64,000 nucleotides of DNA from Gemmatimonadota bacterium (GTDB lineage: Bacteria; Gemmatimonadota; Gemmatimonadetes; Longimicrobiales; Gaopeijiaceae): assembly GCA_030827315.1 (NCBI GenBank), contig JAURER010000001.1, positions 1 to 64,000 of the forward strand. Direction: 5' to 3'. Of this stretch, positions 1-64,000 are shown in pieces (the stretch's first letter is position 1; each line of letters opens with the position of its first letter). Made by a program: the position numbers and the translations under genes. Under the pieces are notes generated by a model. The model was not told the origin of the DNA. It saw only the letters and a list, made by a program, of their open reading frames with translations, and made no database searches.

Positions 1-1813
1 CGATGTCGGCCCGTCCCGCCAGCGCGTACGCGACCACCAGAACAGGGGAGGCGAGGTAGTTGGCCCGCACCAGGGGATGGATGCGCGCCTCGAAGTTACG
101 GTTCCCCGACAGGACCGAGGCGACCACGAGGCCGTTGTCCTCCACGGCCCTGTGGATGTTGTCGGACAGGGGGCCGGAGTTGCCGATGCACGTCATGCAT
201 CCGTAGCCGACGACGTGGAAGCGAAGCTGCTCGAGGTAGGGAAGCAGGCCCGATTCGGTGAGGTAGTCCGTGACCACCTGGCTGCCGGGCGCCAGCGACG
301 TCTTGACCCACGGCTTCACCGCGAGCCCCTTTTCGACCGCCTTCCTGGCGAGGAGTCCCGCACCCACCATCACGGAAGGGTTCGACGTGTTGGTGCAGCT
401 GGTGATGGAGGCGATCACGACGGTACCGTCCGTGATCTCGACCTGCTCGCCGTCGCAGTCGACGACGACCCTCCGGGAGTCCGGCCGCACCGCGAGCTGG
501 ACCGCTTCGCTGCCTCCCTCGCCTCCCCAGCTCTCGCCGGGCCGGGGCAGCCCTTCTCCCTCCGGATTACCCCTGCCGGGAAGCTCGAAGCCCGCCGGCA
601 CGAGTCCCGGGAGGTCGCGCTCGAACACCGTGCGCATGTCCGACATCCGGACCCGGTCCTGCGGGCGCTTGGGCCCGGCGAGGCTGGGTTCGATCGTCGA
701 CAGGTCCAGTTCGAGGCGCGAGGTGAACTCGGGGTCCGGCGTCGAGTCGGTGCGGAACAGCCCGAGCTCCTTGGAGACGGCCTCGACGCGGCGGACCAGG
801 CCTTCGTCCCGGCCCGTGCCGCGCAGGTACGTGAGCGTCGAGTCGTCCACGGGGAAGAAGCCGATGGTGGCGCCGTACTCGGGTGCCATGTTGGCCAGCG
901 TGGCCTTGTCCGGCAGACTGAGGTTGCTGAGGCCGGCCCCGTAGAATTCCACGAAGCGCCCGACCACGCCGTGCTTGCGGAGCATCTCCGTGACCCGGAG
1001 CACGAGGTCCGTGGCGGTCGCGCCCTGGGGGAGGACCCCCGTGAGCTTCATCCCGACCACCTCGGGCATGAGCATGTAATAGGGCTGACCCAGCATGACG
1101 GCCTCGGCCTCGATGCCGCCCACGCCCCAGCCGACCACGCCGAGCCCGTTGACCATCGTGGTGTGCGAGTCGGTCCCCACCACCGTGTCGGGGTAGGCCA
1201 GGAAGGAGCCGTCGTGCCGGCGACGGTGAATGACCGACGCGAGGTACTCGAGGTTCACCTGGTGGACGATACCGGTGCCCGGCGGGACGACGGAGAAGCT
1301 GTCGAACGCCTCCTGGGCCCATCGCAGGAGAGCGTACCGCTCCCGGTTTCGCTCGAACTCACGCTCCACGTTCAGCCGGAAGGCGTCTGACGTGCCGAAG
1401 TGGTCGACCTGCACCGAGTGGTCGATCACCAGGTCGGCTGGCACCACGGGGTTGATGCGGGAAGGGTCGCCGCCCATCGCCTCGAGCCCGTCGCGCATGG
1501 CAGCCAGGTCGACGACGGCCGGCACGCCCGTGAAGTCCTGCAGCACGACCCGCGTAGGCATGAACGGGATGTCGGCGCCCGCGTTGGTCGGGCTCCACTG
1601 CGTGACCGCTCGGACGTGATCCTCGGCGACGTAGCCACCGCCGGCGTGCCGGAGCTGGTTCTCGAGCAGGATCCGGATCGAGAAGGGCAGGCGGTCGAGG
1701 GAGTCGACCACGCCTTCGTCCTGCAGACGCGCGAGACTGAAGAAGGACGTCGGTCCTTCAGGAAGGTCGACGGTAGAGAGGGCACCGAAAGGGTCGCGTC
1801 TGAGGTCCGCCAC
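1..1813 (-). CDS. acnA: Aconitate hydratase A, 3' part cut by window edge
   Basis: Aconitase of the TCA cycle: interconverts citrate and isocitrate in the cytoplasm with a 4Fe-4S cluster. The reverse strand is open from position 1813 to the left edge, about 604 codons, so the C-terminal part lies outside the window. Family motifs seen in order are [59 protein letters not shown], then the cluster region [14 protein letters not shown] and [14 protein letters not shown] with its cysteines. The start is a GTG at 1813 preceded by a GGAG ribosome site; translation begins [12 protein letters not shown], as expected for AcnA. It is transcribed away from citrate synthase, the preceding TCA enzyme, at 2820. 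Identification is firm; only the exact start is inferred. Confidence 0.96.
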
Positions 1814-2031
1814 GTTGGCTCCAGTGTGGTTCGTCGGTCTGGTTCGGCCGGCGCGCGCGAGCGTGCTTGCCGCAGCCCCTAATGATCGTTCAAGAGGCGG
1901 TCCGTGTCAGGTGCTCGGGCGCCAGGATCCGTACCTCGCGGGCGCCGGCGACGCGCTGTTTCCCGGCAGGCTTGTTGCATGGGAGTTGAGGCGAGAGACC
2001 CGGGTCCCATCTCCCACGCGAGGACGCCATC

Positions 2032-2244
2032 ATGACCTCCTATGCCGAGCGTGTTTCCGATCTGCCCCCACCCCTCGCCAACGCGCTGCGCGAGGCCGTT
2101 CGCGGTGAAGACGCCGGTGAACTGGCCGAACTCGTCGACGGCGTGGCGGAGCATGACGCCGACGTGGCTGCCTACCTGCGCGACCTCCTCGAGCGCTACG
2201 CGTTCGACGTCATCGCGGAGCTGTTCGAGGCGCCCCACGGCTGA
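2032..2244 (+). CDS. Small helical hypothetical protein, 70 aa
   Basis: Unrecognised 70-residue acidic protein. It has an ATG start with a GAGG ribosome site about 8 bases upstream, and GC-rich third positions typical of real genes here. The predicted structure is all helical: residues 12-35 and 38-66 look amphipathic, ending in YLRDLLERYAFDVIAELFEA. There is no signal peptide, membrane segment or cysteine. The LLERYAFDVIAELFE ending loosely resembles short helical tails of some hybrid sensor kinases, but that is only a visual likeness. It stands alone between divergently read aconitase and the tRNA-Leu gene. A chance ORF cannot be fully excluded. Confidence 0.55.
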   Translation: MTSYAERVSDLPPPLANALREAVRGEDAGELAELVDGVAEHDADVAAYLRDLLERYAFDVIAELFEAPHG

Positions 2245-2531
2245 CGCTGCGGGACCCACGCCGGTCACGCGAAGATCACCCGCGGACGGAATGTCCCGTC
2301 CGGGGGCGATACGTCGCGGGCCCGCGACCCGGCCCTCCACCTGGGTCTACCTCCGCGTCGGACACGTTGGCCACGGCGCCCCTGTCGCCGCACTCGCCCC
2401 GGAGGCGCCGCCCGGCGTACTCCAGGCGACCCTCCCGGCCCCCTCTTGGTGCCCCGTCTCCGCAGCCGTACGTTTGCGGTCGGCCGGGCTCGGAGTCATG
2501 CATGAGAATCGAGCCCGGCCGCGCGACGACG

Positions 2532-2616
2532 TGGCCGAGGTGGCGGAACGGTAGACGCGGCGGCCTCAAAAGCCGCTGTCCGCAAGGGCGTGCGGGTTCG
2601 AATCCCGCCCTCGGCA
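2532..2616 (+). tRNA. tRNA-Leu (anticodon CAA)
   Basis: An 85-nt class II tRNA. The acceptor stem pairs GCCGAGG with CCTCGGC, followed by discriminator A. The anticodon arm is GCGGC-CTCAAAA-GCCGC, giving anticodon CAA, which reads the TTG leucine codon. A variable arm (TGTCCGCAAGGGCG region) and the T arm GCGGGTTCGAATCCCGC follow. CCA is not encoded; TTTC comes next. The leucine identity agrees with the long variable arm and the A discriminator. Confidence 0.97.
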
Positions 2617-2725
2617 TTTCGGGCCTCCTGCCGGGCCGCACGGCGGTCGCCCGGTGCCGGCCGGTGTTTCCGCGCGCCGTGGGCAACTCCCGGATTGACG
2701 CGGGGTACTGAGCCTTCCCGACGCC

Positions 2726-2754
2726 TTGGGAGTGGCCGGGGACCTTGGTATATT
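2726..2754 (+). promoter_or_regulatory. Putative sigma-70-type promoter of citrate synthase
   Basis: A -35-like TTGGGA (2726-2731) and a -10-like TATATT (2749-2754) are separated by exactly 17 bases. They lie about 65 bases upstream of the citrate synthase ATG, inside an unusually T-rich patch for this genome. The ribosome site GGAGAG sits just before the ATG. The assignment rests on pattern and position only. Confidence 0.5.
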
Positions 2755-2819
2755 TTTCGGCTGTAGCGGAATGAAACGTCGGTCGTCCCGCGCAAACGAC
2801 CGACTCAAACGGAGAGACC

Positions 2820-4130
<1,311 letters not shown>

Positions 4131-4173
4131 GCCACGCTCCCGGGGAGTCGACGTTCCCCGCACCGCAACGGGG

Positions 4174-4201
4174 AAGGGGCGTCCGGCGACGGGCGCCCCT
4201 T
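4174..4201 (+). terminator. Hairpin terminator after citrate synthase
   Basis: AAGGGGCGTCC (4174-4184) pairs with GGGCGCCCCTT (4191-4201), allowing one T-G pair, around a six-base loop GGCGAC, giving about 11 bp. It is followed by the mildly T-rich TCGCGTTTCC. A second small hairpin (CGGGGA...TCCCCG, 4141-4160) precedes it. The position, 44 bases after the stop codon and before the next gene, supports rho-independent termination. The T tract is weak. Confidence 0.6.
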
Positions 4202-4256
4202 CGCGTTTCCGACCGCAGGACCCATCGAACGCGATGACTCGAACCGGACGACCGAC

Positions 4257-5150
4257 ATGAACGAGCACCTCGGTATCGACCTCGAGCACCTCGAGCTCGA
4301 GGGTGCCATCTGCTGCTACCTGCTGGACGCACCCGAGCCGACGATCATCGATCCGGGCCCTGCCACCACGCTGGAGCGCCTCGTGGGCGAGCTCGACGCG
4401 AACGGCATCGGTCGCGCGGATCTGCGGCACGTGCTGCTCACGCACATCCACCTCGACCACGCGGGATCGTGCGGCCACCTCATGGAGGTCTTCCCCCACG
4501 CGGTTGTGCACGTCCACCGGGATGGCGCGTCACACATGGCGGACCCCGAACGCCTCGTGGCGAGCACGCGCAGGACGTTCGGGGCGCTCCACGACCGTCT
4601 CTGGGGGGAGGTGAAGCCGGTGCCCGAAGATCGCATTCGAGCCTGGGATCCAGGCGCGGCTGGGCCATGGCCCGGGCTGCGGCCCGTATCCACGCCCGGA
4701 CACATCGCGCATCACCTGGCGTATCTGGACGAGCGCGACGGCACACTCTTCTCCGGTGACGCCATGGGGATCGTGCTGGCGGGAGGCCCCCAGCACCCCC
4801 CGACACCGCCACCCGCGGTGAACGTGGCGGACTGGAGGCGCACGCTCGACGAGATCGGGCGTATCGGGCCCGAACGCTTCGGCGCTACGCACTTCGGCTT
4901 CCACGTCGACGTGGAAGCCCGGCGTGCGCAGCTCGCCGAGCGTCTCGACGCCCTGGAGCGTCGAGTGAGGACCGCGATCGAGGCGGGTATCGAGGAGGAG
5001 GAAGCGGACGCCGCGCGCTTCGAGCGCGAAGTACGGACCGAACTCGCGCCGTTCATGGGCGAGGACCGGGTGAACCGGTATTTCGACATGTTCCCGGCGG
5101 CCACGGACTGGGCCGGGATGGCATTCTACGCAAAGAGGAACCCCCGATGA
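4257..5150 (+). CDS. MBL-fold metallo-hydrolase
   Basis: Metallo-beta-lactamase-fold hydrolase of 297 residues, probably cytoplasmic because no signal peptide is visible. The metal-binding motif THIHLDHAG gives His63, His65, Asp67 and His68. Further fold motifs are TIIDPGP (strand before the metal site), STPGHIAHHLAYL (third histidine), LFSGDAMG (bridging aspartate) and GATHFGFH (last histidine). The substrate cannot be told from sequence; members include thioesterases, lactonases and glyoxalase II-like enzymes. The C-terminal about 60 residues form a charged helical extension (EAGIEEEEADAARFEREV). The stop overlaps the start of the M1 peptidase gene by ATGA, so the two are probably co-transcribed. 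Confidence 0.88.
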   Translation: MNEHLGIDLEHLELEGAICCYLLDAPEPTIIDPGPATTLERLVGELDANGIGRADLRHVLLTHIHLDHAGSCGHLMEVFPHAVVHVHRDGASHMADPERLVASTRRTFGALHDRLWGEVKPVPEDRIRAWDPGAAGPWPGLRPVSTPGHIAHHLAYLDERDGTLFSGDAMGIVLAGGPQHPPTPPPAVNVADWRRTLDEIGRIGPERFGATHFGFHVDVEARRAQLAERLDALERRVRTAIEAGIEEEEADAARFEREVRTELAPFMGEDRVNRYFDMFPAATDWAGMAFYAKRNPR

Positions 5151-7210
5151 GGAAGCTCGTGTCCGGCCTGCGCGCCACGATCGTGGTCACGTCGATGATC
5201 GCGCTCGGGAGTCCGGCCGTCTCGCAGGAGATGCCGCTGCGTGCGGTTCCGGCGCCGGTCACGCCCCCCGCGGACTTCGCGCGCTCCCTCGAACGCGCGT
5301 GGCGCAGCGCGGACGGAAGCCCGGGCGTCAACTACTGGCAGAACTGGGCCGGGTACGACATCGAGGCACGTCTCGATCCGGAGACCGGCCGGGTCGACGG
5401 GAAGATCCAGATCCTGTACGCGCACGTTGCGCCCGCCAACCTGAACTCGGTCTTCCTGCACCTCCACCAGAACATTCACAGGGAGGGGTCCCCGCGTTAC
5501 GACAGCCAGGAGATCACCGGCGGGGTGACCATCAGGAGCCTCGCGGCGGACGGGGAAGCGCTGAGCGAGCGGCCCGCCGCGGAGGGGCCGGGGTATCAGG
5601 TCGACGGGACGATCCTGCAGGTCAGCCCGACCATCCGGCTCGAGCCGGGAGACACGCTCCAGCTCGACATCGAGTGGGAGTTCACGGTCCCGCAGGACGG
5701 TGCCGGCCGCATGGGGCACTCGGACCGCGAGATGTACTTCGTCGCGTACTGGTTTCCCAAGGTGGCCGTGTTCGACAACCTGCGCGGCTGGAGTCAGCAG
5801 CCTTACCTCGGCAACGCCGAGTTCTACGACGAGTTCGGTGACTACGACGTGCGGCTCTCCGTTCCGTCGGGCTGGACCGTCATGGCGACGGGTGAACTCC
5901 AGAATGCCCGCGAGGTGTTGTCGCCCATCACGCTGGAACGAATCGACGCGGCCGCCCGGACGGACTCGCTGGTCGTGATCGCCGACGAGGCGTCGCGGGA
6001 AGCAGGCACGGTGACGACGACGGGCACCGGCGGCTGGCTCACCTACCACTACACGGCCCGCCGCGTACGCGACTTCTCCTGGACCACGTCGAACGTACAG
6101 AACTGGAGCGCCACCTCGGCGTTGGTCGGGGCTCGCGTCGACCTCGAACCGGACACGGTCGAGCGGGATGAACGAGGGCGCGGAGGCGAACCCGCCGAGG
6201 CGCCCGCCGAATCCGCGTCCGAGGCCAGCGCGGGCGAGGAGCGGCGCGTCCTGATCCACTCGTTCTGGCGGCGCGACCGGGCGCCCCTGTGGGAGGAACA
6301 GTGGCTCTACGCAAAGCAGTCGATCGAACACCACTCGGAGTACACGGGTTTCCCGTATCCATGGTCGCACATGACGTCGGTGGAAGGTGGCGACATCATC
6401 GGCGGCGGCATGGAGTTTCCCATGATGACGCTCATCGGTCCCTACGCCGGTTCGCAGCCCACCGACCTCTTCAACGTGACCTCCCACGAGATCGCCCACA
6501 TGTGGATTCCGATGATCGTCGGGAGCGACGAGAAGCGTCACGCGTGGATGGACGAGGGTTCGACCACGTACCTCGAGGACGAGAGCAGGATGGCGCTCTG
6601 GCCGGGCGTGGATCACCACCGCGTGGAGGCCAGGTCCTACCTGCAGATCGCCCTGGCCGGGCTCGAGCAGAGCATGATGCGCCACGGTGACTACTACGAG
6701 CCCGGTCCGGGGTACGGAATCGCGTCGTACTCCAAGCCGGCCACGCTCATGTTCGCGCTCCGGCAGCTCCTGGGCGAAGAGACGTGGAAACAGGCGTACC
6801 GCGCGTTCATCTCGGAGTGGGCGTACCGGCACCCGAGCCCCTGGGACTTCTTCAACACCTTCGAGCGCTTCGCGGAGCGTGATCTCGACTGGTTCTGGAC
6901 CTCGTTCTACTACGAGACGTGGACCGTGGACCACGAGGTGATCTCCGTCACGCCGAAGACGGCGGGCGGAGCGACCGTGCGGATCATCGACCGCGGCCTC
7001 GCACCGTACCCGGTGACCGTCCGCATTCGCACGGCGAACGGGATGGATTTCGTCCACGACATTCCGGTCGACCACTGGCTCGAGGGCAACCGCGAGTACG
7101 AGATCGAGGTGGCGGCCACGGCGGGGCCGGTGACCCGGGTCGAGGTCGATCCGAACGGGGTCGTGCCGGACGTCGACCGGGGGAACAACTTCTGGCCGAG
7201 GGGCGGCTGA
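5147..7210 (+). CDS. Secreted M1-family metallopeptidase
   Basis: Zinc aminopeptidase-like protein of 687 residues in the gluzincin (M1) class. The zinc signature is HEIAHMW with His447, Glu448 and His451, and the third ligand Glu470 in WMDEGSTTYLE fits the HExxH-18-E spacing. An exopeptidase-type GGGMEFPMM motif lies upstream (MEFPMMTLIG). The N-terminus MRKLVSGLRATIVVTSMIAL followed by SPAVSQ is a signal peptide, so the enzyme acts in the periplasm or outside. Residues about 345-365 are an Ala/Glu-rich insertion. Its ATG overlaps the MBL hydrolase stop by 4 bp. A role in peptide nutrition is inferred, not shown. Confidence 0.93.
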   Translation: MRKLVSGLRATIVVTSMIALGSPAVSQEMPLRAVPAPVTPPADFARSLERAWRSADGSPGVNYWQNWAGYDIEARLDPETGRVDGKIQILYAHVAPANLNSVFLHLHQNIHREGSPRYDSQEITGGVTIRSLAADGEALSERPAAEGPGYQVDGTILQVSPTIRLEPGDTLQLDIEWEFTVPQDGAGRMGHSDREMYFVAYWFPKVAVFDNLRGWSQQPYLGNAEFYDEFGDYDVRLSVPSGWTVMATGELQNAREVLSPITLERIDAAARTDSLVVIADEASREAGTVTTTGTGGWLTYHYTARRVRDFSWTTSNVQNWSATSALVGARVDLEPDTVERDERGRGGEPAEAPAESASEASAGEERRVLIHSFWRRDRAPLWEEQWLYAKQSIEHHSEYTGFPYPWSHMTSVEGGDIIGGGMEFPMMTLIGPYAGSQPTDLFNVTSHEIAHMWIPMIVGSDEKRHAWMDEGSTTYLEDESRMALWPGVDHHRVEARSYLQIALAGLEQSMMRHGDYYEPGPGYGIASYSKPATLMFALRQLLGEETWKQAYRAFISEWAYRHPSPWDFFNTFERFAERDLDWFWTSFYYETWTVDHEVISVTPKTAGGATVRIIDRGLAPYPVTVRIRTANGMDFVHDIPVDHWLEGNREYEIEVAATAGPVTRVEVDPNGVVPDVDRGNNFWPRGG

Positions 7211-7315
7211 GGCCGACCAGGGTCTCCCGGGAGGTCGCGCGACTCGGGGTGTGGCGGGGGCTGACCCGCGTCGTGCACCCGGGCCACGAAGCCTGCGCCC
7301 GTCCCGGGCGGACAC

Positions 7316-10300
7316 TCACCCGAAGTTCTTTACACCCGGGGGGCTCTGGCGCAAAGCCGTGAGGTAGCGGTAGGGATCGGTCGGCGACGTTTCGGTGTCG
7401 GCCCAGTACTCCATCGCGCCGGGGAGGGACGCCTGGAAGTGCTCGCGGTCCGGGGTCCCTTCTCCCGCGGCGGCGGACGCTACGGTCCGGGCCTCCGAGG
7501 TCGCGTACGAGCGGGACATTCCTCGTCGTCGGACGGGCGCCCCGGGGACCCGCAGCGCCTGGATCTCGTGCGCGATCACGTTGAGCGTGGCGCCGTCCTT
7601 CTGCAGCCTCCCCGTCACGGCCAGGAAGGGCTCCGTGCGCACCGCCGAACGATCGCGCTGGTAGATGTCAGGATTCACAATCACGTTGATGTGACCGTGT
7701 TCATCTTCCATCAGGACAAATACATAGCCTTTTGCGGTGCCAGGGCGCTGCCGGGTCGTGACCAGCCCCGCGACGCGCACGGTGCTTCCCTGTTGGAGCT
7801 CGGGGAGGCGCCCGGACCCGACGGTTCCCGCAGGCAGCACCCCGTGCAGAAGGGAGAGCGGGTGGAGTTCGGCCGAGAAGCGCAGCATCCGGTATTCGGC
7901 GATCATCCGGTCGTGGGCTTCGAGGTCCGGGAACGCCAGGCCGGCATACGGATCGTCGAGGGCGAGCTCGGTCTGGGCGTGGTTCTCGCGTCCGCCCGTC
8001 CGGTCGTCGTTCGTCTCCGGGCCCAGCCAGAGACCGGCCTGCCACAGCAGTTCCCGGCGCGTGAGGCCGAAGTCGGAAAAGCCGCCCACCCAGATCAGGT
8101 TCTCGATGGCCGGGCGCCGGAGCGAAGCCGGCGTCCGGCGCAGGAAGTCCGACAGTGAGCGATACGGGCCGCGCGCTTCGCGTTCCTTGACGACCCGTTC
8201 GGCGATCTCCGCACCCCATCCCCGCACGAAGCCGAGCCCGATGCGCAGGTCGTTTCCTTCTGCAGTGCACTCCACCCGGCTGTGGTTCACGTCCGGCAGC
8301 AGTGTCCGGATCCCGTTGCGGCGGGCGTCCCGTCCCAGGGCGTCGAGCGAATAGAAGCCCATGGGCTGGTTGTTGAAGAGCCCGACGTAGAATTCCACCG
8401 GATAGTAGTGCCGGAGCCAGGCCGACTGATACGCGAGGAGCCCGAAGGCCGCGGCGTGGGACTTCGGGAAGCCGAACTCGGAAAACGCCGTGACCTGGGC
8501 GAAGATCTCCCGCGCGGTGGTCTCGTCGACCCCGTTGGCGGCCGCCCCGTCCCGGAACTCCTCCCAGTGGGCCGTCAGGGCCTCTCTGGAGCGCTTCCGG
8601 CTCATCGCACGCCTCAGGGACTCGGCCTGACCGTCGGAGAAGCCCGCGAGGGCCTGGCAGACCTTGAGGACCTGGTCCTGGAAGATGATCACCCCGAGCG
8701 TCTCCCCCAGGGCTTCCTCGAGGAGGGGGTGGGGGTAGGGGACCTCGTAATCGGGCACCTCGCGCAGCATCTCGCGCCGGCGCACGTACGGGTTCACCGC
8801 ACCGCCCACGATCGGACCCGGGCGCACGATGGCCACCTGGACGGCCAGATCTTCCAGGTTGCGCGGTCGCGTGCGCCGGAGCATCTGGATCTGGGCCCGG
8901 CTCTCGATCTGGAAGATGCCCGTGGTGTCGCCCGAGCAGATCCGGTCGTAGATGATCTCGTCGTCGAAGTCGATGCGCGACAGGTCCGGAGCCTCTCCGT
9001 GCCGGTCCGCGATCAGGTCGATGCTCTCCTCGACCAGGGAGAGCATGCCCAGGGCGAGGAAGTCGATCTTGATGAAGCCGGCGTCCTCGCACGAGTCCTT
9101 GTCCCACTGACAGAGGACCCGCCCCTCCCAGGCGGCCGGCTCGAGGGGTACGATCTCCACGAGGGGCCGGCTCGAGATGATCATTCCGCCCACGTGCTGC
9201 GAGATGTGGCGGGGGAGGCCGGCCACGTCCTCGGCGAGTTCGCCGAGGAGCTTCCAGAGGTGCCCGTCGGCCCGGTCCTTGAACTCGGGAAGCGAGGCGA
9301 TCTCCTCGGCGAGACCCGAGGCGGATCGGTGCTCGGCGAGCTTCGAGAGCTTCTCCAGCTCGCCCATCGGCAGGTCCAGGACCTTGCCGATCTCGCGGAC
9401 CGCCGACTTCAGGCGGTAGGTGGGGAAGGTGCAGACGAGTCCCGTATGTTCTTGTCCATATTTATTATACACGCGTAAGATCAAGTTTTCTCTGATATCA
9501 CGCGGGAAGTCCAGGTCGATATCGGGGACGCTGCGCAGCGCCTCGTTGAGAAAGCGCCCGAGGAAGAGGTTGTTCTTCACCGGATCGATGTGGGAGAGCC
9601 CGATCAGGTAGCAGATGATCGAGGAGACCGACGATCCGCGCCCGCGCCCCGCCGGGAGTCCGGACGTCGCCCGCGGCGCCTCCCCGCGTACCTCGCGGGC
9701 GACCTGGGCGGCCAGGTCCATGATGTCCCGGTAGACGAGGAAGAAGCCGGCGAGGCCGTGGAGATCGACCAGGCAGAGCTCCCTGTGGAGGCGTTCCTCC
9801 GCGTCTCGCTCCTCCGCGCTACCGGGCGCGTACAGCTCCGAGATACGGGCCAGGCACATGGCGGCCAGAGACTCGATGGCCCCTCCACGCTCGGATCCCT
9901 CGAAATCGGGGAATTCGTAGCCGAGATCCTCGGTCAGGTCGAAGTGTGCGCACCGCTCCGCGATGAGGAGCGTGTTCGTGAGCGCTTCCGGACGGCTCTG
10001 GAAGCGGTGACGCATCTCCCAGGGGGCCGCGAGGTGGAAGAGCCGGTTGGCCCTTCGGGCGCCGTGTGCGCCGTCGAGCGTGGTCCGGTTGCGGATGGAG
10101 ACCAGGACGTCCTGCAGGCGATGACGCTCCGGGCGGTGGTAGTGCACATTGCCCGTGGCCACGACGCCGAGCCCCATGCGGCCGGCCAGACGGCCCAGCC
10201 CCTTGTTGCGGGCGCTGTCGCCCTTCACGGCGTTGTCCTGGAGTTCCACGAAGAGGCTTCCGGGCCCGAACGCCCCGAGGAGTCGCCCCAGGAGGGCCTC

Positions 10301-10756
10301 GGCGTCGGCCGCGGAGGAGTCCAGCGCGGCGGACAGTGGGCTTTTCGCGCACCCGGTGAGCAGGATCAGGCCCTCGGAGCGGTGGAGCAGGGAGGCGAGC
10401 GGGAGGCTCGGGCTGCCGCGCTCCGAGCCCATGTGCGCCTCGGTGAGGAGTCGGCTGAGGTTCGCGTACCCCCGTGGCGTCTCGGCCAGGAGGGTGACGT
10501 GGTGCCCACCCTCGGGCTCGGGTACCCCGGTAAAGCATTCCCGCAGCGTGACCTCGGCACCGGTGATCGGCTGCACGCCTACCTCGCGGGCAGCCCGGGC
10601 GAACTCCATCGAGCCGTAGAGCCCGTTGTGGTCGGTGAGCGCCAGGGCGGGGTAGCCCAGCTCCGCGGCCCGCATGACCAGCTCTTCGGGGTGGGAAGCC
10701 CCGTCCAGAAAGGAAAACCCCGAGTGGCAGTGCAGCTCGACGTACGGGATCGACAA
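7316..10756 (-). CDS. dnaE2: Error-prone DNA polymerase III alpha subunit DnaE2
   Basis: C-family translesion polymerase of 1146 residues, the catalytic subunit of the ImuA/ImuB/DnaE2 mutasome. Domains in order: PHP domain (VELHCHSGFSFLDGASHPEEL and LALTDHNGLYG, residues about 5-48), palm with the catalytic aspartates in SVPDIDLDFPRDIREN (about 410-425), fingers, a helix-hairpin-helix region, and a C-terminal OB domain (STVRVAGLVTTRQRPGTAKG). The start is TTG at 10756, chosen because GGAGG lies 6 bases upstream and VELHCHSGFSF must be included. Two patches have AT-rich codons unlike the rest (about 9440-9500 and 7661-7740). CCGAA repeats upstream match those before imuB. The polymerase identity is certain; the DnaE2 rather than DnaE1 call rests on length, ending and those repeats. 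Confidence 0.93.
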   Translation of the reverse strand: MSIPYVELHCHSGFSFLDGASHPEELVMRAAELGYPALALTDHNGLYGSMEFARAAREVGVQPITGAEVTLRECFTGVPEPEGGHHVTLLAETPRGYANLSRLLTEAHMGSERGSPSLPLASLLHRSEGLILLTGCAKSPLSAALDSSAADAEALLGRLLGAFGPGSLFVELQDNAVKGDSARNKGLGRLAGRMGLGVVATGNVHYHRPERHRLQDVLVSIRNRTTLDGAHGARRANRLFHLAAPWEMRHRFQSRPEALTNTLLIAERCAHFDLTEDLGYEFPDFEGSERGGAIESLAAMCLARISELYAPGSAEERDAEERLHRELCLVDLHGLAGFFLVYRDIMDLAAQVAREVRGEAPRATSGLPAGRGRGSSVSSIICYLIGLSHIDPVKNNLFLGRFLNEALRSVPDIDLDFPRDIRENLILRVYNKYGQEHTGLVCTFPTYRLKSAVREIGKVLDLPMGELEKLSKLAEHRSASGLAEEIASLPEFKDRADGHLWKLLGELAEDVAGLPRHISQHVGGMIISSRPLVEIVPLEPAAWEGRVLCQWDKDSCEDAGFIKIDFLALGMLSLVEESIDLIADRHGEAPDLSRIDFDDEIIYDRICSGDTTGIFQIESRAQIQMLRRTRPRNLEDLAVQVAIVRPGPIVGGAVNPYVRRREMLREVPDYEVPYPHPLLEEALGETLGVIIFQDQVLKVCQALAGFSDGQAESLRRAMSRKRSREALTAHWEEFRDGAAANGVDETTAREIFAQVTAFSEFGFPKSHAAAFGLLAYQSAWLRHYYPVEFYVGLFNNQPMGFYSLDALGRDARRNGIRTLLPDVNHSRVECTAEGNDLRIGLGFVRGWGAEIAERVVKEREARGPYRSLSDFLRRTPASLRRPAIENLIWVGGFSDFGLTRRELLWQAGLWLGPETNDDRTGGRENHAQTELALDDPYAGLAFPDLEAHDRMIAEYRMLRFSAELHPLSLLHGVLPAGTVGSGRLPELQQGSTVRVAGLVTTRQRPGTAKGYVFVLMEDEHGHINVIVNPDIYQRDRSAVRTEPFLAVTGRLQKDGATLNVIAHEIQALRVPGAPVRRRGMSRSYATSEARTVASAAAGEGTPDREHFQASLPGAMEYWADTETSPTDPYRYLTALRQSPPGVKNFG

Positions 10757-10831
10757 ACGGGCCTCCGCGCCTCACAACGTCCTCGTCCGAGCCGCTGCGC
10801 GGCTCCCTCGCCCCCTCACGGAACGCGGAAA

Positions 10832-10853
10832 CCGAAGATAAGCCGAAGATCGG
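10832..10853 (-). promoter_or_regulatory. CCGAA tandem motif upstream of dnaE2, putative damage operator
   Basis: On the plus strand CCGAAGATAAG is followed directly by CCGAAGATCGG, so CCGAA recurs at 10832 and 10843 with an 11-bp period. It lies about 76 bases before the dnaE2 TTG start. The same unit (CCGAATATAAA) is repeated before imuB at 38111-38149. Direct-repeat operators with an 11-bp period are known for alphaproteobacterial LexA (GTTC-N7-GTTC), but the factor here is unknown. Confidence 0.5.
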
Positions 10854-11002
10854 GGCGCTGCAACGATTCCGTGTCCCTCCGGGCGGGCCGCGCACGGTGC
10901 GTGGGCCCGACGGTGCAGGCGGTGCCCGTCGGTGGTGCCGCGGGTGGTGCCGGGGGCTCGGCGGGCGTACCATGCCGGACCTCTCTTCCAGCCCCGCATC
11001 TC

Positions 11003-11467
11003 ATGTCCGAACCCGTCTACACCGCCGACATCCGCATCGAACGCATTCGCGGCCCCTACCGGCACGCGTACCTCCCGGCCCACGAAGGCCCGGTGGAGTT
11101 CGGCGTGCACAGCGCCATCGCCGAGCACTACGGGGTGGAGCCCGAGCGGCAGATCACGACGACCCTCGACTACGTCATGGCGGCCACCGGCGGCTGACTG
11201 ACGGGTACCTTCGGAGGCGCGCTGGAGGCGCGCGGGATCAAGGCGAGCGAAGGCCACCTCACGGGCGACGTCCGCGGCGAGGTGGACAAAGAGGAGGACG
11301 GGGTCATCGTCATCCGGCGGATCCACGTCACGTACCGTCTGAAGGCGGGCGAGGACGTGCGCGAGACGGTGGAACGCGTCCACCGCGTGCACGCGAACCG
11401 GTGTCCGGTCTACCGCACCATGAAGGACTCCATCGAGATCACCACGGAGTACGTGCTGGAACCATGA
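11003..11467 (+). CDS. OsmC-family protein, candidate selenoprotein (in-frame TGA = Sec65)
   Basis: OsmC/Ohr-family thiol peroxidase-like protein of 154 residues if the TGA at 11195-11197 is read through. OsmC proteins reduce peroxides using two cysteines. Upstream of the TGA the protein reads TLDYVMAATGG and directly after it LTGTFGGALEARGI, which is the family motif normally written GGCLTGT. The TGA therefore replaces exactly the first redox cysteine (residue 65). The second, Cys134, is intact in ANRCPVYRTM. Both halves are in one frame, with GC3-rich coding on each side and an ending EITTEYVLEP typical of the family. A SECIS-like hairpin follows the TGA at 11217-11233. OsmC-like selenoproteins have been described in metagenomic surveys. 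Alternatives are a one-base pseudogene or a sequencing error. Confidence 0.8.
11217..11233 (+). promoter_or_regulatory. Candidate bacterial SECIS element
   Basis: GCGCGC (11217-11222) pairs with GCGCGC (11228-11233) around the loop TGGAG. The loop begins 25 nucleotides after the TGA and its second base is G. Published bacterial SECIS models call for an apical loop roughly 16-37 nt from the TGA with a G in its first two positions, so this hairpin fits. It lies within coding sequence. An additional outer pairing CCTTCG/CGAAGG (11208-11213 with 11248-11253) is possible. High local GC makes chance hairpins common, so this is support, not proof. Confidence 0.55.
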
Positions 11468-11480
11468 GGAGGAGGCTCGG

Positions 11481-11681
11481 GTGCGCCTCCGGGACCGGCT
11501 CGACCAGGCCCTGGAAGGGCGCTACCGCCTGGAGCGCGAGCTGGGACGCGGCGGAAGGGCGACCGTCTTCCTCGCCCACGACCTGCGGCATGCGCGGCAG
11601 GTCGCAGTGAAGGTGGTCGAGGAGCGTCTCGAGGGCGCCGACGAGCGCTTCGAGCGCGAGATCCTCATCGCGGCGTGCTGA
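11481..11681 (+). pseudogene. Remnant of a serine/threonine protein kinase N-terminus
   Basis: A 66-codon GTG-started ORF reading LEGRYRLERELGRGG, then ATVFLAHDLRHARQVAVKVV, then RFEREILIAA before a TGA. This is the N-terminal lobe of a bacterial Hanks-type kinase: Gly-rich loop GRGGRATVF, the VAVK lysine, and the start of helix C. It stops where the rest of the kinase should begin, and the convergent hydrolase gene lies only 7 bases beyond. No continuation was seen in any frame. It starts 14 bases after the OsmC gene. It is most likely a decayed gene end; a short functional peptide is less likely. Confidence 0.75.
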
Positions 11682-11688
11682 CGGGACG

Positions 11689-12483
11689 CTACGGGGCCGC
11701 GTGGCGGTCGGCGACCGGCGCACGACCCCGCAGGAAGCGGGCGACCTCGTCGAGCACCTGCCCGCGATGTTCGACGTGGGGGGCGTGTCCACCACCCGGC
11801 ATCACGCGTCGGTGAACGGGCCCCCGGGCCCGTGCCTCGATCGACTCCAGCTGTGCGAGCGTGCCATAGGGGTCCTCTTCACTCTGCACGAGCAGCATCG
11901 GCACGTCGATCTCCCCGGTGCAGGACTCGATGTTCCAGTTCCGGAAGGCCGGATCGAGCCAGATGTCGCACCAGCTCCCGAACATGGCGTCCGGATGATC
12001 GTGATGACGGGCGAGGCGTCGTCGCAGGTCGCCCGTGCGAAAGGCCGCGCGGGCCGCGGTGATCCCTTCGACGGTTCGTGCCTCGACGAACACGTGGGGT
12101 GCGATCAGGACCAGCCCGCTCACCGGGTGTCCGGACGCCGCGTGAATCAGGGCGATCGACGCGCCGTCGCTGTGCCCCAGGAGGACCGGCCGCTGGACAC
12201 CCAGCGCACGGAGGAGATCCGGCAGAGCGTCGCATGCCTCTGCGTGCATGAAGTCCGCGCTTCTGGGGGCCGTCACGGGGTCCGATCCGCCGTAGCCGTG
12301 GCGCGAGTAGGCGACGACAGCGCGGCCCGTGGCCTGCGCGAGGGCTTCGGGGAAGTCCTTCCACGTCGACATCGATCCGAGACCCTCGTGCAGGAGCACG
12401 ATGCTCGTGGACGTCGCCGCGCCCGCCGAGGGCGGCAGCACCCTGCGGTATTCCAGCTTCACACCGCGTATTCGGACGTCCAT
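11689..12483 (-). CDS. Alpha/beta-fold hydrolase
   Basis: Alpha/beta hydrolase of 264 residues; the reaction cannot be specified. Visible elements are the oxyanion strand VLLHEGLGSMSTW, nucleophile elbow GHSDGAS (serine), acid region VQSEEDPYG and catalytic histidine in GGGHAPHVEH near the C-terminus. HEGLG...YSRHGYGGSD resembles the family of small cytosolic esterases and C-C hydrolases. I chose the ATG at 12483 (MDVRIRGVKLEYR) because the fold begins there; a GTG at 12576 would add 31 residues without family features. Neither start has a clear ribosome site. It converges on the kinase remnant at 11481-11681. Confidence 0.85.
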   Translation of the reverse strand: MDVRIRGVKLEYRRVLPPSAGAATSTSIVLLHEGLGSMSTWKDFPEALAQATGRAVVAYSRHGYGGSDPVTAPRSADFMHAEACDALPDLLRALGVQRPVLLGHSDGASIALIHAASGHPVSGLVLIAPHVFVEARTVEGITAARAAFRTGDLRRRLARHHDHPDAMFGSWCDIWLDPAFRNWNIESCTGEIDVPMLLVQSEEDPYGTLAQLESIEARARGPVHRRVMPGGGHAPHVEHRGQVLDEVARFLRGRAPVADRHAAP

Positions 12484-12619
12484 CGCGTCGGTGTGCTCGG
12501 CGTTCGGGTGGCGCGTCACGAGGACCGGCGAGGGAAGCTGGCGCGCGACGCGGGTCGAGAGGCCCCGCTCGGGCACGCAGGTCTGCGACGCGCGCGGACG
12601 ACTCCGACCCGGACGCGCG

Positions 12620-13513
12620 TCAGCTCATCGACGCCCTGAAGATGCTTCCGACGGACGCGTCGAGGCCGCCATCGAACTCGTCGTCCGACTGCTGGGCGCT
12701 GAGCCCTTCGACGAGCGCGCGCGAGAAGCTGGCCACCATGCCCGGCTGCCGGGCGAGGCGCTCGTTGGCGTCGTCTCGGGAGTAGCCACCGGAGAGGGCC
12801 ACGACCTTCAGCACCCTGGGGTGCTCGATGCACGGCGTGTAGAAGCCGTCCACGTCGGGGATGGTGAGCTTGAGCATCACCTTCTGGTCGGCTTCGAGCG
12901 CGTCGAGACCCTTCATCAGGGCGTCACGGAGCAGCTTCTCGGCCTCCGCCTTGTCGGGGCAGTGGATGTCGACCTCGGGCTCGAGGATCGGAACGAGTCC
13001 GTGGCCGAGGATCTGGCGTCCGACCGCGAACTGCTGGTCGACGATGGCCTGGATCCCCGCCGCGTTCGCATGCTTCACCACGGAGCGCATCTTCGTGCCG
13101 AAAATCCCCTTGGCGCGGGCGCGTTCCAGCGTGGCGTCGAGCTCGGGCATGGGCTTCATGAGCTGGACGCCGTTCTCTTCGGCCGCGAGTCCCTTGTCCA
13201 CCTTCAGGAAGGGAACGACGTGCTTCTTCTCCCAGAGGTACTTCGCTGTGGGGATCCCCTCGACGTCGCGGTCCATCGTCCCTTCGAAGAGGATGGCGCC
13301 AAGGATCCGGTTGCCGTTGAACGACGGGCTGGTGACGATCCGGGTACGCATGGCGTGCACCGCGGCGAACATCTCGTCTTCGCCGTTCCACTCGTCCTCG
13401 CCGATGCCGTACTGAGCCAGCGCCTTCGGGGTGCTCCCGCCGCTCTGATCGAGGGCAGCGATGAATCCGGGGGCGGTCTGGATCTTCTTCAGCTGGTCGT
13501 CGAAGGTGCTCAC
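12620..13513 (-). CDS. fda: Fructose-bisphosphate aldolase class I
   Basis: Schiff-base (class I) aldolase of 297 residues that cleaves fructose 1,6-bisphosphate in glycolysis and builds it in gluconeogenesis. Key segments are [17 protein letters not shown] near the N-terminus, [26 protein letters not shown], the central [12 protein letters not shown], and [13 protein letters not shown] carrying the probable Schiff-base lysine. The length fits the short bacterial form. The start is GTG at 13513, the first codon of [12 protein letters not shown]; the longer open frame upstream has no family features. The remaining lower-glycolysis genes gap, pgk and tpiA are 45 kb away in this window. Confidence 0.93.
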
Positions 13514-13793
13514 CTGGGGGCCTCGGCTTGGGTGTGTCTGGCTAGGACAATGAGGATCCCAAATGTAGGCTTTCGCAGGCCTGGGTGGGACTGCGGGAGA
13601 GCCTTCGTCGACGCCGCGGTCCCGGCACGTGCCGGCCTGCGGCCGCGAAGCGGCCGTCGCCGGCGAGCGGTCGGACATGTGGCGGGAAGCCCCCCGCCTT
13701 TCGCGGCGGTCCCCTTTTCGACAGCGTTGGGGTCCTCCGTCACGCACGACGGTCGCCTTTCGGCCCGTCCCATCCATCTTCGGCTCCTCTGAC

Positions 13794-14162
13794 ATGTCTC
13801 TCCAGATCACCGGCAAGGTCATCGACCTCCTTCCCGTGCAGTCCGGCACCAGCCGCAACGGCGAGTGGCGGAAGCAGGAGTTCATCCTCGAGATCCCGGG
13901 CCAGTACCCGAAGCAGGTGTGTGTCGTGCAGTGGGGTGACGCCATCGACAAGTTCGCGATCCAGCACGGCGAGACGATCACCGCACACATCGACATCCAG
14001 AGCCGTGAATACAACGGCCGCTGGTACACCGACGTGAAGGCGTGGAAGGTGGAGCGGGCGTCGGAAGGGGCGTCCGGTGGGCCGCCCAGCGCTGCCGACG
14101 AACCGTGGCCGGAGCCCTCGGGGCAGGACGGGGACGATGGGGACGACGGGCTCCCGTTCTGA
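13794..14162 (+). CDS. DUF3127 (OB-fold, SSB-like) protein
   Basis: A 122-residue protein matching the DUF3127 type: [40 protein letters not shown], then [20 protein letters not shown] and [17 protein letters not shown]. The predicted structure is a single OB-like beta barrel in residues 1-88. An acidic, Gly/Pro-rich tail ends DDGLPF, strikingly like the C-terminal acidic tip of single-stranded DNA-binding proteins that recruits partner proteins. A nucleic-acid-binding role is inferred from this likeness; the family's function is not established to my knowledge. The ATG at 13794 was chosen because the domain begins there. The alcohol dehydrogenase gene follows after 21 bases. Confidence 0.85.
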
Positions 14163-14183
14163 CCCACCTGCCGGCGTGAGCCG

Positions 14184-15236
14184 ATGAAGGCCATCACCTT
14201 CCAGGGGATCGAATCCCTCGCGTTCGAGGACGTGCCCGATCCGCGTATCGTCGAGTCCACGGACGTCGTCGTGCGGGTCACGGCCGCGGGTATCTGCGGG
14301 TCCGACCTCCACCCGTACTTCGGGCGTGAGGCGGGCCTCGACGTCGGCACGGTCATGGGCCATGAGCCGCTCGGTGAGATCGTCGAGGCAGGCGCGGACG
14401 TGTCCGCCTTCACCGTGGGTGACCGCGTGGTGGCGCCGTTCACGACGAACTGCGGCACCTGCTTCTACTGCCGCACCGGCCTGACCGCCCGCTGCGAGCG
14501 GGGTCAGCTCTTCGGCTGGGTCCAGGACGGGCGCGGACTCCACGGTGGGCAGGCCGAGTACGTGCGGGTGCCGATGGCCGACGCGACGCTGGTCGCCGTG
14601 CCCGAGGGGCTCGACGGGGCGGTGGCGCTACTTGCCGGAGACATCCTCTCCACGGCGTCGTTCGGTGCCGACCTCGCGGACGTGACCGGCGGCGACGTGG
14701 TGGCGGTCGTGGGGTGCGGTCCGGTCGGGCTCCTGGCGATTCTCACCGCGTTCGACCGGGGGGCGCGGGCCGTCCTCGCCGTCGACGCCGTGCCGTCGCG
14801 CCTGGAGATGGCCCGGGGCTTCGGAGCCACGCCGGTAAACTTCGAAACCGGCGATGCAGGTGCCGTCGCGCGGGAGTTGACGCAGGGCAGGGGCGCGGAC
14901 GCGGCCATCGAGGCCGTGGGCACAGCCTCAGCGAGCCGGACGGCGGCCGACCTGCTCCGACACGGCGGCCGCATCGCGGCCCTCGGAGTTCACACCGAGG
15001 CGCACCTCGCGTTGTCACCCGGCGAGCTCTACGACCGCAACGTTCGCTACGCCGCCGGCCGTTGCCCGGCACGCCACTACATGCCTGCCTCGCTGGAGCT
15101 CGCGAGCCGGCACGCCGAGCTGATCGGGACGCTGATCTCTCACCGTCTCCCGCTCTCGCAGGGGGTGGACGCGTATCGCAGCTTCGCTGCTCGGGAGCCG
15201 GGGTGGAACAAGGTGGTGCTGCTGCCGGGGGCGTGA
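14184..15236 (+). CDS. Zinc-dependent alcohol dehydrogenase (MDR family)
   Basis: Medium-chain NAD(P)-dependent dehydrogenase of 350 residues. The catalytic zinc site has Cys38 in [12 protein letters not shown], the [10 protein letters not shown] motif and a downstream acidic residue. The structural zinc site is the four-cysteine run [15 protein letters not shown]. The Rossmann fold is shown by [16 protein letters not shown] and [14 protein letters not shown]. The substrate is undetermined; [12 protein letters not shown] and the FGW segment recall glutathione-independent formaldehyde dehydrogenases and threonine-dehydrogenase-like members. It lies 21 bases after the DUF3127 gene and may be co-transcribed with it. 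It converges on the PLP decarboxylase. Confidence 0.9.
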
Positions 15237-15256
15237 CACACCCCCCGGCCCGAGGG

Positions 15257-16690
<1,434 letters not shown>

Positions 16691-16850
16691 GCGGGATCCT
16701 CGTGGGTCGGGGGGAGCGCCCGCAATCTGGTGTCTCGGTGCGGCGAGGCCACCCCCGCGGGTGGCTTTCGATTACCTTTTCGCCGCGCCGGGTCTCGGGG
16801 ACCGTACCCGCTCGTCGGCCGCACCGCCCCCTACCTCTCCGAACGAACCC

Positions 16851-18239
16851 ATGTCCGCTGCGCACGGTCCCGAGGCTCGGACGCGACGCCTTCAGCACTT
16901 TCTGGCGGCGCCGACGCGGGCACTGTGGACGATGGCGGTGCCGATGATCGCGGGGATGACCGTCAACACCGTCTACGTCATCGTGGACACGGCGTTCATC
17001 GGGACGCTGGGGACCGAGGCGCTCGCCGCGGCGACCTTCGTTGCGCCGCTCGTCTTCCTCACCATGGCCCTCACCATGGGCATCGGCACGGCCGTCACGG
17101 CACTCGTGGCGCAGGCCGTGGGACGGGAGGACGCGCCGAGCGCGGACGCTGCAGCCGGGACGGCGATCTCCGTAGGCAGCGCGCTCGGCGTGGCCTTCGG
17201 CGTGTTGGGACTGCTGGCCGAACGGTGGATGCTCGAGCGCCTCGGTGCGCAGGGCGTGGTCACGGATCTGGCCGTGCAGTACTTCCGTGTCTTCGCCGCC
17301 GTGATGCCGCTTTTCTTCGTGTCGGTGGTGCTCCGCTCGATCCTCACGGGGGAAGGTGACGCGAAGACGCCGATGGTCGTGCTCGCGATCGCGACCTTCG
17401 TCAACCTGGGTCTCGACGCACTCTTCATCTTCGTGTTCGGGATGGGTCTGACGGGTGCGGCGCTCGCCACGGTCGCGGCGGAGCTCTTTTCCGCCACGGC
17501 CTTCGCGATCCTGCTCCTGCGGAGGGAGCACGCGTTCGTGCGACTCCGGATCGAGGCGCTCCGGCCGAGCAGGGCGACGCTCGCCGCCCTCTTCCAGCTC
17601 GCCATTCCCATCGCCGCGAGCATGGTGGTGATGTCCGTCGGGACGATGCTGTACAACCGCCTCCTCGCCAGCTTCGGCGCGATCGCGGTCGCGGCGTACG
17701 GCGCGGCGTCCAAGGTGGACATGATCGTGATCCTCCCGATCTTCGGCCTGTCCGGAGCGGCCGTCACCGTCGTCGGAATGTTCGCCGGCGCGGGACGCCC
17801 CGACCTCGTGCGCTCGACGGCTCTCTACACGTACCGGTGGGCGATCACCCTCGCGGCGGTCATCGGTGGCGCGGCCTTCGTCGGATCGGGAAGCATCCTC
17901 GGCATCTTCACCGACGACCCGACCGCGATCGAGATCGGACGGACGTACCTCGGATTCATGATCTTCGCCTACCCGATGATGGCCGTCGGCATGACCACGG
18001 GCCGCATTCTCCAGGGCCTGGGGCACGGCTTTCCGGCTCTGCTAATCACCACGATCCGCGTGCTGCTCGTGGGCGTCCCGGTCGCGTACGTTTCGGTGCA
18101 CGTCTTCGGTCGCTCGATCGAAGGCGTGTGGACGGGCATCCTGACGGGCGGGGCCTGCGCCACAGTCACCTCCATCCTCATGGTCCGGCGGCTGATGTGG
18201 CACTCGGACCCGACCGTGAGGGCAGCCGCCCCCGCGTAG
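16851..18239 (+). CDS. MATE-family multidrug/cation exporter
   Basis: Inner-membrane exporter of 462 residues with about 12 predicted membrane helices in two repeats. The first begins LWTMAVPMIAGMTVNTVYVI followed by VDTAFIGTLGTEALAA, typical for MATE proteins. The second repeat begins LFQLAIPIAASMVVMSVGTM and contains FGAIAVAAYGAASKVDM. These exchange sodium or protons for cationic drugs or metabolites; the cargo is unknown. The ATG at 16851 (MSAAHGPEARTRRLQHFLAA) was chosen because the upstream extension has no membrane protein character. It reads divergently from the PLP decarboxylase and may share regulation, but no operator was seen. Confidence 0.92.
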   Translation: MSAAHGPEARTRRLQHFLAAPTRALWTMAVPMIAGMTVNTVYVIVDTAFIGTLGTEALAAATFVAPLVFLTMALTMGIGTAVTALVAQAVGREDAPSADAAAGTAISVGSALGVAFGVLGLLAERWMLERLGAQGVVTDLAVQYFRVFAAVMPLFFVSVVLRSILTGEGDAKTPMVVLAIATFVNLGLDALFIFVFGMGLTGAALATVAAELFSATAFAILLLRREHAFVRLRIEALRPSRATLAALFQLAIPIAASMVVMSVGTMLYNRLLASFGAIAVAAYGAASKVDMIVILPIFGLSGAAVTVVGMFAGAGRPDLVRSTALYTYRWAITLAAVIGGAAFVGSGSILGIFTDDPTAIEIGRTYLGFMIFAYPMMAVGMTTGRILQGLGHGFPALLITTIRVLLVGVPVAYVSVHVFGRSIEGVWTGILTGGACATVTSILMVRRLMWHSDPTVRAAAPA

Positions 18240-18330
18240 GCGGCCGCTCAGGCCAGGCCAGGCCCCTCGGGGGTGTCCGCACCGACCCGGGCCAGCGGTA
18301 CGCACCGGCCGTCGGGGGGGTCGGGTCGCT

Positions 18331-19758
18331 TCAGGAGGCCGTCTTCTGAGGCATCTTTCCGCGGCGCAGTGCGAAGAGCGACACGAAGGCGAGGGCCGAG
18401 GCGACGATGCCGATCGCCGTCGGGTCGAGCCACGCGGAGATCTCGCCGAGCGACGACATCCGCACAGCGAAGAGGCCCGCGACGCCCGCGCCGATGGCCG
18501 CGAGCGCTTCCGGAACCCCCGGGCGCCGCGTGTGCAGGCCGGCCACGACGGGGACGAAGAGGCTCACGCTCAGGACCGAGTAGAAGACGGTGAGGGAGTC
18601 TATGACGGTGGGAATGATCACCGCGAGCAGGATCCCGAGGACTCCCCCGCCGACCGCGGCCGCCCGCGCGACGCGCAGGATCCGCGCGTCGTCCGCGCCC
18701 GGATCCACGTAGCGCTTGTAGATGTCCTTGGACAGGGACGTCGAGAGCATAAAGAGGATCGCGTCGGCGCTGCTCAATTCGGCGGAGAAGACCGCCGCGA
18801 GGCCGATGGCGCCGAACGCCGCGGGCAGCCCGAGGGTCAGGACCGTCGGCACCGCGAACTCCGGGTTGTCGAGCGCCGGTGCGTAGACCCGGGCGATCAT
18901 GCCGACCAGCGGGGGCGCGAAGGCGAAGAGCAGCAGGACGACGCCCTGCAGCGCGATGCCGACGCGAAGCGCCCGCTCGCTGGCGGCTCCGAACGCCTTC
19001 TGCAGCAGGCCGGGAGAGACGATGAACGCGGGAACGATGAGGAGGAAGAACACGACGCCCGACTGCGCCCAGAAGTCGAGGTAGTGGGGGTCCGGCGGGG
19101 CGGCGGCGACGACCGCATCCCATCCTCCCGCGAGCGAGAGCGCCATGGGCACGCCGACGGCGAAGCCGCCCAGCAGTACGACGAGCTGCACCACGTTGAC
19201 CCAGGCCGACGTCAGCAGTCCGCCCGCCGCGAAGTAGGCGGTCATCACCAGGCCGCCCACCAGGGCGCCCACCCACCTCGGCGCTCCGAGGACCCATTCG
19301 ACGATCTGCGCCATCGCGATGAGCTGGGCGGCGAGGATCACGAGCGTGAGCAGCCACAGGAGCGACGCGATGGTCGCGCGAACCGGACTGCCGTAGCGGT
19401 GTTCCAGGTAGTCACCCGCCGTGTAGAGCCCCTCCGCGGTGGCAACCCTCCAGATGCGCGGGCCGACCCAGAACGCCAGGAGGAGGGAGCCGATGCCCGC
19501 GGAGCCGACCCACCACCAGGCGGAGATGCCGGTGGCGTACCCCAGCCCCGAAGCCCCGATGATGGAACCGGCTCCGATGTTCGCGGCCAGGAAGGTGGCG
19601 CACACGAGGCCCGGGCCGAGCTTTCGGTCGGCGACGAAAAAGCTGCCGCTCCCCTCGACGCCGCGGGAGATCCAGAGCCCGAGCAGAACCAGCCCCGCGG
19701 AGTAGGCGACGAGCACTCCGAGCTGAAGGAGGGCGACGCCTTCGGGACCCCGAGTCAC
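18331..19758 (-). CDS. Sodium:solute symporter (SSS family)
   Basis: Inner-membrane symporter of 475 residues with about 13 helices. SSS-type motifs are SFFVADRKLGPGLVCATFLA near the N-terminus, ANIGAGSIIGASGLGYA in the unwound first repeat helix, and FGAIGLAAVFSAELSSADAI followed by LSTSLSKDIYKRY. The gene starts with GTG whose GTGA overlaps the stop of the P1 peptidase gene, so the two are translationally coupled. The substrate is likely a small organic solute; coupling to a secreted peptidase suggests amino acid or peptide-derived uptake (inference). Confidence 0.92.
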   Translation of the reverse strand: MTRGPEGVALLQLGVLVAYSAGLVLLGLWISRGVEGSGSFFVADRKLGPGLVCATFLAANIGAGSIIGASGLGYATGISAWWWVGSAGIGSLLLAFWVGPRIWRVATAEGLYTAGDYLEHRYGSPVRATIASLLWLLTLVILAAQLIAMAQIVEWVLGAPRWVGALVGGLVMTAYFAAGGLLTSAWVNVVQLVVLLGGFAVGVPMALSLAGGWDAVVAAAPPDPHYLDFWAQSGVVFFLLIVPAFIVSPGLLQKAFGAASERALRVGIALQGVVLLLFAFAPPLVGMIARVYAPALDNPEFAVPTVLTLGLPAAFGAIGLAAVFSAELSSADAILFMLSTSLSKDIYKRYVDPGADDARILRVARAAAVGGGVLGILLAVIIPTVIDSLTVFYSVLSVSLFVPVVAGLHTRRPGVPEALAAIGAGVAGLFAVRMSSLGEISAWLDPTAIGIVASALAFVSLFALRRGKMPQKTAS

Positions 19759-20864
19759 CGCCCCATGTCCCGCGCCGCGGGGAGGCCGGGGAGGCCCTCG
19801 GCCAGCCGGACCGCACGCAGGATTGCCTCGGCCATCACGTCCGCCGCGAGCGCGCCGACAATCGTGACGTCCGCCTCACCGGACCATGCGCCCGTCGCGA
19901 GAGAAAAGACCGTGTCGCCATCGTTCGGCGTGTGGGCGGGGTACGTCGTCCGGGCCAGTCCGTCCTGCGCCATGAGCGCGATCCGGGTGGCCTCGGCCTT
20001 CGTGAGCACGGCGTTGGTGGCGACCACGCCGATGGTCGTGTTGGCGAACGCGCCCGCCCCGGAGGAGTCGCCGGCCGCGCCGGCGCCGGACGAGCCGTCG
20101 TCTCCGCGAAGAACGCGGCGCATGTCGACGAGGCCGGTCCCGTCCGCGTCGCGGGCACCCGCGACGATCCGTCCGGTGGATGGGTCCACGATGTCGCCCA
20201 CGGCGTTCACGGCGACGGCCGCCGCGACCGTCAGGCCGCTCGGCAGGGTGATCGAGGCGGTTCCGAATCCTCCCCTCATGGCGCGCGCCATCCCCCGCAT
20301 CTTGCCGACGGTGGCCCCGGCTCCCGCGCCCACCGACCCCTCGAGGGCCGGGCCGGACGAGGCGGACGAGGCGGCCTCGTAGCCGCATGAAGCGTCCGGG
20401 CGCACCTTCTCGTCACCCTCGAGACCGAGGTCGTAGAGGATCGCGCCGACCACGATGGGCACAACCTTGCTGCCCACGCGAAATCCGACATCGCGCTCGT
20501 CCAGGTAGCGCATCACCCCGTCGGCGCTGCTCAGCCCGAAGGCCGATCCCCCGGAGAGCACGACGGCGTGGACATGCTGGACGGTGTTTACGGGGTCCAG
20601 GAGCGCCGTTTCGCGACTGCCCGGCGCTCCGCCCCGGACATCGACGCCCCCCACGGCGCCGGCCCGCGCCAGGATCACCGTGCACCCCGTTGGCCGTGCC
20701 GCGAGCGTGTGGTGGCCCACTTCGATCCCCTCGACGGCCGTGAGGCCATAGCCGGTCGATCGCGCGGGCTGCTGCGCGGCGCACGCCCCCTGAACGATCG
20801 GGGCCCCCGCGAGGAGGGCCCCGATGAGCAGCGTGCGCGGGGTCGAGCGTGTGCGTCGAAGCAC
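19755..20864 (-). CDS. P1-family peptidase (DmpA/BapA type), exported
   Basis: Self-processing Ntn-like aminopeptidase, family P1 (L-aminopeptidase/D-esterase). Core motifs: GLTAVEGIEVGHHTL, GCTVILARAGAVGGVDVRGG, HAVVLSGGSAFGLSSADGV and FANTTIGVVATNAVLTKAEA. In this family the chain is cut within the NTT segment to free the nucleophile. The chosen GTG at 20864 yields a lipoprotein-like signal (LLIGALLAGAPIVQGACAAQ) with a cysteine at the lipobox, so the enzyme is probably anchored in the periplasm. Longer starts run into the upstream gene. It lies 14 bases after the lectin-like gene and overlaps the symporter by 4 bp. Confidence 0.88.
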   Translation of the reverse strand: MLRRTRSTPRTLLIGALLAGAPIVQGACAAQQPARSTGYGLTAVEGIEVGHHTLAARPTGCTVILARAGAVGGVDVRGGAPGSRETALLDPVNTVQHVHAVVLSGGSAFGLSSADGVMRYLDERDVGFRVGSKVVPIVVGAILYDLGLEGDEKVRPDASCGYEAASSASSGPALEGSVGAGAGATVGKMRGMARAMRGGFGTASITLPSGLTVAAAVAVNAVGDIVDPSTGRIVAGARDADGTGLVDMRRVLRGDDGSSGAGAAGDSSGAGAFANTTIGVVATNAVLTKAEATRIALMAQDGLARTTYPAHTPNDGDTVFSLATGAWSGEADVTIVGALAADVMAEAILRAVRLAEGLPGLPAARDMGR

Positions 20865-20878
20865 CGAACGTGCGCGGT

Positions 20879-21559
20879 CTAGTCTTCGCGCCGCAGTGCG
20901 TCGAACGGCGCGTTCGCGTCCGTTGCGAAGCAGTAGAAGAAGCCGTTGCCACCCGTGGCCTGCAGGTTCTCCTGGCTGCACCCGCGGGAACCGTGCGCCG
21001 AGTTCCACGACGTGGGGTTCTCGCCGCCGCCCTGGCGGTCGTGGTGGCCGACACGCGCACTGCCCTCGCCGTTGCTCGTCCAGTTGGAGCAGGCGTCGTG
21101 GCCTTCGGCGGTATTCGCCGTGCCGTCGAGGTTCGAGCCCGTGAGGATGTCGTGCATGTTGGGCGTGTCGCCGCGACCGTTCACCATCGCGCCCTTCTCG
21201 GTGAGAATCGACTCCTTCGTGAGGTTAGCGTCGTCGGAGTGCAGCTGCGCCACCCCGCTGGCGATCAGGTCGCCGGCGTAGTTGTGCCACGGACCGCTGC
21301 CGATGCGGTCGCGCGCATGCACGGCGGCCTCGCCACCCATCGACACCGTGCTCAGGTAGGCGCGCCAGGTCAGGTCCCCGAAGCCGGCCGCGTAGGCGAG
21401 GTCCTGACAGCGCTGGTCCGCACCGGCGAGGCCGCCGAGGTTCGCGCCGTCACCGGGGCCTGCGCTCGTGATGAAGAAGCTCATGCTCGAGCTCTGGGCG
21501 GAGAGGGGAGAGGTGGCCAGAACGGCGAACAGTGCCGCTGCTGCGATCGCCTTCTTCAC
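20879..21559 (-). CDS. Secreted lectin-like (endostatin/C-type lectin fold) protein
   Basis: Exported protein of 226 residues. The signal peptide is VKKAIAAAALFAVLATSPLSAQ with cleavage near residue 21. The mature part begins SFFITSAGPGDGANLGGLAG, then ADQRCQDLAYAAGFGDLTWRAYLST, and has paired cysteines late in the chain (HDACSNW, SRGCSQEN, FFYCFA). This pattern resembles small secreted domains with an endostatin/C-type-lectin-like fold (DUF1554-like); ligand and role are unknown. The start is GTG at 21559 with AGGAG upstream. It is first in an apparent operon with the P1 peptidase and the sodium symporter. Confidence 0.7.
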   Translation of the reverse strand: MKKAIAAAALFAVLATSPLSAQSSSMSFFITSAGPGDGANLGGLAGADQRCQDLAYAAGFGDLTWRAYLSTVSMGGEAAVHARDRIGSGPWHNYAGDLIASGVAQLHSDDANLTKESILTEKGAMVNGRGDTPNMHDILTGSNLDGTANTAEGHDACSNWTSNGEGSARVGHHDRQGGGENPTSWNSAHGSRGCSQENLQATGGNGFFYCFATDANAPFDALRRED

Positions 21560-21865
21560 GGTCTTGCTCCTGGTGCGAGGGTCCAGCGGCCGAGGCGCGG
21601 CCGCGCGCGGGTGTCAGCGCAGGGGTGAATGTCCGGTGAGCGATGGGGCGCGGCAAGGCTGGGGATGCCGCGGAGGCACCGCACCTCACCCGGTGTCGGC
21701 GTCAGGTCGCAGCCCTGGCGCGGTCACGCGAGCGGAGCGTGGCCGGTACAATGCACCCCGCGTCGGCTTCGCGGAGCCGACGATCCCGGCCCTGGGGCCG
21801 TACGCGACATTCCGTTCGGGCGAGGGGATCTCTCTTCCGGTCCGGTGCGGACCCGTTCGTTCGGG
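21560..21865. other. Intergenic region between transketolase end and lectin-like gene start
   Basis: 306 bases without a supportable gene. It should hold the promoter of the lectin-like operon on the minus strand; no convincing -35/-10 pair was seen. A perfect hairpin at 21761-21782 (CGTCGGCT, loop TCGCGG, AGCCGACG) lies about 84 bases after the incoming transketolase stop... on the template side, where it would precede transcription termination only if messages from the lectin promoter side ran that way. It lacks a T tract, so its role is unclear. Confidence 0.4.
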
Positions 21866-24193
21866 CTAACGGGCCGTCGCGTCGAGGTACTTCCGGATCT
21901 GGGCGTACTGCCCCGCGCCGTCGAGTCCCGCCTCGTGGATCACCATCTCCCCGGCACCGCTGCCGAGGTAGTGACCTTTCATGAAGGGGTGCATCGTATG
22001 CCGGCGACCGAGGTCGGACTGGATCCACCGGTACATCGTGGGCAGGGTGAAGCCGGTGACGCCCATCGCCCGGCGCGCGACGCTGTCGTCGAAGACCTTC
22101 TTCCGCTCGGACTCCGGGAGCTTGTCAAAGAGTTCCGGGCTGGCGACGTACAGGATCTCCACGTTGACGCCGTCCTCCAGGAGGCGCGGGAGGGTGTCCT
22201 GGACGAAGGCGATCGTCACGCCCGAACCCTGAAGAACCAGGGTGACGTCCGGGTCGCCCTCTGCCGCCCTCAGCCGGTACACGCCGTTGGCGGCGGCGGC
22301 GGCGGGCGCCAGGCCGAGTGCGGCGCGATCCAGCACGGGCTCGGCCGGCCGCGTGACGAAGGGCACGATGACGGCGAACTCCGCGCGGAACGACGCCGCG
22401 ACGAGGGCCCAGATCTCCTGCGGCTCCCAAGGGGTCAGCGTCACCGCCGTGCCGGGCACGTAGTTCTCGATGTGCAGCTGAAGCGCCTGCGGATCGGCGT
22501 GCGTCGGGCCGTCCTCGCCGGTCTTCATGCCGGCGTGGCCGCACTGAAGGATGAACGGCGCATAGCGTCCCGGCGCCACGTCCTGCTTCATCTGCTGCGA
22601 GATCGCGTGGACGCGCGCGGGGATGTGTCCCAGCGGGCTGATGAATGCTCCGTACGATGCTCCTGCGCCACAGTGGTGTCCGAAGCCCGACACGCCGCTC
22701 AGGATGCACGCGAGACCGTCCTCGCAGATGCCGCCCAGGGTCAGGGTCCGGCTCTCCGGGTTGTCCGCGGCGTGGAAGTATCCGCCCGGGAATGACTTCG
22801 AGCCGACCGAGATCGCCGTGCTGTCGAGAAGGTCGGCCGCCCCGAGCAGGATGGCACCGTTGGATTTCTCGTTCAGATACCCGAGGACCGCGCCGAGCTG
22901 CGTCCGGAGGGGCGTTGTGGATCCGATCTCGAGAGCCAGCTCGGCCGGAACGGTGTCGGGGTCCGCGGCGCGGTAGATCCCCTCGATGTCCGGCGCCCCG
23001 GGACGCGCCGCGCGCTCGCGGGCGTCGAGCTCGTCACGCGCCACGCGCAGCCGTCGGGCCGCTTCGTGACAAACGTCGTCGGCCTCGCGGGCCAGAAAGT
23101 CACGGAGGGTCTCGAGGGTCGCCCAGTGCGCCGCCTCGACGGCCTCGAGGTCCCCCGGATCCCGGACCTGCGGCAGCGCCAAGGCCGCATCACCCAGCAA
23201 AGGACGCATCGCGTCGACGTAGCCCTCGCTCCCGGTCTTGTGCCCACCACCATGCGACTTTTTGCCGCTCACGCCGTAGCGCCAGCCCTTCTCCGTGCGG
23301 TACACCACCGCGGTCGGCTGGCCGTTGTCGATCTCCAGGGCGCGTCGCTGGCCGGTGAGCACCTGCCCCATGTCGAACCCATCCTTCACGTGCACGACGT
23401 TCCAGTCATGCAGATAGAAGAACTCCATCGGATCCCACTGAACGTATTCGCCGACGCGGTCACCTTCGCGTGTCACGCGGTCGGAATCGATCGAGGCCTG
23501 GTTCCAGTCGAGGTGGCAGATGGCGTTGTGCAGACCGGAAGAGCCCGCGGCCGCGACCGACTCGTAGACGCGTCCGGGCGTGAGCCCGCCTTCACCCTCC
23601 AGCATGTGGATTCGCGGGGCATCCTTCCCGAAGTAGTCGACGGCGCCGAACGCGAGGCCGATCGCCGCGCCCATGCCGACGCCGGACGGACCGGTGGCGA
23701 TGCGCACGAAGGGCGTCATGGGCGTCGGGTGCCCGTCGAGCGGCTTCGCTCCGAACTTCCGGAAGAGCGGGGTCGGGTGTGTCGGGTTGCGTCGGAAGCC
23801 CAGCAGGTCCTCCCAGCGTAGCCGGAGCCGGTCTTCCGAGGGAAGGAGGTCCGGGTCGGCGAGGCGCACCATCTCGTCGCGCAGCGCCCACATGGCATAG
23901 AGCCCGGTCGCCTTGTGCCCTGCCGCGAAGGTCAGGAGGTCCTGATCCTCCCGCAGCGGATCCCCGATGTCGTACTGCATGGTGGCGAACAGAGCACCGG
24001 TCATGATGTGACCGGCGGAGACCGAGCCACCGGGATGACCCGACTGCGAGAAGTTGAACTGGGTCGTCACCAGCGACCGGTAGATCAGGTCGAGGCGCGT
24101 CAGGAGGGCGAGGGATTCGCTCGACGCGATTCCCTCGTCCGCACGGTCGATTTCGATCCACACGGCCCTGCGGGGCCCGAACGCTCGGCTCAT
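21866..24193 (-). CDS. tkt: Transketolase
   Basis: Thiamine-diphosphate enzyme of 775 residues, by motif a transketolase of the pentose phosphate pathway. N-terminal domain: FSQSGHPGGSVSAGHIMTGA, TFAAGHKATGLYAMW and IHMLEGEGGLTPGRVYESVA, the last aligning with the diphosphate-binding GDG region. The central pyrimidine domain includes FPGGYFHAADNPESRTLTLG and GVSGFGHHCGAGASYGAFIS, and a C-terminal domain follows. It is about 100 residues longer than E. coli TktA and has E1-like features (LDWNQASID), so a divergent 2-oxo-acid dehydrogenase E1 is a weaker alternative. The ATG at 24193 (MSRAFGPRRAVWIEIDRAD) was chosen by domain limits. Confidence 0.85.
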   Translation of the reverse strand: MSRAFGPRRAVWIEIDRADEGIASSESLALLTRLDLIYRSLVTTQFNFSQSGHPGGSVSAGHIMTGALFATMQYDIGDPLREDQDLLTFAAGHKATGLYAMWALRDEMVRLADPDLLPSEDRLRLRWEDLLGFRRNPTHPTPLFRKFGAKPLDGHPTPMTPFVRIATGPSGVGMGAAIGLAFGAVDYFGKDAPRIHMLEGEGGLTPGRVYESVAAAGSSGLHNAICHLDWNQASIDSDRVTREGDRVGEYVQWDPMEFFYLHDWNVVHVKDGFDMGQVLTGQRRALEIDNGQPTAVVYRTEKGWRYGVSGKKSHGGGHKTGSEGYVDAMRPLLGDAALALPQVRDPGDLEAVEAAHWATLETLRDFLAREADDVCHEAARRLRVARDELDARERAARPGAPDIEGIYRAADPDTVPAELALEIGSTTPLRTQLGAVLGYLNEKSNGAILLGAADLLDSTAISVGSKSFPGGYFHAADNPESRTLTLGGICEDGLACILSGVSGFGHHCGAGASYGAFISPLGHIPARVHAISQQMKQDVAPGRYAPFILQCGHAGMKTGEDGPTHADPQALQLHIENYVPGTAVTLTPWEPQEIWALVAASFRAEFAVIVPFVTRPAEPVLDRAALGLAPAAAAANGVYRLRAAEGDPDVTLVLQGSGVTIAFVQDTLPRLLEDGVNVEILYVASPELFDKLPESERKKVFDDSVARRAMGVTGFTLPTMYRWIQSDLGRRHTMHPFMKGHYLGSGAGEMVIHEAGLDGAGQYAQIRKYLDATAR

Positions 24194-24227
24194 TGATCGT
24201 CTTTCTTCGGCTTGGGGAAGTGGGCGG

Positions 24228-24353
24228 CTACAGAGACAGGCCGACGCCGGAATGGAGGAAGGAGGCGAAGCCGTCGGCATCGTGCGCGGCCCCGGTTCCG
24301 ATTCGGGAGATGCGGTCGGCGAAAGGTGGGGCGGTCGGGGCGAGCGTGGTCAT
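24228..24353 (-). CDS. Possible 41-aa leader or small protein upstream of transketolase
   Basis: The 300-base gap between transketolase and the histidine kinase (24194-24493) holds one small minus-strand ORF from ATG 24353, 41 codons, starting MTTLAPTAPPFADRISRIGT and ending 34 bases before the transketolase ATG. Codon third positions are GC-rich, but no ribosome site is visible and no family is recognised. It could be a small protein, a leader, or chance. Nothing else was seen in the gap apart from a purine-rich stretch before the kinase start. Confidence 0.3.
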   Translation of the reverse strand: MTTLAPTAPPFADRISRIGTGAAHDADGFASFLHSGVGLSL

Positions 24354-24493
24354 GGGGCGATTTCGAAACGAACACGTCTTCGGGGGGAGGGCCGCGTGGG
24401 CGGGATGCGCCGGCGTGAAAAGTAACTCTCTCCCGGGCCAAGATTCGAGCCGACCCGTTGCCGCCCGCATCGCCTCGGGGGATCTTCCGAGCC

Positions 24494-26299
24494 ATGCAGT
24501 CCATCGCCCTCCCGGCCGCCACCACCGAGCTCGCCGCCGCCTGGCTGCAGCTCGTCGTGACGCTCGGTCTCGTCGTGCTCTGCGGAGTACTGAACCGGCG
24601 CTATCGTCGTCGGTACTTCGGGCTCTGGGCCATGGCCTGGGCGGTCTACGCGCTTCGCCTCGGGGCCATCATCACCTTCCTCACCACCGGAAGGACGGCG
24701 TGGCTGTTCTGGCACCAGGTCGCCACGGGATGGACCGCCGCCGCGCTCCTCTGGGCTTCCCTCGTCTTTGCTCAGCGCGTCGAGTGGCGGCGCGGCTTCG
24801 GTCTGATCGCCCTCTTTCCGGTCGCGTGGTCGTTCGTCGCCATCTACGTGCTCGAAAGCTTCTTCTGGGCCGCCGGGCCGATGATCGCGTTCCTCAGCCT
24901 GACCACCGCGGCGGCCGGCTGGGCCTTCCTGCGCTACGACCGCCTGGTGCATTCGCCAGCGGGCCGCTTCCTGGCCGTCGTCCTCTTCCTCTGGGCCCTC
25001 CATCACCTCGACTACCCGATCCTTCGCGCGCAGGGGGCGTGGAACCCCTGGGGCTACTACCTCGACGTCACGTTCGAGATCGCGACGGGTCTGGGCATCC
25101 TGCTGCTCGTGCTCGAGGATCTGGACCAGGGACTCAACAGCCTGACGTCGCTCTCGGGCGAGCTGCAGGGCGGCCGCCGAGGGGAGCCGCTCGCCGAGGC
25201 CATGCTGAGACGGGCGCTTTCCCTGCGCGGGGTACACGGGTCCGCGCTCTGGATCGCCACGGGCGCGGGCGGCCGCTTCGTGCAGGGCGCCGGCGTCGCG
25301 GCGCTGTGGCCGTTCGAGGGCGCGCCGCCGGCGGCGCTGCGTGGCGTCGAGCGTGTGCGGGCCGACGGGGTCCCGCACGTGTCCCGGGATCTCGCGCGTG
25401 GCGGCGCGGGCCGGAACCGGAGCAGGCCGGGAGACCAGCACGCCTACACCGCGGCACTCCCGGTGATCGCGGACGAGGTGGTCGTGGGCGCGCTGGTGGT
25501 GGTGGGTGAGGCGCGCGACCCCTTCACCGTGCTGGACAACCGTTTCCTTCTCGCCTTCGGGCACCAGGTCGGCGCGGCGCTGGCCAACGAGGACCTCACA
25601 CGGGACCTGCGGTCGCGTACCGAGGAGCTCGAACGCCTTCAGGCGCGCATGGTCCATCAGCACGAGGAGGAGCGGAACCGGCTCTGGCGCGAGCTGCACG
25701 ATGAGACCGCGCAGGTGCTCGCCGCCCTGAACCTCCAGCTAGGCGTCCTCGCGGAACGCAGCGACGACACTGTGGCCCCGGCGGTGGAAAGAGCGCGTAC
25801 GTTGCTGGCCGAGGGGATCAAGAGCATCCGGAGCGTGACGCGCGACCTGCGCCCCGTGGCGTTGGACGATCTGGGCCTGCTTCCTTCCCTGCGCGCCCTC
25901 GCGAGGGACTACCATGAGTCCGGCCGAATCGAGATCGTGTTCGTGCCGCCGAAGGAAACACTTCCCGAGCTCGCCTCCGAAGGGGAAGCCGCGTTGTACA
26001 GGGCCATGCAGGAAGCGCTCGCCAACTCGGTCCGCCACGCCGGAGCGAGCCGGATCGTGGTGATGCTGGACGCCGGGCCGCAGAGTGTCACGTTGACGGT
26101 GGAAGACGACGGACCCGGCTTTCCCGCCGATGCGACCTCACGGCTGCGCAGTCGGGGGGGGCTGGCCGGGATCCGGGAACGCATCACGGCTCTGGGTGGC
26201 GCCTTTTCCATCGCAAACGGCGACGGGGGGGGCGCAGTCGTGCGGGTGGTCGTGCCTTCGGTAGACGCGAGAACAGCGAGCAAGGTGAGTGTGCGATGA
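24494..26299 (+). CDS. Membrane sensor histidine kinase (7TM-like, GAF, HisKA_3)
   Basis: NarX/DesK-type sensor kinase of 601 residues. Residues 1-205 have about seven hydrophobic helices (first TTELAAAWLQLVVTLGLVVL). Residues about 230-385 look like a GAF sensor domain. A coiled segment (RTEELERLQARMVHQHEEER) leads to the HisKA_3 dimer helix with the phospho-acceptor His402 in ELHDETAQVLAALN. The ATPase shows NSVRHAGASRI (N box), VEDDGPGFP (G1) and GGLAGIRERITALGG (G2). The signal is unknown. The stop overlaps the response regulator start by ATGA, so the pair is coupled. The ATG at 24494 was chosen since the membrane domain starts directly after it. Confidence 0.93.
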   Translation: MQSIALPAATTELAAAWLQLVVTLGLVVLCGVLNRRYRRRYFGLWAMAWAVYALRLGAIITFLTTGRTAWLFWHQVATGWTAAALLWASLVFAQRVEWRRGFGLIALFPVAWSFVAIYVLESFFWAAGPMIAFLSLTTAAAGWAFLRYDRLVHSPAGRFLAVVLFLWALHHLDYPILRAQGAWNPWGYYLDVTFEIATGLGILLLVLEDLDQGLNSLTSLSGELQGGRRGEPLAEAMLRRALSLRGVHGSALWIATGAGGRFVQGAGVAALWPFEGAPPAALRGVERVRADGVPHVSRDLARGGAGRNRSRPGDQHAYTAALPVIADEVVVGALVVVGEARDPFTVLDNRFLLAFGHQVGAALANEDLTRDLRSRTEELERLQARMVHQHEEERNRLWRELHDETAQVLAALNLQLGVLAERSDDTVAPAVERARTLLAEGIKSIRSVTRDLRPVALDDLGLLPSLRALARDYHESGRIEIVFVPPKETLPELASEGEAALYRAMQEALANSVRHAGASRIVVMLDAGPQSVTLTVEDDGPGFPADATSRLRSRGGLAGIRERITALGGAFSIANGDGGGAVVRVVVPSVDARTASKVSVR

Positions 26300-26961
26300 G
26301 TGACTCGGGACTTCGGGTGGTGATTGCGGACGACCATACGGTCGTGCGCCAGGGGATCCGTGGGGTGCTCGAGGGAGTGGACGGCCTGGTGGTGGTCGGC
26401 GAGGCCGGAGACGGAGACCATGCGCTGGCGCTCACCCGCGAGCTCGGACCCGACGTCGTCGTGCTCGACGTGAACATGCCCGGGCGCACCGGCCTCGAGG
26501 TGGCGGGAGCGCTGCGCGACGAGGGCTCCGGTACGCGCGTGCTCATGCTGTCCATGCACGACGATCCCGAATACGTGCTCCAGGCGGTACGCGCGGGGGC
26601 GGACGGATACGTTCTTAAGGACGTGGCGCCGTCGGAGCTGCGCGACGCGGTGAAGGCGGTGCACGAGGGGCGCGAGTACTTCACGGCGCGCGTCACGCAG
26701 CAGCTCAGCGTGGGGCTCAGAAAGGAGATCGAGGCGGAACACCTGCGCATGCGACTCGAGTCGCTGACGCCCCGCGAGCGGGAAGTCCTCCTGCTCGTCG
26801 CCGACGGGCTGACGAACAGGGAGATCGGCGATCGCCTCGACATCTCGCCCCGCACCGTCGAGACCCATCGCGAGCGCGTGATGGGCAAGCTGCGCATCCG
26901 GACGGTCGCGGGCCTCACGCGATTCGTCGTTCAGCACGGGCTGGACCAGGACCTGACGTAG
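26296..26961 (+). CDS. NarL/FixJ-family response regulator
   Basis: Two-domain DNA-binding response regulator of 221 residues, partner of the overlapping kinase. The receiver domain (about 6-125) has the acidic pair in VVIADDHTVVRQG, phospho-acceptor Asp58 in VVVLDVNMPG, the switch serine in LMLSMHD and lysine in GYVLKDVAP. A linker helix leads to a LuxR-type HTH (about 155-215): LTPREREVLLLVADGLTNRE followed by SPRTVETHRERVMGKL. Target genes are unknown; the membrane-protein gene 157 bases downstream is one candidate. Confidence 0.96.
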   Translation: MSDSGLRVVIADDHTVVRQGIRGVLEGVDGLVVVGEAGDGDHALALTRELGPDVVVLDVNMPGRTGLEVAGALRDEGSGTRVLMLSMHDDPEYVLQAVRAGADGYVLKDVAPSELRDAVKAVHEGREYFTARVTQQLSVGLRKEIEAEHLRMRLESLTPREREVLLLVADGLTNREIGDRLDISPRTVETHRERVMGKLRIRTVAGLTRFVVQHGLDQDLT

Positions 26962-27118
26962 GCGCCCGGGCGCGGCGACCCTCCGTTTCCGGGCGGGCCG
27001 CGTCTCCGATCGAATTACGGGACTCTCCCCATGCGGGGGGCGTACTTCCCCGAATTTCGCCGGTGGCCGACCCGTTCCAGCTTACTGTGGAACCCTTCGT
27101 CCGATTCGCGGAAGCATC

Positions 27119-27835
27119 ATGCCGACGTTCGTGCACTACATCCCGGTCTTCACCACCATCCTCGCCGTACTCTTCGCGCCGGTGGTGTTCCGACGGTGGC
27201 GCGAGCGAAGGCCCGCACCGCACCTCCTCTGGTGGGCGATGGGTATCACGCTGTACGGCGTCGGTACCTTCACCGAGGGGTTCACGACGCTCTTCGGCTG
27301 GAACGAGGTCATCTTCCGCAGCTGGTACATCTCCGGCGCGCTCCTCGGCGGTTGGCCGCTGGCTCAGGGCACGGTGTACCTGATGTTCCCCCGACGGACG
27401 GCCCACGTCATGGCGTCCGTGGTCGGGGTGGTCGTCCTGGCCGGCGCGACCGCCGTGCTCCTCTCTCCCATCGACATGTCCGTCGTCGAGCCGCACCGGC
27501 TGACGGGGCGCGTCATGGAGTGGCGGGAGGCGAGGCTCTTCAGTCCGTTCGTGAACCTGTACGCCGCGATTTTCCTCATCGGGGGTGCCGCCCTGTCGGC
27601 GTGGCGCTACCGCACGGACACCTCCCTCCGACACCGGTTCGTCGGCAACTGCTACATCGCCTTCGGTGCGCTCCTGCCGGGCATCGGCGGGACGGCCACG
27701 AGGTTCGGCTACACGGAAGTGCTCTACGTGATGGAGCTCATCGGGCTCACGATGATCTGGATCGGCTACTCGTACAGCGTCCGGGTGCCGGGCGAAGTGC
27801 CGGCCAGCGGCCGGCCTGCCCCCGCGACCGCATGA
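27119..27835 (+). CDS. Seven-helix membrane protein resembling the kinase sensor domain
   Basis: Integral membrane protein of 238 residues with about seven hydrophobic helices and no enzymatic domain. The family is not recognised. Helix 1 (IPVFTTILAVLFAPVVF) is followed by a basic linker RRWRERRPAPH, then LLWWAMGITLYGVGTFTEG and WYISGALLGGWPLAQGTVYL. The kinase at 24494 shows the same arrangement: one helix, basic linker NRRYRRRYF, GLWAMAWAVYALRLGA, and an Ala/Trp-rich third helix. It may thus be a free-standing version of the kinase's sensor module. ATG at 27119; it ends 43 bases before the convergent small gene. Confidence 0.75.
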   Translation: MPTFVHYIPVFTTILAVLFAPVVFRRWRERRPAPHLLWWAMGITLYGVGTFTEGFTTLFGWNEVIFRSWYISGALLGGWPLAQGTVYLMFPRRTAHVMASVVGVVVLAGATAVLLSPIDMSVVEPHRLTGRVMEWREARLFSPFVNLYAAIFLIGGAALSAWRYRTDTSLRHRFVGNCYIAFGALLPGIGGTATRFGYTEVLYVMELIGLTMIWIGYSYSVRVPGEVPASGRPAPATA

Positions 27836-27878
27836 GGTACCGCGCGGCCGTGGCGTCGGGGTGACCGGCGCGCGACCG

Positions 27879-28031
27879 CTACTTCTTCTTTCCGATCTTC
27901 AGCCACTTGAGGGGGTCCGGACCCGACCTGTCCCAGGGCGGCGTCGGCTTCGGCTCGGGCGGACGCTTCGGCGGGGTGGTGTCGCAAGGGCCCTTCGGAA
28001 CTTCGATCTTCGGTGACTTCCTGGTGGCCAT
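27879..28031 (-). CDS. Lys/Pro-rich 50-residue protein
   Basis: Short gene of 51 codons including stop. The ATG at 28031 is preceded by a strong GAGGAG ribosome site with 5-6 bases spacing. The product starts MATRKSPKIEVPKGPCD, is rich in proline and lysine in the middle (PPKRPPEPKPTPPWD), and ends DPLKWLKIGKKK. It is strongly basic, has one cysteine, and has no signal peptide or membrane helix. Codon use is GC3-rich. It is not a family I recognise; a nucleic-acid- or membrane-surface-binding role is conceivable from charge alone. It lies between the convergent membrane-protein gene and the envelope operon beginning at 33337, 86 bases after that operon's last gene. Confidence 0.7.
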   Translation of the reverse strand: MATRKSPKIEVPKGPCDTTPPKRPPEPKPTPPWDRSGPDPLKWLKIGKKK

Positions 28032-28117
28032 GTCTCTCCTCGGGTCATCTGGACCTACGTGGGCGAGGCGCCGACGGATTCACCCCGGCTTCGGATCGCG
28101 CGGGGCCGGGGCGCAGT

Positions 28118-29305
28118 TCAGAAGAAGATCGAACCCGAGAGGTACCCGATGGCGGGGACCGAGCCGTACTCGGATCCTGGCGAGAACGGGCCGCTCGATC
28201 CGGCGCCTCCGCCCAGGAAGAGGCCCAGGCGGGTCGACGCGGACTCGGTGGTAGACCACGATACGCCGGGTGCGACGAGCACGCTGGGGTCGAGAAGGTT
28301 GGTGAGCGCAAGCGCGTCGACGGCGATGAGCGGGTGCACCTGCCAGCTCGCCTGCGCCGCCAGCGTCCACTGCCCGAGCACCTGCAGGTCTCCGCGCCCG
28401 TAGGCCTGAGACTGGACGACCCCGAGAAGTCTGTCTGCCGACGCCGCGCCGTACCCGTCATACTGCACCTCGAGGATCGCGAACAGATCTCTTCCGGCCG
28501 GCTGGAAGAACCGGTCGAGTCCCGCCGATCCCCGGAGTACCGCCCCTCCACCGGCGTCACGGCGCACGGACAGTTCGCTTCGGATGGAGGTGGCGCCGAT
28601 GGCGCCCGTCGTGAAGAGGGCCCCCGCGGCTTCGTCGTGCAGCATGCCGCCCCACCCTCCGAAGGCCCAGGTACCGCGCGACGTCGCGACTCTGGCCAGG
28701 GCGGTCACGGTCGTGCCCGCGGGCGTCTCCGCCGCGCGCACCACGGCTTCGATCTCCGAGAACGGGCCCGTGGAGGCGCGTACGCGCAGGGCGTCCACGC
28801 CGCCGCGGTACGCACGGAACGGGTCCGACGGATCGAACGGGGCGAAGGGGTCGGCCGGCGTGAGGAGGAGCGTGGTCGCCCAGGAGATGGTCTGTCGTCC
28901 GACCCCGACCTCGAGGGGCCCGCGTGTCCAGCGGAGCGCCAGTCGGTCGAACCTGTGACGCCACGAGCTTCGGCCTGACTCGTGGAGGTCCCAGTCGAGG
29001 GGAAGCCAGTCGGTCGAAACCCGACTCCCGCCCGGAGTCGTGATGCCGAATCCTCCTTCGGCCGGCTGCCGCTGGAGGACGTGCTCGTACGCGGCCTCGA
29101 ACGTCAGCGCCCCGGGATCCCAGTTCAGCATGACCCGGCCTCGACCGAACCAGGTCGCTCCGGCATCCACGAGGTCGGAGTCACCCGCGTAGGACCCCAC
29201 CCCCAGAGCGTAGCCGCGGACCTCGAGCTGGCCTTGCGCCGTGATGGGCGAGGCCAGCCAGAGCGCCCCGAGAGCGGCCGCCTGGAAGAATCGCGGGGTC
29301 GACAT
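28118..29305 (-). CDS. Outer-membrane beta-barrel protein of envelope operon
   Basis: Exported protein of 395 residues. The signal peptide is MSTPRFFQAAALGALWLASP followed by ITAQG. The mature chain consists of alternating hydrophobic/polar strands with Gly and aromatic residues (ARVMLNW-like, LALRWTRGPLEVGVGRQTISW) and ends in the aromatic GYLSGSIFF, where a terminal Phe is the usual barrel-insertion signal. It has no TonB-plug domain. It is the last gene of the run LolA-like/permease/permease/ATPase/barrel and starts 13 bases after the ATPase stop. A role as the outer-membrane partner of that system is inferred. Confidence 0.78.
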   Translation of the reverse strand: MSTPRFFQAAALGALWLASPITAQGQLEVRGYALGVGSYAGDSDLVDAGATWFGRGRVMLNWDPGALTFEAAYEHVLQRQPAEGGFGITTPGGSRVSTDWLPLDWDLHESGRSSWRHRFDRLALRWTRGPLEVGVGRQTISWATTLLLTPADPFAPFDPSDPFRAYRGGVDALRVRASTGPFSEIEAVVRAAETPAGTTVTALARVATSRGTWAFGGWGGMLHDEAAGALFTTGAIGATSIRSELSVRRDAGGGAVLRGSAGLDRFFQPAGRDLFAILEVQYDGYGAASADRLLGVVQSQAYGRGDLQVLGQWTLAAQASWQVHPLIAVDALALTNLLDPSVLVAPGVSWSTTESASTRLGLFLGGGAGSSGPFSPGSEYGSVPAIGYLSGSIFF

Positions 29306-29318
29306 CGGCCGTCTCGGG

Positions 29319-30023
29319 TCAGGCGCGCGCGGGCGCTCGACGATCGTCCGCCTCGATCCGACCGTCCACGAGGGTGATGAGCCGTCGCGCGCGTTCCATG
29401 ACCCTTGGGTCGTGGGTCGAGAAGACGAAGGTGGTGCCGTGCTCGCGATTGAGTCGCTCCATCGTGTCGAGCAACGAGGCGCTCGTACCGGAGTCCAGGT
29501 TCGCGGTCGGCTCGTCCGCCAGCACCAGGGCCGGGTCGCCGACCACGGCCCGGGCCACGGCGACGCGCTGCTGCTGTCCGCCGGAGAGCTTTCCGGGGTG
29601 CCGGTCGGCCAGACCTTCGAGTCCTATTTCGTGGAAGAGTTCGAGCACTTTGGCGTGCCGCTCCGCGGCGGGCACCCCGCGCAGCAGGAGCGTGAACTCC
29701 GCGTTCTCCAGCGCGGTGAGGACCGGGAGAAGGTTGTACGCCTGGAACACGAAGCCGATGCGCTCCAGTCGCAACCGGGCCCGTTCCTTTCCGCTCATGC
29801 CCGTCAGCTCCCGGTCGCCGATCCAGATCCGCCCGCGCGTCGCGTCCGTGAGGCCGCCGAGCAGGTTCAGGACCGTGGTCTTGCCCGAGCCGGACGGGCC
29901 GGCCATCGCCACGAAGTCGCCGGATTCGATGGTGAGGGTGAGACCCCGGACCGCCTCCACGGGAAACGGCTCTTGCGGGTAGATCTTCCAGACGTCGTCG
30001 GTGCGGACCGCGATTTCACTCAT
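29319..30023 (-). CDS. ABC transporter ATP-binding protein (LolD/MacB type)
   Basis: Cytoplasmic ATPase of 234 residues. Walker A is GPSGSGKTT, the Q-loop region is FVFQAYNLLPVLTALENAEF, the signature is LSGGQQQRVAVARAVV, and Walker B is ALVLADEPTANLDS with the switch histidine in FVFSTHDPRVM. The AYNLLPVLTALENAE segment is typical of LolD/MacB/FtsE-type ATPases that drive FtsX-fold permeases rather than importers. Its start overlaps the stop of the upstream permease by 4 bp. Together with two permeases it should form a mechanotransmission-type ABC complex. Confidence 0.96.
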   Translation of the reverse strand: MSEIAVRTDDVWKIYPQEPFPVEAVRGLTLTIESGDFVAMAGPSGSGKTTVLNLLGGLTDATRGRIWIGDRELTGMSGKERARLRLERIGFVFQAYNLLPVLTALENAEFTLLLRGVPAAERHAKVLELFHEIGLEGLADRHPGKLSGGQQQRVAVARAVVGDPALVLADEPTANLDSGTSASLLDTMERLNREHGTTFVFSTHDPRVMERARRLITLVDGRIEADDRRAPARA

Positions 30024-31282
30024 TGCTCGAATTTCATCGCCTCCGCGGGGTCGAGTCTCGACGCGCGGAGGGCGGGGTAGAGGGACGCCAGGGTGCCGAC
30101 GATCGCGATGGACCAGACGCTCACGACGATCTGACGGAAGTGGAAAAGGGGCACGATCACGGGATCGATGACGCTCCCCGAGAACGACATCTCGCTTTCG
30201 ATGAACGCGCTGAAGTCGAGGCCATCACGAAAGAATGCCCAGGTGAAGACGAGGCCGAGGACCATGCCGACCACCCCGCTGACCGCCGTCAGCATCAGCC
30301 CCTCAAGAAAGACCACGAAGCCGGTCTCGTGACCCGTGAGTCCCATCGCCTGCAGGATCCCGAACTCGCGGCGCCGTCCCAGCACAGAGATCATGACCGC
30401 GTTGAGGATCGCCAGCGCGATGATCGCGAACAGGATGCCGTGGAAGAGGTAGTCGCCGTAGTCGTCGATCCGGACGGCGGAGTCGAGGTCCGGCGATGCT
30501 TCCCGCCATCCGAGCACGCGCACGCCGGGTTCGGACTCGAGCGCTTCGCGGAGCGACGCGGTCGTGGATTCGGTCTCCAGCGACGAATCGAGGAGAACGG
30601 CCACGGTCGTCGCCGCACCGGGCGTGCCCAGCCACTGGCGCGCCGTCTCGAGAGGAATGTGCACCAGCCCTTCGTCGAGCTCGAGCACGGCCGTTCGGAA
30701 GACGCCCGCGACGCGCACGAGCTGGCCCTCGATCTCCCCGGAGGCCGTCTGCGCCGTGAGCACGAAACGGTTCCCCACCTCCAGTTCGAGGCGACGCGCC
30801 AGCTCGATGCCGATGAAGGCGTGGAGTCGGTCGCCGGGCTCCAGATACCTGCCCTCGACAAGCCGCTCGGTCACCAGCGAGAAGCGAGCCTCGCGGACCG
30901 GGTCGACGCCCTGGACGAGGACGGGTAGCGCAGATGCGGCCGAGCTCGCGAGCCCGTCCACCGTCAGCCGTGGAGCCCAGGCGTGCACCCCCGGGTCTGC
31001 CGGCATCGATTGGATGGCGTCGACGACCCCCGCGAGGGTGGCCGCTTCGATGCGGTGCTCGAGCTTTCCCGTCTCCAGGTATCCGGGAGCCTGCACGGCG
31101 ACGTGGCCGGAGCTCATGCGCACGGCCGAGTCGATCCACTGCTCGTGTCCTCCATCACTCAGGGCCCGCGAGAAGACCAGCAGGGCGAGGCCGATGACCA
31201 TGGCTGCCGCGGTCAGCGCGCTCCGTCGCGCGTTGCGGCCGAGTCCTCGCACCGCGAGTCGAATCAGGATCCACGCCCTCAT
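30020..31282 (-). CDS. FtsX-type ABC permease (LolC/E-like), second copy
   Basis: Inner-membrane permease of 420 residues. One N-terminal helix (ALTAAAMVIGLALLVFSRAL) is followed by a large periplasmic domain (about 45-265) and three C-terminal helices (GILFAIIALAILNAVMISVL, LEGLMLTAVSGVVGMVLGLV, then IVVSVWSIAIVGTLASLYPA). FtsX-fold hallmarks include RRREFGILQAMGLTG and YPALRASRLDPAEAMKF. The ATG at 31282 (MRAWILIRLAVRGLGRN) overlaps the preceding permease by ATGA and is preferred over the longer frame. It probably heterodimerises with the adjacent permease. Confidence 0.93.
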   Translation of the reverse strand: MRAWILIRLAVRGLGRNARRSALTAAAMVIGLALLVFSRALSDGGHEQWIDSAVRMSSGHVAVQAPGYLETGKLEHRIEAATLAGVVDAIQSMPADPGVHAWAPRLTVDGLASSAASALPVLVQGVDPVREARFSLVTERLVEGRYLEPGDRLHAFIGIELARRLELEVGNRFVLTAQTASGEIEGQLVRVAGVFRTAVLELDEGLVHIPLETARQWLGTPGAATTVAVLLDSSLETESTTASLREALESEPGVRVLGWREASPDLDSAVRIDDYGDYLFHGILFAIIALAILNAVMISVLGRRREFGILQAMGLTGHETGFVVFLEGLMLTAVSGVVGMVLGLVFTWAFFRDGLDFSAFIESEMSFSGSVIDPVIVPLFHFRQIVVSVWSIAIVGTLASLYPALRASRLDPAEAMKFEQ

Positions 31283-32541
31283 CGGTCGGCCAGAGCATCC
31301 GCGGGCGGAACCCGCGTCGCCTTCCACGCGGGGTAGAGGGCCGCGAAGACGGTCGTGAACAGGAGCGCGACCGCACTGATCAACGGCGCGTCGAGCGAAT
31401 ACTCAACGCGCAGGATCGGGCGCCATTGAGCTCCGCTCCACTCGAACCCTTCGAACCAGCTGCTCAGGTCCGGCGGTGTGTTGTGCCACCACACCATCAC
31501 GGGCCACGTCACCAGCGCGCCCACCGTGAGAGACAGGATTCCGAGGATGATCCCCTCGCAGATCACCGTCAGGCTCACGGCCCCCGACGTCGTTCCCAGA
31601 GCCTGCACCACCGCGAACTCCCGGCGGCGCTCGAAGGACCCGATCAGCATCGTATTGGCCACCCCGAAGATCGCCATCGCGAAGATGATGAGAACGATGA
31701 CGAAATTCATCGAGTCCATGAGCGCGACGGCCTCGGACAGCTCGGGGCGGAGTTCGGTCCACGATTTCACGTCGAGCGAAACCGGATGCTCGCGCAGAGA
31801 CCCGGCCAGGGAGCCCGCGATACGGGGTGTCTCTCGGGAGTTCGAGACCGTAGCCACGACTTCGTGGATCCGACCGGGGTCCATCGCCATGAGGGACTGA
31901 AGGTCGGACAGCTGGAGGACGGCGTAGTTCGCGTCGACTCCCGGGGTCCCCGTGCGGAAGAGACCCGCGACCGTGTAGAGGTCGTTGCCCATCGACCCGT
32001 CGGCGGCGGGTGCCACCACGACCAGCTCGTCTCCGACGTCGACGGCCAGCTGCCGCGCCATCTCTTCCCCGATCAGCACCTCGGCTGCGCCGCTCTCGGG
32101 GAGGCGCCCCGCGATCACGGTGGAGAGCAGGGTCGTGACCCTCGACTCGCGGTCGGGGTCGAGCCCGAGCAGGAGCCCGGCCTTCGTCTGCTCACCGGAA
32201 GACAGGAGGCCCCCGCCGAAGAGTCTCGGTGCGGCGTGCTCGACCTCGGGGTGGTTCTCGATGCGTTCGAGCAGCGCATCGACGTCGACGCCGTCGTACG
32301 CGCCGATCGTCCGGTGCATGTTGCGTTCGGGGAGGTAGTCCGAGGCGTGGACCTGGACCTGACCGAGCATGAGGCGCGTCCCGTTCTCGACCAGTTCGGC
32401 CGTCATCCCGTCCGTGAGTCCGACCATGACGACGGCGGCGAAAAAGCCGAATGCGAGGCCGGACGCGGTTACCCACGTGCGGTGACTGTTTCTCCACAGG
32501 TTCCGCCAGGCCACCCGCCACCAGAGTCCGCCGGAGCCCAT
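31279..32541 (-). CDS. FtsX-type ABC permease (LolC/E-like), first copy
   Basis: Inner-membrane permease of 420 residues, similar in layout and length to its neighbour. N-terminal helix in WVTASGLAFGFFAAVVMVGL, a periplasmic domain beginning TAELVENGTRLMLGQVQVHA, then three helices including FVIVLIIFAMAIFGVANTML. It has the FtsX-fold motifs RRREFAVVQALGTTSGAVSL and YPAWKATRVPPADAL. It starts 4 bases after the LolA-like gene stop. The pair of unequal permeases with one ATPase mirrors LolC-LolE-LolD, the lipoprotein-release machine, but function is not proven. Confidence 0.93.
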   Translation of the reverse strand: MGSGGLWWRVAWRNLWRNSHRTWVTASGLAFGFFAAVVMVGLTDGMTAELVENGTRLMLGQVQVHASDYLPERNMHRTIGAYDGVDVDALLERIENHPEVEHAAPRLFGGGLLSSGEQTKAGLLLGLDPDRESRVTTLLSTVIAGRLPESGAAEVLIGEEMARQLAVDVGDELVVVAPAADGSMGNDLYTVAGLFRTGTPGVDANYAVLQLSDLQSLMAMDPGRIHEVVATVSNSRETPRIAGSLAGSLREHPVSLDVKSWTELRPELSEAVALMDSMNFVIVLIIFAMAIFGVANTMLIGSFERRREFAVVQALGTTSGAVSLTVICEGIILGILSLTVGALVTWPVMVWWHNTPPDLSSWFEGFEWSGAQWRPILRVEYSLDAPLISAVALLFTTVFAALYPAWKATRVPPADALADR

Positions 32542-32545
32542 GCCG

Positions 32546-33337
32546 TCACCGCCTGGCGCGCAGGTTCTGGAGACTGAAGAACGAATCGTCGAGCCCGATG
32601 TCGAACTCGAGTTCGCGGTAGATCACAGTGGTTCGTTCTGCCGGCTTGTCCGAGGGAACGACGTCCATGCGCGCCGGGACGAGACGGCCCCCGAGACGCC
32701 GGTATTCCGAGAAGCGCATCGTGCGGGTCATCTCGCCGCCTTCGTCGTAGTACCGCACCGACGTCGGCATCATGTCTCGCTTCCGCACCTCGTATTCGAT
32801 CCTGCCCCACACCACCGGGGCTTCGGGTCGAGGGACGAGGGTGAACTCCCAGATCTCGGCGCCCTCGCGAACGCCCTCGAAGCTGATCTCGGCGTCGTAG
32901 TCGTCGACGATGCTGCTTTCACGAACGAGGTCGTCGTTGGTGAAGTGCGACCCCATCCAGGAGCCCATCATCATCGCCGGGGGCACCTTGATGGTGCGGT
33001 CCACCCGAGGCAGGTAGTTCCAGACTTCCTGACCGGCCTTGAGCGTCGCGGTCCCGGCCTCGCGCGGCGGCGACTGCACGCGCACCAGCGAGTGGTCCAT
33101 GCCGAGCGACCACACCTCCATGTCCAGGGTCCGTGACCAGTGCTCGGTATCGATCTCCATGGTCACGAGGCCTCGGCTCGACTCGCCGCGCAGGAGCTGG
33201 TCGACCTGCTCGAGGATTTCCCGCGCGGTCTGGGCGGTCGCCGGGGCGGGGGTGCAGAGGGCCACCACCGCGAGCGCGGCCGTCGCCGTAGCCGCGCCGG
33301 CGCGCCGGACCGGAGCGTGATTCGCCTTGCGAAGCAT
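32546..33337 (-). CDS. LolA-like outer membrane lipoprotein-sorting protein
   Basis: Periplasmic protein of 263 residues. A signal peptide ends around APATAQT. The mature chain begins AREILEQVDQLLRGESSRGL and alternates antiparallel strands such as TMEIDTEHWSRTLDMEVWSL, RVQSPPREAGTATLKAG and VWNYLPRVDRTIKVPPAMMM. This is the LolA/LolB-like open-barrel family that binds acyl chains. The ATG at 33337 follows AAGGAG by 8 bases, the best ribosome site in the operon, so this is probably the first gene. In related loci such proteins accompany lipid or lipoprotein export pumps; the cargo here is unknown. Confidence 0.88.
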   Translation of the reverse strand: MLRKANHAPVRRAGAATATAALAVVALCTPAPATAQTAREILEQVDQLLRGESSRGLVTMEIDTEHWSRTLDMEVWSLGMDHSLVRVQSPPREAGTATLKAGQEVWNYLPRVDRTIKVPPAMMMGSWMGSHFTNDDLVRESSIVDDYDAEISFEGVREGAEIWEFTLVPRPEAPVVWGRIEYEVRKRDMMPTSVRYYDEGGEMTRTMRFSEYRRLGGRLVPARMDVVPSDKPAERTTVIYRELEFDIGLDDSFFSLQNLRARR

Positions 33338-33415
33338 CGCAGAACTCCTTTCGGAGGGCTGTCTCAACATCGCAAGACCCGCGGCGGGTTCAAGTGCTGC
33401 GGGTCGGGTGCGGGA

Positions 33416-34273
33416 TCAGGCCGTGGACTGCGGTCCTCCGGGCAGGGGCGACAGGTGCACGTCGAGCTGCGGGAATGCGATGGTGATCTCCTCTTCCTTG
33501 AGCACGCGCCAGATCGCCTTGTTCAGATCCGAGAGTGTGATGCGCGCGACCCACGGATCGTTCGCCCAGATCGAGACCTCCCAGAGGACCGACGAGTCTC
33601 CGAACTCCAGCAGCAGGGTCACCGGATCGCGCGTGGTGTCCCGTTCCAGCACCTGACCGGCGGCCCGATGCAGAGCGGCCTCGACCCGCTCCATGTCCGA
33701 TCCGTACGCGACGCCGACCCGGGCGCGGATCCGGTAGGTGGTGTCCGAAAGGGTGTAGTTCACCACCGTGGACTGCACCAGGCTGCTGTTCGGAATGATC
33801 CGCTGCTGGTCGTCCCGGTTTCTCGCGATCGTCGAACGGGCGCCGATTCGCTCGACCAGGATCATCTCCCCGTCGACGAGCAGGACGTCGTGCTCGGTGA
33901 TCGACCGTTCGGCGAGCAGGATCACGCCCGACACGAAGTTCTGCAGGATGTTCTGGAGTGCGAATCCCACGCCGACCGCGACGAACGCGCCGGCGGCGAA
34001 GATCGACGTGAGGCTGATCCCGACCGTCTGGAGCGCGACGGTGAGGCCGAGGAAGAGAACGATGTAGTGGACGAGCTTCGTGACCGTGGTCACCGTGCCC
34101 TGCTCGCCCAGTCCGCCGCGGAGCAGAGCGCGCGTCAGAACCCGCTGGATCCCCCGGGACACCCAGTAGGTCACGAGGAGGATGATCGCGATCGTCGCGA
34201 TCGACGCGACCGTCACGGGCGTGTCGCCGATGTGGAAAATCTCCGCGCCCAACACGTTCCGGATATCCTGCAT
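33416..34273 (-). CDS. mscS: Small-conductance mechanosensitive channel MscS
   Basis: Inner-membrane tension-gated channel of 285 residues that releases solutes during osmotic downshock. Three membrane helices: VTVASIATIAIILLVTYWVS, LVHYIVLFLGLTVALQTVGI and the pore helix AGAFVAVGVGFALQNILQNF with the usual Gly/Ala packing. The conserved beta domain follows (VNYTLSDTTYRIRARVGVAY). The C-terminal cytoplasmic domain ends near LDVHLSPLP. Length and layout match classical MscS. It lies 4 bases after corA, so the two genes are probably co-transcribed. Confidence 0.95.
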   Translation of the reverse strand: MQDIRNVLGAEIFHIGDTPVTVASIATIAIILLVTYWVSRGIQRVLTRALLRGGLGEQGTVTTVTKLVHYIVLFLGLTVALQTVGISLTSIFAAGAFVAVGVGFALQNILQNFVSGVILLAERSITEHDVLLVDGEMILVERIGARSTIARNRDDQQRIIPNSSLVQSTVVNYTLSDTTYRIRARVGVAYGSDMERVEAALHRAAGQVLERDTTRDPVTLLLEFGDSSVLWEVSIWANDPWVARITLSDLNKAIWRVLKEEEITIAFPQLDVHLSPLPGGPQSTA

Positions 34274-34277
34274 CAGG

Positions 34278-35402
34278 TCAGAACCATCCGTTGCGCTTGA
34301 AGTAGGCGGCCATGGTCAGGCCTGCCGCCGTCATGACGGCCAGCACGAGCGGATAGCCCCAGGGGGCGCTGAGTTCGGGCATGTACTGGAAGTTCATCCC
34401 GTAGATGCCCGCGATGAACGTGAGCGGGATGAAGATGGACGCCATGATCGTGAGCACCTTCATGACTTCGTTGGTCTTCATCGACATCACCGACAGGTGC
34501 GCGTCCATCACAGCGGCCAGGGCCTCGCGCATCGACTCCAGCGCGTCGGCGATCTGAAGGACGTGCGCGTGGAGGTCGTCGAGGAACGGATGGATGTCCG
34601 GGTCGAACCAGTCGGGCGGTTCCTTCGCGATCTCGTCGATCTCGTCTCGCAGCGGCCGGAGTGCCCTGCGCACCACCGCCATCTCGCTCCTCAGGCTCTG
34701 GACCCGCTGGGGTACGTCCGCGGCGTCGTCGTCATCGGCCCAGACGCGCTCCTCGAGATGTTCGACACGGGCCGCCAGCTCCTCGATGACGTAGAGGTAG
34801 TGGTCGACGATTGCGTCGATCAGCGCGTACCAGAGGTACTGGGCGTTCCGGCGACGGATGCGTGCCGTAGGCGTGCGAATCCTGGCCCTGACGTGATCGA
34901 AGACGTCGCCCGGACGCTCCTGGAACGAGATCACGTAGTCCTCTCCGAGCACCAGGCTGAGGTGTTCGGTCTCGACGCCCTGGTCTCCCTTCCAGGAGAG
35001 CATCTTGGCGGAGATGAACGCGTGGTGCTCGTAGTCGATGAAGGTGGGACGGCTGCCGATGCTGACCACGTCCTCGAGCAGGAGCGCGTGCAGGCCGAAG
35101 TGGTCGCCGAGAGCCTGGACCAGATCCGTGTCGTGGAGGCCGACCACGTTGACCCACTGGACGCCATCGTCCTGGGGCGTGGGCGGACGCAGGGCTCCGA
35201 GCGTCACCGACTCGACTTCCACGACGTTTTCCACCGTGTACGTCATCGTCGAGATCGTGACCTCGTCGACGTGGCGGTCTCCCGTGTAGACCACCGAGCC
35301 CGGTGCCATGCCGACCTTGCCGGACGAGATCCCGAGGCGATCGGCGGTTTCGGATCGCTCGCTGGCGCGCCGGGCGCGGATGGACTTTCCCAGGAAAGAC
35401 AT
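34278..35402 (-). CDS. corA: CorA-family magnesium/cobalt transporter
   Basis: Divalent-cation channel of 374 residues. A large cytoplasmic funnel domain has the motif WVNVVGLHDTDLVQALGDHF near its start, long stalk helices (VQSLRSEMAVVRRALRPLRD) and two C-terminal membrane helices. The signature YGMNF follows the first (IFIPLTFIAGIYGMNFQYMP) and the chain ends in the basic YFKRNGWF. I chose the ATG at 35402 (MSFLGKSIRARR); the longer frame to 35492 adds a weak Pro-rich stretch overlapping the recX end. No strong ribosome site was found for either. Confidence 0.94.
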   Translation of the reverse strand: MSFLGKSIRARRASERSETADRLGISSGKVGMAPGSVVYTGDRHVDEVTISTMTYTVENVVEVESVTLGALRPPTPQDDGVQWVNVVGLHDTDLVQALGDHFGLHALLLEDVVSIGSRPTFIDYEHHAFISAKMLSWKGDQGVETEHLSLVLGEDYVISFQERPGDVFDHVRARIRTPTARIRRRNAQYLWYALIDAIVDHYLYVIEELAARVEHLEERVWADDDDAADVPQRVQSLRSEMAVVRRALRPLRDEIDEIAKEPPDWFDPDIHPFLDDLHAHVLQIADALESMREALAAVMDAHLSVMSMKTNEVMKVLTIMASIFIPLTFIAGIYGMNFQYMPELSAPWGYPLVLAVMTAAGLTMAAYFKRNGWF

Positions 35403-35451
35403 GTCGTAAGATGCAGGGCGTGGGCCGTGGAATACAGGGGGCGTGACGACG

Positions 35452-36216
35452 TCAGGGTGTCCGGCCTCCGCGGGCGTCGGCTCGAACTTCACCGGAGCGT
35501 GCGACCTCCCGTGCCCGGTCCATGCCGGCGCCGAGGGAGGGGCCCCGAAAGCCGCGACGGGCCAGATATGCGTGCAGCCTGCGGCGTGCCCGGTCCCGTT
35601 CGGCGGATGGCACGTCGGAGGCCAGTGCCTCGAGGACGCCGGCGCCCTGGCGAGCGGCCCACTTGCTGGCGACTTCCTCCGCGAGGGTCACGTCGCTCGT
35701 TCCGGCGTCGTCGAAGGCGCGGTCGATGGCGCTGCCCGCGGTCTCCGTGTCCACCCCCTTGTGGCGGAGCTCTGAGGAGAGCGCCGCCTTCCCCTTGGGA
35801 CGGTGCCGGAGTCGGTCCCGCACGAACGCCTCGGCCACGGCGCGGTCGTCGATGAATCCCTTGTCCTGGAGTCGGTCAAGGCAGGGGTCGATTCGGGCAG
35901 GCGGGAAGCCCTTCTGGCGCAGCCGCGTGCGCAGCTCCTCGCGGGTCCGCGCCCGGTAGGCGATGAGATTGAGCGCGGCGTCGCGAACCCGAATGTCCGC
36001 ATCCTGGTCCAGCAGCTGGCTCTGGCGGTCCGGGGGCAGGGGGTCACCGACCCCGAGTCGACTCCGCTCGAGCGCCTCCAGGGTGATCTCGAACGGTTCG
36101 TCACGATCGAGGTGGAGTCGCACCTTCAGCCCGCGGGGGCGTAGCGGTTCGACGCGGACGATAAGGGGGGGAGCGGAGAGGGACACGGGCGTGTGGTTGT
36201 CGGATTGGGAGACCAC
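35452..36216 (-). CDS. recX: RecX-family regulator of RecA
   Basis: RecX modulates RecA filaments during recombination and the SOS response. The protein is 254 residues with the GTG start at 36216 and is built of three-helix repeats: ALNLIAYRARTREELRTRLR, KGFPPARIDPCLDRLQDKGF, IDDRAVAEAFVRDRLRHRPK and a C-terminal unit LASDVPSAERDRARRRLHAYL. The YRARTREELRTRLRQKG and GFIDD-AFVRDRL motifs are diagnostic. A basic/Pro-rich tail follows. It lies 59 bases downstream of the DUF6504 and imuB genes on the same strand, fitting a damage-repair operon. The start is uncertain because no ribosome site is evident. Confidence 0.9.
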   Translation of the reverse strand: MVSQSDNHTPVSLSAPPLIVRVEPLRPRGLKVRLHLDRDEPFEITLEALERSRLGVGDPLPPDRQSQLLDQDADIRVRDAALNLIAYRARTREELRTRLRQKGFPPARIDPCLDRLQDKGFIDDRAVAEAFVRDRLRHRPKGKAALSSELRHKGVDTETAGSAIDRAFDDAGTSDVTLAEEVASKWAARQGAGVLEALASDVPSAERDRARRRLHAYLARRGFRGPSLGAGMDRAREVARSGEVRADARGGRTP

Positions 36217-36275
36217 GCACGTTAGGCACCGGCGTGGAGGGGCGGAATGCCCCGATCGGTCGCGGCCGGTCCGGC

Positions 36276-36563
36276 TCAGGCGCGCTGCACGAACCACGTG
36301 CCTTCGGACAGGTCCTCGTAGAGCGTGATCACCTTGCCGTCGTCGAGCACGACGATCCGGTACTCGCGCGAGATCGACTGGCGCCACCACTCGTCGTCGA
36401 TGCGCCACCGCTCCCGCACGACGGCGACGCGCCGGGCCGTCCTGCCGGGCAGACGGACGTGGACCGGCTCGCCGTGTTCGTCGGTGCGCACGTCCACCGC
36501 ACGGGGCTGGCCGAGGGGCTTCAGGCGCGGGCGATGATCCGGGTTCCGGGAAGGAGGCTTCAA
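36276..36563 (-). CDS. DUF6504-like protein associated with ImuB
   Basis: A 95-residue protein whose start overlaps the imuB stop by 4 bp. Its core (VDVRTDEHGEPVHVRLPGRT, then VAVVRERWRIDDEWWRQSIS and REYRIVVLDDGKVITLYEDL) resembles DUF6504 proteins encoded beside imuB in actinobacteria. The WWR...REYRIVVLDDG pattern and final WFVQRA fit that type. No catalytic motif is visible; a small beta-rich accessory to the mutasome is plausible from context only. The N-terminus is basic and Pro-rich. Confidence 0.7.
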   Translation of the reverse strand: MKPPSRNPDHRPRLKPLGQPRAVDVRTDEHGEPVHVRLPGRTARRVAVVRERWRIDDEWWRQSISREYRIVVLDDGKVITLYEDLSEGTWFVQRA

Positions 36564-37993
36564 GGGTCGAAGTTCAGCAGGGCGTGGCGCCGCTCGGGGA
36601 TCCTCGACCAGGGATCGACCTCCACGACGCGGAAGAGGGGTGAGTGACCTAGACGTAACTTGAGCTCCTTGATCGCATCTCTAAGCGAAGATGGTACTTC
36701 ACCATTCTTCAACGCGGTGCCGGCCGTGGCCCGTCCCCCCTCGCTCTTCCGGTCGAAGAGCCCGGTCTGCGCACTCGGCGCTCCGAAGCTCGTCAGCTCC
36801 AGCAGGAGGGTCTCGACGGCCCTTGGCGGCGGTGCGATCGCCATCTTCGCGCGCAGCGGGGCGGCGATGCGCTCCCGGTCCGAGGTAGGCTCGCGCAGCG
36901 CGGTTTCGACGAACCAAGATCCCCCACCTTCCAGGTGGGCGCCCAGGCGGACGCCGGTCACGCTCCGGCCACGGCGCGAGGGTCGGGACAGGGCCCGCTC
37001 TGCGAGGCGGTCGAGGGCTCCGTGCAGCGTTTCGACGGTGCCCACCGGCATGCCGAAGGTGAGCGACGTCCGGATCGGGCGGGGGCGGTGCCAGGGGCGC
37101 ACCGGATCGATCCGGCGGGCCGTGGCCCAGGCCAGCGCGTTCCGGCCGTCCTCGCCGAACTGCGCCACCAGCGAGGGCTCGGGCAGCCGTCGCAGTTCCC
37201 CCAGAGTTCGGATGCCCAGCCGCTCGAGGCGCTGCACCACCAGCGGGTCCACGGGAAGTGCTCCGACCGGGCATCGCGCGAAGAAGGCCTCGAGCCGCTC
37301 TTCGGGTACGATGACGGGTGCTCCGCAACGGGCCGAGGCGGCTGCGACCCAGGCGCCGAACTTCCCCGGTGCCATGCCCGCGCGCGTCGAAGCGACCAGC
37401 GGGGCCGGAAAGACCCGGAAGAGCGCGCTCAGTGCACGCTCGACCTGACGGGTCGGTGCCCCGAAGAGCCGGTCCAGGCCGTCGGTTCCGAGGAAGACAC
37501 GGCCGCGGCCCGCCGGCTCGACCACCGGAGTGAGCTCGGTGAGGACCTCGAGCATCGTGTCGACCGCGGCGTCGTAGTGTGCCGGATCCGGCTCGAGCAG
37601 CGTCAGGGAGGTGCAGAGGGAAATCGCCTGGGAGACGAGCTGGCCGGGACGGACGCCCGCCTCGTGGGCTCGTTCCGAGACCTGCCAGATCGTGCGGCGG
37701 GTGCTTTCGCCGGGGGAGAGCAGGGCGACGGAGGTGCTGTCGAGCTCCGGTGTGCGCACGAGCTCGAGCCGGAGCTCGAAGGTGGGGAGCCAGAGACAAA
37801 GCGCCCGACGGCTCCCCGCGGTCGCCCGGGGCCGGGCGTGGAGGAAGGCCGTTCCCGATCCCGGTCCGGTGGCCCAGCCGGTGTCGGGGGCGGCGGAGGT
37901 GAGCCAGTCGTTGGTGTTCGCGCCGTCCTGGGCCCACCCTCGGCCCGGGTGGGTGGGAATCCCACGCTGTGCGCTCGAGCGGTTTCCGGACAT
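36560..37993 (-). CDS. imuB: ImuB, catalytically dead Y-family polymerase of the mutasome
   Basis: Adaptor of damage-induced mutagenesis, 477 residues. A Y-family fold is recognisable: RRALCLWLPTFELRLELVR (62-80, but without the metal-binding Asp pair of active enzymes), AGRGRVFLGTDGLDRLFGAP (161-180), then a helix-hairpin-helix segment LVVQRLERLGIRTLGELRRL. Residues 409-413, QTGLF, match a beta-clamp-binding motif, as in known ImuB proteins. The first 60 residues are a disordered-looking extension, but no later start exists in frame. The segment near residues 425-450 (KNGEVPSSLRDAIKELKLRL) uses AT-rich codons. No imuA is nearby. Four CCGAA repeats lie upstream. Confidence 0.92.
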   Translation of the reverse strand: MSGNRSSAQRGIPTHPGRGWAQDGANTNDWLTSAAPDTGWATGPGSGTAFLHARPRATAGSRRALCLWLPTFELRLELVRTPELDSTSVALLSPGESTRRTIWQVSERAHEAGVRPGQLVSQAISLCTSLTLLEPDPAHYDAAVDTMLEVLTELTPVVEPAGRGRVFLGTDGLDRLFGAPTRQVERALSALFRVFPAPLVASTRAGMAPGKFGAWVAAASARCGAPVIVPEERLEAFFARCPVGALPVDPLVVQRLERLGIRTLGELRRLPEPSLVAQFGEDGRNALAWATARRIDPVRPWHRPRPIRTSLTFGMPVGTVETLHGALDRLAERALSRPSRRGRSVTGVRLGAHLEGGGSWFVETALREPTSDRERIAAPLRAKMAIAPPPRAVETLLLELTSFGAPSAQTGLFDRKSEGGRATAGTALKNGEVPSSLRDAIKELKLRLGHSPLFRVVEVDPWSRIPERRHALLNFDP

Positions 37994-38335
37994 GACTGGA
38001 CGGGACGCCTTTCCTCAGAAGTCGTCGGAGACGACGATCCCCGGTCCCGAGCGCATTCCCGCACCACCCCGCCACACGCCCACCTACGAATCGGAACCGG
38101 GGATCGGACCCCGAATAAAAACCGAATATAATACCGAATATAAACCGAAACCCATGGCGCTGCAAGCGAGTGGGGGGAGCGCGGCCGCCACAGATTCCGT
38201 GCGAAGCCAGGGTCGCCCGGCGCGACTCGAGCGGATGCGCATCGCCCCCCTCCGATTGCCCGGCATGACGCACGAACCGTGCGCGGCCGTATCTAAGGGC
38301 GTGAGCGCGGGACACGAACCGGGGAGCGGAACCGC
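37994..38335. other. Intergenic control region between imuB and a decayed small ORF
   Basis: 342 bases with no supportable gene. It holds the AT-rich CCGAA repeat array at 38111-38149, which is the only strongly AT-rich stretch in the area, and so probably the imuB promoter. The rest is GC-rich without recognised motifs. Confidence 0.6.
38111..38149 (-). repeat. Four CCGAA direct repeats upstream of imuB, putative operator/promoter
   Basis: CCGAA starts at 38111, 38122, 38134 and 38145 (plus strand), i.e. spacings 11, 12 and 11. Units read CCGAATAAAAA, CCGAATATAATA, CCGAATATAAA and CCGAAACCC. The 40 bases are about 30% GC, versus roughly 68% around. On the minus strand the units read TTCGG followed by TATA-like bases, so -10 elements could be embedded. 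The array sits about 118 bases before the imuB ATG. A two-copy version precedes dnaE2 (10832-10853). Confidence 0.75.
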
Positions 38336-38550
38336 ATGAATCCAGCGTGGGGCCGGTGGCGTGCCGCGGCGGGCCCGCTCCTCCTCGTCGTCGCCGCCGC
38401 CGCGATGCTCGCGCTGACGTAGCGGGGTTGGACGCTGCGGACCGCGCGACCGCGACCGTGACCGGCGTACTCTTCCTGCTCGTCTTCGCGTGCGGCCAGT
38501 ACGTCGGGATCGCCAACTACAACTGGATCACCCCTATTCGCATGAACTGA
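38336..38550 (+). pseudogene. Possible frameshifted small membrane protein
   Basis: An ATG at 38336 with GGAG upstream opens a 28-residue hydrophobic peptide (PLLLVVAAAAMLALT) ending in TAG. Immediately after, another frame reads VTGVLFLLVFACGQYVGIAN and YNWITPIRMN before a TGA at 38550. Joined by a frameshift they would give a protein of about 70 residues with two membrane helices. The family is not recognised. It could equally be two tiny proteins or chance. From 38551 to 38781 I see only a further weak frame (HGVAHEVAVLSPRSFGPEAR) and no firm gene. Confidence 0.25.
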
Positions 38551-38781
38551 CGCACGGCGTGGCGCACGAGGTGGCGGTGCTCTCGCCTCGCTCCTTCGGA
38601 CCGGAGGCACGCGCCCGCGACGCAGCGGACCCAGGCCGCACCCGGACCACGCCGCCGAAAGCCCCCTACGTAGAAGTACCCGTGAGCGCACCGTAGTCCG
38701 CCGAATTGTGCGTCTTCCGGCGTCTTTCGAGCCTTGATCCGAGGTCACTCCCTTGGATTTCAGACTCGAAAAGGCTGTACC

Positions 38782-39846
38782 ATGTCGCTTCATCGATCAC
38801 CGTTCCGCTTCCTCGTCCTCACCCTCGCGGCCCTGGTCACGACCGGCTGCGAGGAGGAGATCACCGGCCCGGGCGACGAGCTTGTCGAGGGGCAGTTCAC
38901 CTTCGACGCCACCAACCCCGCGAACTTCACCTACCTGACCTTCGACGGCGAAGGCGGGACGGTGACGGTGGCCGATCCTCAGGACTCGGACGCCTGGGTG
39001 CTCGCGTTCCGTCGATTCTCCGTGAAGCTCAACGGCGGCGTGGCTGGATCGCGGGGCGTGGGTGGGTTCAACCTGGCGAACAATGCCGACGCCGACTCCG
39101 CCACCGTGGTCAACTTCACGCGTTCGGATGCGGACGCGGCATGGGACGCGGTGGGCGCGGACGACGCGCTCGGCGTCAACTTCGTGCAGGATGATCTGGT
39201 CGAAGACGAGAGCGGGCCTTGGTTCCGCTACGACCCCATCGCCAGGACGCTGGTCGCCAACACGGGTGCGGCGTGGAAGGTGAAGGAAGCCGACGGTGGT
39301 TCCGCGATCTTCCGGGTCTCGGACATGGCGATCGCCGGCGAACTGCTCGGTAGCATCCAGCTCGAATACCGCCGCCACGGTGCCGGTGGGACGCTCGGGG
39401 CCATCCAGCAGGTCGACGTGGCCTTCCCGCCGGGACCGCCGGCGCCGGTCTTCATCGATCTCGAAACCGGCACGACGGTGACCCCCGGGGGCTGCAACTG
39501 GGACGTCTCCGTCGCCCCCTTCTTCGTCATCGACTTCAATGCGGGCTGCTCGGGCGGGACGTTCCCGCTCGACGCGACCGAAGACTTCACGGCCATCACC
39601 AAGGCGGACGACGCGCCCAAGTACGCCGGATTCCTCTCGGTCATCAGCGGGGCGGTGCCGAGCACCATCGAAGGAGCCGGCGGGGTCTTCTGGTACGGTA
39701 TCGAGAGCGCCAACCGCCTCTCGCCGACCTTCAACGTCTTCCTGATCGAGGTCGGCGACGCGGTCTACAAGTTCCAGGTGCTCGACTACTACAACGCCTC
39801 CGGCGAGTCCGGGCACCCCACAGTACGGTTCGAGCAGCTCCGCTAG
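38782..39846 (+). CDS. HmuY-family heme-binding-type lipoprotein
   Basis: Exported lipoprotein of 354 residues. The signal FLVLTLAALVTTGC places the lipid-carrying cysteine at Cys23, followed by EEEITGPGDE. The body consists of beta strands such as TFDATNPANFTYLTFDGEGG, DSDAWVLAFRRFSVKLNGG and SGGTFPLDATEDF, with C-terminal YKFQVLDYYNASGESGHPTV, the pattern of HmuY-type proteins (WDLAFxRFxIxxNGG-like motif). HmuY of Porphyromonas scavenges heme and hands it to a TonB receptor. The receptor gene follows after 5 bases, in agreement. The ATG at 38782 was chosen to give the lipobox. Heme binding itself is inferred. Confidence 0.85.
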   Translation: MSLHRSPFRFLVLTLAALVTTGCEEEITGPGDELVEGQFTFDATNPANFTYLTFDGEGGTVTVADPQDSDAWVLAFRRFSVKLNGGVAGSRGVGGFNLANNADADSATVVNFTRSDADAAWDAVGADDALGVNFVQDDLVEDESGPWFRYDPIARTLVANTGAAWKVKEADGGSAIFRVSDMAIAGELLGSIQLEYRRHGAGGTLGAIQQVDVAFPPGPPAPVFIDLETGTTVTPGGCNWDVSVAPFFVIDFNAGCSGGTFPLDATEDFTAITKADDAPKYAGFLSVISGAVPSTIEGAGGVFWYGIESANRLSPTFNVFLIEVGDAVYKFQVLDYYNASGESGHPTVRFEQLR

Positions 39847-39851
39847 CACCC

Positions 39852-41978
39852 ATGCGCACCGGCACTCTCCTCACGGTTCTGCTGCTGGGTGGCGCTTCGG
39901 CCGCCGCGGCCCAGGACGGCCAGGTCGTCGACCGACTGTCCGGGGCCGCCGTACCGCTGGCACAGATCCTGTGGAAGGTCGAGGGGCCGGAAGCGACCCC
40001 GGTTGGACGCGTGGAGGCCGACGTATCCGGCCGCTTCCGGCTCCGAAGCGACTGGCGGGATGGATGGATCGAGGTGCGCTCCCTCGGACATCGCACGGTC
40101 ACCCTGAGCCGCGCGGAGGCGGACGCGCTGAGCTGGCGAATCGAGCTCGAGCCCGACCCTCTGGAGCTCGAATCCGTCCTGGTCACGGCCGCGGGGCGGG
40201 CGCAGCGCCGATCGGAGATCTCGGTTCCGATCGCTCAGGTTTCCCTCGAGGAGATCCGCGCGCAGAGCCCGCCGTCCGTGGAGTCGCTCCTGGCTGAGAT
40301 GCCGGGGCTGCAATCACAGTCCTCCCCGCCGACGGGTTCGAACATCATGATCCGCGGGATCGGCGAGTCGCGTGTGCTCGTGCTCATCGACGGTCAGCCA
40401 GCCAGCGGCGCCCTGCTCGAGAACCGGGACCTGAGCCGCATGTCGCTCGCGGCCGTCGACCGGGTGGAGGTGGTGAAGGGCCCGCTCTCCTCGCTCTACG
40501 GCTCCGATGCGCTGGGGGGCGTCATCAACATCGTCACGACGGATCCGGAGGCGGGCTTCGCCGCGGACGCACGAGCGCTTTCGGGTGGGGGCGGTCGGTA
40601 CGAAGCCGACGTCACCCTGTCGGGTGGCGGCGACTTCCGTTACCGGGCCACGGGCAGCTGGCGGCAGCAGGATCAGGTGCCCGGTCTCGACGACGCCTCC
40701 GGCGCCTTCGCCCGCGTGTGGGACGCCCGTTCGACGATGCGGTACGCCGGCTTCGATCGCGTGACGCTTCGCGCCGACGTGTCGTTCCTGCGCGAGCGAC
40801 AGAAGTGGCCCGTCGGTGGGGGATTTTCGGGGTTCAACGACAACACCGGCGTGACCGCCTGGACCCAGGGGACGTTCCTGCACGGTCCGGGTGAATGGTC
40901 GGCTCGCGTCTTCGGGCAGGACTACGACCACCTGTATCGGAGCGCCCGGGGCGACGCACCCATCGCCGGGGCGAACGAGAATATCCAGAAGGAGCAGTAC
41001 TGGAAGGCCACCGTGGCGTACGGTGCGTCCCTGGGCGCGCATCGTCTCGACGTGGGTATGGAGGGGTCGAAACGTGCGATCGAGTCCCCGGACAAGATCC
41101 TGGAGGATCGTGCGGCCGACGATCAGTTCGAGCTCTTCGCACAGGACGCCTGGACGCTCGGAATCGCCACGATCAGCGGAGGCCTGCGCGCGACCTTCAA
41201 CGATCGGTGGGGCAACACGGCCTCGCCCACCGTCGGCGTCACGGCGTTGCCCAACAGCAGCCTGCGAATGCGGGCCGTCTTGGGACGGGGCTTCCGGGCA
41301 CCGTCGTTCAAGGAGCTGGCCTGGGACTTCGCCAACCTCGGCGCGGGGTACACGGTGCAGGGCAACCCCGACCTCCGGCCCGAGACCTCGTGGAACGTCA
41401 CGGCGGGCGTGGACTGGGCGCCGTCGGCATGGGTGAGCGTCGGGCTCGAGGGATATACGAACCTCATCGACGACCTCATCGAGTCCGCCTTCGTCGGAAA
41501 CAACCCGAGCGGGCTTCTCGTCTATTCGCCCCGGAACTTCAGCCGTGCACGCACCCGCGGTGTCGAGACGAATGCTTCAAGCCGGTTCGGGGCGTGGGAC
41601 GTGCGGGCCGAGTACGCGTATCTCGACGCGCGCTCGCTGGACGACGACCTGCCGCTCGACCGGCGGGCGAAGCACTCGGGGCGGGTGCGCGCGGGGCGGT
41701 CGCTTCCGGTGCTGGACGGGTTGCTGGTCCATGCCAGCCTCCGCGGAACGGGCGCCGCCCCGATCGTGGGCCCCGACGCGAGCGGGATCACGGCCGTCAT
41801 CGGCAGGCAGGACCGGTTCGTGTCGCTGGACGTGCAGGCCACCGCGCAGCTGCCGAGCTCCCTTCGGATGGTCCTCGGCGTCGACAACCTCCTCGACGCG
41901 AGGCCGGCCGGGTGGCAGGCCGTCGTCGAGAGACGCTTCCGGGTCGGGCTCGAGGCCCGGGACCTCTTCCGCGACTGA
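39852..41978 (+). CDS. TonB-dependent outer-membrane receptor, HmuR-like by context
   Basis: Outer-membrane active transporter of 708 residues. Signal peptide MRTGTLLTVLLLGGASAAAA. Residues about 22-105 are a carboxypeptidase-like regulatory domain (QVVDRLSGAAVPLAQILWKV). The plug (about 110-225) has ESVLVTAAGRAQRRSEISVP, GSNIMIRGIGESRVLVLIDG and VEVVKGPLSSLYGSDALGGV. A beta-barrel follows with the TonB-receptor motif RAVLGRGFRAPSFKELAWDF and ends GLEARDLF in an aromatic-rich strand. It lies 5 bases after the HmuY-type lipoprotein gene, which suggests heme or a heme-like ligand. Energy would come from TonB/ExbBD. Confidence 0.94.
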   Translation: MRTGTLLTVLLLGGASAAAAQDGQVVDRLSGAAVPLAQILWKVEGPEATPVGRVEADVSGRFRLRSDWRDGWIEVRSLGHRTVTLSRAEADALSWRIELEPDPLELESVLVTAAGRAQRRSEISVPIAQVSLEEIRAQSPPSVESLLAEMPGLQSQSSPPTGSNIMIRGIGESRVLVLIDGQPASGALLENRDLSRMSLAAVDRVEVVKGPLSSLYGSDALGGVINIVTTDPEAGFAADARALSGGGGRYEADVTLSGGGDFRYRATGSWRQQDQVPGLDDASGAFARVWDARSTMRYAGFDRVTLRADVSFLRERQKWPVGGGFSGFNDNTGVTAWTQGTFLHGPGEWSARVFGQDYDHLYRSARGDAPIAGANENIQKEQYWKATVAYGASLGAHRLDVGMEGSKRAIESPDKILEDRAADDQFELFAQDAWTLGIATISGGLRATFNDRWGNTASPTVGVTALPNSSLRMRAVLGRGFRAPSFKELAWDFANLGAGYTVQGNPDLRPETSWNVTAGVDWAPSAWVSVGLEGYTNLIDDLIESAFVGNNPSGLLVYSPRNFSRARTRGVETNASSRFGAWDVRAEYAYLDARSLDDDLPLDRRAKHSGRVRAGRSLPVLDGLLVHASLRGTGAAPIVGPDASGITAVIGRQDRFVSLDVQATAQLPSSLRMVLGVDNLLDARPAGWQAVVERRFRVGLEARDLFRD

Positions 41979-42240
41979 CCGATCGCGGGCCGCGTGCCGC
42001 GGCTCCGGCCTCGGCTCAGGGGCGCGATGTCTCGGCCTGCCCCTGCCGGCCCGGGACCGGCATGACGTCGCCGCCGCGTAGGCCTATCCGGGGCGACACC
42101 CTCCCCTGGAGAGGCCGGGGCGCCGTGTCGACCCCCTTCGACGCCGGACGGTCGGGTCCCTATACTGTGGCCGCCGCGCGGGGTGATCTTCCCCGCCTCC
42201 ACGATCCCGGCCCCGGCCCGTCACCTCCTCGGACGACAGA

Positions 42241-44466
42241 ATGCCTTCCTCTCCCTCGATCATCTACACGTGGACGGATGAGGCTCCGGCCCTCGCCACG
42301 CACGCCTTCCTTCCGGTGATCCGCGCCTTCGCCGGTGCGACGGGCGTTCCCGTGGAGACCCGCGACATCTCGCTGTCAGGGCGCGTCCTGGCCGTCTTTG
42401 CGGATGTGCTGACGGACGAGCAGCGCGTCTCCGACGACCTCGCCGAGCTCGGACGTCTGGTGGAGACGCCTGAGGCGAACGTCATCAAGCTCCCCAACAT
42501 CAGCGCCTCCATCCCGCAGTTGAAGGCGTGCGTCGCAGAGCTGCAGGCCCTCGGATACGCACTCCCGGACTACCCGGACGAGCCCGCCACGGACGAGGAG
42601 CGGGCGGTGAAGGCACGCTACGACGCGGTGAAGGGGAGCGCCGTCAATCCGGTCCTGCGCCAGGGCAACTCGGATCGGCGCGCGCCGAGGTCCGTGAAGG
42701 ACTTCGCGCGGGCCAACCCGCCCCGCATGCGCCCGTGGCCCGAGGACTCGAAGACCCACGTGGCGACGATGACCGCCGGCGATTTCCGCGCGAACGAGAA
42801 GTCCGTGACGCTGACCGGGGCGACGAAGGCCCGGATCGAACACGTGGCGAAGGACGGTGTCACCACCGTGCTCAAGGCGCCGCTTTCCCTCAAGGCCGGT
42901 GAGGTGCTGGACGCGACGTACATGAGCCGTCGCGCGCTCGTCGACTTCCTCCGGGGCCAGGTCCACGAAGCGAAGGAGCAGGGGGTGCTGTTCTCGCTGC
43001 ATATGAAGGCGACGATGATGAAGGTTTCGGATCCGATCATCTTCGGACACGCCGTTCGCGTCTTCTTCGAAGATGTCTTCGCGAAACACGGCACGACCCT
43101 CGACGAGCTGGGGGTCGACCCCGACAACGGCTTCGGTGACGTGCTCGCCAAGCTCGCGCAACTGCCCGAGGCCGAGCGCGCCGAGATCGAGGCGGACATC
43201 CGCGCGGCTTACGCGGCGGGGCCGGGGATCGCCATGGTCGATTCGGACCGCGGCATCACGAATCTGCACGTCCCCAGCGACATCATCATCGACGCGTCGA
43301 TGCCCCCGCTCGTGCGTGATTCCGGGCGGCTGTGGAATGCGGAAGGCCGGCTCCAGGACACCAAGGCCGTCATTCCGGACTCGAGCTATGCGGGCATCTA
43401 CGATGCGGTCATCCGCGACTGCCAGGAGCACGGTCAGTTCGACCCATCCACGATGGGCAGCGTGCCCAACGTGGGGCTCATGGCCCAGAAGGCACAGGAG
43501 TACGGATCGCACGACAAGACGTTCGAGATCGCGGCCGAGGGTCGGGTGCGCGTCGTGGCCGAAGACGGGACGGTGCTGATCGAGCACGAGGTCGAGGCGG
43601 GAGACATCTGGCGGGCGTGCCAGACGAAGGATGCCGCGGTGCGGGACTGGGTCGGGCTGGCCGTCCGGCGCGCTCGGGCCACGGGCGCCCCGGCCGTGTT
43701 CTGGCTGGACCGCGACCGAGCCCACGACGCCCAGCTGATCCGCAAGGTCGAGACGTACCTCAGGGAGCACGACACGGACGGTCTGGTCATCGAGATCCTG
43801 TCACCCGTGAAGGCGATGCGCTACTCGCTGGAGCGCATCCGCCGCGGCGAGGACACCATCAGCGTGACGGGCAACGTACTTCGCGACTACCTCACGGACC
43901 TCTTCCCGATCCTGGAGATCGGCACGAGCGCGCGTATGCTCTCCGTCGTCCCGCTGCTCAACGGAGGTGGTCTCTTCGAGACCGGCGCCGGCGGCTCCGC
44001 TCCGAAGCACGTGCAGCAGTTTGAAAAGGAGGGGCACCTGCGCTGGGACTCCCTGGGCGAGTACATGGCCCTCTCGGCATCCCTGCAGCACCTGGGCGAA
44101 CAGTTCGCGAACCCGGGCGCGCGCGTCCTCGGCGACGCCCTGGACGCGGCGACGGCCGACTACCTGAAGTACGCGCGCTCCCCGGAGCGCGGCGTACACG
44201 AGCTCGACAACCGTGGCAGTACCTTCTACCTGACGCTGTACTGGGCGCGCGCGCTGGCAGCTCAGGATGTCGATCCGAAACTCGCAGGGCGCTTCGCGCC
44301 GGTTGCGGCCGCCCTCGGCGACAACGAGGAGACGATCCTCGCCGAGCTGAACCGAGCGCAGGGTTCACCGCAGGATCTCGGTGGATACTACCGCCCGGAT
44401 TCGGCCAGGGCGGAGGCGGCAATGAGGCCGAGCGCGACGCTGAACGCGATCGTGGACGCGGTGTGA
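42241..44466 (+). CDS. icd: Monomeric NADP-dependent isocitrate dehydrogenase
   Basis: Oxidises isocitrate to 2-oxoglutarate and CO2, yielding NADPH. The 741 residues match the monomeric (IDH-II) family, unlike the ~420-residue dimeric form. Family segments: [60 protein letters not shown] (substrate loop), [19 protein letters not shown] and [19 protein letters not shown]. The ATG begins the conserved N-terminus. With aconitase and citrate synthase in this window it completes the first three steps of the TCA cycle, though as separate transcription units. The 262 bases upstream hold no visible gene. Confidence 0.97.
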
Positions 44467-44505
44467 CACGATGCCGGGCGTGACTTCCCCTATCCAAGCT
44501 GAGGA

Positions 44506-45636
44506 ATGAAGGAGCCCTCACTCACGCTGGGCGTCGAGGAAGAGTATCAGATCATCGACCCCCGGACCGGGGAGCTGAGCTCCTACATCACCCAGCTGCT
44601 CGACGCCGACGGACAGGTCACGGTCGAGGGGGTCAAGCCCGAGCTCCACCAGTCGGTCGTGGAGGTCGGGAGCGGCGTGTGCGAGACTCCCGCGCAGATC
44701 CGGGACGAGATCCTTCGCCTCCGGGGCGCGATGGCGACGCTGGCGGCCAGGGACGGCCTGCGCATCCTGGCGGCCGGGACCCACCCGTTCTCGTCGTGGG
44801 TCGACCAGCGGATCACGCCCCTGGAGCGCTACCTGGGCGTGGAGGAGGATCTGCAGGACCTGGCCCGGAAGAACCTGATCTTCGGCATGCACGTCCACGT
44901 GGGGATCGAGGACCGGGAGTTCCTCATCGACGCGATGAAGGTCGCGCGGTACTTCCTGCCGCACATCCTCGCGCTCTCGACGAGCTCCCCCTTCTGGGAG
45001 GGCCGGAATACCGGTCTGAAGTCGTACCGGAGCGTGCAGTGGAGGAACTTCCCGCGCACGGGGATCCCGCCGACGTTCACGAGCTACGCGGAGTACGAGA
45101 GGATCGTCCGTTCGCTCATCAGCGCGAATGCCATTCAGGGTCCCTCGAAGATCTGGTGGGATCTCCGCCCCCATCACCTGTATCCGACCCTCGAGTTCCG
45201 TGTCTGCGACATCTGCACGCGCGTCGACGAGGCGGTGTGCATCGCCGCCATCATTCAGGCGCTCGTGGCCAAGCTCTGGAAGCTTCGCCGGGACAACCTG
45301 ACCTTCCGCGTCTACCCGCTCTCGCTCATCGACGAGAACAAGTGGCGGGCCGTCCGCTACGGGGTGTCAGGCAAGCTGCTGGATCTGGGCCGGGAGACCG
45401 AGCGGCCGGCCAGGGAACTCATCGAGGAGCTCGTGGGCTGGTTTCTCGACGACGTCCTGGACGATCTCGGAAGCCGCAAGGAGGTCGAGTACGCGTTTAC
45501 GATCCTGGAGCGCGGCACGAGCGCGGATCGCCAGCTCGCCACATTCGCCGAGACGGGTGACCTGCACGCGGTGGTGAGACAGCTCATCGAGGAGACCGCA
45601 GAGGGTACGGGGAACGGCGTGGCCCACGCGGGTTAG
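44506..45636 (+). CDS. GCS2-family carboxylate-amine ligase (YbdK-like)
   Basis: ATP-grasp-like ligase of the glutamate-cysteine ligase 2 family, 376 residues, close to E. coli YbdK. Motifs: LTLGVEEEYQIIDPRTGELS at the N-terminus with the acidic metal-binding pair, GVKPELHQSVVEVGSGVCET, ILAAGTHPFSSW, NLIFGMHVHVGIEDREFLID and WWDLRPHHLYPTLEFRVCDI. It could form gamma-glutamyl-type bonds; the physiological product is unknown. It lies 39 bases after icd. A strong hairpin (45651-45677) follows its stop. Confidence 0.93.
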   Translation: MKEPSLTLGVEEEYQIIDPRTGELSSYITQLLDADGQVTVEGVKPELHQSVVEVGSGVCETPAQIRDEILRLRGAMATLAARDGLRILAAGTHPFSSWVDQRITPLERYLGVEEDLQDLARKNLIFGMHVHVGIEDREFLIDAMKVARYFLPHILALSTSSPFWEGRNTGLKSYRSVQWRNFPRTGIPPTFTSYAEYERIVRSLISANAIQGPSKIWWDLRPHHLYPTLEFRVCDICTRVDEAVCIAAIIQALVAKLWKLRRDNLTFRVYPLSLIDENKWRAVRYGVSGKLLDLGRETERPARELIEELVGWFLDDVLDDLGSRKEVEYAFTILERGTSADRQLATFAETGDLHAVVRQLIEETAEGTGNGVAHAG

Positions 45637-45650
45637 GGAAGCGCGCATGC

Positions 45651-45677
45651 GGGCCTGCGGCTGGCCAGCCGCAGCCC
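45651..45677 (+). terminator. Strong hairpin after the GCS2-family gene
   Basis: TGCGGCT (45656-45662) and AGCCGCA (45667-45673) pair around GGCC, with outer GGGC/GCCC pairs and one bulged C, giving an 11-bp GC-rich stem 14 bases after the stop. There is no T tract downstream (GATCGACC), so it is a stop signal of the rho-assisted or mRNA-protecting type, or only a chance GC hairpin. Confidence 0.4.
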
Positions 45678-45743
45678 GATCGACCAAACTTTCGGGCTGC
45701 CCCCGACCGGGCGACGCCCACCACGCGCCAGGAGGACCTCTCA

Positions 45744-47234
45744 ATGCGGCTCCGCTACGTCGACGCCGACCCTCGATCCGTCGTCACGCCCATGCTCGCC
45801 GTAGGCGTGACCGAGGGTGCGGATCCTGCGTCCGGGCTGCTGGCCGACCTCGACGCCACGCTGGCCGGCGCCGTCCGGCGCGCCTTCGCCGCCGGCGACA
45901 TGAGGGGGAAGTCGGGTGACGAAACGGTGCTCTACGGGGCGGAGGATGGCCCGGCCCGCGTCGTCCTCCTCGGCATGGGAAAGGCTGACAAGGTCGACGC
46001 CGAGGGCGTGCGCCGGTTCGCCGGTCGCGCGGTACGGACCGCCGAGCGTCTACGTCTCGATGCCGTGGCGATCGCCCTCGACTCCGTCGACGACCTCGCG
46101 CGCGAAGCGGTCGCCCAGGCGGCGGCGGAAGGGGCCGGCCTCGCGGCATGGCGCTTCTCGGAGCTGAAGGCGGAGGACGCGGACGATCCGACCGTCGCCG
46201 TCCGCTCGGCGGACCTCGTGGGGAGTGCCGACCCCGATGGGTATTCCCGGGGGTCGCTCGTGGGCGCTGCGATTGCGCGCGGCGCCAACCTGGCGCGCAC
46301 GCTTCAGGCCCGGCCGGGCAACGTCGCCACGCCCACGCACCTCGCCGACGAGGCCGTGCGGATGGCGGGCTCGGTGGGACTGGAGGCTACGGTCCTGGAC
46401 GAAGAGCGGATGCGTGCGGAGGGGATGCTCGCACTCCTCTCCGTGTCGCGCGGCTCGGAGGAGGAGGCCCGCTTCATCATCCTCGAGCATCGCGGGGGCG
46501 CCGAGGGCGACGCGCCCCTCGTCCTGGTGGGCAAGGGGCTCACCTTCGACGCCGGCGGCATCTCGCTCAAGCCCGCCTCCGGCATGGAGGAAATGAAATA
46601 CGACATGTCGGGTGGCGCCGCGGTCATCGGCGCCATGCAGGCGATCGGGGAACTCGGCCTCAGGGTCAACGTTGTCGGACTCGTCCCCTCCTCGGAAAAC
46701 CTCCCGGACGGGCGCGCCACCAAGCCCGGCGACGTCATCGGGAGCCTGGCCGGCAAGACGATCGAGGTCATCAACACGGACGCGGAAGGCCGGCTCATCC
46801 TGGCGGACGCCCTGACCTGGGGCTCGCGCCTGAACCCGGCCGCCATGGTCGACTGCGCGACCCTCACGGGCTCCGTCGTGATCGCGCTCGGCCACCACGC
46901 CGCGGCCGTGCTGGGCAACGACGAAGAGCTCGTCGCCGAGCTGCGGGCGGCGGGGGAGGTGTCCGGGGAGCGTTGCTGGCAGCTCCCGCTGTGGGACGAG
47001 TACAGCAAGCAGCTCGACAGCCCTACCGCGGACCTGCAGAACGTGGGAGGCCGGCCCGGCGGGTCGATCACCGCGGCCGCGTTCCTGAAGGAGTTCGTCG
47101 GCGAGTCGAAGTGGGCCCACCTCGACATCGCGGGCACCGCGTGGGGTGAGGGAAAGCTCCCGTATCAGCGCAAGGGCGCGCTCGGGTTTCCCACGCGCCT
47201 GCTGGTCGAATGGGTTCGGAGTCGCGCGGGGTGA
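45744..47234 (+). CDS. pepA: Leucyl aminopeptidase (M17, PepA)
   Basis: Two-metal cytosolic aminopeptidase of 496 residues that trims N-terminal residues from peptides. C-terminal catalytic domain: VLVGKGLTFDAGGISLKPAS, MKYDMSGGAAVIGAMQA, the signature NTDAEGRLILADALTWGSRL, and DCATLTGSVVIALGHHAAAV. The metal-binding Asp/Glu/Lys residues of the family are present. The ATG at 45744 follows AGGAGG by 8 bases, the canonical ribosome site. The stop overlaps the start of the next gene (GTGA). Confidence 0.97.
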   Translation: MRLRYVDADPRSVVTPMLAVGVTEGADPASGLLADLDATLAGAVRRAFAAGDMRGKSGDETVLYGAEDGPARVVLLGMGKADKVDAEGVRRFAGRAVRTAERLRLDAVAIALDSVDDLAREAVAQAAAEGAGLAAWRFSELKAEDADDPTVAVRSADLVGSADPDGYSRGSLVGAAIARGANLARTLQARPGNVATPTHLADEAVRMAGSVGLEATVLDEERMRAEGMLALLSVSRGSEEEARFIILEHRGGAEGDAPLVLVGKGLTFDAGGISLKPASGMEEMKYDMSGGAAVIGAMQAIGELGLRVNVVGLVPSSENLPDGRATKPGDVIGSLAGKTIEVINTDAEGRLILADALTWGSRLNPAAMVDCATLTGSVVIALGHHAAAVLGNDEELVAELRAAGEVSGERCWQLPLWDEYSKQLDSPTADLQNVGGRPGGSITAAAFLKEFVGESKWAHLDIAGTAWGEGKLPYQRKGALGFPTRLLVEWVRSRAG

Positions 47235-49141
47235 TTCCCCGCTTCTGGCTCGCTTCCGCGCCCCGGGTGCCCTCGTGCACCGGGGCGCGGCTGCGTCCGG
47301 GAGCATTCGGGGTCCTCGTGGCCGCCATGCTCGCGTGCGCCGTCGCTCCGGCCGTCGCCCAGGAGCCGCCCGACACGGTCCAGCTCGTGGATTCGCTGCT
47401 GGTGGCCGACTCGCTGGCTGCCGACACGCTCGCGGCCGACAGCACGTCCGCCGACACGATCTTCTACAACTTCCCGGCCACGCGGGTGGGCCCGCCGTCC
47501 GGCTTCGCGACGGGCATATGGGAGTGGGATCGCCACGGCATCATGGCGTCCGGCGCCAACACGCTGGCCGAGCTCTTCCAGGAGCTCCCGGGGGTCATGA
47601 CCGTCCTCGGCGGCGACTACGGAACGCCGGCCGCGATCAGCACGGCCGGCCAGGGCGGCGCAGGCTATCGCATCATCCGTGACGGGTTCGAGGTCTACGC
47701 GCTGGACGGCGGCGTCGTGGATCTGCAGCGCGTCGGCCTGGTGGGCATCGGCCGCGTGAGGCTCGACCGTTCCATGGGGCAGATGGTGGTCCACATGTGG
47801 TCGCACGAGTACGACGACGGTCGCCCGTTCTCCGTGGTCGAGGCCGGCACCGGCGACCTCGACACCAACATGTTTCGCGGCGTCTTCACCGATCCCACCG
47901 CGCTCAGGGGGAGCCTGGGTGTGGGCATCGAGCGCCTCGACACGCGCGGGAGACGGGACCTTCAGGAGGGGGGCAACCGCACCGGTGCGTGGGCGCGCTA
48001 CCAGGTCCACGCCCGGGATCGCTTCGCTGTGGGTTTCGACTTCCGGCGGATGACGGCGCAGACCAAGGCCTCCGTGTTCACGCCGACCACCGCGCGAACC
48101 GAGCTGCTGCTGCGGGCCGGCGTGAAGCTCGCCGACGGGGTCGTCCTTCAGGCGTACGGAGCGCGTTCCACCCTTGCCCGGGAAGAAGCCACCGGGGACA
48201 ACCGGCTCGGTGGGGGGCGCGACCAGGTCGGGGCCACCCTCGCCGTCGAGCGCTCGGGCGCCTGGCTCGACGCCTCCTATCGTCGTTTCACCGGCGACCT
48301 TCCCGCGAGCCGCGTCGACGTGGCAGGAGGGTTCACCAGTGACCGGTGGGGTGGCGTGACCGGGCGTCATTCCAGCGCCACCTGGAACGAGACCGCCGTC
48401 TCCGACTACGGTGCGAGGGCGTGGTTTTCGCCGCTTCCACTCCTCACGGTGTTCGGGGCGTACGAGACGGGCACGTTCGGCAGCCGGGATGCCGCGGTGG
48501 CGGATCAGTCGGAGCCCCCGCTGTCGCCGGGCGACGGGGTCCTCCCGGGCACCGAGGCGCTCACCGAGCGGGAGACGTGGCGTCTCGGGACCGCGCTCTC
48601 GGGATGGGGGGTGACGCTGGCCGGGGCTTCGCTGTACGCCCGGTCGGACCTGGCGCTCCCCTTCGGTACGGCACTCGACTTCGGATCGCCCGCAGTTCCC
48701 GGCGTGTACCGCAACGGGTACGAAGCGATGGCGGTCCTGCCGATGCCGATGAGGGGGCTCACGCTCGAGGGTTCGTACCAGTGGTGGGATCAGGACGGGC
48801 CGTATGTTCCTGCGCAGATCTATCGGGGCTCCCTCGAGTACCACCGTGTGTTCAAGGAGACCGGGAACCTGGAGGTGTGGGCGTCCGTGGGCGTGCGCGG
48901 CCACGATCCGATGCTGACCTTCGTGGCGACGGGGTCCGACGCGGACCCGGCGGTGGGTGGGCTGGTTCGGGTCCCCTTCCATCAGAGCTGGTACGGCCGC
49001 CTCCAGGTGCGGGTCGTGACCGTGCGGCTCTGGATCGGGATGGACAACTTCGCGTTCCGGCGACAACTGCAGTACTACCCAGAGCGGCTGCTGCCGTACG
49101 GGCGGTCGTTCTTCGCCCTTCGGTGGGACCTCTGGAACTGA
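47231..49141 (+). CDS. TonB-receptor-plug-like outer-membrane protein
   Basis: Exported protein of 636 residues. The start is GTG at 47231, overlapping the pepA stop by 4 bp; an ATG at 47210 would overlap by 25. After a signal peptide (VAAMLACAVAPAVAQ) come Asp/Ser/Thr repeats (DSLLVADSLAADTLAADSTS). A plug-like domain follows: NTLAELFQELPGVMTVLGGD, GYRIIRDGFEVYALDGGVVD and LVGIGRVRLDRSMGQMVVHM. The rest is barrel-like strands ending FALRWDLWN. Plug hallmarks are weaker than in the receptor at 39852 and no TonB box was seen, so it may be a TonB-independent relative. Coupling to pepA suggests peptide use (inference). Confidence 0.75.
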   Translation: MIPRFWLASAPRVPSCTGARLRPGAFGVLVAAMLACAVAPAVAQEPPDTVQLVDSLLVADSLAADTLAADSTSADTIFYNFPATRVGPPSGFATGIWEWDRHGIMASGANTLAELFQELPGVMTVLGGDYGTPAAISTAGQGGAGYRIIRDGFEVYALDGGVVDLQRVGLVGIGRVRLDRSMGQMVVHMWSHEYDDGRPFSVVEAGTGDLDTNMFRGVFTDPTALRGSLGVGIERLDTRGRRDLQEGGNRTGAWARYQVHARDRFAVGFDFRRMTAQTKASVFTPTTARTELLLRAGVKLADGVVLQAYGARSTLAREEATGDNRLGGGRDQVGATLAVERSGAWLDASYRRFTGDLPASRVDVAGGFTSDRWGGVTGRHSSATWNETAVSDYGARAWFSPLPLLTVFGAYETGTFGSRDAAVADQSEPPLSPGDGVLPGTEALTERETWRLGTALSGWGVTLAGASLYARSDLALPFGTALDFGSPAVPGVYRNGYEAMAVLPMPMRGLTLEGSYQWWDQDGPYVPAQIYRGSLEYHRVFKETGNLEVWASVGVRGHDPMLTFVATGSDADPAVGGLVRVPFHQSWYGRLQVRVVTVRLWIGMDNFAFRRQLQYYPERLLPYGRSFFALRWDLWN

Positions 49142-49172
49142 TGCGAAACGAAGCCTCGAACGGGGTCGACAG

Positions 49173-50060
49173 ATGATTCGAAGCATGACGGGTTACGGGG
49201 ACGCCGAGCGGGAAAGCCCGGCCGGCCGCCTCCGCCTCGAGGTCAAAACGGTCAATCACCGGTTCTTCAACACGAGCATCAAGACGCCCTCCGGCTTCGA
49301 TCGCTTCGAGAAGCCGATCGCCGACGCGCTCCGGACCCAGCTGACCCGGGGGCACGTCAATGCCTTCCTCTCCATCGACCGTTCGACGGTACCGGCCCTT
49401 CCAGCGACCACCGTCGACATGGACAGGGCGAGGGCGTACCTGGCCGCATTCGACCAGCTGCGCGACGAGCTGCATCTGTCCGGGGAGGCCGACCTCGCGA
49501 TGCTGATGCGCTTCGGAGACGTCTTCCGCACGCCCGACGTCGACCGGACGGCGGGCGTCGAGCCCGAGCTCGTGGCGGAGCTGGCTGCCGAGGCCGGCTC
49601 CGCGTGCCGGGTCATGCGTGAGTCCGAAGGCGAGCGGCTGGCCGCCGACCTCACGGCGCGGCTCGACGCGATCACCGTCCTCCTCGACAGGGTGGAGGCA
49701 CGGGCGCCGGAACGGCTGCTCGAACACCGCGACCGTCTCCGGACCGCCGTCCGCGAGCTCTCCGCCCAGGTGGACGTGGACGAGGAACGGCTCGCCCGGG
49801 AGATCGCCTACGCCGCGGAGAAGTGGGACATCAACGAAGAGGTCGTGCGCTTCCGCTCGCACGTAGAGCTCTTCCGGGAAGCGCTCGGCGCCGACGGCTC
49901 CGAGCCCGTCGGCAAGCGTCTCTCCTTCCTCGCGCAGGAGATGGGCCGCGAGGCGAACACCGTCGGGTCCAAGGCCAACGACGCCGAGCTCGCGCAGGCT
50001 TCCATCTCGCTCAAGGAGGAGCTCGAGCGCATCCGCGAACAGGTGGAGAACGTGGAGTGA
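49173..50060 (+). CDS. yicC: YicC/YloC-family endoribonuclease
   Basis: RNA-cleaving protein of 295 residues. It starts with the diagnostic MIRSMTGYGDAERESPAGRL, followed by VKTVNHRFFNTSIKTPSGFD. The C-terminal DUF1732 part is clear: YAAEKWDINEEVVRFRSHVE, GKRLSFLAQEMGREANTVGS and KANDAELAQASISLKEELER. YicC proteins are RNases linked to sRNA and stationary-phase control. The gene is followed by gmk through a GTGA overlap, the arrangement common in many bacteria. Confidence 0.96.
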   Translation: MIRSMTGYGDAERESPAGRLRLEVKTVNHRFFNTSIKTPSGFDRFEKPIADALRTQLTRGHVNAFLSIDRSTVPALPATTVDMDRARAYLAAFDQLRDELHLSGEADLAMLMRFGDVFRTPDVDRTAGVEPELVAELAAEAGSACRVMRESEGERLAADLTARLDAITVLLDRVEARAPERLLEHRDRLRTAVRELSAQVDVDEERLAREIAYAAEKWDINEEVVRFRSHVELFREALGADGSEPVGKRLSFLAQEMGREANTVGSKANDAELAQASISLKEELERIREQVENVE

Positions 50061-50749
50061 CCGTCTCCGACCTCAAGCGTGGGGCAGGGCCCCGGGGTGC
50101 GGCGCCGGTGGTGCTCGCAGCCACCAGCGGCACGGGAAAGACGACCCTGGCGCATCGTCTCGTCGACGACTCGGACCGGTACGTCTTCTCCGTCTCGGCC
50201 ACGACACGGCTCCCCCGGCCGGGGGAACGGGACGGCGTCGACTATCACTTCCTCACCCAGGACGAGTTCGAACGCCGTGTCGAACGGGGAGCGTTCGCGG
50301 AGTGGGCGCGCGTGCACGACCGGCTCTACGGAACCCCCCGATCCGAGCTGGACGCCGCTTCGGCTCGCGGGGAGCACGTGGTGCTCGACATCGACGTCCA
50401 GGGGGCCCGTCAGATCCGCGCGTCGGTACCGGGAGCGTGCCTGATCTTCGTGCTTCCGCCGTCCGTCGATATAATGATGGCCCGCCTCACCGGGCGGGGG
50501 ACGGAGGAGCCGGCCGCCATCGCCAGACGGCTGCGCTCGGCCCTGGTCGAGCTTCAGGCGGTGCCGGAGTTCGACTACGTTGTCGTGAACGATGATCTCG
50601 AGGAGTGCCTCGAAGAGATCCGGGGGATCGTCGAGATGGGTGTCGCGCCGGCGGCCCCCGCGCAGGACGCCGAGGCCTTCCGGAACGAGATCACCCGGAT
50701 TCTCGACGAGGACTACGACCCACAAGTGCAGCAGCAAGAACGAGAATAG
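50057..50749 (+). CDS. gmk: Guanylate kinase
   Basis: Phosphorylates GMP to GDP; 230 residues from the GTG at 50057, which overlaps the yicC stop by 4 bp. The P-loop reads AATSGTGKTTL rather than the usual GPSGxGKxT. GMP-binding motifs are SVSATTRLPRPGERDGVDYH and HFLTQDEFERRVERGAFAEW, then VVLDIDVQGARQIR and LRSALVELQAVPEFDYVVVN. A 25-residue acidic C-terminal extension (AQDAEAFRNEITRILDEDYD) is longer than in most. rpoZ follows 9 bases later. Confidence 0.96.
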   Translation: MTVSDLKRGAGPRGAAPVVLAATSGTGKTTLAHRLVDDSDRYVFSVSATTRLPRPGERDGVDYHFLTQDEFERRVERGAFAEWARVHDRLYGTPRSELDAASARGEHVVLDIDVQGARQIRASVPGACLIFVLPPSVDIMMARLTGRGTEEPAAIARRLRSALVELQAVPEFDYVVVNDDLEECLEEIRGIVEMGVAPAAPAQDAEAFRNEITRILDEDYDPQVQQQERE

Positions 50750-50758
50750 GACACACCC

Positions 50759-50974
50759 ATGCGAGTCTTCACCCCGAACGAGGTCGCCGAGGGCACCGAG
50801 AGCAAGTATCTCGGCGTGCTGGTGGCCGCGAAGTACACGCGCGAACTCAACGCTCTTCCCCGCGAGGCCATGCCGATTGGCGAGGACAAGAAGCTGACGA
50901 CCCGCGCGCTCGAAGCCCTGACCTCGGGGCAGATCGAGTTTCGCCTGGTCAAGCGCCGGCGTCGCGAAGAGTAG
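50759..50974 (+). CDS. rpoZ: RNA polymerase omega subunit
   Basis: Small RNA polymerase subunit of 71 residues that helps fold and hold the beta-prime subunit. It is read as MRVFTPNEVAEGTESKYLGV, then AAKYTRELNALPREAMPIGE, ending LEALTSGQIEFRLVKRRRREE. The KYLGVLVAAKYTRELN segment corresponds to the omega core (normally RFxLVxxAAxRAREL) and the ALEALTSGQIE helix is typical. Position between gmk and coaBC is the conserved order. Confidence 0.92.
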   Translation: MRVFTPNEVAEGTESKYLGVLVAAKYTRELNALPREAMPIGEDKKLTTRALEALTSGQIEFRLVKRRRREE

Positions 50975-50992
50975 CAGACCGCGAGAGCCCCG

Positions 50993-52255
50993 GTGACCGG
51001 CCAGCCACTCGCTCCGCGCCGCCCGTGGGCGGGCAGGCGGGTCGTGCTGGGCGTCACCGGAGGAATCGCCGCCTACAAGTCCATCCAAGTCGCCCGTGAC
51101 CTCACCCGGCTCGGCGCCGAGGTGGACGTCGTCCTCACGCACTCGGCGCAGAAGTTCGTCGCTCCCCTCAGCTTCGAAGGGGTCACGGGGCGCCGCGCGC
51201 TGACCGATCTCTTTTCCGCGGAAGGCGCCGCGCTGCACGTTCGTCTCGGTCGGGATGCCGACGTCGTGTGCGTCGCGCCGGCCACGGCCGACTTCCTCGC
51301 TCGGGCTGCCCAGGGGCGCGCCGACGACCTGCTGTGCACCACGCTTCTGGCGACACGTGCGCCGGTCGTGATCTGCCCCGCCATGAACGACCGTATGTTC
51401 GCCCACCCCCAGGTTCAGGAGAACCTCGTCCACCTGCGGGACCGGCTCGGCTACCACGTCGCGGGTCCGGTCGAGGGGGCGCTCGCCGTCGGGGAAGGGG
51501 AGGGTCCGGGCAGGATGCTCGAGCCCTGGCAGATCGAGGAGGCCGTGGGAAGGGCGCTGGGCCGTTCGCCGAACCTCGACGGGCGTCGGGTGCTCGTCAC
51601 CGCCGGCCCCACGCAGGAGCCCATCGACCCCGTGCGCTACGTCGGCAACCGCTCGTCCGGGCGCATGGGATACGCCATCGCGCAGGCCGCCTGGCGACGC
51701 GGCGCCCTCGTGACGCTCGTAACCGGGCCGTCGGAGCTCGACCACCCGTACGGCACGGACGTGATCCCGGTCGAAACCGCAGTCGAGATGCATGAGGCCG
51801 TCTCGGGGCTCATCGGCACCGCCGAAGTCTCCGTCTTCGCGGCGGCCGTCGCCGACTTCCGTCCAGTCGGTCCGCGGGCGCAGAAGATCAAGCGCGAATC
51901 CGAAGGCGCGGCGATGTCGGTCGAGATGGAAGCGAACCCGGACGTGGCTCTCGACACCGTGCCGGCCCGTCGGCCCGGCAGCATCGCGGTCGGGTTCGCG
52001 CTCGAGACGGGCGATCTGGTCGAGAACGCACGGGGCAAGCTCGTGCGAAAGCGCTTCGACCTCCTCGTGGCCAACGACGCCAACGAGGAAGGCGCGGGTT
52101 TCGGCGTCGCCACCAACCGGGTGACGCTCCTGGGGGCGGAGGGGTCGGTCGAGGCGCTCCCCCTGCTCGGCAAGGACGAAGTGGCCGAGGAGATCCTCGA
52201 TCGCGTGGAGCGGCTGCTACACCCCGTCGTCGAGACTGCCGGAGGCGAAGCGTGA
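50993..52255 (+). CDS. coaBC: Bifunctional phosphopantothenoylcysteine decarboxylase/synthase
   Basis: Two steps of coenzyme A synthesis in one protein of 420 residues. The N-terminal flavoprotein decarboxylase (about 15-190) has VVLGVTGGIAAYKSIQVARD, the catalytic HSAQKF histidine, and VICPAMNDRMFAHPQVQENL. The C-terminal synthase has RVLVTAGPTQEPIDPVRYVG followed by NRSSGRMGYAIAQAA, and later KIKRESEGAAMSVEMEANPD, IAVGFALETGDLVENARGKL and DLLVANDANEEGAGFGVATN. The start is GTG at 50993, 18 bases after rpoZ. The UDG gene overlaps its stop by GTGA. Confidence 0.96.
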   Translation: MTGQPLAPRRPWAGRRVVLGVTGGIAAYKSIQVARDLTRLGAEVDVVLTHSAQKFVAPLSFEGVTGRRALTDLFSAEGAALHVRLGRDADVVCVAPATADFLARAAQGRADDLLCTTLLATRAPVVICPAMNDRMFAHPQVQENLVHLRDRLGYHVAGPVEGALAVGEGEGPGRMLEPWQIEEAVGRALGRSPNLDGRRVLVTAGPTQEPIDPVRYVGNRSSGRMGYAIAQAAWRRGALVTLVTGPSELDHPYGTDVIPVETAVEMHEAVSGLIGTAEVSVFAAAVADFRPVGPRAQKIKRESEGAAMSVEMEANPDVALDTVPARRPGSIAVGFALETGDLVENARGKLVRKRFDLLVANDANEEGAGFGVATNRVTLLGAEGSVEALPLLGKDEVAEEILDRVERLLHPVVETAGGEA

Positions 52256-53058
52256 GTCCCGACGGCGGAGAGGAGGCCGGCGGGGCCATGTCCCGGGAGG
52301 AAGCCGCCCGGCTGCTCCGGCAGCGTCTCGAGATGGGCGCGACCGAGGTCTTTCTCGACGGGATGACGCGTGCCGAGGCCCTGTCGATGCTGACGAGGGC
52401 GCCGCGCCGCGCCACCGTCCCGCCTCCCGCCGTCTCCGCGACGCCGGTGGCCGCACGTCCAGCGACGAGTTCCGCCTCGGCACCGGCGCTTCCCGAGGAG
52501 TACGACGATCTCCGCGCGATGGCCATGGCGTGCACGCGCTGCCGGCTCGCCGAGGGACGCACCCAGGTCGTCTTTTCGGACGGGCCGTCGCAGGCCCGTC
52601 TCATGGTGGTGGGCGAGGCCCCAGGGGCCAACGAGGACGAGACCGGGCTTCCCTTCGTCGGGGCCGCGGGCAAGTACCTCGACCTTCTGCTCGCCACCGT
52701 GGGGCTGAGCCGTGCCGAGTCCGTGTACATCGCCAATGTGCTCAAGTGTCGCCCGCCCGGGAACCGAAATCCGCTGCCCGACGAGATCGAGGCGTGCTCG
52801 CCTTTCCTGCGCAGGCAGATCGACCTGGTGCGTCCGGAGGCGCTGCTGGCCGTCGGTTCCTTCGCCGGCCAGCTGCTCACGGGGCGGGAGCGGGTCTCCC
52901 TGGGTGATCTTCGGGGCACCGTCCACAGCTATCACGGGGTACCCCTCGTCGTCACCTATCATCCCGCGGCGCTCCTGCGCAACCCGAACTGGACCCGGGC
53001 GTTCTGGAGCGATCTGCAGCTGCTCCGGGGTGTGATGGACGGCGCCGGCGGCGCCTAG
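52252..53058 (+). CDS. Family 4 uracil-DNA glycosylase
   Basis: Removes uracil from DNA; 268 residues, GTG start overlapping coaBC by 4 bp. Four cysteines for the 4Fe-4S cluster of family 4/5 enzymes are visible: two in MACTRCRLAEGR, one in NVLKCRPPGNR and one in EIEACSPFL. The active-site motif is GEAPGANEDETGLPFVGAAG and the second motif is VTYHPAALLRNP. The N-terminal 80 residues are a Pro/Ala-rich linker after a helical piece (EEAARLLRQRLEMGATEVFL), longer than in minimal homologues. Confidence 0.95.
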   Translation: MSPDGGEEAGGAMSREEAARLLRQRLEMGATEVFLDGMTRAEALSMLTRAPRRATVPPPAVSATPVAARPATSSASAPALPEEYDDLRAMAMACTRCRLAEGRTQVVFSDGPSQARLMVVGEAPGANEDETGLPFVGAAGKYLDLLLATVGLSRAESVYIANVLKCRPPGNRNPLPDEIEACSPFLRRQIDLVRPEALLAVGSFAGQLLTGRERVSLGDLRGTVHSYHGVPLVVTYHPAALLRNPNWTRAFWSDLQLLRGVMDGAGGA

Positions 53059-53171
53059 GCCGTCCGCGGTCCCGCCCGCGCGCGGCGGCGTCGGCGGTCG
53101 GAGTGACGCGGGGGTACGGACGCGCTAGAATTCCCACCCCCTCGCGTGCCCCCACCCGTTTCCGAGGCCCG

Positions 53172-54590
53172 ATGCTCGACATGCCCGCCTTCCCGAGCGA
53201 TGCGTTCGACCGCACGCCGCCCTTCTCCCTGGAGGCCGAGACGGCCGTTCTAGGCGGCATGCTGATCGATCGGGCGGCGGTGGACACGACGCTCGAGATC
53301 ATCTCGGAGGGGATGTTCTACCGCGAAGGCAACCGGCGCATCTACCGTGCGATGGCCCGCCTGTTCGAGCGCGGAGACGTGATCGACCCGATCCTCGTCG
53401 CGGAAGAGCTCAAGAACACGGGCGAACTGGATGCCGCGGGCGGACTGGACTACCTCGCGCAGCTCGTCGACGCGGTGCCGACCGCGGCCAACATCGAGTA
53501 CCACGCGAAGATCGTGAAGGACAAGGCGCTCCTGCGCCGCCTCATCGAGCAGGCTTCCAACATCATCCGGGACGCCTATGAACAGGGCGAGCGGAGCGTC
53601 GACGAGCTCCTCGACCATGCGGAGGCGCGGATCTTCCAGGTCGCGGAGAGCCAGAAGCGCGGTGGCTTCATCTGGATCAAGGACATTCTCTGGGAGACGT
53701 TCGAGCGCATCGAACGGCTCCAGGAGGCGGGCTCCGCCATCACCGGCGTTCCCACGGGCTTCACCGACCTCGACCGCATGACGACGGGACTCCAGGGCGG
53801 AGACCTGTGCATCATCGCCGCCCGCCCCTCCATGGGGAAGACGGCCTTCGCGCTGAACGTCGCCGCCACGGCGGCGATCTGGAATCAGCGACCGGTGGCG
53901 ATCTTTTCGCTCGAGATGTCGTCGTCCCAGCTGGTGCAGCGGCTTCTCTGTGCGGAGGGTCGCGTGGACGCCCAGCGTCTTCGCGCGGGCAAGCTCTCCC
54001 GCGAGGAGCACGACCGGCTGGGCGCGGCCGCAGGACACCTCAACACCGCCCCCATCTGGATCGACGACCAGCCGGGCAGCAACGTGCTCGAAGTCCGGGC
54101 CAAGGCGCGCCGGATCCAGTCCGAGCTCCGCTCGAACGGGAGCGACCTCGGCATGGTCGTCATCGACTACATGCAGCTGATGTCCGGGACGGGCTCGTCG
54201 GAGTCGCGCGTGCAGGAGGTCAGCCAGATCTCGCGCGGCCTGAAGGCGCTCGCCCGCGAGCTGGAGGTTCCCCTCGTCGCCCTGTCGCAGCTGAGCCGCG
54301 GACCGGAAAGCCGCACCGACAAGCGTCCCATGCTCTCTGATCTCCGCGAGTCCGGTTCGATCGAGCAGGATGCCGATGTCGTCATGTTCCTGTTCCGCCC
54401 GGAGTACTACGCTCCGGCGGAGGATCGCGGGGAACTCGAGGGTAAGGCGGAACTGATCGTGGCGAAGCAGCGAAACGGACCGACGGGCGTCGTGCCCCTG
54501 TACTTCCAGAAGGCGTACACCCGCTTCGATTCCGTGCTCGCGGGAGGCCCGGGGTCGGGGCAGGGGAAGGGCGGCGGATTCGGTCCGTGA
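53172..54590 (+). CDS. dnaB: Replicative DNA helicase DnaB
   Basis: Hexameric helicase at the replication fork, 472 residues from ATG 53172. N-terminal domain: PPFSLEAETAVLGGMLIDRA and LDYLAQLVDAVPTAANIEYH. Linker, then the RecA-like ATPase with TGLQGGDLCIIAARPSMGKT (Walker A), FSLEMSSSQLVQRLLCAEGR, GMVVIDYMQLM (Walker B) and RESGSIEQDADVVMFLFRPE (arginine-finger region). A longer frame to 53103 adds only a basic stretch without features. Its stop overlaps ispD by GTGA. No intein was seen. Confidence 0.97.
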   Translation: MLDMPAFPSDAFDRTPPFSLEAETAVLGGMLIDRAAVDTTLEIISEGMFYREGNRRIYRAMARLFERGDVIDPILVAEELKNTGELDAAGGLDYLAQLVDAVPTAANIEYHAKIVKDKALLRRLIEQASNIIRDAYEQGERSVDELLDHAEARIFQVAESQKRGGFIWIKDILWETFERIERLQEAGSAITGVPTGFTDLDRMTTGLQGGDLCIIAARPSMGKTAFALNVAATAAIWNQRPVAIFSLEMSSSQLVQRLLCAEGRVDAQRLRAGKLSREEHDRLGAAAGHLNTAPIWIDDQPGSNVLEVRAKARRIQSELRSNGSDLGMVVIDYMQLMSGTGSSESRVQEVSQISRGLKALARELEVPLVALSQLSRGPESRTDKRPMLSDLRESGSIEQDADVVMFLFRPEYYAPAEDRGELEGKAELIVAKQRNGPTGVVPLYFQKAYTRFDSVLAGGPGSGQGKGGGFGP

Positions 54591-55315
54591 GGGCGACCGT
54601 GGGTCGGATCCTCGAACCGCCCGGCGACGTCCGTGTCGGCGTTGTGATCCCCGCGGCCGGCAGCGGCCGGCGGATGGGTGGGGTGCGCAAGCCCTTCCTC
54701 GAACTGTCCGGCGAGCCGTTGCTTGGGCACGCCCTGCGACCGTTCCTGGCCGACCCTCGCGTGGTGTGCGTCGCCGTCGCCCTCGGGGCCGACGACGCGG
54801 CCGCGCCACCCGCGTGGCTCCTGTCCCTCGACGCCCGCGTTCGCGTCGTCGAGGGTGGCGCGACCCGCGGGGAGTCCGTCGCACGCGGCCTCGCGGCGCT
54901 GCCCGAGGACGTCACCGTCATCGCGGTTCACGACGCGGCCAGGCCGCTCGTGACCGAGGAGACCGTGTCGGCCTGCATCGAAGCCGCGGCCCGCGGGGAG
55001 GGTGCAGTGGCCGGCTGTCCGGCCGTCGATACGATGAAGCAGGTCGATGCAGAACGTCGCATCACGGGCACGCCCGACCGCTCCGCACTGTGGCACGCGC
55101 ACACGCCGCAGGTCTTCCCCGCGGGCGTTCTGCGCGAGGCCTACGCGCGCGGTGCCCGCGACGCCACCGACGACGCCGCCCTCGTGGAGTCGACCGGTAC
55201 GCCGGTACGGATGGTCGACGACGGCGGAAGCAACCTCAAGGTGACCCGGGCCGCCGACGTCGAGGTGGCCGAGGCGATCCTGCGGGCTCGCGCGGCCGGG
55301 GATACGCGCGGGTGA
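54587..55315 (+). CDS. ispD: 2-C-methyl-D-erythritol 4-phosphate cytidylyltransferase
   Basis: Third enzyme of the MEP isoprenoid pathway, transfers CMP from CTP to methylerythritol phosphate. 242 residues from GTG 54587. CTP-binding loop VVIPAAGSGRRMGGVRKPFL, then VVEGGATRGESVARGLAALP, VHDAARPLVTEETVSACIEA and the C-terminal THTPQVFPAGVLREAYARGA. The first 15 residues precede the usual start of the fold. GTGA overlaps join it to dnaB before and the Sua5-type gene after. Confidence 0.94.
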   Translation: MRATVGRILEPPGDVRVGVVIPAAGSGRRMGGVRKPFLELSGEPLLGHALRPFLADPRVVCVAVALGADDAAAPPAWLLSLDARVRVVEGGATRGESVARGLAALPEDVTVIAVHDAARPLVTEETVSACIEAAARGEGAVAGCPAVDTMKQVDAERRITGTPDRSALWHAHTPQVFPAGVLREAYARGARDATDDAALVESTGTPVRMVDDGGSNLKVTRAADVEVAEAILRARAAGDTRG

Positions 55316-55974
55316 GCGCCCGGCCCAGGACCCTCGACCTTCGCGCGGACCCCGGGGCGGACCTCTCCGTGGTGGTGCGGCACCTCCGGGAGGGCGGTGC
55401 CGTGGCCTATCCCACCGAGACCGTGTACGGGCTCGGTGGCGCCTGCACCGATGCGGGGGTGACGGCCGTTCGGGAGGTGAAGGGACGGTCGGCCGACAAG
55501 CCGCTCATCGCGCTCGTCGAGTCCGAGACGGCGGTTGCCGGCCTGGTCTGGACGGAGGCCGCGAAGACGCTGGCGGAGACCTTCTGGCCCGGCTCCGTGA
55601 CGCTGGTCCTGCCCGATCCGGACCGGATCTTTCCGGCCGGTGTCCGCGATCCTCGTTCCGGCACAGTCGGCGTGCGTGTCTCACCCCACCCGGTGGCCCG
55701 CCGCCTCGTCCGGGAGCTCGGCGCGCCGCTCACTTCTACGAGCCTGAACGTGCCGGGTGAGCCCCCGGTTACATCGGGCGGTCATGCGCGCGAGATTCTC
55801 GAGCGGCTGGGTGCGCCGAAGGTGTGGCTTCTGGACTTCGGCACCCTCCCGTCGTCGGCGCCTTCCACCGTCGTCGACTGTTCACGACCTGAGCCCGTGG
55901 TGCTGCGCGAAGGGGCGGTTCCCCTTGGGCGGCTGCGGTGCGTGATCCCGGAGATCCATGCGACGACCCCCTGA
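55312..55974 (+). CDS. tsaC: Sua5/YrdC-type L-threonylcarbamoyladenylate synthase
   Basis: Makes the threonylcarbamoyl-AMP used for t6A in tRNAs decoding ANN codons. 220 residues from GTG 55312 (GTGA overlap with ispD). Family motifs: HLREGGAVAYPTETVYGLGG, VREVKGRSADKPLIALV (KxRxxxxP motif), FWPGSVTLVLPDP, GTVGVRVSPHPVARRLVREL and LGAPLTSTSLNVPGEPPVTS, then STVVDCSRPEPVVLREGAV. The length suits the short TsaC/YrdC form rather than the two-domain Sua5. The next gene overlaps its end by 17 bp. Confidence 0.93.
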   Translation: MSARPRTLDLRADPGADLSVVVRHLREGGAVAYPTETVYGLGGACTDAGVTAVREVKGRSADKPLIALVESETAVAGLVWTEAAKTLAETFWPGSVTLVLPDPDRIFPAGVRDPRSGTVGVRVSPHPVARRLVRELGAPLTSTSLNVPGEPPVTSGGHAREILERLGAPKVWLLDFGTLPSSAPSTVVDCSRPEPVVLREGAVPLGRLRCVIPEIHATTP

Positions 55975-56455
55975 AGCCGGCCCGTTCCGGGTCCTCTTCG
56001 TGTGCACGGGCAACACCTGCCGGAGTCCGATGGCCGAAGCGATCGCGCGCAGGCGCATCGAGGAGCTCGGCTGGTCGCAGGTCGAAGTCGGGTCCGCCGG
56101 CGTGGGCGCGTTCGACGGCAGCCCCGCCTCGGGCGGCGCGCTCCGGACGGCGGCGCGGAACGGACTCGATCTGTCGGCGCACGAGGCGAACCTGGTCACG
56201 CGGGAGCTCCTCGAATCCGCTCATCTCATCCTGACGATGTCCGCGTCGCACCTCGCGCGCGTCGCGGAACTCGGCGCGGGAGAGCGGGCCGCGCTCATCA
56301 CGGACTTCACGTCGCCGGGCGACGCCGACCCGGGGTGGGGTGGGGTGCCCGATCCCATCGGGGGCTCGGACGAGGAATACGGGCAGACCTTCCGGGTTCT
56401 CGAAGGGCTGGTGCGGCGGGCCCTCGAACGTCTCGAAGCGGTGGTGACCCCATGA
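55958..56455 (+). CDS. Low-molecular-weight protein-tyrosine phosphatase family
   Basis: Cysteine phosphatase of 165 residues. The P-loop is VLFVCTGNTCRSPMAEA with nucleophile Cys16 and Arg22; the acid loop is VPDPIGGSDEEYGQTF, holding the general-acid Asp. TSAHLILTMSASHL-like sequence (ESAHLILTMSASHLARVAEL) is typical. Such enzymes act on tyrosine or arginine phosphate or on sugar polymers; the target is unknown. The ATG lies 17 bp inside the Sua5-type gene and the stop overlaps aroE by ATGA; the same neighbour order with Sua5 occurs in Gram-positive bacteria. Confidence 0.94.
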   Translation: MRRPPEAGPFRVLFVCTGNTCRSPMAEAIARRRIEELGWSQVEVGSAGVGAFDGSPASGGALRTAARNGLDLSAHEANLVTRELLESAHLILTMSASHLARVAELGAGERAALITDFTSPGDADPGWGGVPDPIGGSDEEYGQTFRVLEGLVRRALERLEAVVTP

Positions 56456-57288
56456 ACGTCACTGCCACGACTCGGGTCCTGACACTCCTTGGAGACCCCA
56501 TCTCGCACTCGGCCTCTCCGGAGGTCCAGAACGCGGCCTTCCAGGCCGCCGGTGTGGACGGCATCTACGTGGCGGTCCGGTGCGCGTCCGACGACCTCGT
56601 CGGCTTCATGAAGGGGCTCGCCCGGGCCGGGGGCGGAGGGAACGTGACGCTCCCGCACAAGGAGAAGGCCGCGAGTCTGCTGGACGTCCGCAGCGAAGCC
56701 GTCCGGCGGACCGGTGCATGCAACACGTTCTGGGGCGACGAGGAGGGTCGGCTGCACGGAGACAACACCGACGTCGACGGCTTCCGCCGGGCGCTGCGCG
56801 CCTTCATCGGGGGAAACGCCAGAGGCATGCGGGTCCTCCTTCTCGGGGCCGGGGGCGCGGCTCGGGCGGCCCTGCTGGGCCTTCTCGAGGAGGGATCCGA
56901 CGAGGTGCTGATCTTCAACCGCACGCAGGATCGCGCACGCGCTGTTGCGCGTCGGATCGGCGGTGACCGAACCCGCGTGGTACCGGTTCTCCGCGAACTC
57001 GAGCGCGAGAGCTTCGACCTTGTCGTCAATGCGACACGCCTCGGGCTCGACACCAACGACCCGTCCCCCCTCGACCTGAAGATCCTTCAGAGGGCCGGCG
57101 CCGCCATGGATCTGATCTACGGCCGCCACGTGACGCCCTTCGTGCGGTCCGCGGAAGCCGCCGGCGTCCGCAGCACCGACGGGCGTGAGATGCTCGTCCA
57201 GCAGGGCGCCGCCTCGTTCGAGCGCTGGTGGGGGCGCGAAGCGCCGATCGACGCCATGCGCGCGGCCGTAGGGGTGGTCGGGACCTGA
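56452..57288 (+). CDS. aroE: Shikimate dehydrogenase
   Basis: NADPH-dependent step of the aromatic amino acid pathway, reducing dehydroshikimate. 278 residues from ATG 56452. N-terminal substrate domain: LTLLGDPISHSASPEVQNAA and GGNVTLPHKEKAASLLDVRS with the catalytic lysine and GACNTFWGDE. Nucleotide domain: VLLLGAGGAARAALLGLLEE and IFNRTQDRARAVARRIGG; late motifs VVNATRLGLD and GREMLVQQGAASFERWWGRE. Overlaps the phosphatase gene by ATGA. Confidence 0.95.
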   Translation: MNVTATTRVLTLLGDPISHSASPEVQNAAFQAAGVDGIYVAVRCASDDLVGFMKGLARAGGGGNVTLPHKEKAASLLDVRSEAVRRTGACNTFWGDEEGRLHGDNTDVDGFRRALRAFIGGNARGMRVLLLGAGGAARAALLGLLEEGSDEVLIFNRTQDRARAVARRIGGDRTRVVPVLRELERESFDLVVNATRLGLDTNDPSPLDLKILQRAGAAMDLIYGRHVTPFVRSAEAAGVRSTDGREMLVQQGAASFERWWGREAPIDAMRAAVGVVGT

Positions 57289-57317
57289 CGGCGGGCACGG
57301 CGATCCGACGCGAGATC

Positions 57318-58082
57318 GTGGCTACGCTCCTCGACCTCCTTCTCCCGTGCGGATGTGTCGTCTGCCGGTGCTGGATCCCGCGCGCCGGAGGTGCCGACGC
57401 GGCGGCTCGCCCGCGCCTCTGCCCGGGGTGTCGCGCGCGCCTGCTCCCTCCGAGCTGGCCGCGCTGCCCCCGTTGCCACAGACCCGGAGGTACGGGGCGT
57501 GCCCCGGCGCCGGACTGCCTCGAGTGCCGCGCGTGGCCGGATGCGCTCGCCCGGGCGCGCTTCGCGTTCGTCCTTCGCGAACCGGCCTCGGACCTGGTGC
57601 ACGCACTGAAGTACGGGGGGTGGAGCGGTCTGGCACCGTTCATGGGTGATGCCATCGCCGGCGCCCTGGCGCCTGACGCTGCACCCGGGTCGATCGTCGT
57701 GGCGGTGCCCACCACGCGCCGGCGCGAGCATGAGCGGGGGTACAACCAGGCCGCACTCCTCGCCGACCGGGTGGCGGCCCGCCTCGGCACGCCGCGCATC
57801 GACGCCCTCCTGCGTCCCGGCGAGGGGGCTTCCCAGACGGACCTCGCTCCCGACGCCCGACGGGAGAACGTGCGGGAAGCGTTCGCCGGAAATCCGGAGG
57901 TGGTCGATGCGATCTCCGGGCGTCACGTCCTTCTCGTCGACGACGTGCTGACCACGGGCGCCACCGCGGGTGCCGCGGCGGTCGTTCTTTCGGGTGCGGG
58001 CGCTCGCTCCGTGACCCTCGGCGCCTTCGCTCGGGCGCTTCCCACGGCGGCCCCGGGCGATGCCCGTGCGAGGGCCGCCTGA
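57318..58082 (+). CDS. comF: ComF-family phosphoribosyltransferase-like protein
   Basis: ComF-type protein, linked to DNA uptake in competent bacteria. 254 residues from GTG 57318. The N-terminal zinc-ribbon has cysteine pairs CGCVVCRC and LCPGCRARLLPPSWPRCPRC, then CLECRAW. The phosphoribosyltransferase domain has the loop VAVPTTRRREHERGYNQAAL and the PRPP motif VLLVDDVLTTGATAGAAAVV. A longer frame back to 57228 overlaps aroE by 61 bp and is less likely. Its start is 29 bases past aroE. No other competence gene is nearby, so function is by family only. Confidence 0.92.
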   Translation: MATLLDLLLPCGCVVCRCWIPRAGGADAAARPRLCPGCRARLLPPSWPRCPRCHRPGGTGRAPAPDCLECRAWPDALARARFAFVLREPASDLVHALKYGGWSGLAPFMGDAIAGALAPDAAPGSIVVAVPTTRRREHERGYNQAALLADRVAARLGTPRIDALLRPGEGASQTDLAPDARRENVREAFAGNPEVVDAISGRHVLLVDDVLTTGATAGAAAVVLSGAGARSVTLGAFARALPTAAPGDARARAA

Positions 58083-58097
58083 GAGGTCGGATACGGT

Positions 58098-58103
58098 TAT
58101 AAT
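58098..58103 (+). promoter_or_regulatory. Consensus -10 box upstream of gap
   Basis: A perfect TATAAT at 58098-58103 in GC-rich sequence, 54 bases before the gap ATG. No good -35 was found 17 bases upstream (the region is CCTGAGAGG). It probably marks the promoter of the gap operon. Confidence 0.5.
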
Positions 58104-58139
58104 TCGGGAGTCACCTTGAACCGGTCCATCACCCTGTAG

Positions 58140-59168
<1,029 letters not shown>

Positions 59169-59177
59169 GACGTCGTG

Positions 59178-59205
59178 TGTAACCCCTGGCGCGGGGGTGG
59201 CGTAA
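59178..59205 (+). promoter_or_regulatory. Putative ECF-type promoter before the sigma gene
   Basis: TGTAACC (59178-59184) and CGTAA (59201-59205) are separated by 16 bases, the spacing and base pattern of ECF promoters (AAC-type -35, CGT-type -10). The -10 ends 10 bases before the sigma gene's ATG, so a start site there would make the message almost leaderless. The arrangement suggests autoregulation. It is a pattern match only. Confidence 0.45.
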
Positions 59206-59215
59206 GAGGGGGGTG

Positions 59216-59809
59216 ATGCGAACGGAACAGGACGTGACCCCGAAAGGGGCCGAGCCGCGGCACGCCCGCCCGGAAGCACCGCTCCCGAGCGATTTCGAGG
59301 CGTGGTACGTGGAGCACCGGAGTGCGGTGTACCGCTACGTCCGCTTCAGGGTGGCGACACGCGAGGCGGCGGAGGACGTGACTTCGGTGGTCTTCATGAA
59401 AGCGCTGAAGTCGTTCCCGCGCTACGACGAGGCGAAGGCCGCGCCGCGGACGTGGCTGCTTCGCATCGCGCGCAACGCCGTCACGGACCATCTGCGCGCG
59501 CTCCAGAGGCGAGGCTCCCTCCACGTGTCACTGGACAGCATACCGGATCTCGTCGCGGACGTCCCCTCGCACGACGAGCGGGTGATTCGCCAGGAACGCA
59601 TCCAGAAGCTCCTCAACGGGAGCCGTACGCTGCGCCAGGCCGATCAGGAGATCCTGAGCCTGCGCTTCGGTGCGGGGCTCGACAACGCCGAGATCGCCGA
59701 GCACCTGCGGATCAGCAACAACGCGGTCGCGGTCCGTCTGCACCGCGCGTTGAAGCGACTCAGGATTTCCGTGGAGCGGTCGGCCCCCGAGTCGATGGAT
59801 CCGAGATGA
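59216..59809 (+). CDS. ECF-family RNA polymerase sigma factor
   Basis: Extracytoplasmic-function sigma factor of 197 residues. Region 2: FEAWYVEHRSAVYRYVRFRV, VATREAAEDVTSVVFMKALK (with the AEDxTSxVF core) and TWLLRIARNAVTDHLRALQR. Region 4: LRQADQEILSLRFGAGLDNA and EIAEHLRISNNAVAVRLHRA (helix-turn-helix). A GTG at 59213 directly precedes the chosen ATG at 59216. The stop overlaps the downstream TonB/TPR gene by ATGA, the place where an anti-sigma gene is often found. An ECF-type promoter motif lies directly before it. Confidence 0.95.
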   Translation: MRTEQDVTPKGAEPRHARPEAPLPSDFEAWYVEHRSAVYRYVRFRVATREAAEDVTSVVFMKALKSFPRYDEAKAAPRTWLLRIARNAVTDHLRALQRRGSLHVSLDSIPDLVADVPSHDERVIRQERIQKLLNGSRTLRQADQEILSLRFGAGLDNAEIAEHLRISNNAVAVRLHRALKRLRISVERSAPESMDPR

Positions 59810-61920
59810 TGGAACGAAGGCATCCGAGTGAGGAGCCTCTTCCCGAGGAGCTGCGCGGACTTCACGATGAGCTCTCGGCATTCCGATGCGAGGAGAGACC
59901 GTCGTTCGGTCCCGAACTGCGCTCCGAACTCGCGCGCGCCTGGGCCGAAGAGAGTGTCCGTCGGTCGGCGCCGTGGTCCCGGCACCTGGCCACCGCTGCC
60001 GTGGTCGCGCTGCTGGTCGGAGGAGCGGCGGTGCCGGGTGCCCGCGCCTCCATCGTGCGATTCATCGGTTCGATCGGTCGCCCCGGCGTCGAGGCCGGAA
60101 CACCGACACCCGACGAGGCCAAGCTGGAGGTGACCGAGCCGGGGGCCGCCGAGCGTATCAGCCGGCGCGAGCCTTCAGGGACGGAGCCGGCGACCATGGC
60201 CGCCGTGGCTCCGGCCAGCGGCCCCGCGGCGTCGTCGAACGAGCCCGTCATGGTTGCCCCGGAGATGCTCGGCCGGGTCGCGACGGAGGAACTCCTGCAG
60301 TCGGTGTACCCGCTCGCGCTGCAGCGGCGGGGCGTGGGTGGTACCGTCTGGCTGCGGCTCTGGGTCGACGACCGGGGCCGACCCGTGGACGCAGGGATCT
60401 CGCGTTCCAGCGGCGTGGACGAGCTCGACGACGCGGCCCTGCGCGCAGCGCCCGGCTTCGTGTTCACGCCCGCCCTGCAGGATGGACGTCCGGTGGCCAC
60501 GTGGATCGAGTTTCCGGTGCTGTTCGAGCCCGACCCAACCGAGGCGCATGCTCCCGGTCGTATCCTGCAGCCCTTGGTGGATCCACTCAGTCTGCCGACG
60601 GTCCCGCGGGCCGACTGGTGGCAGCTGAGCGAGCCACTCGACCTCGAGCGCCTGCCCGAAGCCGGGGACATCGCCGACGCGGACGCGTCGGCGCGTGACC
60701 GGGCGGCAGCCCTCCTGGAAGCGGCCCTCTCGCAGACCGACGTCGCCCGGCGGTACGGGCCGGCCCCGTCGATCCTGCGCGGGGAGGCTTCCGGCCGCAT
60801 GGCGCCGACCGAGTGGCGGGAAGCCGTGAGCGGCGCGCTCGTGGAGGCCATCGACCTCGGAATGGAGAACCCGGCGTCGCTGCTGGCCCTCGGCCGGATC
60901 CGCATCCGCCAGGGACTCCGTGGCGAAGCGCGCTCACTCTTCGAACGCGGGCTCCGAATGACGCTCCGTGAGCCATCGCTCACGGACGCGTGGCTCGTGG
61001 CCGAGCTGCACTTCGAGCGCGGATCGTTGCTGCGTGACCGTTGGCTCGGGAGCCGGGAAGTCGGGCGCGTGCGCTCCGAGGCGTTCGCGGGGGCGCAGTG
61101 CCCGGCGGCGCGCCTCTCGGGTGGCGCCGGCGCCGGGTACGCGAGCGTTGAGCGTCTCGTGGCATGGAACTACCTGTGTCCGACCGCGATGGCCCACGTA
61201 TTCGGGGGCGGCTACGAACCGGCGAACACGGGAAGCGCGGGTGACCTCTCGCTCATGATGGCCTCGCTGCATGCGGCCATCGAGGTGTATCCGGCCCACG
61301 TCGGAGCCAACACGGATCTCCTCGTGACGCTCGCGATGTACGAGCGGTGGGACGACGTGCTGTCCGGTGCGCGCCGGTTCACCCGCGTCAGCGGCGGGCA
61401 CCCGGACGGCCTCCTCCTCGCCGGCCTGGCGTTGCAGCAAATCGGCCGCGCGGCGGAGGCGCGGGAGCACTTCGAAGCCGCGCTGGAGCGGATGCCGCAC
61501 GCCGACGCGGCGGATCTCACCGACCTGCGCGAGCTGCTCGGAAGCGCCGAGCGCGCCCTGTACGTGCGCCTGGCGCCGGCCGAGCGGACCGCCTGGGAAG
61601 ACGACTACTGGCGGACGCGGGGCCGTGGCGCGTCCGAGGCCGGAGACGCGCGCTGGGTCGAGCACCTCGCGCGGGCCGCCTTCGCACGTCTGCGCTTCGG
61701 TACGCCCTTTGGCGATGCGGGCGAGGTGTGGGTACGTTTCGGGCGACCCGACAACGTCCACATCGTCGACGACGGCTCGGGCCGGCTGACCGAGTTCTGG
61801 GACTACGGCAGCGGCCCCGACATCACCTTCGTCCGCTGGGTCTCCTCGAAGAGGACGGAACTCACGCCCGAAGGGCGTGCGTACGTCGACGACCTGGGGA
61901 AGATTTATCCTCCACAGTGA
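59806..61920 (+). CDS. Membrane protein with TonB C-terminal, TPR-like and GWxTD-like regions
   Basis: Unusual 704-residue protein. Residues 1-58 are charged and soluble, like a short anti-sigma segment (PLPEELRGLHDELSAFRCEE) but without the zinc motif. Residues 61-80 are one membrane helix (LATAAVVALLVGGAAVPGAR). Residues about 85-155 are a linker. Residues about 160-242 are a TonB C-terminal domain (YPLALQRRGVGGTVWLRLWV, then SGVDELDDAALRAAPGFVFT). Residues about 260-580 are helical, TPR-like (ESLFERGL-type units; AEAREHFEAALERM). Residues about 588-690 resemble the GWxTD domain (TAWEDDYWR, RLRFGTPFGDAGEVWVRFGR). ATGA couples it to the sigma gene and GTGA to pgk. A role as the sigma factor's membrane partner is inferred. 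Confidence 0.8.
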   Translation: MMERRHPSEEPLPEELRGLHDELSAFRCEERPSFGPELRSELARAWAEESVRRSAPWSRHLATAAVVALLVGGAAVPGARASIVRFIGSIGRPGVEAGTPTPDEAKLEVTEPGAAERISRREPSGTEPATMAAVAPASGPAASSNEPVMVAPEMLGRVATEELLQSVYPLALQRRGVGGTVWLRLWVDDRGRPVDAGISRSSGVDELDDAALRAAPGFVFTPALQDGRPVATWIEFPVLFEPDPTEAHAPGRILQPLVDPLSLPTVPRADWWQLSEPLDLERLPEAGDIADADASARDRAAALLEAALSQTDVARRYGPAPSILRGEASGRMAPTEWREAVSGALVEAIDLGMENPASLLALGRIRIRQGLRGEARSLFERGLRMTLREPSLTDAWLVAELHFERGSLLRDRWLGSREVGRVRSEAFAGAQCPAARLSGGAGAGYASVERLVAWNYLCPTAMAHVFGGGYEPANTGSAGDLSLMMASLHAAIEVYPAHVGANTDLLVTLAMYERWDDVLSGARRFTRVSGGHPDGLLLAGLALQQIGRAAEAREHFEAALERMPHADAADLTDLRELLGSAERALYVRLAPAERTAWEDDYWRTRGRGASEAGDARWVEHLARAAFARLRFGTPFGDAGEVWVRFGRPDNVHIVDDGSGRLTEFWDYGSGPDITFVRWVSSKRTELTPEGRAYVDDLGKIYPPQ

Positions 61921-63128
61921 ACAAGAAGACACTTTCGGAGATCGACGCAGCGTCGCTCCGGGGCCGCACGGTCGTCGTGCGCGCGGATCTGAACGTGCCC
62001 ATCGAGGGCGGTGAGATCACCGACGACCAGCGCATCCGCGCGTCTCTCCAAACGATCCAGACGCTCACCCAAGCGGGCGCGCGCGTCGTGCTCCTTTCGC
62101 ACCTCGGCCGTCCGAAGGGAAAGCCGAGCCCGGACTTCTCGCTCGCGCCCGTCGCGCGGAGGCTCGACGAGCTGCTGGATTGCCCGGTGCGGTTTGTGCC
62201 TCACCCGGACGGACCTGAGGCCGCCGCGGCCGTGGGGGGGCTGTCTGACGGCTCCGTGGCGCTTCTCGAGAACACGCGATTCCTCCCCGGGGACACCGAC
62301 AACGACCCGGGGCTGGCCGCGTCCTGGGCCGCCCTCGGGGACCTCTTCGTGAACGACGCGTTCGGGGCGGCGCACCGAGCCCACGCCTCCACGGCCGGGC
62401 TCGCCGAAGCCATGGTTGCGCGTGGCGGCGAGGCCGTCGCCGGGCATCTCATGGCCCGCGAGCTCCGCTTCCTGGAAGAGGCGCTGCGCGACCCCGAGCG
62501 CCCGTTCGTCGCCATCGTGGGGGGAGCCAAGATCTCTTCGAAGATCGGGGTCATCTCCGCGCTCCTCCCCCGGGTCGACCGGCTCCTGATCGGCGGCGCC
62601 ATGGCCAATACCTTCTTTCGCGCGCTCGGGCTCGACACCGGGGCGTCGCTCGTGGAGGAGGACAGCATCGAGCTCGCACGGCGGCTGATCGAGCAGGGGG
62701 GTGAGCGTCTCGTTCTTCCCGTGGACTGCATCGTGGCCGCGGAACTCGACGCGAACGCCGTCACGCGCGCGGTTGCGCGCGAGGACGTGGGCCCTGGCGA
62801 TCGCATCCTTGACATCGGTCCCGTGACTCGGGAGCGCTTCTCCGACACGGTCCGGGGCGCCCGTTCCATCGTTTGGAACGGCCCGATGGGGGTGTTCGAG
62901 GTGGCTCCCTTCGCCGAAGGTACGGTGCAGGTCGCACGCGCGGTGGCGTCGGCGTGCGACGACGGAGCCATCGGGGTGCTGGGGGGCGGCGACTCGGCCG
63001 CGGCCGCGGAGCGTGCAGGGGTCGTCGACCGACTCACGCACGTATCGACCGGGGGCGGTGCGTCGCTGGAACTTCTGGCCGGCGACGTGCTGCCCGGCGT
63101 GGAATCCCTGACCGACCGGAGCGCGTGA
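61917..63128 (+). CDS. pgk: Phosphoglycerate kinase
   Basis: Glycolytic kinase of 403 residues from GTG 61917, overlapping the TonB/TPR gene by 4 bp. Substrate site TVVVRADLNVPIEGGEITDD and RVVLLSHLGRPKGKPSPDFS; ENTRFLPGDTDNDPGLAASW; hinge AIVGGAKISSKIGVI; nucleotide loop GVLGGGDSAAAAERAGVVDR and VSTGGGASLELLAGDVLPGV. The next gene starts in its stop codon (TGATG). Coupling to the upstream envelope gene is uncommon. Confidence 0.97.
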   Translation: MNKKTLSEIDAASLRGRTVVVRADLNVPIEGGEITDDQRIRASLQTIQTLTQAGARVVLLSHLGRPKGKPSPDFSLAPVARRLDELLDCPVRFVPHPDGPEAAAAVGGLSDGSVALLENTRFLPGDTDNDPGLAASWAALGDLFVNDAFGAAHRAHASTAGLAEAMVARGGEAVAGHLMARELRFLEEALRDPERPFVAIVGGAKISSKIGVISALLPRVDRLLIGGAMANTFFRALGLDTGASLVEEDSIELARRLIEQGGERLVLPVDCIVAAELDANAVTRAVAREDVGPGDRILDIGPVTRERFSDTVRGARSIVWNGPMGVFEVAPFAEGTVQVARAVASACDDGAIGVLGGGDSAAAAERAGVVDRLTHVSTGGGASLELLAGDVLPGVESLTDRSA

Positions 63129-63874
63129 TGGCCGTCATCGCGGGAAACTGGAAAATGCACATGGGTCCGGCGCGCGCGCGCGCGTTCTTCGACGCGCTGG
63201 ACCTGAGCGGCGTCGGTGACGGGCATGACCTCGTCGTCTTTCCGCCCGCCGTGGCCATCGAGGCTGCCGTGGGCGCCGCGAAGCGGGCCGGCGGCCGCGT
63301 CGGCGTGGGTGTCCAGAACCTGTACTGGATGGACGAGGGGGCCTTCACGGGTGAGACGTCGGCACCCATGGCGGTCGAAGCGGGAGCGGGATTCGCGCTC
63401 GTGGGGCACTCGGAGCGCCGGCACCTCTTCGGCGAGTCCGAGGGGGACACCGCGCTGAAGGTGGGCGCCGCGCGGCGACACGGGCTCGTCCCCGTGCTGT
63501 GTGTCGGTGAGACGCTGGACGAACGTAAGGCGGGGCGGGTCGACGAGGTGGTCCTGCGCCAGCTGAACGCGGCGCTTCCGGCCCTGACCTCCGCGGACCG
63601 CCGCTTCTTCGTCGCGTACGAGCCGGTCTGGGCCATCGGTACCGGTGAGACGGCCACGCCCGCCGACGCCTCCGAGGCCCACGCAACCATCCGGGCGCGC
63701 CTCGTCGACGCGCTGGGGCCAGCGGCGGCCGACGTGCCATTGCTCTACGGCGGCTCGGTGAAGCCCGGGAATGCCGCGGAACTGCTGTCGGCCGACGAGG
63801 TCGACGGAGTGCTCGTCGGAGGAGCGAGTCTCGATCCCGCGTCCTTCGCCGCCATCGCGCGGGCAGCGGGATGA
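63128..63874 (+). CDS. tpiA: Triosephosphate isomerase
   Basis: Interconverts dihydroxyacetone phosphate and glyceraldehyde 3-phosphate. 248 residues, ATG sharing one base with the pgk stop. Catalytic Lys in AGNWKMHMG, His in FALVGHSERRHLFGESE, and Glu in FVAYEPVWAIGTGETATPAD; phosphate loop LLYGGSVKPGNAAELLS and DGVLVGGASLDPASF. Follows pgk as in many bacterial operons. Confidence 0.97.
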   Translation: MAVIAGNWKMHMGPARARAFFDALDLSGVGDGHDLVVFPPAVAIEAAVGAAKRAGGRVGVGVQNLYWMDEGAFTGETSAPMAVEAGAGFALVGHSERRHLFGESEGDTALKVGAARRHGLVPVLCVGETLDERKAGRVDEVVLRQLNAALPALTSADRRFFVAYEPVWAIGTGETATPADASEAHATIRARLVDALGPAAADVPLLYGGSVKPGNAAELLSADEVDGVLVGGASLDPASFAAIARAAG

Positions 63875-63886
63875 GGGCCGCCGGGC

Positions 63887-63918
63887 GCCCCGTTGACACC
63901 CCCTCGTGCCCCGTTGAC
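63887..63918 (+). repeat. GCCCCGTTGAC direct repeat between tpiA and secG
   Basis: GCCCCGTTGAC occurs at 63887-63897 and 63908-63918, a 21-bp period, i.e. two helical turns. Both copies contain TTGAC, like a -35 box. No matching -10 was found at 17 bases. It may be a protein-binding site or promoter for secG, or chance. Confidence 0.35.
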
Positions 63919-63954
63919 GTTTAACGCCTTACTCAGACGGAAGACGTGACCACG

Positions 63955-64000
63955 ATGTACGGTTTTCTACTCGCCCTCCTCGTCCTGGACGGCATCTTTC
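63955..64000 (+). CDS. secG: Preprotein translocase subunit SecG, 5' end only
   Basis: The first 15 codons of a gene cut by the right edge, reading MYGFLLALLVLDGIF. This is a hydrophobic N-terminal helix in the place where secG normally follows tpiA. Too short to prove by sequence alone; the call leans on the conserved tpiA-secG order. Confidence 0.6.
   Translation, partial: MYGFLLALLVLDGIF

Follow-up and report, generated by a model that had tools for sequence, protein, structure and literature searches.

A probable OsmC-type selenoprotein with an in-frame TGA at its redox position represents a putative new subfamily in Gemmatimonadota and Chloroflexota

Results and Discussion

An OsmC frame with TGA at codon 65

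We analyzed a 64,000-nucleotide stretch (the window) at the start of contig JAURER010000001.1 from a 3.07 Mb draft genome that is 98% complete. The Gemmatimonadota background suspected in the first-pass annotation of this DNA is supported by the titles of the closest records. Within the window, a single open frame that we call OsmC-U runs through an in-frame TGA, and the features at this locus are as follows.

11003-11467, + strand: OsmC-U coding sequence, 154 aa with predicted Sec at codon 65; terminal stop TGA at 11465-11467
11060-11062, + strand: Arg20 codon CGG, invariant in 101/101 homologues; candidate counterpart of the Ohr catalytic Arg (PMC5962072)
11195-11197, + strand: TGA probably read as selenocysteine (U65), at the site of the OsmC-type reactive Cys
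11217-11233, + strand: predicted SECIS upper stem-loop, stem 11217-11223 / 11227-11233, apical loop GGA 11224-11226
11402-11404, + strand: Cys134 codon TGT in a CP[VT] motif, likely the resolving Cys; Cys in 100/101 homologues

The product of 11003-11467 reads MSEPVYTAD...TLDYVMAATGG-U-LTGTFGGALEARGI...HANRCPVYRTM...LEP*. A translation with Cys at position 65 gives a match to Pfam OsmC (PF02566; E 8.9e-16; 58.6 bits against a cut-off of 27.5) over residues 52-149, that is, across the TGA, and this family assignment agrees with the OsmC fold of the predicted structure. The first-pass annotation had proposed one continuous frame through 11195-11197 with an intact second Cys (residue 134 in ANRCPVYRTM); the match spanning the TGA supports the former, the translated frame contains the latter, and the observation of an OsmC frame with TGA at codon 65 is confirmed. 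It had also stated that OsmC homologues carry Cys at this place and had suggested aligning the product with them. In profile alignments with the solved OsmC proteins of T. thermophilus and E. coli, U65 does fall on their reactive Cys (in GCF/ACF), and Cys134 falls on their second Cys (in GCPV). OsmC-U genes are likely to be truncated or overlooked by automatic annotation.

The TGA is conserved across Gemmatimonadota and in Chloroflexota

We searched 298 genomes from across the phylum Gemmatimonadota using a query with Cys at position 65, and 301 Chloroflexota genomes using a family profile. The gene is present in 90 of the 298 Gemmatimonadota genomes with exactly one in-frame TGA per full-length copy, and each strong match in 59 related genomes likewise contains exactly one. 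The homologous loci that we fetched come nearly all from Gemmatimonadota and range from 99% to ~32% in identity with the window protein; TGA occupies the aligned codon in 101/101. Because some loci represent the same species in two collections, independent cases number somewhat fewer than 101. In Chloroflexota, 30 of 301 genomes match the profile, their full-length members contain at least one TGA, and the codon reads as TGA in 20/20 loci. These members are SAR202-type, the phylum of the SAR202 genome being Chloroflexi by its record title. The retention of TGA at codon 65 in relatives, a comparison that had been recommended at the outset, bears out the initial argument that a stop codon did not land on the catalytic position by chance.

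A Cys version was found in none of the 298 Gemmatimonadota genomes, where it would have been detected because the query itself carried Cys at 65, and the family profile retrieved none from the 301 Chloroflexota genomes either. The few matches free of TGA are either fragments or other OsmC proteins that match weakly, and the family is apparently Sec-only. Contig ends inside the gene may conceal family members in fragmented assemblies; draft contigs stopping inside the gene near the TGA or the SECIS hairpin include G157:C53, G157:C145, G304:C126, and locus L064. In one Chloroflexota locus (L148; G438:C29:5000-8068), ~2.2 kb of sequence interrupts OsmC-U between residues 62 and 75; the split falls at the Sec/SECIS region, and IstB-type (IS21) and PQQ-propeller sequences lie nearby.

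Many genomes carry a second paralogue that is 31-44% identical and also contains a TGA. The copy in the source genome (L083; G000:C44:10258-10695) has the SECIS stem in an A-U variant (GCGCACUGGAGGUGCGC). The source genome additionally encodes two OsmC-domain proteins without TGA, and we observe that a protein with an OsmC domain and an ordinary Cys (AGAVGNCLAASL; L158, G000:C81) coexists there with OsmC-U.

Purifying selection and a conserved SECIS element

Both halves of the gene had been described as well conserved. In ten pairs of sequences, dN is 0.08-0.37 versus dS of 0.5-1.7 on either side of the TGA, and these dN/dS values well below 1 indicate purifying selection on each half.

Downstream of the UGA lies a hairpin, 5'-GCGCGCU-GGA-GGCGCGC-3' (7 bp, -11.2 kcal/mol, z -2.9), whose loop starts 26 nt past the UGA. 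The published bSECIS model calls for a loop of 3-9 nt, an upper stem of 4-16 bp, G in the first two loop positions, a location 16-37 nt after the UGA, and an MFE of -7.5 kcal/mol or lower (PMC13188914), and the window hairpin satisfies every one of these constraints. The stem and loop-G rules are also satisfied by 107 of 111 sequences, with 4/111 failing in the same register. Pairing of the stem across the 111 sequences reaches 97.3%, versus a shuffle maximum of 94.1% and 15-69% for slid versions. When the 1711 candidate six-pair stems of the 75-nt stretch were compared, this one had the highest paired fraction (0.97). A ranking based solely on double-changed cells proved to be biased toward variable, mostly unpaired regions, and paired fraction was therefore adopted.

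Two stem pairs show compensatory changes, from C-G to U-A in 12 sequences and from G-C to A-U in 24, with a further compensatory state of the second pair (C-G) in two Chloroflexota sequences. The 12 and 24 double-changed cells are numbers of sequences and not of separate events; a quick tree, which we used for counting state changes only because its long branches are unsure, requires at least 4 and at least 7 state changes for the two pairs. Both compensating pairs couple an Ala/Val change in one codon with a synonymous change in another. The stem-loop overlaps the strongest synonymous constraint of the gene: among the 99 codons tested, 74, 77, 72, 78, 76, and 71 take the first six places, and codon 73 ranks eighth. 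When the 51 or 66 nt from the UGA onward were folded as a whole, their energies did not stand out from those of shuffled sequences, owing to the GC-richness of the surrounding DNA, and the SECIS signal was obtained via comparative pairing and synonymous constraint.

The source genome is equipped for selenoprotein synthesis

A search for selA, selB, selD, and tRNA-Sec had been proposed as a check on the original call, and all four are present in the source genome. The tRNA-Sec has anticodon TCA and scores 68.8 bits (cut-off 47), and selA scores 518 bits. SelD is itself of the selenoprotein form, with an in-frame TGA in GAGUACK (L156; G000:C99:21800-23600) that fits UxxK, the motif listed for selenophosphate synthetase (PMC13188914). 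Given the tRNA-Sec, selA, selB, and the Sec form of SelD, the genome is equipped for selenoprotein synthesis. Two marks of a bacterial selenoprotein are found here: an in-frame UGA that is conserved at a functional site and past which the homology extends, and selA, selB, selC, and selD in the same genome.

Across the 298 Gemmatimonadota genomes, tRNA-Sec occurs in 84 of the 90 that carry OsmC-U and in 131 of the remaining 208 (Fisher p 9e-9, relatedness ignored). Among the six OsmC-U genomes that lack a scored tRNA-Sec, one has the gene severed by a contig end and five show none; selA is present in all six, and the five gaps are thus most likely assembly gaps. Every OsmC-U genome (90/90) carries tRNA-Sec or selA. 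Conversely, selA is absent from 17/17 of the genomes checked that have neither OsmC-U nor tRNA-Sec.

A lone in-frame stop is the usual sign of a pseudogene, or of a sequencing error that turned TGC or TGT into TGA. However, an identical TGA in some 120 loci from separately assembled genomes, down to ~32% identity, together with purifying selection on both halves and a conserved SECIS, makes either origin extremely improbable for OsmC-U. The frame would equally be left open by a genome-wide reassignment of TGA, for example to Trp, or by readthrough without Sec. We give this account next to no credence: the aligned residue in OsmC proteins is a reactive Cys and not Trp, the selA and selB frames of the source genome contain no internal TGA, and both a SECIS and the complete set of Sec genes are present and associated with the gene. 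We consider it very probable that OsmC-U is a selenoprotein of the Ohr/OsmC superfamily, a status about as secure as sequence allows. For Sec insertion at UGA65 itself, we infer that SelB and Sec-tRNA-Sec, recruited by the downstream stem-loop within the coding region, would decode the codon as selenocysteine.

OsmC-U differs from known OsmC-like selenoproteins

As the first-pass annotation stated, OsmC-like selenoproteins are known from metagenomes, with three UxxT sequences from the Sargasso Sea in 2005 (PMC1088965) and five sequences from GOS in 2008 (PMC2398784). UxxT is given for OsmC-like selenoproteins in reviews from 2022 and 2026, the latter of which places a differing Sec motif in a separate subfamily (PMC13188914). 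The present group shares with the UxxT proteins the OsmC domain, a predicted Sec replacing the redox Cys, and a bacterial SECIS just downstream. However, its Sec motif is U-[LM]-x-G-T-like, with Gly rather than Thr at U+3 in 111/111. In addition, reports of the UxxT family describe Cys homologues alongside a small number of Sec sequences (PMC1088965, PMC2398784), whereas the present group is phylum-wide, has two paralogues in many genomes, and yielded no Cys version in our searches. The nearest curated selenoprotein model, NF041052 OsmC_like_Se (NCBIfam, OsmC-related (seleno)protein), resembles the window protein weakly across residues 55-152 and gives it 20.2 bits where the cut-off is 95; the best E value among 31 members is 3.3e-8. 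Given the Gly at U+3 and the score below the NF041052 cut-off, the group is best filed as a distinct, putative new subfamily of OsmC-type selenoproteins. Literature searches, mostly outside subscription journals, returned no description of such selenoproteins from Gemmatimonadota or SAR202.

Bacterial selenoprotein families have mostly been discovered via their Cys homologues. The authors of the deep-Sep method state that it may miss selenoproteins without such homologues (PMC12013277), and a Sec-obligate clade, having no Cys counterpart, would elude methods based on Sec/Cys pairs. Whether OsmC-U belongs to a clade of this kind, common to Gemmatimonadota and Chloroflexota, duplicated within the former, lacking any Cys counterpart, and with a chemistry that may need selenium, we regard as a little short of an even call. 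The remarkable point is the family rather than the single gene, in that it is phylum-wide, duplicated, found in Chloroflexota too, and so far lacking any Cys version. This apparently Sec-only family, the second TGA paralogue in the source genome, and the conserved SECIS all go beyond the first-pass annotation. A family this widespread widens the known selenium use of Gemmatimonadota and SAR202-type Chloroflexota and offers a clean test of why certain enzymes stay Sec instead of reverting to Cys.

Predicted structure and function

The AlphaFold2 model, computed with Cys in place of Sec (pLDDT 96.8, pTM 0.89), is an OsmC fold, and structural comparison ranks OsmC and Ohr proteins highest (2onf, Z 15.2; 1ml8, 14.0; 1nye, 12.8). 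This predicted fold is common to E. coli OsmC (1nye/1qwi), T. thermophilus OsmC (1ukk), and Ohr (1zb9/4xx2) at Z ~12-13. Both Cys positions of the OsmC thiol peroxidases match U65/C134; the differences from Ohr/OsmC thiol peroxidases are that Sec would replace the peroxidatic Cys and that sequence identity is merely ~10-16%. The invariant residues of the family are R20, G34, D56, U65, G68, T69, G72, L74, and R77, and C134 and P135 are kept in 100/101 homologues.

Ohr works through the combined action of Arg19, Glu51, a peroxidatic Cys61, and a resolving Cys125, and lipoylated proteins serve as its reductant (PMC5962072). By analogy with Ohr, Sec65 would be the attacking and Cys134 the resolving residue, and the 154-residue product is most likely a selenol-based hydroperoxide reductase, a role that we hold with fair but incomplete confidence. 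Sec65 would attack the peroxide, Cys134 would resolve the selenenic acid to give a selenenylsulfide, and the latter would be reduced by a dithiol, perhaps that of a lipoylated protein; these are the substrate and reductant that we infer for OsmC-U. A counterpart of the Ohr Glu was not located in the family, where an invariant Asp56 alone is found close to its place. Less likely, though possible, is a selenoprotein with a non-peroxidase role, such as a selenium/persulfide carrier or a thiol protein of the YhfA type. Such a role would be consistent with the profile retrieving OsmC and YhfA-type (1ml8) sequences rather than Ohr, with the OsmC-family member YhfA having no known activity (PMC5962072), and with our finding no informative operon around OsmC-U, but the pairing of Sec with a resolving Cys and the invariant Arg20 fit the Ohr/OsmC peroxidase mechanism and argue for the hydroperoxide reductase.

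Genomic context

OsmC-U is divergent from a dnaE-type polymerase gene at 7316-10756. The sequences adjoining the gene across loci include dnaE in 24 and an aldolase in 14, which shows synteny and not a functional operon. Promoter and terminator scans gave no result, and a plasmid search returned no match. Directly after OsmC-U, positions 11481-11681 encode the N-terminal part of a protein kinase domain, 66 residues long, that resembles a truncated remnant.
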